NCBI GenBank assembly: GCA_005116775.1 | Contig: SWDN01000003.1 | Location: forward strand, 418,956 to 454,687 | Length of the DNA stretch: 35,732 nucleotides | Reading direction: 5' to 3' | Origin: Nitrospira sp. | Lineage (GTDB): Bacteria > Nitrospirota > Nitrospiria > Nitrospirales > Nitrospiraceae | Shown here: piece after piece, positions 1 through 35,732 of the stretch | How the letters are laid out: each line of letters opens with the position of its first letter | Numbering within the stretch: the stretch's first letter is position 1 | Translations under genes and position numbers: made by a program | The notes under the pieces: generated by a model | Told to the model about the DNA's origin: nothing | The model's database searches: none | Seen by the model: the letters and a program-made list of their open reading frames with translations, nothing else

Positions 1-337
1 AACCTGCCCCCATCTGCCCAGAATACCAGGTAATCTTGAGCGGCTGGCTTTTCTGATTTTGGCAGTCGTATTCACGCGAGGTGATCTTCGAAAGAGCCGG
101 CGCTGCGCCACCTTCAATCTGCGGTGTCTTGTAATCGAGCAAATCCGACATCGTTACCGTTTCATCCGCCTTGCGAAGGCTGCCGTGGTCTGCGAAGTAG
201 GCATAGGCATCCGTTTCGCCGACCTTCGACCAATCCGCCCCCGACTTGGCTGGCGAACCCGAAGGCGTGTCACTTCCGGTGCAGGCTGTCAGCAACGCGC
301 AGCTTAACACCACGATTGCGTATCGTATTCGCCTCAT
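1..337 (-). CDS. Putative lipoprotein, surface-adhesin-E-like (3' end beyond window start)
   Basis: Manual reverse translation from CAT at 335-337: MRRIRYAIVVLSCALLTACTGSDTPSGSPAKSGADWSKVGETDAYAYFADHGSLRKADETVTMSDLLDYKTPQIEGGAAPALSKITSREYDCQNQKSQPLKITWYSGQMGA; lipobox LTAC; open to window edge (so absent from ORF track). Confidence 0.75.
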   Translation of the reverse strand, partial: MRRIRYAIVVLSCALLTACTGSDTPSGSPAKSGADWSKVGETDAYAYFADHGSLRKADETVTMSDLLDYKTPQIEGGAAPALSKITSREYDCQNQKSQPLKITWYSGQMGAG

Positions 338-465
338 GTCCCTCGCATATACAGTGGCCGAATGGCCCAACCTATCGCCTCAAGACGTAGAAAGGATGGA
401 GGCAGGTCTTGCAATCCAACATTCGCGGCGTGTAGCGGGTCAGAGGCTTCGCTACTTCCCTTCTT

Positions 466-807
466 CTACCCTCGCGAAGACCACTTTCGCTGAAACCCAG
501 TTAAAATCTGTTCTGCCCGCGCATAGTCTGTTTCCGCAACCAACACAACACACATGGGCGAGTCCTGTGTGTTGCCCGAATGACTCTGGGATGGCTCTGA
601 CTGAGTCGGCGGAACGAACTGAATCTTTTCTCCGGTCAATGCGTTCAGGAAATCGGCATGGAGATTTGGGTCGCACGGCACCGTCAGCTTCCCCGTCCCA
701 GACAACCCACCCGCTCCTCTTCGGGAATACTTGTTCGAGAGCATAATCACGATGGCGGCGATTATGGCCACCACGGCAAGGCCGACGATTTTGGCTATGA
801 GCTCCAT
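466..807 (-). CDS. Small membrane-anchored protein, DUF2007-like
   Basis: 113 aa; N-terminal hydrophobic segment AKIVGLAVVAIIAAIVIML, then a domain ending MCVVLVAETDYARAEQIL resembling signal-transducing DUF2007 proteins. Confidence 0.65.
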   Translation of the reverse strand: MELIAKIVGLAVVAIIAAIVIMLSNKYSRRGAGGLSGTGKLTVPCDPNLHADFLNALTGEKIQFVPPTQSEPSQSHSGNTQDSPMCVVLVAETDYARAEQILTGFQRKWSSRG

Positions 808-997
808 TTCTCTACCGATCCTCCTCTTCTTTTACAGACCGGGAGCATACCCCAACAGACCTAATATATCGAGTGCCTCATGGCAGCTCAGCGCTGTTCT
901 CGTCGCTCCATCTCGCAGTGGTACAGAGCCATAGACCAACCTGTTTTAAACCAAGTACACTGTTTCGGCGCCTTGTCGTCTGACATGCGCGATTTCA

Positions 998-1456
998 GTG
1001 GATCGCTCAAGAGATGTGCGAATGAAACAGGAACTCGACCTTCGCTCCCATCAGTGGTCCGGCCATGAGCGGGTGATCGTGTTCGATGGAGTCTGCAATT
1101 GGTGCAACGCCTGGGTGAATTTCACGATCGCGCACGACCCCCATGGAACGTTCAAGTTTGGCACGCTTCAATCTGAACGCGCACAACAGATACTCCAAGC
1201 GCTGCAACTCTCTTCCGAAAACTTTGAGACCTTTCTGCTCTTGGAGCGCGCCCGCGTCTACACCAAGTCCACGGCAGCGCTGAGAATCGTGAGGCAGTTA
1301 TCCGGTTTTTGGCCGCTGTTCTACCTCTGCATTGTGATTCCTCGCCCACTGCGCGATGCCGTCTACGACTTTGTTGCGCGCCACCGGTACCAATGGATGG
1401 GGAAAGCTGAGACATGCCGCGTCCCTAGCCCCAACGAACGCGAACGGTTTGTGTGA
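998..1456 (+). CDS. Thiol-disulfide oxidoreductase, DCC family
   Basis: RVIVFDGVCNWCNAWVNF motif (D-G-V-C-x-x-C) typical of the DCC/YuxK family; the start may be internal. Confidence 0.85.
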   Translation: MDRSRDVRMKQELDLRSHQWSGHERVIVFDGVCNWCNAWVNFTIAHDPHGTFKFGTLQSERAQQILQALQLSSENFETFLLLERARVYTKSTAALRIVRQLSGFWPLFYLCIVIPRPLRDAVYDFVARHRYQWMGKAETCRVPSPNERERFV

Positions 1457-1625
1457 ATGATCCGCCGGAACAATGTCCTGTGTTTGGTCGAGCAACGAGA
1501 GAACCGAGAGAGATCCGCGACCAACTAACTGTTCTGAGTCGCCCCTCCCGCACAGGCGTAGCCATAGACCCGTCACGCCAGAAGACGTAGAATGAACGGG
1601 ATTTATCGTGACGTGAGGAAACAAG

Positions 1626-1892
1626 ATGGAAGAAGCTCGTTCCGTAGAAATGATGGAGATAGTCGTCTGCGCGGGCGGGATCGTGTATGGCGCAGTGTTG
1701 GCCTACGGACTCAAGCAGCAGTGGCGATGGATGATGGACCCCCCGGAATGGACATCGGTAATCTACTTTCCCACCGTCGTCAAGATGATTTGGGGGCCCA
1801 CTCATGTTCGGACCTTTGCCTATCTGACAGCCTACGGCTCTTTCGCGATGAGTCTCTTTTGTCTTGCCCAAGCCGTGGTGGCTTCCTTCTAG
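1626..1892 (+). CDS. Hypothetical small membrane protein
   Basis: 88 aa, two hydrophobic stretches; start preceded by AGGAAACAAG. Confidence 0.5.
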   Translation: MEEARSVEMMEIVVCAGGIVYGAVLAYGLKQQWRWMMDPPEWTSVIYFPTVVKMIWGPTHVRTFAYLTAYGSFAMSLFCLAQAVVASF

Positions 1893-2000
1893 CCGCGATG
1901 ATGAACTGGCGTTGGAAACCATTTCTCAACCGGTGGCAGTGAGTTGGCTCAGCCGGTGTGTTCGATCTCTCGTACTAAAACGCTCGATTGTTAATTTCGT

Positions 2001-2726
2001 ATGCTTCTCTCCATTGTCATTCCAGCTTTTAATGAAGCGCGTCTGATCCAAGGTTGTTTGCAATCCGTTTCCACGTCACTCGCCGCTAACCCCACGCCTG
2101 GCTTCACATCGGAAATTATTGTGGTCGACAACAATTCGACCGACAACACGGCCACTCTGGCAAGGCAGGCCGGCGCTCTGGTCGTGTTTGAGCCAATCAA
2201 TCACATCGGTCGAGCGCGCAATACAGGCGCCGCTCAGGCGACGGGAGATTGGCTGTTGTTTCTGGATGCCGACAGTGAGTTAAATCCTGGATTGCTCGCT
2301 GATATCCTGGGATTGATCGAAGAGGGTAAGAGCGTCGGTTGTGGCAGCACACTGCACATGCAAGGGTTGCCATGGTGGGGGGACTGGTTATTCCAACTGT
2401 GGAAGGGCACGTCGATTCTATTTCGCTGGGCGGCAGGTGCGTTGCTCGTGTGTCGTCACGACGCGTTTCGTGATGTCGGCGGGTTCAATCAAACTGTCTA
2501 CGCGGCTGAAGAAATTGGCCTCAGCGTTGCGCTCAAACAGTGGGGAAAGCCACGCGGTCTTCAATTCGTCATCTTGAGACAGCATCCGCTGAAGACATCC
2601 TCTCGCAAGGTGTCACTCTACTCCGGCCGAGAGATTGCCGGTCAGATCCTGCGAGTCTTCCTCCATCCACGCCGGACATTGCAAGACAAGAAGCAGCTAT
2701 CGGTCTGGTACGACGGACGACGTTGA
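2001..2726 (+). CDS. Glycosyltransferase family 2
   Basis: LLSIVIPAFNEARLIQGCLQS...IIVVDNNSTDNTATLARQAG...FLDADSELN GT2 motifs. Confidence 0.88.
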   Translation: MLLSIVIPAFNEARLIQGCLQSVSTSLAANPTPGFTSEIIVVDNNSTDNTATLARQAGALVVFEPINHIGRARNTGAAQATGDWLLFLDADSELNPGLLADILGLIEEGKSVGCGSTLHMQGLPWWGDWLFQLWKGTSILFRWAAGALLVCRHDAFRDVGGFNQTVYAAEEIGLSVALKQWGKPRGLQFVILRQHPLKTSSRKVSLYSGREIAGQILRVFLHPRRTLQDKKQLSVWYDGRR

Positions 2727-3106
2727 CAATCTCGATCACGGAGGTGGTGGCATGAACACGGTGGGGTAACATGCAACGAGTGTGCGAACACTTTTACCTG
2801 TACTCCTCTTCAACAGAATATGTCATTGAACATTGCCGACATTTTGCATAACAGATCAGGCGCATAAGCCATGCCATTCAGACCAAAACTCGCACGAAGC
2901 AAACCACCAATGAGGTAAACACCTAACACCGCTTGACTGAGAGGTTCCTAGCGCGTAGCATCACCATCAAGACGTTTCAGCCACGCCGACTGTCCCATCT
3001 CTCGCGCTTCTTGCCCTTCTCAACGCGACCGATTCTCCAGTCTCCGCCGCTCCAACGCTGGCATCGCACTCCGCAGACGTTCACATCGCAGTAAGGAGGT
3101 AGTCAC

Positions 3107-3316
3107 ATGTCGACGCCACGGCCCATTAGCGACCGCATCCTCGAACTACTCCGAGACTCAAAGGATTACGAATTCGACGCCTTGGTGGCAGCTTCTCCAG
3201 AGTTCAACTCTAGTGATATCTATCAGGAGATCTCTCGTTTAAGCCGGGCGGGCAAGGTGACAATCACTCGAGGCGTAGGAGTCTTCAGTATCAGACAAAC
3301 TGCACTTGTCAGCTAA
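3107..3316 (+). CDS. Hypothetical small protein, possible winged-helix fold
   Basis: 69 aa with strong Shine-Dalgarno AAGGAGG just upstream (gtaaggaggtagtcacATG); helix pattern DRILELLRDSKDYEFDALVAASPEFNSSDIYQEISRLSRAGKV. Confidence 0.6.
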   Translation: MSTPRPISDRILELLRDSKDYEFDALVAASPEFNSSDIYQEISRLSRAGKVTITRGVGVFSIRQTALVS

Positions 3317-3655
3317 GCGCCAGGAATGAACAGGCCAGCCTTGCACTCGACCATTTCGCAATGGGTGGCAGAATCTGGTTTATCTGATCTGTTTGGTTCA
3401 TGCGGTTTACTTGCTCCGCGAACGCAATAAACCTGACAAACCACCTCTCTGAATCGCCCTGCGCCTTCAGACGCAGCAGCCGTCGTTCGATGCCAAAAAA
3501 AACATGGCACAAGGTACCTTCCTGGTCATCTTGAGCTTGTTCGTTCAGATATTCTCATTACATCTTCAAAAACCACTCTATTGCTAGCCCTATAGCCATC
3601 TCCTCGGTATACTTTTCCTACCATGCCATAACACCACCGTATCTCTGTCATACCT

Positions 3656-4438
3656 ATGGAATCGATGTCCACAATCGTTCTTCCAGACTTCCTCCCCTAC
3701 TTGCTGGCAATTGTTGGATTGCTCGCCCTGTGGCAATACTATCAACTCCGCGTGATGAAGGGGCGAATCCTGGCCATCGACATCTTCGACCGGTCGGGCA
3801 TCCGCATGTATCTCTATGTTGTGGCCGACAATCTACAATCGTGCGAGGTGTGTCAGTCAGCTCACGGAACGGTGTTTCCTCCCAGTACCGTGATGAAGAA
3901 GCAGTTCTCGCCGATCAAGGGAACATGCAAGAACCCCGCTGGTTGCATCGGCTTCCTGGTCGGATTATACGGCGCGTGGCCGGAAGGCAACGAGATCGTC
4001 GCACGATTACGACAGTCCCCTAAACGTGAACCAATACAGTTGGGCCAAGATGACTTGATGGAAATCATCCTTGGTCCTTGGGAGCGGAGCATCAGCGCCA
4101 ACACCGACCGACTCGGCATCTACGTCTTGGAAGCGGTCCTGGGAGATTGCTCAAATCCAAAGCCCGCAATGGACAAATACCGTCAGATACTTGAAAGCGC
4201 GAAGGAAGTTCGACATATGCCACTGATCGTGCCGGCGTATTTTCGCCTTGTGGAACTCTTGACGAGGCAGGGGCAAGCAGCTGAAGCGCTCCATTTTGTC
4301 GAGCAGTTTGAGAAACGTTACAAGACTGGGCAGTCGGGGCCCTATGCTCCAACCCAGAAGCAACTCGGTCTCATGGCAATCAAGAAATCTCACCTCAAGA
4401 ATGCCGCACGAACGACGGCGACCACTTCAATGGCTTGA
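3656..4438 (+). CDS. Hypothetical membrane-anchored protein, Cys-rich segment plus TPR-like helices
   Basis: 260 aa; N-terminal TM; CEVCQSAHG...GTCKNPAGC cysteines; helical repeat-like C-terminus. Confidence 0.65.
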   Translation: MESMSTIVLPDFLPYLLAIVGLLALWQYYQLRVMKGRILAIDIFDRSGIRMYLYVVADNLQSCEVCQSAHGTVFPPSTVMKKQFSPIKGTCKNPAGCIGFLVGLYGAWPEGNEIVARLRQSPKREPIQLGQDDLMEIILGPWERSISANTDRLGIYVLEAVLGDCSNPKPAMDKYRQILESAKEVRHMPLIVPAYFRLVELLTRQGQAAEALHFVEQFEKRYKTGQSGPYAPTQKQLGLMAIKKSHLKNAARTTATTSMA

Positions 4439-4584
4439 AGCCTTTCCACTCACTCGTCGCGCCACCTCTATCGGCACTCACTCTGCTTGCACCCCCATTC
4501 TTCGACTTGCACTGACTGAGAAATCACCAGCCTCTTTCACAGAGTGGTCTCATTCTTGAGATAGACCGCGCACATTCAAAAAAG

Positions 4585-4590
4585 TATAAT
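4585..4590 (+). promoter_or_regulatory. Candidate -10 element (TATAAT) upstream of the Sel1-repeat gene
   Basis: Perfect TATAAT in the intergenic region before 4667; no convincing -35 at 16-18 nt spacing. Confidence 0.3.
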
Positions 4591-4666
4591 GCTCCCTGTT
4601 TCATTACCATTCTAGAAGTTCAGGTCGCGCGAAACGACGTGTATATCAACCGACAGCGGGTATCTC

Positions 4667-5266
4667 ATGAGTGCCACTGGACTCCTATCGATCCGACTCT
4701 CCGTAGTTCTGACATTGTCGATCGTTTCTATCTCCGCGCCAGCCTGGGCTGACTTCAAGGCGGGCGAGAAGGCCTATCAACGCCATGACTACGCCACGGC
4801 GTTGCGTGAATGGCAACCTTTAGCAAAGCAAGGACAGGCCGCCGCGCAATACCATCTCGGCCTGCTCTATGCCAACGGCCAGGGCGTTCAAAAGGACGAT
4901 GCTCTAGCACGGCAATGGTATGAGAAAGCCGCCAACCAGGGACACACGCTTGCCCAGCTCAACCTGGGAAGTTTGCACGATTATGGTCGTGGTGGCCTGC
5001 AGGATTTCAGAACGGCCGTGCGGTGGTATCTTAAAGCCGCCAATCAAGGCAATAATTTAGCACAGCAGAAACTCGGCCTTCTCTATGAGCATGGGGACGG
5101 CGTGCAGAAGGACTTTGCCCAGGCCTATATGTGGTATACGCTGGGCGCAGCGAACGGCGGGACAATTGGAGCCATGAAGCGAGATGATCTCGCCGCACGG
5201 ATGACCTCTGATCAGTTGGCCCAAGCGAAAAAACTGACGCGGGAATGGAAACCGAAACCCAAGTGA
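4667..5266 (+). CDS. Sel1-repeat (SLR/TPR-like) exported protein
   Basis: Signal peptide LSVVLTLSIVSISAPAWA; repeated AAAQYHLGLLYANGQGVQKDDALARQWYEKAANQGHTLAQLNLG units. Confidence 0.88.
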   Translation: MSATGLLSIRLSVVLTLSIVSISAPAWADFKAGEKAYQRHDYATALREWQPLAKQGQAAAQYHLGLLYANGQGVQKDDALARQWYEKAANQGHTLAQLNLGSLHDYGRGGLQDFRTAVRWYLKAANQGNNLAQQKLGLLYEHGDGVQKDFAQAYMWYTLGAANGGTIGAMKRDDLAARMTSDQLAQAKKLTREWKPKPK

Positions 5267-5348
5267 ACTACGACCGGTCCGGATGCGATCCCACCGTTGT
5301 CGTCACACGCCTGCACTAAGCCGTCCCGCTACATTGGCGGCCTTGCCA

Positions 5349-5522
5349 TCAGTAGTCGTCTATTTCTTCCGTTTCATCGACCAACTCAGCCGTGATCTCG
5401 GTGTTCTCGGTCTCCCACTGAGTCAATGGAATAACCCTGGACTTCAGAATCGCTTCCTGTTCCGAGCCTGCGGCTACAAGTAAATCATAATGAATACTTT
5501 GCCGCACCTGAAACGTTTTCAT
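5349..5522 (-). CDS. Hypothetical small acidic protein
   Basis: MKTFQVRQSIHYDLLVAAGSEQEAILKSRVIPLTQWETENTEITAELVDETEEIDDY; SD-like GAGGGAG upstream of the internal ATG at 5522. Confidence 0.55.
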   Translation of the reverse strand: MKTFQVRQSIHYDLLVAAGSEQEAILKSRVIPLTQWETENTEITAELVDETEEIDDY

Positions 5523-5634
5523 ACAGCTCCCTCTTAACGCCAATCCTTACTGTCCTACTGCCACACCATCGACCATCGGATGATTGGCGAATACTAGCAT
5601 CGAACAAACCTCACCGGCTACTGGGAGATACGGG

Positions 5635-6732
5635 CTACGATTGAAACTGTGCGGCGAGTTCACTCGGCTTGAAGACGCCCCGTTCGGTGATGATGCCGGT
5701 GATCAATTCAGCCGGAGTGACGTCGAATGCTGGATTGTAGACGGCGACCCCCAGGGGCGCGACAGGATGGCTGCCGTGGATCGTGGTGACTTCTGAGGGA
5801 TTCCGTTGTTCAATTGGAATGTCCGCTCCCGATTGTGTCTTCAGATCGATCGTCGAATAGGGCGCCGCCACATAAAAAGGAATGCCGTGCGCTTTTGCCA
5901 GCACAGCAACTGAGTAGGTGCCGATCTTATTGGCCACGTCCCCGTTGGCCGCAATCCGATCCGCTCCCACGACACAGAGGTGAATCTTCCCCTGCCGCAT
6001 GAGTGTGCCGGCCATATTGTCTGTGATGAGCGTGACGGGAATCTTGTCCTGCATCAGTTCCCAGGCCGTAAGCCGCGCACCTTGCAACACCGGCCTGGTT
6101 TCATCTGCGATGACCTGAATGTGCTTGCCCTGCTCCCAGGCCGCGCGAATAACGCCTAATGCCGTTCCGTAGCCGGCTGTCGCCAACGCGCCCGCATTAC
6201 AATGGGTCAGGACTGTTTGACCGTTCGCAATGAGTTCGGCTCCGTGCCGGCCCATGGCCCTACAGAGGGCAATATCTTCATCGAGAATAGCCTGTGATTC
6301 CTTCAACAGCGCAGCTTTGATCGACGCAATGGGCTGCGCATGTAACGAGGCGAGCAGACGTTTCATCCGTTCGATGGCCCAAAACAGATTGACCGCTGTC
6401 GGCCTGGTCGCCGCAAGATGATCGCAGATGACGAGCAAAGATTTCTCAAAGGCCTCGTAGCTGGACGCCATCACGGTTTGAGCGCCAAGCGCAACCCCCA
6501 TCGCCGCGGTGACACCGATGGCTGGAGCGCCCCTTACTTTAAGCGTGCGAATCGCGTCGGCGACGGTCTGATAGTCTCTGCAGTCCAAAAACTCGACGAA
6601 CTGCGGCAACCGACTCTGATCGAGCAGTCGTACCGCGCCATCTTTCCATTCGACGGTAGGAACCATGGAGGGATCTTGTAGCGGGAACTGAGGAACAGTG
6701 CAAGGGGTCAGTGTTTTTGGCGACCGCTCCAC
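5635..6732 (-). CDS. mtnA: S-methyl-5-thioribose-1-phosphate isomerase
   Basis: [115 protein letters not shown]; true start may be ATG at 6666 ([10 protein letters not shown]). Confidence 0.93.
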
Positions 6733-7877
6733 TCGAGAATGGTGATCATCACCGCAATCAAGCAGGCTTGTACAAGCAGCAGCAATGCCTCACTCGTTCC
6801 GGCGTGACGGAGGGCTAACGCGGCCAGACCAAGGCAAATCGTCATCAGACAGATCATCGCGACACTCGCCTGACGAGACCCCAAGGCGCGTTCCAATCGA
6901 TGGTGCATGTGGTCTTTTCCCACATAGTCCAGCCATTCCTTGATGGACCGCACTTTCCCTGTCGCCACCCGCTCCACCGTGATGTGGATCATGTCGTAGA
7001 TGAGCACGCCGAAGATGAGGAGTGGATTGCTGAACGAGACGATCGGGCTATGATCCGCCCAATTCCCCTTGACGGCAAGACAGGCCAGCGTGAATCCGAG
7101 GAAGGTCGCCCCGCCGTCTCCCAGAAAAATCACAGCCGGTTTACGCCCGCGAAAGTTGTAAGGAAGAAATCCCGCTCCTGCCCCGATGATGGCAATAGCC
7201 AGCCATCCTAATTCCGGCTGGTTCGTCTCAAAAGCCACGGCTCCCATGAAACCAGCTATGAGGATCGCCAGTCCCGTGGCCAGACCGTCCATGCCGTCAA
7301 AAAAGTTGAAGGCGTTTGTGATTCCAACGATCCAGAGCAATGTCAGCAAGATATTTGCTATGTCGCCGATGGGGCCGCTCGGAAACAATGTCAGGACCTT
7401 GCCCGTGGCAATGACGATCCCGGCTGCCACCAGTTGCGCAACCAGCTTCGAAGAAGCAGGCAGCTCCCACACATCGTCGATAAGACCGACGATCAACAAG
7501 AGCGATCCGGCTGCAAGGGTTGCGATCATCCAATCCGGTAGGATCGAGTTCAACAACACCGACCCGGTAAACCCAAGATATACCGCGACACCGCCCAGCC
7601 TCGGAGTCGGATGGACATGAATCTTGCGGTCGGACGGCTGGTCGACCAGTCCCCACTGATGACTGAGATGCGTCATCAGCGGCGTCACTGCGCCGGCGCC
7701 GAGAAACGCAAAGAGGAGGACATAGAGCCACCGAAGACCTTCGAATACGAAGAGCTGACGAACCGGGGGAATCGCCAAGGCCACTGCGCCCAGCAAGGCC
7801 CCCAACGCCACCGGTGTCAGCCAGCGCCGGCCGCCACGCGATGCAAACGCTGAGACTTCTACCTCAATGGCTTTCAT
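6708..7877 (-). CDS. Undecaprenyl-phosphate N-acetylhexosamine-1-phosphate transferase, WecA/MraY/TagO family
   Basis: Multi-[56 protein letters not shown] motifs. Confidence 0.9.
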
Positions 7878-8953
7878 CCAAGTACCTTGCCTAACGATTG
7901 CACAATCTGCCCGACCTCGTCACCGGTGAGGTCAGGATAGAGTGGAATCGACAGCGCCGTTCGGTCTGCTTCGTCGCTGCGAGGGAAACCTGGCATGTCC
8001 AAATATCGGTGGAGTGGTCGAAAGACAGGCTTCCGACAGTGAATTCCCTGTTGCTCCAACTGACCGATCAGATTCATAAGACCATCCGGTTTAGCCTGCA
8101 TAGATGGCACTCTGATCACAAATCGATAGTATCCATGCGTCCTGCCTGGAGGCACGTTCGGACAGATTACGGTCTTGGATGAGAGGATTTCCCGATAGGT
8201 TGCCGCGAGAAACTGCCGCCGTTCATGAAAGGCAGACAGCCGCCCCAGTTGAGACAATCCGAGCGCTGCCTGTAAGTCGGTCAGCTTGAAATTGAATGAG
8301 GAAGGATCCAAGACCGGCGCACCATCATATTCACGAAGTGATCTGACTCGTTCCAGCAATGAAGCGTCATCCGATAGCACCATCCCACCTTCTCCGGCGC
8401 ATAGAAGCTTCGTGGCATAGAAGGAACAGACCGTGAGTCGGCCAACCGTCCCGACAGATCGACCCTGTTCCATCGCCCCCAGTGTCTGCGCGCAATCCTC
8501 GATCAGTGGAACCCCCAGCTTCTCAAGCGCGGCCAGGTCAGCTGGAAGCCCAAATAGATGTGGGACGATGATCGCACGAGTCTTCTCGGTTATCGCCAGG
8601 CCGGCTGCGAACGGATCGATGTTGAAAGTGTCGGGGTCGATGTCGACAAGCGTGGCTTGTGCCCCGACTCGTTGCGTCGCCAGCCACGGCGCAGCGCACA
8701 CATAGCTCGGCATGATGACTTCATCGCCGGCTCCGATCTTCAGCGCCCGCAACGCCAGTTCGAGCGCCGCAGTCCCTGAACTGACAGCCACCCCGCCCTG
8801 CAAGCCGAAGTACGCTGCCATCTCGTGCTCGAATCGTTCGACACAAGCCCCTTGGGCAATGTGCCTGGAACTCAACACATCGACCACAACACGCAAAGCT
8901 TCTTGGTCGATTGCAGGCCGTGAATGAGGAATCATTGTCGCGACAGTCGTCAT
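7874..8953 (-). CDS. DegT/DnrJ/EryC1/StrS family PLP aminotransferase
   Basis: VSSGTAALELALRALKIGAGDEVIMPSYVCAAP, LIEDCAQTLGA, SFYATKLLCAGEGGMVLSDD (PLP lysine). Confidence 0.92.
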   Translation of the reverse strand: MTTVATMIPHSRPAIDQEALRVVVDVLSSRHIAQGACVERFEHEMAAYFGLQGGVAVSSGTAALELALRALKIGAGDEVIMPSYVCAAPWLATQRVGAQATLVDIDPDTFNIDPFAAGLAITEKTRAIIVPHLFGLPADLAALEKLGVPLIEDCAQTLGAMEQGRSVGTVGRLTVCSFYATKLLCAGEGGMVLSDDASLLERVRSLREYDGAPVLDPSSFNFKLTDLQAALGLSQLGRLSAFHERRQFLAATYREILSSKTVICPNVPPGRTHGYYRFVIRVPSMQAKPDGLMNLIGQLEQQGIHCRKPVFRPLHRYLDMPGFPRSDEADRTALSIPLYPDLTGDEVGQIVQSLGKVLG

Positions 8954-9594
8954 AGACCGATATTAATAAACAATCGTAGCGGAACAAAGCCTTCTGCGTT
9001 TTTCACCCGGCCCTGGATGCCGCGAAAATGCGCCCCTGCCCGAATCACATCCACGATACTGAGACCTTCGATGTTCGTCTTTTTGACCTGCGAAGCATGG
9101 GCCTCAATCGATTTGACTTTCTCCTCAAGCACCTGGTCGATATCGACAAACACGGTCGGCGAAAAGTTCTGGGTTGTCGGACCTTCATAGAACAAGACGT
9201 TCTGGGTATAGCGGGTTGCGGTAATCGTGCTCATTGCCAGATTCCGATGGTCTTGATGGGTATCGTCGTGATAGTGGGAGAAAATAAAGTGCGGCTGAAC
9301 TTCTTTCACGACCGCTTCGATCTCCTGAATCAATTCGCGGCCCATCGGAACGGCGGTGTCTTCGTAGCTGCCCCAGAAAATCTTTTCGACCCGTAGTTGC
9401 TTCACCGATTCTTCCTGCTCACGCTTGCGGATGTCGCTCGACCCACCCTTATCGCCGGACGTCAACACCATCAGAAAAATGCGATGCCCCTTTTGAGCAT
9501 ACTTGAGCAACGTTCCACCGCACCCTGCCTCGATGTCGTCAGGATGCGCGCCGATGGCCAGAATCCGCATCGGTTTTCTACGATCGATCGCCAT
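8950..9594 (-). CDS. PIG-L family deacetylase
   Basis: AIGAHPDDIEAGCGGTLLKYAQKGH and HYHDDTHQDHRN zinc-binding motifs. Confidence 0.92.
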   Translation of the reverse strand: MAIDRRKPMRILAIGAHPDDIEAGCGGTLLKYAQKGHRIFLMVLTSGDKGGSSDIRKREQEESVKQLRVEKIFWGSYEDTAVPMGRELIQEIEAVVKEVQPHFIFSHYHDDTHQDHRNLAMSTITATRYTQNVLFYEGPTTQNFSPTVFVDIDQVLEEKVKSIEAHASQVKKTNIEGLSIVDVIRAGAHFRGIQGRVKNAEGFVPLRLFINIGL

Positions 9595-9615
9595 TCTTCT
9601 CCCCCTCGTGCATGG

Positions 9616-10346
9616 CTATGCGGCCGTCACGGCGTTCTGCCCTGTCCGAGCCTCGCGCAACCGAGCCAGCGCCTCCGGACCACAACAGAACAACAGGTCG
9701 ATAGCCGACATCGCCGGTATAAACGGTTCATAGGCTTGAGGATACCTCGGATGTTGAAATTGCTGGATGTCCAACTTCAATCCAGCCAATTCAAATTTCT
9801 TCGTGTCCATATATTGCTCTCCGCCAGGACCAGACAAATATCCTGATGCCCCAACAGCACGGCAGAGATCGATTAACCGATCTGTTGGCTCGTCGCGGGC
9901 TTCCCATTCCGATGCAGCGCATACAGGTGTCATGATCCCGAACGCGCCGAGCAGCCAACGAATCACCGCCATATTCAGGTCATGCAACCGCTCCCACGGC
10001 GCCTCATAGAGGCTGCGCAATTCCGGAAGATAGCGGTCACGGAACGGCGCCCGGGCATACTGCATCTCGAGAGCGCGAAGATGTCGGCTCCGCCAGTTTA
10101 CTGTCTGGTTGATTCTGACATCTTTCACCAGTTGGCCAAAATGATGGAGAACCGGCACGGTCACCCACTGAAACCCATCCGCGGTTCTGATTCGATTGCG
10201 ATTTTGCCACTCGTTTTTCTTGAACTGCACCGAATCCAACGCAATGAACACGTCTGCCTGATCGATCTTGTCCAGATATCCGAGCCAGGGCAATCCAGAT
10301 AGCCAAGCCACGGTAGAAATTGCGGCTGATGAATTGTGACGCGCAT
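9616..10346 (-). pseudogene. WbqC family protein with a frameshifting 23-bp near-duplication in codons 11-18 (or an assembly junction)
   Basis: ORF from 10346 gives MRVTIHQPQFLPWLGYLD then shifts; ORF 9616-10311 gives LPWLGYLDKIDQADVFIALDSVQFKKNEWQNRNRIRT onward. Removing one 23-bp copy restores a canonical WbqC N-terminus. The intact 3' ORF could still start at GTG 10309-10311. Confidence 0.75.
10271..10316 (-). repeat. 23-bp imperfect tandem repeat in wbqC
   Basis: Minus-strand copies CTACCGTGGCTTGGCTATCTGGA (10294-10316) and TTGCCCTGGCTCGGATATCTGGA (10271-10293); 18/23 identical, five differences all synonymous in the ancestral frame. Confidence 0.95.
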
Positions 10347-10352
10347 ACGTAC

Positions 10353-10373
10353 GCCTTCAGCCTTCAGCCTTCA
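10353..10373 (+). repeat. Heptanucleotide tandem repeat (GCCTTCA)x3
   Basis: gccttca gccttca gccttca, covering the stop codon of the PHP-like gene (TGAAGGC on the coding strand). Confidence 0.9.
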
Positions 10374-11859
10374 ATTCGAGAATCGGCGCCACGAAGATCG
10401 GATTGCTCAGAAGCTCGCCGCTGCCGGTGATCTCCACTCGATAGGCCATCCGTTCATTCATCGGCGCCGTTGTGTCGGTCCAGTCGAAGCGGAATGGCGT
10501 CTCACCTGCCGACTGCGCGACGACTTGGCCGGAACGAATCACCCGCACCTTTGCAGGATGATGTCCATGATCAGCCGCCGTGATGGAGAGACGAACCATG
10601 AGATCCCGTGCCCCACCCGGATCGAGTCTATCGCCGATCGATGCCGATTTGGTTCCATCGAGACACACCACTTGAAACTCCTCCAGCCTGAGCTGAACGT
10701 GATGGTCCCCTTCACCCACCGCATAGGAATGGCCAGATCGAAGCGCCTCCAGCACCCCGGCGACTGTCCGTTCTTTCACCAAGAGCGCCGTGACAAGACG
10801 ATGCAGCTCCTTGCCGGCATCGTTCGATCCATGAAACCCCAGTTCCCCGATAAGCACGGGTGTCGTGCGCGATTCATGCTCGGGCAATTGCAGCAATCGA
10901 TCCCACAGCTCACCTGGTCTGACACTTGTTCGCGTATCCTGATAGAGGCCGCCAAATCCGGCATATCCAGTGGTCTGCACCAACGCCTCTGGGTGCGGCT
11001 CCGTCTTGACGACCACAGTTCCCATCGGCCCGGCAGTATATTCATGATAGTCCCGCGCTTCTGTCATCGACCAAAAGGCAAGCCCGCCCTTGGCGCTTAC
11101 ATCGTCGATGAGGGCCTGATAGGGACGATACCCCATCCGATCGTCATAGGAACTGAACGCGGGCTGACTGAGAGGCCAGGCATTGACCACCAACGCCACT
11201 GCCAGGACGATCAACATACAGGCGATCATTCGACGTGGCGATCGCCGATCGGTACTTCGACGGAGCGGTCTCCACAGCCAGACAGCGGGAACCATCAACA
11301 AGATCGGCGCGCCATTTACCGCCACGCGCCAATCGAATGAATACGCGTCAGGATTCCCGCTCACAGGAAGAGAACGGTAGTCCTCCGGTTTGTCTAAGCC
11401 GAGCACCAGTAAATTGCGTTGGGCATTGTGCATCGTTAACGTCCGTCCCCATATCGAACCAGTCCAATAGTAATACGGAGCCACCTCGACTCCCGGCAGG
11501 ATAATGAGATTCGGGTGACGGCTCTGCGCGTCCGCAACGTCAGCCAGATACCGTTCAATTCCATACTCCAACACAGAGGGAAAACGAACCTGCCGTTTCA
11601 AAAGACCAGGCAAGGGCCAGAGTCCATACTCGTAGCGCAGAGAAAAATTATCCGTCAGCATGAGCACATCCAATCCAAGCTGCTCCGCCCGTTCGGCCAA
11701 CGCCTCAATAGTCAAATCGCCGGTGCTGGCGGTGCTGTGGACATGTACCGTGGCCAGTAGCTGATGCCGATCGTCCGCTGCCTCTGCCCGCCAGGCAGCG
11801 CCGCACAGAAATACGACCGCCACCACTGCGAGCAACGGCCATCTCTTCACACTTCTCAT
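10357..11859 (-). CDS. Membrane-associated PHP-like (polymerase and histidinol phosphatase) protein
   Basis: Start at MRSVKRWPLLAVVAVVFLCGAAWRAEA (11859); HVHST motif, ILPGVEVAPYYYW; two central hydrophobic segments (APILLMVPAVWLW, MIACMLIVLAVALVVNAWPL). Confidence 0.75.
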   Translation of the reverse strand: MRSVKRWPLLAVVAVVFLCGAAWRAEAADDRHQLLATVHVHSTASTGDLTIEALAERAEQLGLDVLMLTDNFSLRYEYGLWPLPGLLKRQVRFPSVLEYGIERYLADVADAQSRHPNLIILPGVEVAPYYYWTGSIWGRTLTMHNAQRNLLVLGLDKPEDYRSLPVSGNPDAYSFDWRVAVNGAPILLMVPAVWLWRPLRRSTDRRSPRRMIACMLIVLAVALVVNAWPLSQPAFSSYDDRMGYRPYQALIDDVSAKGGLAFWSMTEARDYHEYTAGPMGTVVVKTEPHPEALVQTTGYAGFGGLYQDTRTSVRPGELWDRLLQLPEHESRTTPVLIGELGFHGSNDAGKELHRLVTALLVKERTVAGVLEALRSGHSYAVGEGDHHVQLRLEEFQVVCLDGTKSASIGDRLDPGGARDLMVRLSITAADHGHHPAKVRVIRSGQVVAQSAGETPFRFDWTDTTAPMNERMAYRVEITGSGELLSNPIFVAPILELKAEG

Positions 11860-11872
11860 CTGTTCATCTCGC

Positions 11873-14296
11873 CTATCCACGAACCCCAAGCTCCTGGGCA
11901 AAGATCGATTCGATGGCGTAAACCATTGCGCACGATCCATATTGACTGTCTATGCTTCGGCTTGCTGCTGCGCCCAATTGATTGGCCCACTCCGGTCTTT
12001 CCAACAACCGGCGGAGCGCCTCAGCCAACGCACCGGCATCACCGGGAGGTACGAGTAAGCCCGTTCGCTCATGGTCGATGACAGCCGGAATGCCGCCGAC
12101 GCGGGAAGCAATCACCGGCAACCCTGCTGCCATGGCTTCGATCAACGCTCGCCCCATCCCTTCATTGAGCGAAGGCAAGACAAACAGATCCATCCCGGCA
12201 AGACAGGCTTCAACGTCGTCTCTACGACCCAAAAGATGCACGGCATCCCGAAGGCCCGACGACTCCGCTTGCCGCAAGAGTGCGTCATGCCAATCCCCAC
12301 TCCCAACGATCACGAGATGGAGAGAGGGAAAATTCGGCTTCAACTTGGAGACGGCTTCGATCAAGTATGTATGGCCTTTAATATCGGTCAGCCACCCGAC
12401 CGATCCGACGACCAGCGCCTCCGCTGGACAACCGAACCAGTCCGGCTGCTGTTTCCCTTGAACCCGTGCCAACCCGAACCGCTCACGATCGATCCCGCTC
12501 GGCACCACGGCAAACCGGTCCGCCTTACCGACGGAACGATCGAGGTGATCCTGCCGCTCCGCCTCCGTCAGCGCAATCAATCGATCCGTCATGACACTCA
12601 GCGCCTGTTCGATCTTGAGAAACAGCCAAGATTTGAATGGGCCGAAATGGCCGTAGAACACATGGCCATGCGGCGTATGGACGATGACCGGAACCCTCGC
12701 AAGCCATGCAGCCACTCGCCCCAACACGCCCGCCTTGGATGTATGGGTATGGACCAGCGCCGGACGCTCATGACGGAACAGGCTGATCAATTGCCACAAG
12801 GCTTGCATATCTTTCAGGAGGTGGATTTCTCGCGTCAGGGAAGGGACCAGCATCCAACGAACGTCCGATTTCTCAAGCTGCCGACAATTTTCTTCAGTCG
12901 CGGCCTGCCCGCCTTGCGCATCTGAACGACCTGGATACCCGGCAACCACCAGCGGTTCGTACTGAGTTCGGTCGTGGCCGAGAGCGGTCAACATCGTATT
13001 CTGCGCAGAGCCCCCATAGTCGAGGCGTGTGATTACATGGATCACTTTCCTCGGTCTGACCGACTGATGCGGCGCACTCGGCCTGTGGTTCGACAGGCTC
13101 ACAAACAAACGATCCAGATCGGCAGTATGCGCCATCCAGTTATAGCGCCGCGCCACAACGTCTCGGCCCTTTTGCGACAAGCGCTCACGCTCGCCTGGTC
13201 GATCGTGAAACCGTTTCAGCAATAACCGTAATGTCTTCGCGAGTGCCCCTCCATCTGTCCCTTCCGTGACAAGCACGGGATCGACTGTGCTCAATACTTC
13301 AGGAATCGCCCCGACCGGTGTCCCCATGACCGGCGTACCGCAGGCCAATGCTTCGACCGTCACCAAGCCGAACCCTTCGAGCTGCAGCGTCGGCATCACA
13401 ACCAAATCAGATGCCTGATAGTACTTCGCCAACTGCTCTTCCGGCACGAACCCAAGCAACTGCACCGAATCTTGCAATCCTTTACTGCGAATCAGCTCTT
13501 CTAATCGTGGACGTAGTTGGCCCTCGCCGCCAATCAGAAGCAGCAGGTCACGATGATCTTCCCCGAACATCGTCATGGCATCGAGAAGATGTTCCAATCC
13601 CATACGGGGGACCAAATTGCGGACGGTAAACAAGATCGTGCGATTCTCCGGGATCTTCAGTTCCTGTCGAATGTCTTTGCGGTCGCGCGGCGGATAAAAC
13701 ATCGCCGGATCGGCTGCGCCAGGAATCACCGTGATGGAATGTGAGCTGATGCCATGCGCCTCAACGACCTGTCGTTTCATGAACTCACTCAATACCACCA
13801 CATGATGACAGCGGCGGATCACCATTCGTTCAATCCACTGTCTGGCGCGCATACTGAACCGACGCCTGACTCGCTCGATCATCGTCGCCGCCCGTTCCAC
13901 CCTGGTGCGGTACTCCTCATGCGCCAATGAATGGCAGACATAGACCCATCGACCGACCATCCCGTATCGGAACAAGATCGGACCGAGACCGGCCAGCGAT
14001 TGATGAATCAGCGCGACATCGGCAGGACAGGTCTGCTGCGTCAGATCGAATGCTCGAAGGGAGTTCCGGACTGATGACCACACGAATGCAGGCTCGCTGG
14101 TCCGAGTCACAGGATACCGCCGTTCGGTCACGCTTCCGATCGACAGGGTGGCCTCTGCGGACTCGAAGGGAGCCCGCGCGACGACACGCACTTGATGATC
14201 CAGCTTGGCAAGCCCAAGCGCTTGCTGCCGGAGCACTCGCTCAGCGCCGCCAATCACCTGCTCGATCGTGACTTCAGCAAGCAGGACGACGTTCAT
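11873..14296 (-). CDS. Tandem double GT4-type glycosyltransferase (two GT-B units in one ORF)
   Basis: Unit 1: MNVVLLAEVTIEQVIGGAERVLRQQALGLA...GFGLVTVEALACGTPVMGTPVGAIPEVL; unit 2: KVIHVITRLDYGGSAQNTMLTAL...SLNEGMGRALIEAMAAGLPVIASRVGGIPAVI. ATG at 14296 overlaps the asnB stop by 4 nt. Confidence 0.88.
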   Translation of the reverse strand: MNVVLLAEVTIEQVIGGAERVLRQQALGLAKLDHQVRVVARAPFESAEATLSIGSVTERRYPVTRTSEPAFVWSSVRNSLRAFDLTQQTCPADVALIHQSLAGLGPILFRYGMVGRWVYVCHSLAHEEYRTRVERAATMIERVRRRFSMRARQWIERMVIRRCHHVVVLSEFMKRQVVEAHGISSHSITVIPGAADPAMFYPPRDRKDIRQELKIPENRTILFTVRNLVPRMGLEHLLDAMTMFGEDHRDLLLLIGGEGQLRPRLEELIRSKGLQDSVQLLGFVPEEQLAKYYQASDLVVMPTLQLEGFGLVTVEALACGTPVMGTPVGAIPEVLSTVDPVLVTEGTDGGALAKTLRLLLKRFHDRPGERERLSQKGRDVVARRYNWMAHTADLDRLFVSLSNHRPSAPHQSVRPRKVIHVITRLDYGGSAQNTMLTALGHDRTQYEPLVVAGYPGRSDAQGGQAATEENCRQLEKSDVRWMLVPSLTREIHLLKDMQALWQLISLFRHERPALVHTHTSKAGVLGRVAAWLARVPVIVHTPHGHVFYGHFGPFKSWLFLKIEQALSVMTDRLIALTEAERQDHLDRSVGKADRFAVVPSGIDRERFGLARVQGKQQPDWFGCPAEALVVGSVGWLTDIKGHTYLIEAVSKLKPNFPSLHLVIVGSGDWHDALLRQAESSGLRDAVHLLGRRDDVEACLAGMDLFVLPSLNEGMGRALIEAMAAGLPVIASRVGGIPAVIDHERTGLLVPPGDAGALAEALRRLLERPEWANQLGAAASRSIDSQYGSCAMVYAIESIFAQELGVRG

Positions 14297-16227
14297 GCCG
14301 CGCCTACTTTCATCGGTGGGCAGGGAGTCGGTAGCGCCACTTGCTGATGCCAAAGCTCCAACACCATCAGTGCATAGAGTTGATCCGTGAAATTCCTCCG
14401 ACCGCTCTGGTGCTCTGCGAGCAGCCATTGCGCATAGGAAGGGTTGATGTAGCCTCGCCGTCGAATAGCCTGATCAGAGAGCAAATCTTGACTCATCTCT
14501 CGCAGATCCTGCCGTAACCATCGTCCAAGCGGCAGCATGAACCCTCGCTTTGGCGCGTCGATAATCACTTTTGGAAGCATATCTTGTAATGCTAGCCTCA
14601 TAAATCCCTTGAGCTTTGAGCCTTGCAATTTTGTCGATCCCGGCAATGAACAGGCGAACGCCAGGAGATGGTGGTCGCAAAAAGGGACGCGAAGTTCGAG
14701 TGAATGGACCATGCTCATCCGATCGCCCATCCGCAAGAGATCGTCCGGCAAATAGGTTTGCAGATCGACGCCCATTGCACGGTCAACTGGTTCAGGGGAA
14801 GGCCATTGCTCAAAGAGATTCAAGATGTTCTGACGGGCCGAGTTGTCGGATACAGCAGAACGTAGTCCCTCGGCTAACAATGGTGCATTCCACCCAGTCG
14901 GTTGAAATGTCGTCCAACTGAGGTACTGCTCGTCTACCGGTCGATAACCATCCAGCAGGAATCGTTTGATACGGCCACGCATATCGCGGCCTCCCGATCC
15001 ATCCGGCAAACAGGCAGCAGCGCCCGACGCAATCCATGATCGCATGGCCACGGGAAGAGAGGCATAGCGAGCGGCCGCGCGCAGCCCAAGATAGCGAGGA
15101 TACCCGCCGAAGAGTTCATCGCCGCCGATGCCGGATAACGCAACCGTTACAGACTGGCGTGCCACCTCCGATACTAGATAAGTAGGAATGGCCGAGGAGT
15201 CGGCAAATGGCTCCCCCATGCCCGCCACCACTCGAGGCAATAACGACACCACATCGGGACGCAGCACAGCCTCCGTATGATCCGTGCCAAAATGTGTCGC
15301 CAGGAACTTGGCGGCATGGAGCTCATTGTAGGATCGATCTTCCGGAGCGTCATACCCAATGGAAAATGTTTTGATCGATCCGGGAATCGCCTCGCGCATG
15401 CAGGCCAAGATTGACGCAGAGTCTAATCCGCCGGAGAGGAACAAACCGAGCGGTACATCGCTGACGAGATGCGCCTGGACAGAGCTGCGCAACGCGCTCA
15501 GAAACTGTTCTCGCCGATCGCCCTGCGTGACTTCAGAATGCGTAAAGACTTCTTCCTCTGGACGATAATAGCGCCAGAACTCCAAGCGACCCCGTGCAAT
15601 CTTGAGAGCCTCGCCTGGTCGGAGCTGATAGACGCCCTCCACGATCGTGTCGGGACCAGGAACATAGAGCAGCGACAGGAAATCTGCGATAGCCTGAGGA
15701 CGAATGGTCCATTCCGGCATTCCCTCCAGAAGCGACGGTAGTTCAGACGAAAAGAGCACTCGATGAGCGGCCCCCGCTTTCCCCGGCTGGACAGAGTAGT
15801 ACAGCGGTTTGATGCCCAAGCGATCACGAACCAACAACACCAAATCCCGCTCTCGGTCCCAGAGAGCATAGGCAAACATGCCCCTCAACCGATAGACTGC
15901 CTCCGGTCCCTCCTCTTCATAGAGATGGACCAGAACTTCCGTATCGCCATGGGATTGAAAGCGGTGGCCTTTTTGGATCAATTCCTCGCGGAGCTCGCGA
16001 TAATTGTAGATCTCTCCGTTCAGGACCGCCCAGACAGAACCGGTTTCGTTTCTGACCGGTTGATGACCGCCTGCTGGATCGATGACACGTAATCGCCGTA
16101 CGCCTAATGCGACACCTGCGCCACGATGCGTCCCTTCGTCATCCGGCCCTCGATGGACCAGCCGATCGAGCATCCGGTCCAATAGAACTGGATCGTTGTC
16201 CCCTACAACACCGCAAATCCCACACAT
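14293..16227 (-). CDS. asnB: Asparagine synthetase (glutamine-hydrolysing)-like amidotransferase
   Basis: MCGICGVVGDND (N-terminal Cys nucleophile), LNGEIYNYRELREEL, LFLSGGLDSASILA (PP-loop), SGIGGDELFGGYPRYL. Confidence 0.92.
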   Translation of the reverse strand: MCGICGVVGDNDPVLLDRMLDRLVHRGPDDEGTHRGAGVALGVRRLRVIDPAGGHQPVRNETGSVWAVLNGEIYNYRELREELIQKGHRFQSHGDTEVLVHLYEEEGPEAVYRLRGMFAYALWDRERDLVLLVRDRLGIKPLYYSVQPGKAGAAHRVLFSSELPSLLEGMPEWTIRPQAIADFLSLLYVPGPDTIVEGVYQLRPGEALKIARGRLEFWRYYRPEEEVFTHSEVTQGDRREQFLSALRSSVQAHLVSDVPLGLFLSGGLDSASILACMREAIPGSIKTFSIGYDAPEDRSYNELHAAKFLATHFGTDHTEAVLRPDVVSLLPRVVAGMGEPFADSSAIPTYLVSEVARQSVTVALSGIGGDELFGGYPRYLGLRAAARYASLPVAMRSWIASGAAACLPDGSGGRDMRGRIKRFLLDGYRPVDEQYLSWTTFQPTGWNAPLLAEGLRSAVSDNSARQNILNLFEQWPSPEPVDRAMGVDLQTYLPDDLLRMGDRMSMVHSLELRVPFCDHHLLAFACSLPGSTKLQGSKLKGFMRLALQDMLPKVIIDAPKRGFMLPLGRWLRQDLREMSQDLLSDQAIRRRGYINPSYAQWLLAEHQSGRRNFTDQLYALMVLELWHQQVALPTPCPPMKVGAA

Positions 16228-16251
16228 AAATGACGACTCCAACTGAACAGG

Positions 16252-16503
16252 CTATCGATTCTGCTCCGTCACGGCTCGATCTCTCCGTTCGTCTTCGTCC
16301 CGTTCCTTTTGAAGGCGGGGAGAAACCTCCTGAGGCCGCACATCGACCGGTTCATATCGAATATGTTTGGCCGATGCAACCGAGGTCAGTAACCACCGCA
16401 CTCCGAGCGTGGCTAATGCGGCGAGCAGACAGAGTAGGACGACCATGCCAAAAAATCTGATTGCGCGCCGCCCCCGGAGGCTGAACCAATGGGCTTTACT
16501 CAC
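16252..16503 (-). CDS. Small single-pass membrane protein within polysaccharide locus
   Basis: 83 aa; TM segment FFGMVVLLCLLAALATLGVRWLL; 4-nt overlap with the upstream methyltransferase stop. Confidence 0.6.
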   Translation of the reverse strand: MSKAHWFSLRGRRAIRFFGMVVLLCLLAALATLGVRWLLTSVASAKHIRYEPVDVRPQEVSPRLQKERDEDERRDRAVTEQNR

Positions 16504-17375
16504 GACAATCCCTCACCTCGCCTGGCGATGAGTTCAAACGAGGGAGCCGACACTATGCGCCCTCCCGTCGCCTTATAGAGCAGCTCCGACCAGGACCAAA
16601 ATGCCGTCGCGCCGACTCGCCATTTCAGACGACTGGTCCATGGATTGGTCGAGGTGAGAGGCCCTCGACTCGGAACTGAGTTATGGATCGCAATGGTTTG
16701 TAATCCAATACCCTTCAACAGCGAGCGGAGCGCTTGAGGCGAATACAAAAACAAGTGAAACGCCTGATCATAGCGGGATCCGACCCATCGAGCCGGTATT
16801 CGCATCGGAATGTGAAAGGCCCCGTTCGTCGCTCTGATCACAAGGAAGCCAGACGATGACAAGGCTCCGGCGACTTGCTTCAAGAGGCCTGTCGGATTCG
16901 TCACGGTCTCTAACACGTTGACAAGGGTGATCGCGTCGAATGGCTCATGTTGATCGCTCCGTTCGAGCCAATCGGGCGGAAGCACCGTCAATCCTCGGCG
17001 AGCAGCGCGCGCGGCTGCCTTCTTCGATAATTCCAGCCCGTAACAGGTCCATCCTGCCGACTGACACAGCGACAAGAACGCGCCATCGCCACACCCGACA
17101 TCGAGCAACCGGCCGGGAGGCTGCCGATACAGTCCAAGACGGTGAGCGACACTCTCAAACACTGGGTATCGATCCGACGAGGCCTCTGCTTCGCCATACG
17201 CCTCATCGTAGTCCTCTCGGTAAAACTCCTCGACCATGGTCCCTAACGGGCGAGGATTCTGAAACACGAGGTCGCAGTCTGGGCAACGGACATACCGCCT
17301 GGTCAGTGTGTGGAACACCTCGACCAACATCGAGCGACTGCCACAGGGGCAGAGGATCTGTTCTGTCTCCGGCAT
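16500..17375 (-). CDS. Class I SAM-dependent methyltransferase with N-terminal zinc-ribbon-like segment
   Basis: MPETEQILCPCGSRSMLVEVFHTLTRRYVRCPDCDLVFQNPRP; GRLLDVGCGDGAFLSLCQSAGW. Confidence 0.88.
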   Translation of the reverse strand: MPETEQILCPCGSRSMLVEVFHTLTRRYVRCPDCDLVFQNPRPLGTMVEEFYREDYDEAYGEAEASSDRYPVFESVAHRLGLYRQPPGRLLDVGCGDGAFLSLCQSAGWTCYGLELSKKAAARAARRGLTVLPPDWLERSDQHEPFDAITLVNVLETVTNPTGLLKQVAGALSSSGFLVIRATNGAFHIPMRIPARWVGSRYDQAFHLFLYSPQALRSLLKGIGLQTIAIHNSVPSRGPLTSTNPWTSRLKWRVGATAFWSWSELLYKATGGRIVSAPSFELIARRGEGLS

Positions 17376-17386
17376 AGCTGCAGTCT

Positions 17387-18550
17387 TCACGCTGCCACTC
17401 GTTTTTGCGCCGGCACCGGCACACCTGCATCGTTCATCGCCGAGTCGAAGATCGCCGTGGTGCTTGCAACCATAGGCTCCACCGTAAAGCGCTCTCGCAC
17501 CAGGGCTCGTCCCTCCGCTCCCATCCTCGATGCAGCGGTCGGATTGCTCAGCATGTCCCTGATCGCCCTTGCCAACGCCTGAGGATCTCGCGGAGGCACC
17601 AGCAATCCCGTCTTCTGATGCCCAATCAATTCTGGAACGCCGTTGACTCGCGACGCCACAACCGGGCAACCCATGGCCAATGCTTCCAACAACACAAAGG
17701 GGAACCCCTCGGAAAGTGAGGGCAGCACAAACAGATCCGCCGCAGCCAGAATATCGGGAATATCCTCACGGGCCCCGACAAAACGGCACGCCTGTTCGAC
17801 ACCCAAATCGATCGCCATACGATGCAATGCCTGTTGCAGTTCGCCCTCCCCAACGAACACACAGCTGAGCTGAGGCCATGTGTCGAGTATGTCAGGAAGA
17901 GCCCTCAGCAGATAGCGATGGCCTTTCTGCTCGGTCAATCGTGCGATCGTCACTAGCACCGGCCCCTGCGTCGCTCCTAATTCCCGTCTCACTTTTTGAC
18001 GGTTCGGCTGTGTGGAGAAAACAGAGAGATCCACGCCATTGTAGACCGTCTGCGTCACCTCCGCCGCGCTCGGACATTCTTCGATCGCGTCTCGTCGATT
18101 CGCCTCCGAGACACAGATAATCCGATGGGCCAATGGAAGCGTCATGCGCAACAACCGCGCATACAGCCATCGTGTAAACGGAGAGACCTCATAATCTTGC
18201 AGTGAATTATGAACCGTCGAGATAATGACCGGCACACCGGCGACGTACCCTGCAATCCGTCCATAGAAGTTTGCCCTCGCTCCATGCGTTTGTAGGATAG
18301 TGACGCGCTCGTGTATCAGCAACCGCGCCAACCGCCAGAGGGCGAAAGGGTTGAACAGTGGGGCCAGATGGACAAGATGCGTCTCTACTCCTCTCTCTTT
18401 CATGCGCCCGATGAATGGACCAGGCTCTGGACAGATCAGGATCGGTCGATACCGAGTGCGGTCGAGTCGGTCACACAGCAATTCCAGATACCGTTCACCT
18501 CCTCCATAACCCGATGACCCAGCCAGTTCTGCAACGACGACAGGCATCAT
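17387..18550 (-). CDS. Glycosyltransferase family 4
   Basis: GYGGGERYLELLCDRLD, RLTEQKGHRYLLRALPDIL, LPSLSEGFPFVLLEALAMGCPVVASRVNGVPELI. Confidence 0.92.
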   Translation of the reverse strand: MMPVVVAELAGSSGYGGGERYLELLCDRLDRTRYRPILICPEPGPFIGRMKERGVETHLVHLAPLFNPFALWRLARLLIHERVTILQTHGARANFYGRIAGYVAGVPVIISTVHNSLQDYEVSPFTRWLYARLLRMTLPLAHRIICVSEANRRDAIEECPSAAEVTQTVYNGVDLSVFSTQPNRQKVRRELGATQGPVLVTIARLTEQKGHRYLLRALPDILDTWPQLSCVFVGEGELQQALHRMAIDLGVEQACRFVGAREDIPDILAAADLFVLPSLSEGFPFVLLEALAMGCPVVASRVNGVPELIGHQKTGLLVPPRDPQALARAIRDMLSNPTAASRMGAEGRALVRERFTVEPMVASTTAIFDSAMNDAGVPVPAQKRVAA

Positions 18551-19398
18551 GGCTTTCTTCCCACGACCAACAAGCTCCCGCGTAAATGGGGAAACAGGTA
18601 GAAGGGTACCTTCACCCAGTCAACGGCGCTCTGGCGAGTGGACTGCCGACAATCCTGTGTGTCTTCGCCAAGAAAAAAATTCGCCTGCGCGATCTCGAAT
18701 CCCACATGGCGCAGCATCTCTGCTAGCTCGTGCATCGCATACTCTCTCGCGTGCGGTCGCCATTCGTCGTTCGGATCGTTGTAGCCGGGAGGGGCCAGAC
18801 GATCGTTGGGCGATCGACCGATCAACAGCTTAAAGACATTGCCGATACGAGTCACATTGGGCGTGGTGATGACAAGATGGCCGCCGGACTTCAAAATTCT
18901 GTAGGCTTCCGTCATCAGATGAAAGGGTGAGGTGAGATGTTCAACGATCTCCAATGCAAAGACGAGTTGTACCGAACGATCGGGGAGCGGAACTGTTTCC
19001 TGGTATCCTTTGGATGTAAATTGCTGCCCGGCTGGATCGAGATTGACGGTAAGGATCTCCACACCGGCATCCTGCCTCATGAACTGTACGAACTCTGGAC
19101 TGGCCATCAGGCCGGCGCCGAACAGACGCGCCGCTTTCGTCGGCTGAATTTCACGCAAGAGGCGCAACAGGCTCCCTGGGAATGGCCCGAAATCTACAAT
19201 CGTGTGCGGCTCATCGGACAACCACCTCAATCCGCTCCGAAGCGCAACATGGAGCCGATCGCGACATTTCAACACATGATTCATTGGCTTCGTGAAGCGA
19301 GGGTCCTCTGCTCCAAACGTGTCGTACTGCGAAGGTCGGTAGGTTCGCACCAGACGATTGAACTGGCTTCCAGTTAGATCGTAGTTCATCTGATTCAT
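18547..19398 (-). CDS. Class I SAM-dependent methyltransferase
   Basis: Start MNQMNYDLTGSQFNRLVRTYRPSQYDTF (19398); LVFALEIVEHLTSPFHLMTEAYRILKSGGHLVITTPN. Confidence 0.85.
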   Translation of the reverse strand: MNQMNYDLTGSQFNRLVRTYRPSQYDTFGAEDPRFTKPMNHVLKCRDRLHVALRSGLRWLSDEPHTIVDFGPFPGSLLRLLREIQPTKAARLFGAGLMASPEFVQFMRQDAGVEILTVNLDPAGQQFTSKGYQETVPLPDRSVQLVFALEIVEHLTSPFHLMTEAYRILKSGGHLVITTPNVTRIGNVFKLLIGRSPNDRLAPPGYNDPNDEWRPHAREYAMHELAEMLRHVGFEIAQANFFLGEDTQDCRQSTRQSAVDWVKVPFYLFPHLRGSLLVVGRKP

Positions 19399-20729
19399 AG
19401 CCTTATGGGAAGATGTTGTCGGCGACGCAACGACGCCATCGGGAGACGAACCTGCGCCAAAACCGCGACGGCCAGAACGATAAGGCACGGTAACACAGGC
19501 AACGCATACCGGCCAGCTTCAACTGTGAATGGGATGTAACCCAACATCAAACCGAGCGGAAATATATACAGCGGTACCAGGGCTCGCCAACGCGCATGGT
19601 AAAACCACGCGCTCCAGAGAGCCAGCAGGGCTAAACCAGGAACCAACAACAATCGTTTACCTACACTGTAGCCGGCCACAAACCAGCCTCGGTCTAGAGC
19701 GTCATTCATGAGCCCGCGCATGAATCCCTCTTCGGAACCTACGAGGTAGAACTGATTTCCAATCCAGAAATCGAACATCCGCGTCACGGACAGCCAGATA
19801 TATCGCGTCGGTTGCTCTGTGATACGCTCCCATCCCTTCGCGCGCAGAAGTTGATCGGTCGATACCTCGTACATCGCATGGGCATAGGGCAAGGGTGTGA
19901 TTCCTGCGGTTTCCCAAATCTTCGACTCGGTCTCGTACGGCATGGGCCAACTCCCCCGCGAGAGGGGGTCGCTCCCCATCCAGAGACCGGCGCCGACTCC
20001 TGCAGAAATGGGTATCACCGTATTGAATGTCAGATAGTTCCGTATCGTCCAGGGCGCGACGATCAGCAGACAAGCCAGCAGATAGAAGGCTGCGAAGCGA
20101 GTCTTGACTCCGATGGTCTCCTTTCCCCAATAGACCGATGCGACGACACAGAGGCCGAGCAATATCGCGACCGGTTTGCAGAGCATGGTCAATCCGGCAA
20201 GCACACCCGCAATGGCAAACGTATACGGCCGCCGAGAATTCATACACACGACCGTCGCCCACAACCAGGCAGTCATCAGCAGCGTCAAGAGACTTTCACT
20301 CCTGATCCTCGGATCGTATGTCCAATAGGCTGGATAGAGGAACAACACCGACGCCGCGACTGCGCCAGTCCAGGAACCGAAGAGTCTCATTCCTACTCGA
20401 TAGAGACAGAGGCTTGCTCCGATATCACAGGCCACATGCAGATAGGGAACCCATTCGGGCCGGTGACCGACCACGCGATAAAACGCCCCCAGGAACAGAG
20501 GATACAGCGGACCGACGTGCGCCGACGGTGTCGTGCCGTCCAGAGTAAAGTCTCCCAGCGACGCCAGATTCCACGCGACTGCGTCAAACAGATCGTCGAT
20601 GGCATACCCATGCCGTGCTGTATGCAGAATCGTCCATGCTCGCGCCAGTAATCCAACCACACCGGCCACGATCAACAATGCAATGGGAGACCATCGTCTC
20701 TCCACATTCGTTTCGCCGACCTGTCTCAT
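19395..20729 (-). CDS. Multi-TM GT39/ArnT-like glycosyltransferase
   Basis: About 10 hydrophobic segments; GPLYPLFLGAFYRVVGHRPEWVPYLHVACDIGASLCLYRVG; WTYDPRIRSESLLTLLMTAWLW. Confidence 0.8.
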   Translation of the reverse strand: MRQVGETNVERRWSPIALLIVAGVVGLLARAWTILHTARHGYAIDDLFDAVAWNLASLGDFTLDGTTPSAHVGPLYPLFLGAFYRVVGHRPEWVPYLHVACDIGASLCLYRVGMRLFGSWTGAVAASVLFLYPAYWTYDPRIRSESLLTLLMTAWLWATVVCMNSRRPYTFAIAGVLAGLTMLCKPVAILLGLCVVASVYWGKETIGVKTRFAAFYLLACLLIVAPWTIRNYLTFNTVIPISAGVGAGLWMGSDPLSRGSWPMPYETESKIWETAGITPLPYAHAMYEVSTDQLLRAKGWERITEQPTRYIWLSVTRMFDFWIGNQFYLVGSEEGFMRGLMNDALDRGWFVAGYSVGKRLLLVPGLALLALWSAWFYHARWRALVPLYIFPLGLMLGYIPFTVEAGRYALPVLPCLIVLAVAVLAQVRLPMASLRRRQHLPIRL

Positions 20730-21466
20730 TTCATGCAAATCCCGATGAGATTCGTGTCGCCAGCGACACCTTCCTCATATTCAACGTCCTGAGGAGTAAT
20801 GGCTTCCAATGTAGGACCCCCTTGAAGCCGACTGACTACACTGCCAAGCCAATGCCGAATCGGCCTCGGAATAAGGTTCCGAATGCCTCCTGGATCATAT
20901 CGCCGAACAGAATCCATCGACCGCTCTGCCGCTTTCAACCGAGATCCTTGGCGGCGGCCGAACCAGCGGATACTCGAAAAGTATGGGGACAGAATGTCTC
21001 GAAACTCCTCATGGCTATACTCTCGCACGTGATAGGGATCTTCTGGCTTGTATGACACGCCCTTCCCGTGCGGCGTAAAGATGACCAGCATGCCGGTTTT
21101 GCGCAAGACGCGCGCGACCTCCGCCACGAACCGGTGATCGTCCACGATATGTTCGATCGTGTCCTGTGACAGGATACAGTCGAACGAATCGTCACGAAAA
21201 CCGAGTGCGCAGCCATCCATCGCCAAAAACGACGCGCCTGAATGACCGTAGCGGATACGGTTGCGGGCAACGATGTGAGGGGCACAATCCACTCCGACGA
21301 CTCGACCGGCCTTGCCACTCAAATACTCGGACCCGTAGCCGGTCCCGCAGGCAAGATCGAGCACGTTCAATCGTTCGAGTTCTGGAACTTGCTCGGCTGC
21401 CCACACATAGCCAGACAAGTTCACAATATGTTGCGTGTCGGTCGGATAGGCCTCTCGTCGTTCCAT
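20726..21466 (-). CDS. Class I SAM-dependent methyltransferase
   Basis: LNVLDLACGTGYGSEYLSGKAGRVVGVD; FDCILSQDTIEHIVDDHRFVAEVARVLRKTGMLVIFTPHG. Confidence 0.9.
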   Translation of the reverse strand: MERREAYPTDTQHIVNLSGYVWAAEQVPELERLNVLDLACGTGYGSEYLSGKAGRVVGVDCAPHIVARNRIRYGHSGASFLAMDGCALGFRDDSFDCILSQDTIEHIVDDHRFVAEVARVLRKTGMLVIFTPHGKGVSYKPEDPYHVREYSHEEFRDILSPYFSSIRWFGRRQGSRLKAAERSMDSVRRYDPGGIRNLIPRPIRHWLGSVVSRLQGGPTLEAITPQDVEYEEGVAGDTNLIGICMK

Positions 21467-21482
21467 GAGATCGTCGGTCTCC

Positions 21483-22439
21483 CTACCCTTGCGTCCCCGA
21501 TGAAACAGTCATCCCCTGCTCAACAGACTGAGGCCCACTCCACAATCGACGGACAGTGGTCAGACAGCTCTCTACTCGCCGACGCCGCGACTCCGGCGCA
21601 TACCCTATCGACTGCATCAAGCGCCATCCTGCGCCGCCTGCAATCCACCCTTTCATGAGCCATCGCTTGACGGGAGAAAAATGTTTCTCGATATACCGTA
21701 TCCGGCTCAACTCCCATACGAGCTGTAGACGTTCACGATCGCGCCCGCTGCTGCGGCCGATGAGATGGACAATACCGGCTTCGGCCATATGCCGCACACG
21801 AAGCCCCTGTTGACGCAGACGCCGGCACAGATCGACATCTTCAAAATACATAAAGAACTCTTCGTCCAGCCCTCCTAATTGTTGCAGTACTGTTCGCCGA
21901 ATCATCAGACAGGCCCCGTTCGCCCATTCGACATCTTGGGATCGCGTGCAATCGACCGCCAGTGACGCCGCAGCCGCCGCCTGCGTGGCCGGGGCCATCC
22001 GTTGAAACAACGCCGAGTAAAAGAGGTGATCACGAATGGAGGGAAACGGAAAGCAGGTGTGAGTCAGATCCCCATCTCCCGTCCATTGCCGGCAACTCAC
22101 CGCCCCAACGTCACGATGATCGTCCAAATACGCCGCCATGATTCCGAACGCCTGATCCTTGACGATCGTGTCGCTGTTAAGCAACAACACGTGTCGACCA
22201 CGGCTCACGATCAAGCCCTGATTGACCGCTTTCGCGAATCCACGATTATCCGAGTTCGCAATGATGGTCGCAGCAACATGAGCTTCCTTCAGCGCGCTGA
22301 CCGTCCCGTCTTTCGAATTGTTATCAACGACGATCACTTCGAACGTGATCGCCGTCGTGTGCGCATAAACAGAACGAAGACAATCGAGGAGGACCTCTTT
22401 TGTGTTGTAACTGACAATGATAATCGAGAGATCGATCAT
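21483..22439 (-). CDS. Glycosyltransferase family 2
   Basis: Start MIDLSIIIVSYNTKEVLLDCLRSVYAHTTAITFEVIVVDNNSKDGTV; FMYFEDVDLCRRLRQQGLRVRH (rhamnosyltransferase-like GT2). Confidence 0.9.
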   Translation of the reverse strand: MIDLSIIIVSYNTKEVLLDCLRSVYAHTTAITFEVIVVDNNSKDGTVSALKEAHVAATIIANSDNRGFAKAVNQGLIVSRGRHVLLLNSDTIVKDQAFGIMAAYLDDHRDVGAVSCRQWTGDGDLTHTCFPFPSIRDHLFYSALFQRMAPATQAAAAASLAVDCTRSQDVEWANGACLMIRRTVLQQLGGLDEEFFMYFEDVDLCRRLRQQGLRVRHMAEAGIVHLIGRSSGRDRERLQLVWELSRIRYIEKHFSPVKRWLMKGWIAGGAGWRLMQSIGYAPESRRRRVESCLTTVRRLWSGPQSVEQGMTVSSGTQG

Positions 22440-22474
22440 TGAATTGCCTATGAGCCTATGCCGGTGATCATCTC

Positions 22475-23971
22475 TCACCGATGCTCCCAGAGAACTTTCA
22501 AGCGAGGAACCTCCACCAGCCAGAGGTAGTAGCTGTACAGGCTCAATCCTCCCAGGCAGGCTGAGGCCAGAACCCAAGAGAGAGACAGGGACGAACCTGT
22601 ATCCGATAATAGAAGAATCATCACGGCAAGAAGCCCTGCAAGGAGACAGGCTCTTCCGGTAGTCCATAGTATCGAGCCCACCACTGGTCCAAGAAGTTCT
22701 CGAGTTCCGATCCCTTGCAGGAACACTCCTACGATGTAACTGGAGACCAGCGCGGCGGCCGCGCCCGTGATGCCGAAACCCATAGTCAGGGGCACAATCG
22801 CTACGGCGTAAAAAATGAACTGCCCTCTCCAACTCTTCATCTGAAGATCAGGCCGATTGACCCCGTAATGCAAGGCGGTCATCACGCTCGAGTACCCGGC
22901 AAGAACGGCATAGACACAAAGCACCCTCACTGGCTCGACGATCACAAGCCATTGTGGGCCGAATGCCAATGGCACAATGATCGGAGCGAGCACGGCCACA
23001 CCCGTTGCCAGCGGAATGAACATGAATCCTACCAGCCCCATTTGCAGTTCGAACACGCGGGCTATTCCCGGTCGATCCTCTTGCAGCAAGGCATAGGTGG
23101 GCATACTGATCTGATGGAGCAACACCGTAGCTCTGACACCCAGCAGCAGCGGGATCGACAGAGCGAGTTGATAGAGGCCCAATGAATCCTGTCCGAGGAT
23201 ACGCCCGATGATCAGTTCGCCCCCACTCATGACGCCGAAGATACAGAGTGTCGTCACGTTCAAATGTTTTCCGTAGCGAAAAAAATAATCGCGCGCTGGG
23301 CGATAGAGAGACAGGCGTGGCCGGAATGGGGCTACCCAGAACGACAGGAGGCTGCCTACGCACATTCCAAGCAACTGTCCAAGCAAGAGCGCCCACACGT
23401 TCCGGAGCCATAACGCGAGCGCGACGATGGCTCCGGCTTCAATCACACGTCTGACGAGATCCATCGTGACACGCAGCCGCAGATCCAGCTTCTTCAATAC
23501 AAGTGCCATCGCGGGACTTTGGAGTCCATGCAGCACGAGCAACCACGCATGCACCCTCAACAACGATGCCAATTGAGGCATCTGCATGGCCTGCCCGATC
23601 ATATCGGCTCCCGCAAAGAGACAGGCTGCCATGACGACACCGCGCACAATCGCGACAGTCCATGCGACAGCCAAATCCTTCTGGCCGACTTCAGCCTTGG
23701 CAATCAACGCCGATTCAAGACCGAGTTCACTGATAGTCATGAACGCCAACACGATGGTCGCCGATGCAGCCATCACGCCAAAATCGGCTGGGGTCAACAG
23801 ACGCGCCACCACCATGAGCTGAATTGCCGCGAGCACTTTGTCCAACACAAATCCTGTCCCAGCCCATCCACCTGCCTGGAGAACTCGATGGCGCAGGCGC
23901 AGAATAGACGGCTCATCCATGCCTTGCTCCACTTGAGGCTCCATCACAGCTGTCTTACCGCTGGTCGTCAT
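22475..23971 (-). CDS. Wzx-like polysaccharide flippase (oligosaccharide translocase family)
   Basis: 12+ hydrophobic segments; GGWAGTGFVLDKVLAAIQLMVVARLLTPADFGVMAASATIV; ATG 23971 overlaps the upstream gene by 4 nt. Confidence 0.87.
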   Translation of the reverse strand: MTTSGKTAVMEPQVEQGMDEPSILRLRHRVLQAGGWAGTGFVLDKVLAAIQLMVVARLLTPADFGVMAASATIVLAFMTISELGLESALIAKAEVGQKDLAVAWTVAIVRGVVMAACLFAGADMIGQAMQMPQLASLLRVHAWLLVLHGLQSPAMALVLKKLDLRLRVTMDLVRRVIEAGAIVALALWLRNVWALLLGQLLGMCVGSLLSFWVAPFRPRLSLYRPARDYFFRYGKHLNVTTLCIFGVMSGGELIIGRILGQDSLGLYQLALSIPLLLGVRATVLLHQISMPTYALLQEDRPGIARVFELQMGLVGFMFIPLATGVAVLAPIIVPLAFGPQWLVIVEPVRVLCVYAVLAGYSSVMTALHYGVNRPDLQMKSWRGQFIFYAVAIVPLTMGFGITGAAAALVSSYIVGVFLQGIGTRELLGPVVGSILWTTGRACLLAGLLAVMILLLSDTGSSLSLSWVLASACLGGLSLYSYYLWLVEVPRLKVLWEHR

Positions 23972-25155
23972 GCTGCTCGCCTTGTCGCGGCACAGGCCGC
24001 AAGACACACCTGTTCTAACTCTTGAGCGCGGGCTCTCCAGGTATGAGACTGGAGCACTGCCTCACGCCCCCGTTCACTCATCTTTCCTCGCTCATGAGGG
24101 TCTTCAAGTAGATGGACTAACTGGCGGGCTAAGTCCTCTGCATCGTCAGGTTCTGTGACGAGTCCGCACTGAATGGCCGACACCGTCTCTCCATAGCCAG
24201 GCCCGACTGTCGTCACCACAGGACGCCCACAGGACAGATATTCCCACAATTTCATTGAATCGCCCGGGTAGGATCGCGTCTGACGATGCAACACAACACA
24301 GACATCGCATGCGGCAATCCACAACGGTACCTGACTGTACTCGGCTCGCCCAACAAATCGGACGATATCTGCTAGGCCTCGCTTCTGAACCAACTCCTCA
24401 AGCGCCGGTCTTGTTTGACCGTCTCCCACCAGCAAAAATGTGGCGGCTGGAACCTTGTCCCGCACAAAGGCTACCGCTTCGATCAACGTCTCCAACCCAT
24501 GCCAAGGGAAAAATCCTCCGACAAACCCGATATACGGCCCGCTGACAGGAAGTCCGAGGATAGCCCTGGCAGCATCATGCGTTCGAGGGTAAAAGCGATC
24601 CCCGTCAACCCCATTACGAATCACATAACATCGCTCTGAGGGAATTTCCCAAGCCTGCTGCATCTGCGTCACGATTTCGCCGCAGATACTCACCACCGCT
24701 TGCACACGGCGCGCAGTAGTTTTCAATGCGATGCGAAGCGCCCATCGCACGAGTGGAAATCGCCAAACCCCTTGAACCTCCTCCTCCGGCAAACCATTGA
24801 CAAAGAGCACGCTTGCGCAGGGATGACCTGATAAGGCGAGTAGCGGCCCTATCTGTCCCGGGGAATCGAACCAAAGCAGTACGTCTGGCCGCCAGGCTGC
24901 CAACTCCTGCCGCAAGACAGACCATGACGCAATAAGAAAGGAAAGAGGCCGAAGTCCGGCCACCCGCCAGACAGAAATAGGGCGAAATGACAGTGCGGCG
25001 AACTCCTGCGGGAGCGCATGACCGTGCGCAGGTCGCGGACCTACAATTCTAATGGTATGACTATCTAGAGAAAGAGCCTTGGCTAACTCCAACACCTGTC
25101 GGGCTCCGCCTGCCGCTATACTGAGGTCTTCATCACAAAATACGAGAATACGCAT
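23968..25155 (-). CDS. Glycosyltransferase family 4
   Basis: YIGFVGGFFPWHGLETLIEAVAFVRDKVPAATFLLVGDG; MKLWEYLSCGRPVVTTVG. Confidence 0.9.
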   Translation of the reverse strand: MRILVFCDEDLSIAAGGARQVLELAKALSLDSHTIRIVGPRPAHGHALPQEFAALSFRPISVWRVAGLRPLSFLIASWSVLRQELAAWRPDVLLWFDSPGQIGPLLALSGHPCASVLFVNGLPEEEVQGVWRFPLVRWALRIALKTTARRVQAVVSICGEIVTQMQQAWEIPSERCYVIRNGVDGDRFYPRTHDAARAILGLPVSGPYIGFVGGFFPWHGLETLIEAVAFVRDKVPAATFLLVGDGQTRPALEELVQKRGLADIVRFVGRAEYSQVPLWIAACDVCVVLHRQTRSYPGDSMKLWEYLSCGRPVVTTVGPGYGETVSAIQCGLVTEPDDAEDLARQLVHLLEDPHERGKMSERGREAVLQSHTWRARAQELEQVCLAACAATRRAA

Positions 25156-26320
25156 GGCGGATTGGAGCCTGCTCTACAGCAAGCCATTCTTTTAAGTGAT
25201 TGGTGAGATGGGCCCAGCTAAACCCTTGCTCAACAAAGCAGCGGCCGCGATCTGACATTCGAGATTGTCGATCCTTGTCGTTCAGCAAATTCATGACTGC
25301 CTCAGCTAACGCGATGTGGTCATCAGGTGGAACCAACGCGACCCCGGTCTCTTGAGTAAAAGTGGCGGCGACAGAGGGAATCGCGCTGGCAACCACGGGC
25401 CTCCCGCAGGCAAGATAATCGAAAATTTTGACCGGAGATGTTTCCCCACGATCTTCACGAAACGGGGCCACACAAACCGTCGTCGCACCGATCCATTCCG
25501 GAACCTCTTGATAGGGTATCCTGCCCACCCAGGTAATACAGGAATTCAGCGCCAGGCGATCCGCCTGCTGCTTTAACTCGGAAACAGTTTCCCCATCACC
25601 GACGAGAAGAAGGTGCACGGATGGTAGAGTCCGTCTAATGATGACCATGGCATCTAACAGACACGACAATCCCTGATACCGGTAGAAACTTCCGACAAAA
25701 CCGATATAGTCTCGGTCTGGAGTCAGCCCGACTCGACGACGACAGGCTTCGGCATTCTGAGGAACAAATACACTCGTATCCGTTCCGCTTGGCAGGACCA
25801 CCACTCGCTCAGGAGCGACCCGATACCGGTCGACGACTAGATCGCGCAACCCATCGGTGAGGACGACCACTCGGTCACAGCGGCTGAGGGCGAACGACGC
25901 CAGCCAGTGTTTGAGTCTCCTCTTGAACGTGCGATCGGCCTCCGACCAATCAGGCACAGGCTCCCCGTTGACTTCACAAACACATCTCGCTCCAAGGAGC
26001 CTCGCCAGTAGCAACGGGTGTGGGCTGTCCATCCATCGGTAATACACGATGTCCGGTTTCAGCCTGCAGGCCCGTATCAGCCCGGCGATACAGGAGAGAA
26101 TCGCATAGGAAATCGGACGCACGACCGTCCAGGAAAGGATCGGAATCGGCACAGTCGAAAACCCTCGCTGAAGCAGCGCGGAGCGATAGCGTGGAGGGAA
26201 GACGGTTACACTGTCGCCTTGTTCGGCAAGTTGGCGCGCCAACGCCCAGAGACGAACGAGCCCTACAGGATCGGATGGTGCATCCGGCTCATACCAGTAA
26301 CAAAAGACAAACCACCTCAT
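25133..26320 (-). CDS. Glycosyltransferase family 4
   Basis: YIGFVGSFYRYQGLSCLLDAMVIIRRTLPSVHLLLVGDG; VKIFDYLACGRPVVASAIPSV; start MRWFVFCYWYEPD. Confidence 0.9.
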   Translation of the reverse strand: MRWFVFCYWYEPDAPSDPVGLVRLWALARQLAEQGDSVTVFPPRYRSALLQRGFSTVPIPILSWTVVRPISYAILSCIAGLIRACRLKPDIVYYRWMDSPHPLLLARLLGARCVCEVNGEPVPDWSEADRTFKRRLKHWLASFALSRCDRVVVLTDGLRDLVVDRYRVAPERVVVLPSGTDTSVFVPQNAEACRRRVGLTPDRDYIGFVGSFYRYQGLSCLLDAMVIIRRTLPSVHLLLVGDGETVSELKQQADRLALNSCITWVGRIPYQEVPEWIGATTVCVAPFREDRGETSPVKIFDYLACGRPVVASAIPSVAATFTQETGVALVPPDDHIALAEAVMNLLNDKDRQSRMSDRGRCFVEQGFSWAHLTNHLKEWLAVEQAPIRHAYSRIL

Positions 26321-27699
26321 ACGGACACACGCTGAGCGGCAGGGTTTGCCTGGTCTGCTGTTAGGCGCGGCAAGATCATGACCAGGCCTGCGCACAGCCA
26401 GAAGGGCTCCATGATCCGAATGATAATGAAGGTGTTGGCTCCGATACCGTGCGCGAGCATGGCCACCATGCCGAGCAGTAATCCATGGGCCAACCCCTTA
26501 CAAAATGGGTCCTGTTCTTTCAGAAAGGTCTCACGCGCTCGACGCCACAAACGCACGATCAAAAAGATAAATGCCACCAAACCGGCAAGACCTGTTTCAC
26601 CCAAAATCTTGACATATTGGGCATCCGCCCATGCGTAGCCGGTCACCCCGCGGCCGAGCACAGGATTGTGGAGCCAGTCCTTCAACACATACTGCCAGGA
26701 ACGTAATCGCTCCGTCGTAGAGAGGTCCAGTCCAACCTTCCCCACTGTGATCTCGCCGCCATACTGACGTCCGAAGAACGTCTCATTGACACGATTCTTG
26801 ACATTGTCAGGCGCGACAAAAGGAAGCGTAATTGCGAGCAAGAGTATAATCGCAAGCATCCCAGGGCGCCGCCATTGGGTCGCCGCGACCGCTACGATCA
26901 AAACACCGGCGGCCAGATAGGAGGAACGCGAGAGGGTGGCCATGAGCGCGAGACTGATGAATCCCATGAGAAGAGCGAGTACGACACGGATCGATACGGA
27001 CTTCAAATGAAGGAAGAGACCCATGACGATCGCCATAATAAAAACTAGATACCCACCGAGCGTATTGGGCTCGCCGCTTTCTCCTTCAAACGGCGCGCTC
27101 GCCCTTTGCCCGCTCGGAATCTGCGCGATCGCATACAGGCTGATCACGAAGCAAATGGCCAGTAACGCCATGACCAAACTGACGACCTGGCGTTTGGTCG
27201 ATACGTGATTGACGACCATGAAGAAGACAAAAAAGTACTCGAAGTATTTCAAGATAAAAAAGAAACCCGTCAGCGGACGCACGTGACCGGCGATGACACC
27301 GATCAGCGTCGCGAGCACGCACACCAGCATGTAGTAGATGATAGGCCGATTGATCGGGGTCTCGCGAATGAGCGCCAGATCGCGATAGATGATGGTCTTA
27401 ACCAGCCAACTGAATCCGATAATCACGAGCAGGAGATCGTCCACACGAAACGAAAGATCTCGCGCCCCGACGCCTCGTCCCTCTACGCGCCCAACCGCGA
27501 TCTCCGGCGAGAGCAGCATGGAAAAAATTAGCAGGAACAGCGAGGCAGGAACCGAGGTGAAGGCCACCAGCACAATGAGAAAACCGAAGACGACCTGCAT
27601 ACCGATCGTCGGGGTCGCCAGCGTGAGGCCAAGCGCCAGCACAGCAGCCAACACCGACACGATGACGGCATCTTGCGGTTTCACCATCGACGCATGCAT
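26317..27699 (-). CDS. O-antigen ligase/polymerase-like (Wzy_C-type) membrane protein
   Basis: Multi-TM; TTERLRSWQYVLKDWLHNPVLGRGVTGYAWADAQYVKILGETGLAGLVAFI; start MHASMVKPQDAVIVS. Confidence 0.85.
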   Translation of the reverse strand: MHASMVKPQDAVIVSVLAAVLALGLTLATPTIGMQVVFGFLIVLVAFTSVPASLFLLIFSMLLSPEIAVGRVEGRGVGARDLSFRVDDLLLVIIGFSWLVKTIIYRDLALIRETPINRPIIYYMLVCVLATLIGVIAGHVRPLTGFFFILKYFEYFFVFFMVVNHVSTKRQVVSLVMALLAICFVISLYAIAQIPSGQRASAPFEGESGEPNTLGGYLVFIMAIVMGLFLHLKSVSIRVVLALLMGFISLALMATLSRSSYLAAGVLIVAVAATQWRRPGMLAIILLLAITLPFVAPDNVKNRVNETFFGRQYGGEITVGKVGLDLSTTERLRSWQYVLKDWLHNPVLGRGVTGYAWADAQYVKILGETGLAGLVAFIFLIVRLWRRARETFLKEQDPFCKGLAHGLLLGMVAMLAHGIGANTFIIIRIMEPFWLCAGLVMILPRLTADQANPAAQRVSV

Positions 27700-27724
27700 G
27701 GGATATCGACTCCTACTGCCGGCG

Positions 27725-29863
27725 TCAGCGATATTCGTAGCGATAGACCCCGTAGTCCGTCGCAACTTCGGATTTCACGTTCGTCAAGACAATGCCCATC
27801 ACATTCGCTTGAGCATGGTCGAGGAGGAACTTGGCCCGTTTGAGGGCATTCCGACCGATTCGCCCGACCTGATAGACCAAAATCGTCCCGTCGACGCGTG
27901 AGCTAAATGCAACCGCGTCCGTGACCGGGAGGATGGGAGGGCTGTCGAACAGTACGAGATCGTACTCCTCGTTCATTTCATTCACGAGTGTCTTGATCTT
28001 GTTCATATTGAGAAACTCGTTCGGATTGCCGACTTCCGCCCCACTGGTCAAAATATGCAAATTATCCAACCCCGGCGTGCTCATCACCCGATCTGCTCCC
28101 ATCGGCCCGAGCATCAGATCCGTAGCGGATCGCACGTGATTGCGCCAGGGAGTAGAGCCCACCAAGGCATCCGACAAACCTGGAACCCGCTCAAGACCCA
28201 AGCGCTGATGCACGATCGGTCGCCGAAGGTCTGCATCGACGAGCAAGACTCGTTGTCCCTCCTGAGCGAGCGTGATCGCCAAATTGGTGACACAGGTGCT
28301 CTTGCCTTCTCCAAGGCCCGCGCTGGTAAACAAGATGGATTTGACTTTCCGATCCATGCTGGCGAATTGAATATTGGTCCGCAGGGAACGGAGGCTCTCT
28401 GACAAGATAGATTTTGGGTCGATCAAGCAAATGAGCTTCGAGAAGTTTTCCACTGTTGACACGGAAGCATGGGCGGGAAGCGCCGCGCGAGCGGCTTGCT
28501 CCATTTCTTTACCGTCGAACTGCGGGATGACGCCGAGGACCGGCACTTTGAGAAACTCTTCGATCCCTTCAATCGTACCGATCGACGTATCGAACGATTC
28601 GCGCGCAAAGGCGATGACGATCCCAAGAAAGACTCCCATGAGAGAACCCACCATGAGGTTCAGTCCTGTGTTAGGCGCATTGATCGGCGCGCTTGGGACG
28701 ATGGCCGGAGCCACGATCGTCACCTCTTCGATCCGTTCTGCGCTTTTGATTTGCAGCTCTTGATGCTTCGCCTTCAGTGTCGCCAATAAATCGGCGTTGA
28801 CCTTTACATCACGCTCAAGGCGGCTCATCTGAATCGCCGCTCGAGGAAACTGCAAGTAGCGGCCTCGATAGCGATCGCGCTGATCCATGAGTGTGGATTC
28901 CCGATCTTGCATCGTCTTCAACTTGGCTCGGAGTTCAAGAACCATCTCGGCCCTGACATTGTCGATCTTCTTTTGCTGCTCTTGAACTTGTGGATGGTCC
29001 TTCGTGTAGTTGATTTCGAGGGTATTTCGCTCCTGAATGAGATCGAGGAGTCGCTGGTTAAGAATCGTGAGCAGCGCGTTCTGCTCCTCCGTAAAGATCC
29101 GACCGGTTTGGTTTCCAAGCACCGCTTCGGTCCGATTGAGGACGGCGATCTGCCGTTCCCCCTCCGCCCGCTTTCGCATCACTTCATTATGCTGTTCTTC
29201 CAGTTTGGTGAATGTCTCCAGTGCGGCTCGCGCCTCATCGGTCAAAAACACCTGCCCTTCCCGTTCTCGAAAAACCCTCAGCGCTTCCTCCGCGTTGTTT
29301 AATTGTTTTTCAAGCCCGGCCAACTGTTCCTCGACAAACCGCCTTGACTCCATTACGAGACGGTTTCTGGTCATGATGTTTTCTAAGCGATAGGCGTTGG
29401 CCACTGAGTTAGCTGTCTTCTCCGCCATCTTCGGTTCATCTGAGGTCGCTGTGATACGAATGATATTCGTATCGCCTTCCCGCTGCGTCGCGATTTCCTG
29501 GCCGAGGTAATAGACCGTATTAAGATAGTCCGCCGAACGCTTCATGTCCGGTGAAGCATCTGCAGACACACGCTCTAATTCGATCGCCACACGCTCCATG
29601 ACGGGAAACCCGCGGATAAACTCGGTTTGTGAATTGAGATCGTTGGCGTTGGAGAACGACATGCTCTCAATTAACTGTTGAGCCACTGTACTCGTTCGAT
29701 CGAACTTCACCCGCGCCGACGCTTCATAGAGCGGGCTCGGCTTGAACAATTCAGAAAACAAAAATGTGAATACCACGACCAGCCCTGCCGCCAACAGAAT
29801 CAGATACTTTCGTTTTTTAATGATCAGCCAGTAGTCGATGACGTTGAGTTCATACTGAGCCAT
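27725..29863 (-). CDS. Polysaccharide chain-length determinant / tyrosine autokinase (Wzc-like)
   Basis: Wzz domain with two TMs, Walker A GLGEGKSTCVTNLAITLAQEG, LLVDADLRRPIVHQRLGL, Tyr-rich tail DYGVYRYEYR. Confidence 0.95.
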   Translation of the reverse strand: MAQYELNVIDYWLIIKKRKYLILLAAGLVVVFTFLFSELFKPSPLYEASARVKFDRTSTVAQQLIESMSFSNANDLNSQTEFIRGFPVMERVAIELERVSADASPDMKRSADYLNTVYYLGQEIATQREGDTNIIRITATSDEPKMAEKTANSVANAYRLENIMTRNRLVMESRRFVEEQLAGLEKQLNNAEEALRVFREREGQVFLTDEARAALETFTKLEEQHNEVMRKRAEGERQIAVLNRTEAVLGNQTGRIFTEEQNALLTILNQRLLDLIQERNTLEINYTKDHPQVQEQQKKIDNVRAEMVLELRAKLKTMQDRESTLMDQRDRYRGRYLQFPRAAIQMSRLERDVKVNADLLATLKAKHQELQIKSAERIEEVTIVAPAIVPSAPINAPNTGLNLMVGSLMGVFLGIVIAFARESFDTSIGTIEGIEEFLKVPVLGVIPQFDGKEMEQAARAALPAHASVSTVENFSKLICLIDPKSILSESLRSLRTNIQFASMDRKVKSILFTSAGLGEGKSTCVTNLAITLAQEGQRVLLVDADLRRPIVHQRLGLERVPGLSDALVGSTPWRNHVRSATDLMLGPMGADRVMSTPGLDNLHILTSGAEVGNPNEFLNMNKIKTLVNEMNEEYDLVLFDSPPILPVTDAVAFSSRVDGTILVYQVGRIGRNALKRAKFLLDHAQANVMGIVLTNVKSEVATDYGVYRYEYR

Positions 29864-29898
29864 GCATCAGAATCCTTTTCTTATCTTGACGGAAACGA

Positions 29899-30687
29899 TC
29901 ATTTACCCGTTATAGCATTAAGAAGGAACACGGGGTAGAACGGAGCGACCCCGGCCGTAATGATCGGCATGATTTTTTTAGCCGCTTCGCCGGCATCGCC
30001 GAGATGTTCACGAGGCACGAAGACGACATCGTTTTCCTCCAGCGACACGTTCCTGGTCATGTCGCCGTAGGTAAACGCGCGCGCGAGATCGGCCATCAGA
30101 ATGTGCGGCTTTGCGAGATCACCGCCTCGAATGACCCGCACTTCTTCCATCAACGCTGTTTCCTGGTACATGTCGGCTACGGCAAGGGCTTGCAGCACCG
30201 TCATATTTCTCGACATGGGCACCATCCCCGGTTTCTTGACATCTCCAAACACGAAGACCCGCTTGACCTTCAAGACCTTCTTCTTCAACAGGACCTGCAC
30301 GCGCGGATCACGCATATAGGGTACGGCGGCTTCCTGCACACGGGTTTCCGCCACAGCTGCAGTGATACCTCCGACATCTACCTCCATAAACCCGATAGAA
30401 ACCTTTCCATTCTCCCGCACGACGCTGGCGAACTTTTCTTCGCCGGCCCCACGACGAATCACCACCTCGAGCGTATCGCCCGTTTCGATAAGTGTTTCCG
30501 AGGTTGGAACTGTTTCATCGGCATAGACGTCTCCCTTCGGCAACGGTGGGACCGTCACCCCAGAAGGGCTGACAGCTGACGGTGGCAAAGAGGAGTTGGC
30601 TGGGTTATGGCACCCGGTCAACACTGCCGCGAGAATCGCACCAGCACCCAGAAGACCGACAAGATGTAAGGATACTTGCTGTCGCAC
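29899..30687 (-). CDS. Polysaccharide export lipoprotein (Wza-like, SLBB)
   Basis: Lipobox VLTGC; GDTLEVVIRRGAGEEKFASVVRENGKVSIGFMEVDVGGITAAVAETRVQEA; VFVFGDVKKPGMVPMSRNMTVLQAL. Confidence 0.92.
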   Translation of the reverse strand: MRQQVSLHLVGLLGAGAILAAVLTGCHNPANSSLPPSAVSPSGVTVPPLPKGDVYADETVPTSETLIETGDTLEVVIRRGAGEEKFASVVRENGKVSIGFMEVDVGGITAAVAETRVQEAAVPYMRDPRVQVLLKKKVLKVKRVFVFGDVKKPGMVPMSRNMTVLQALAVADMYQETALMEEVRVIRGGDLAKPHILMADLARAFTYGDMTRNVSLEENDVVFVPREHLGDAGEAAKKIMPIITAGVAPFYPVFLLNAITGK

Positions 30688-30719
30688 GGTCTTATCTCCT
30701 CATCTTCTATAATCGCAAA

Positions 30720-31715
30720 TCAACTGACAGGCACCACTTCCACAATGTGCAGGGAAGTCTCAGCGCGCAAATCAACCATCTTCGACACCGCTCTATGACC
30801 TGCTTGCAAAACGTGTAAGATCGGACGTAACGGGTACTGTCGATTCAATTGAAACACGACTCCAGTTTCGCCGGTATTCAGACGAACGGTAGTGCCTAAT
30901 GGATAAATCGAAAGCTGGTCGATCAACGCCTTCAAAAGATGATGGGGGAACATCGTCTTCCCACTGACGAGCAGGGAACGGATCGCCTGATGAGCCGATA
31001 GTCCACGTCGATAGGGCCGTGAGTTCATCATCGCCTCAAAGACATCTGCAAGTCCGATGACAAGAGCCACCTCATCAATCTCATCACCAACCAACCGGTT
31101 AGGATAGCCAGTTCCATCCCATCGCTCATGCTCTTGCAGAATCACCCTCCCCACCCAAGGGTAGGCTGCTTCGATATCCTTGAGCACACGAACTCCATGC
31201 TGTGGATGCTCCTGCATGCTCCGGAGTTCTCCATCGGTCAATGTCCCAGCCTTGTAGACCAGCGCGTCCGGCAACGTGAACATGCCGAGATCGTGCAGCA
31301 AGCCCGCTAAGGCAACTTGCTCACGTTGCGCCGTCTCGTATCGAAGCGCGTCCGCGATCTTCACACTGACGATCGCGACATTCACGGCGTTGTTGACGAG
31401 ATAGTCTCCGGCGCCGCGCTGCAAGACCGTCTGAATCAACGTGTCATTGACTCCAAGAGAGGCGACAATGCCAGATGCAACCCGAACCAATTCATCGACT
31501 GTCCAAGACTGCTTCGCCTGAACTGCGTGCTTGATCCCATGAAGCTCATGGCTCGCACGTTGATACCAATCGATTTCAGGAGTAGACGCTGAAGGCACAT
31601 AAGAAGATGGAAGAGGCAGGTCGGTCGGCTCCCTAGAGCTGTCAGAGTTACCCCCAGCAGGACTCACAGCTTCCTGGCTTGATTGTCCTCTAATGAGATC
31701 GGTTAAACGCGTCAC
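30720..31715 (-). CDS. HD-GYP domain protein (putative c-di-GMP phosphodiesterase)
   Basis: LAGLLHDLGMFTLPD, EHPQHGVRVLKDI, LQEHERWDGTGYPNRLVGDEI. Confidence 0.93.
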   Translation of the reverse strand: MTRLTDLIRGQSSQEAVSPAGGNSDSSREPTDLPLPSSYVPSASTPEIDWYQRASHELHGIKHAVQAKQSWTVDELVRVASGIVASLGVNDTLIQTVLQRGAGDYLVNNAVNVAIVSVKIADALRYETAQREQVALAGLLHDLGMFTLPDALVYKAGTLTDGELRSMQEHPQHGVRVLKDIEAAYPWVGRVILQEHERWDGTGYPNRLVGDEIDEVALVIGLADVFEAMMNSRPYRRGLSAHQAIRSLLVSGKTMFPHHLLKALIDQLSIYPLGTTVRLNTGETGVVFQLNRQYPLRPILHVLQAGHRAVSKMVDLRAETSLHIVEVVPVS

Positions 31716-31761
31716 AGTCCCCCTCAGTTCCCTCTCATGACCAGGCGTATTATTAAGACGG

Positions 31762-31947
31762 CTACCGGCTATTCACTCGTTTCCCAATTGGAAAGGGTGT
31801 GGTGGGTTTCTCCTCCATCTTGGAAAACTCCCGTTCCAACACCGCCCGGATGAAGCCACTGGTTGTATACCCCTGCTGTTTCAGGTTATCGAGCTGAGTT
31901 TTGAGATTAACGGGTAACTGAATCACGATCCGTACAAGATTTGGCAT
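31762..31947 (-). CDS. Ribbon-helix-helix (CopG/Arc-like) small protein
   Basis: MPNLVRIVIQLPVNLKTQLDNLKQQGYTTSGFIRAVLEREFSKMEE; SD-like AAGGGAG upstream. Confidence 0.75.
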   Translation of the reverse strand: MPNLVRIVIQLPVNLKTQLDNLKQQGYTTSGFIRAVLEREFSKMEEKPTTPFPIGKRVNSR

Positions 31948-32205
31948 ACCCTGGCTCCCTTAAAAATGGACAGGCCTATATCAAGCCAGCACAAACGAGT
32001 GCACATGCTATGCCTTGCTAGCACGCGATGAACAATGAATAAATTTGAGGCCTTATGTTGTAGGGTCTTCTCTGTTGCTGGAAGAAGGGCCGAAAATTGC
32101 CTTACCGAGACATGAACTGTACACGTACGCTTGTGAGTTGATTATCTGTATATCGGGAGCCTTAACCCTGGAGTCAAGGCCCACGCTATAACAGTCAAGC
32201 AACGG

Positions 32206-33940
32206 TCACTGGGAATCGCGCCATTGTTTCCAAACTCGAGCCCAGTTTGCCTGTTCACAGGTCCAAAGGCATGACGTACTGTTCGTCAGTTGCCACGACA
32301 ACTCTCGCGCTCGATGCACATGCAGCGTCTCGCCGGAGGCTCTTCCGGTAAACCACACTCCTCCATCACGATCAGTTCGGAACACCGCGCTGCCTTCCAA
32401 CCCGTACGCTTCTAGAACAGTCTCAGCCGGATGTCTGTATCGGTTATGGCGGCCTGCAGAAAATACGGCATACTGGGGATGTATTGATGCCAACCAGTCA
32501 CGGCTCAGTGAGCTCGCTGCCCCGTGATGAGGCACCTTCACGACTTCGACTGGGCTGTGAAACGGTGAGCTGGTCATCCTCGACAAGCCATCGTGCTCGA
32601 CATCCGCGGCAAAGAGTATCGTATGATGACCACAGGTCAAACGTGTGACGACTGAACGATTATTCAGCATGCGCCCGCTGACACGATTCTCAGGAAGCCC
32701 CAAGTCGTGCTGTTCGTGAGCTGATGGGTTGAGCACGACGAGTCGGCAGGGACCGGACGATAGGATCTCTTGTCCTTCTCTTGCTACCCCTTCTCGTAGT
32801 CCTCGATACGCTAATGAGTCTTGTAGGCGTTGATAGAATGGCTCCTTGCGAGTCTCTCCTGATCCCCAATAGTGCTTGACCATGAAGTGGCGGAGCACCC
32901 AAGCCAGACCTCCGACATGATCGAGTTGGGGATGTGTGCCGATCACCGCGTCGATCGTGCGGATTCCCCTGTTCCAGAGAAACGGACCCACCACCGCACG
33001 GCCCATGTCGAATCGTTCATAGGCCGCCCCCCCGTCGATCAACACCACCTGTCCATCTGGTAGCTCAATCACCGCGCTATCGCCTTGCCCGACGTCGAGG
33101 AACGTCACTCGAAAGCGATCCCCATCGAGAAACAGCCGTGGAGACCAGGCCCACCACAATATGACCATCAACAATCCAGCGCCTGCCGCCCACTGAACCA
33201 GCCTGTGACCCATTCGCCGCCACAACAGTCCAAGGCAGCAATAAAACAGCGCCATCGCGAAGACCGATGGAGCTGCCACATGCCACTCTCCTCCTGGAAG
33301 CATTGACACCAAACGGACCGCTGCCACAAAGTGTTCAAGTAACCACTGATTCAGGGAAGCCAGGGGCAATATGGATCGCATGCACATTCCCTGACTCGAT
33401 AAATTTCACCGCATCAGACCCAGTCACCGTCGCGATCATATCGATCCCTTGCCGCTCAAGATAGGAAGCATAGTCGAATCCACCAGGGTTCAAGGATCCA
33501 CTAGGGCGTCGCAATGGAGCCAGAAAGCCGACCCGATCGCCTTGGAAAAGTATTCGTTCTGGCATACGCCAGGTCAATCGGACATGTGTGGATGCTTCCA
33601 ACCCATCGATTGGACCATCCATCCTGACAGTCATGACCAATTGGTCTGGCGTCAGTTGTACAGGGGCCACAATACGGCCAGTCATCTGGGCATCGGGCGA
33701 GTGCTCGGCCATGGGACCATGAGCGAATAGATTGACGACCACAGCCCAGTAGATCACTCCCACGACGAATGCGCCGTAAAGCCACGTCGCCTTGCGCGCA
33801 GATAGCCAACTGAATCGCTCAAGAACAACAGCGGCTAATGCGACAAGAAGGAGCAGAAATGAGGATGACAGGGGAAAATAGGAAATCTGTGATCCGATGA
33901 GGAGCCCGGCAATGAAGGCTACGGTGAGGGGCGGCAGCAT
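32206..33940 (-). pseudogene. comEC: Truncated comEC/rec2-like locus lacking the central competence channel domain
   Basis: ORF 33335-33940 = N-terminal DUF4131-like part (MLPPLTVAFIAGLLIGSQIS...GFDYASYLERQGIDMIATVTGSDAVKFIESG); ORF 32206-33387 = end of competence domain plus metallo-beta-lactamase part (FRVTFLDVGQGDSAVIELPDGQVVLIDGG...GTHPQLDHVGG). They are in different frames, overlap by 53 nt, and the multi-TM core is absent. Confidence 0.8.
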
Positions 33941-33968
33941 GAGCCTCCCTCAATGGAGGGCGACAACC

Positions 33969-35318
33969 TTAACTCAGATGCGTCTTTACGACGTCGGCAA
34001 GTCGATGGGCCACTTCACGAATCTGGTCATCGGACTCACCCTCAACCATAACGCGCAAAAGCGGCTCGGTCCCGGAGTACCGCACCAATACACGGCCGCT
34101 ACCGTTGAGACGCTGTTCACTCTCGTAGATTGCGCGTTGAAGTTCGGGAATTGTGTCAATGCGCGGCTTCTTCAACACATGCACGTTAAGTAATACTTGT
34201 GGCACCGCCGTCATGGCTTTGGCCAACTCGGACAAGGGCTTCCCGGTGCGCTTCATCAGCGACAAGACTTGCAGCGCCGAAATCAGACCATCGCCAGTCG
34301 TATTATGATCCAGGAAAATGAAATGACCGGACTGCTCGCCCCCAAAGTTATAGCCATCGGCCGACATTCGTTCGAGCAAATATCTATCCCCGACGGCCGT
34401 GCGCGCAAGCGCGATCCCCGCTTTCGTCATAGCTAATTCCAAGCCGAAGTTGCTCATCACGGTCCCCACGACCGTCTGCTTGGCCAATTGCCCATGACGA
34501 TGAAGATCAAGCGCCAGCATCGCCATAATATGATCGCCATCCACAACCTGTCCCTCTTCGCAAACAAAAATCGCGCGATCGGCATCCCCATCCAGCGCCA
34601 CTCCCAAATGAGCCCCCTGCTCGTGGATCGCCTTCTGCAGCAATTGAGGATGAACTGCGCCACAGCCGGCATTGATGTTCATCCCATCCGGCTTATTGGC
34701 AATCACTTCGACCGTCGCTCCGAGTTCTCGCAACACCGTCGGCGCAACTTTGTACGCGGCGCCATTGGCGCAATCGACCACAATCTTTACCCCCTGAAAA
34801 TCAAGATCTTTGGGGAGAGAGCGCTTGACGAACTCGATGTACCGCCCTTCAGCATCGTCGATTCGATAGGCTTTCCCAATCGCATCGGCCGTCGGTCTCA
34901 GATGCGCAATTTCATTCGAAACGATCAGTCCCTCAATGCGAGCTTCCATCTCATCAGGCAGCTTAAACCCGTCGTTGGAAAAAAACTTAATGCCGTTATC
35001 TTGGTAGGGATTGTGCGAGGCCGAAATCATCACCCCCGCATCGGCACGGAGACTCCTCGTCAAGAATGCAATCGCCGGCGTCGGCAATGGACCGACCAGT
35101 AAGACATCGACACCCATCGAGCAAATCCCGGAAGTCAATGCCGACTCCAACATATAGCCGGAGATGCGGGTGTCTTTGCCGATCACGATCTGATGGCGTC
35201 CGGCTCGGCGCATAAACAAATGCGCGGCGGCTCGCCCCAACTGCATGGCGATCTCACTGGTCATCGGATCGAGGTTGGCAACGCCACGGACCCCATCGGT
35301 GCCGAATAGCTTACGCAT
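33969..35318 (-). CDS. glmM: Phosphoglucosamine mutase
   Basis: [89 protein letters not shown]. Confidence 0.98.
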
Positions 35319-35732
35319 GGTGTGCCTTCATAGATTCAACGGTCCGCCGACCAATCGCTGCTGCCACTTGAACCACATCCTTCATAGCCTTCACGTCGTG
35401 AACACGAATAATCCCAGCTCCACGATCCACTGCCATTGCCACCGCTGCGGCTGTCGCCCACTGCCGCTCTTGTACTGGACGACCTACGAGCTGCCCAAGG
35501 AATGCCTTTTGTGAGACGCCGACCAACAGGGGACATCCAAATCGCAAGAAACGGCTTAATCGGGCTATCAGCTCAAGGTTATGAGTCAGCAGCTTACCAA
35601 ATCCAATACCTGGATCAAGAATGATTTGTCTTTGCGCAATACCATGTGCCGTCGCAAAACGGATTCGTTCTTCGAAAAATTCCGAGACTTCTTCAACCAC
35701 ATCGTCGTAGCGTGGAACCTGCTGCATCGTGC
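35311..35732 (-). CDS. folP: Dihydropteroate synthase, 3' part (5' end beyond window)
   Basis: [72 protein letters not shown]; open to window edge. Confidence 0.93.

Follow-up and report, generated by a model that had tools for sequence, protein, structure and literature searches.

A doubled and frame-broken start of wbqC in a Nitrospira metagenome scaffold is very probably an assembly artefact

Background

How does a gene with an intact body come to begin with two adjoining, diverged copies of the same short coding motif, one of them out of frame with what follows? This question is raised by a wbqC gene located in a polysaccharide-type gene cluster on the minus strand of the window, by which we mean the whole stretch of 35,732 nucleotides that was analysed (C23:418956-454687). 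The window lies within a 515-kb metagenome scaffold, C23, of a genome that is divided over 53 contigs and is 70% complete, and whose named relatives are Nitrospira. An earlier note on this DNA had described the two copies and proposed that they evolved separately before being joined, either by recombination between alleles or by a chimeric assembly. Here we compare the locus with its counterparts in relatives and with the rest of the scaffold, and we weigh these two routes, together with other possible origins, against each other.

Results

On the minus strand the 5' part of wbqC consists of four consecutive segments, ATGCGCGTCACAATTCATCAGCCGCAATTT, CTACCGTGGCTTGGCTATCTGGA, TTGCCCTGGCTCGGATATCTGGA and CAAGATCGATCAGG. 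The authentic 5' end of the gene (10317..10346, minus strand) starts with ATG and encodes MRVTIHQPQF. Relatives start at the homologous codon, and their wbqC begins M-R-V-T-I-H-Q-P-Q-F/Y or with near variants of this sequence. Downstream of it lie copy A (10294..10316, minus strand; CTACCGTGGCTTGGCTATCTGGA) and, directly adjoining, copy B (10271..10293, minus strand; TTGCCCTGGCTCGGATATCTGGA). Both are 23 nt long and both encode LPWLGYLD, with a last codon that is incomplete in copy A and is finished by the next base in copy B. The sequence is exactly as the earlier note had given it, and our comparison confirms that the copies differ at five of the 23 bases, in four codons (CTA/TTG, CCG/CCC, CTT/CTC, GGC/GGA), with all five differences synonymous. 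As assembled, the frame of wbqC breaks at 10293/10294, after the eighth residue of LPWLGYLD. The 23-nt offset does sever the HQPQF start from the remainder of the protein, as had been noted: the frame that begins with the ATG is 61 codons long and ends at 10161. From copy B onward the body of the gene (9616..10293, minus strand) is intact and in frame. A GTG at 10311 opens the frame of the remaining WbqC, and this ORF of 231 aa matches the Pfam family WbqC (PF08889) with an E value of 6e-72 over profile positions 5-216 of 218. Against most relatives of the same genus the body shows 79-85% identity, and in comparisons with five relatives 68-78 of the differing codons are synonymous and 32-38 nonsynonymous. 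The gene order of wbqC with PIG-L and DegT genes is common to the window and the relatives. In the relatives, however, WbqC is intact with its N-terminus in frame, while the copy in the window is frame-broken by the 23-nt duplicate.

The earlier note had named a duplication conserved in relatives as an observation that would speak against misassembly. What we find is a single in-frame LPWLGYLD copy, with minor variants at most, in 28 of the 28 relatives that have a readable wbqC start, and the alignments of many relatives to the window break at 10292/10293. Within the genus, pairwise differences in the 23-nt stretch range from 0 to 6 with a mode of 2, compared to five between copies A and B. 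A tandem identity of 18/23 at zero spacing is by itself unremarkable in a search of 475 kb, where simple repeats score alike. The duplication is nevertheless not a chance resemblance, because the motif encoded by both copies, LPWLGYLD, is single in relatives at this exact site, and because the probability that five random substitutions in 23 nt would all be silent is approximately 0.0003-0.0008. The silent-only changes, the between-species distance and the single copy in relatives together indicate, therefore, that A and B had diverged as coding sequence before they were joined. This supports the proposal, drawn from the sequence itself, that the copies evolved apart as coding alleles.

The further expectation that the two copies would match two different lineages was not borne out by alignment with the relatives. 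Neither copy has an exact match among the relatives' genomes, and the best matches, 21/23 and 22/23, are not decisive. The flanks of the join have the same nearest relatives at similar distances on both sides, with no detectable change of lineage, and their identity profiles show no shift. An assignment of A and B, or of the flanks, to two distinct lineages thus failed. Because the flanks show the same nearest relatives, it is from the copies only that we infer two source lineages at wbqC.

In the 475 kb that we read of the 515-kb scaffold there are 24 gaps, every one exactly 100 N long, and two of these lie at the borders of the window. Gaps of 100 N are also found in other contigs of this genome and in several RSF and CG24 loci. 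The fixed length of the gaps indicates that the sequence of C23 has been ordered and stitched and is not continuous. In published comammox Nitrospira MAGs, contigs have been ordered with the reference-based scaffolder MeDuSa (PMC8751384), in one case in combination with GapFiller (PMC7490378). The 100-N gaps are the sole pointer to this genome belonging to the sand-filter MeDuSa set, which they suggest. When overlaps were sought at the 24 visible N gaps of C23, only one was found, of 64 nt and 83% identity, at C23:174126. There, the sequence just after the 100-N gap (C23:174126-174225) resembles sequence about 100 bp before it and is not clearly coding; it is possibly an overlap of the wbqC type in which the Ns were kept.

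A scan of C23 for abutting, diverged, out-of-frame overlaps identified two besides that in wbqC. One is in coaBC (C23:285312-285403; L127:5312-5403), where 46 nt are doubled with 39/46 identical, and the other is in accB (C23:288268-288611; L127:8268-8611), where 172 nt are doubled with 149/172 identical and 17 of the 22 differing codons silent. Both overlaps are blunt and frame-breaking. In family searches these coaBC and accB genes are the sole detectable genes of their kind in the genome, and each consists of two overlapping out-of-frame pieces. A bacterium is not expected to survive without coaBC or accB, and the genome here is incomplete. Relatives have a single copy of accB, and their alignments break exactly at the accB join. 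This join also switches the closest relative, with identity to genome G013 going from 78% on the left to 95% on the right and identity to genome G004 from 83% to 89%. As a control, 765 kb from other loci were scanned, and these yielded a single comparable overlap, diverged and out of frame, around the end of a gene in an unrelated MAG. A MAG labelled Gammaproteobacteria, the wbqC of which is 63% identical to that in the window, contains a diverged tandem copy of 119 nt (99/119) around the end of a gene (L067:1085-1322).

The window contains a second hidden join, undeclared and free of Ns, within comEC on the minus strand (33377..33378). The gene lacks approximately 803 bp (approximately 268 aa) of its central part that are present in the relatives checked across the join. 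Its N-terminal piece (33338-33949, minus strand) matches DUF4131 and its C-terminal piece (32209-33405, minus strand) matches Lactamase_B, the metallo-beta-lactamase domain. The missing middle part was searched for in the rest of the genome and was found nowhere.

Discussion

Our results suggest that the broken, doubled start of wbqC is very probably an artefact of genome assembly and not a biological feature, and that the organism itself presumably has a single, normal and intact wbqC. Two contig ends very probably spanned the same 23 nt of wbqC with different alleles, copy A probably closing the upstream assembly piece and copy B opening the downstream one. These ends would have been set side by side and joined blunt, with the overlap unmerged and no Ns left, so that the 23 nt were doubled and the frame of the gene was shifted. 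The alleles probably derive from co-occurring Nitrospira populations, and both alleles would have been present in the sample. As for the software step behind the join, one that leaves no Ns would need an extra operation, for example scaffolding by the assembler or gap closing.

The errors described for MAGs include overlaps left duplicated where a scaffold has been joined, and also chimeric joins (Chen et al. 2020, PMC7111523). In the former, overlapping contig ends that remain unmerged result in duplicated sequence, as at wbqC, and across the latter phylogenetic profiles may differ, as at accB. The published case of a duplicated overlap differs from ours in that it keeps its Ns, whereas the wbqC join has none and its ends differ at five bases. 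Both of the routes that the earlier note had left side by side, recombination and chimeric assembly, would account for the junction. Joining during assembly is however much better supported, because the scaffold is stitched with runs of 100 N, because coaBC and accB show the same fault and because comEC contains a further join. Three findings count against an artefact: the other joins of the scaffold hold 100 N while that in wbqC holds none, the flanks of wbqC, unlike those of accB, keep the same closest relatives, and no known genome has an exact match to either copy.

The main alternative is a real chromosomal junction, in which illegitimate recombination with related Nitrospira DNA, 23 nt out of register, has turned wbqC into a pseudogene. 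Such an event would account for the two separately evolved copies as well as for the frame break, and the polysaccharide-type cluster in which wbqC sits is of a kind where exchange and loss of genes are common. If true, alleles from two species of Nitrospira would have recombined, and wbqC, in a surface-polysaccharide-type cluster, would have been inactivated by it. We consider this improbable. Comparison with relatives shows no apparent microhomology at the joining point on either side, and the body of the gene is otherwise intact and without decay. The stitching with 100 N also argues against it, as does the finding that coaBC and accB, of which no other examples were detected, suffer from the same fault, a condition that should be intolerable to a living cell. 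The copies could also have arisen in place, by slippage or tandem duplication, and diverged later, which would explain why they exactly adjoin. This route would, however, have to produce five silent changes and no others after the frame was already broken, for which the probability is <0.001, and a divergence of 22%, which is of between-species size, in a gene that elsewhere shows no decay; we regard it as highly improbable. The least likely explanation, to which we give almost no weight, is a functional arrangement, in which either the message is recoded, by a -1 frameshift or by ribosomal bypassing of 23 nt, or a genuine short WbqC is initiated at the GTG at 10311: a -1 shift at GAT would yield an in-frame LPWLGYLDLPWLGYLD and an ORF with the GTG start does exist, but the duplication is found in no relative, RNA folding is ordinary (z -0.02), and the GTG, which lies inside the duplicated stretch and is unlikely to be the real start, would lose the MRVTIHQPQF that relatives retain.

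With an assembly join as the preferred explanation, there is no biological novelty in the wbqC duplication, and it matters for quality control only. Where diverged overlaps abut within conserved genes, they can be read as a sign that a scaffolded metagenome bin contains hidden joins, and C23 has at least three such joins in addition to the hidden deletion join in comEC. Pseudogene calls, claims of gene loss and synteny taken from this genome are not trustworthy across such hidden joins. In 635 kb sampled from the other contigs of the genome, we also observed one 40-nt tandem out-of-frame duplicate (39/40) on contig C9 (L209:19139-19218), which disrupts the coding frame for a small, glycine-rich protein of membrane type and is probably another unmerged overlap.
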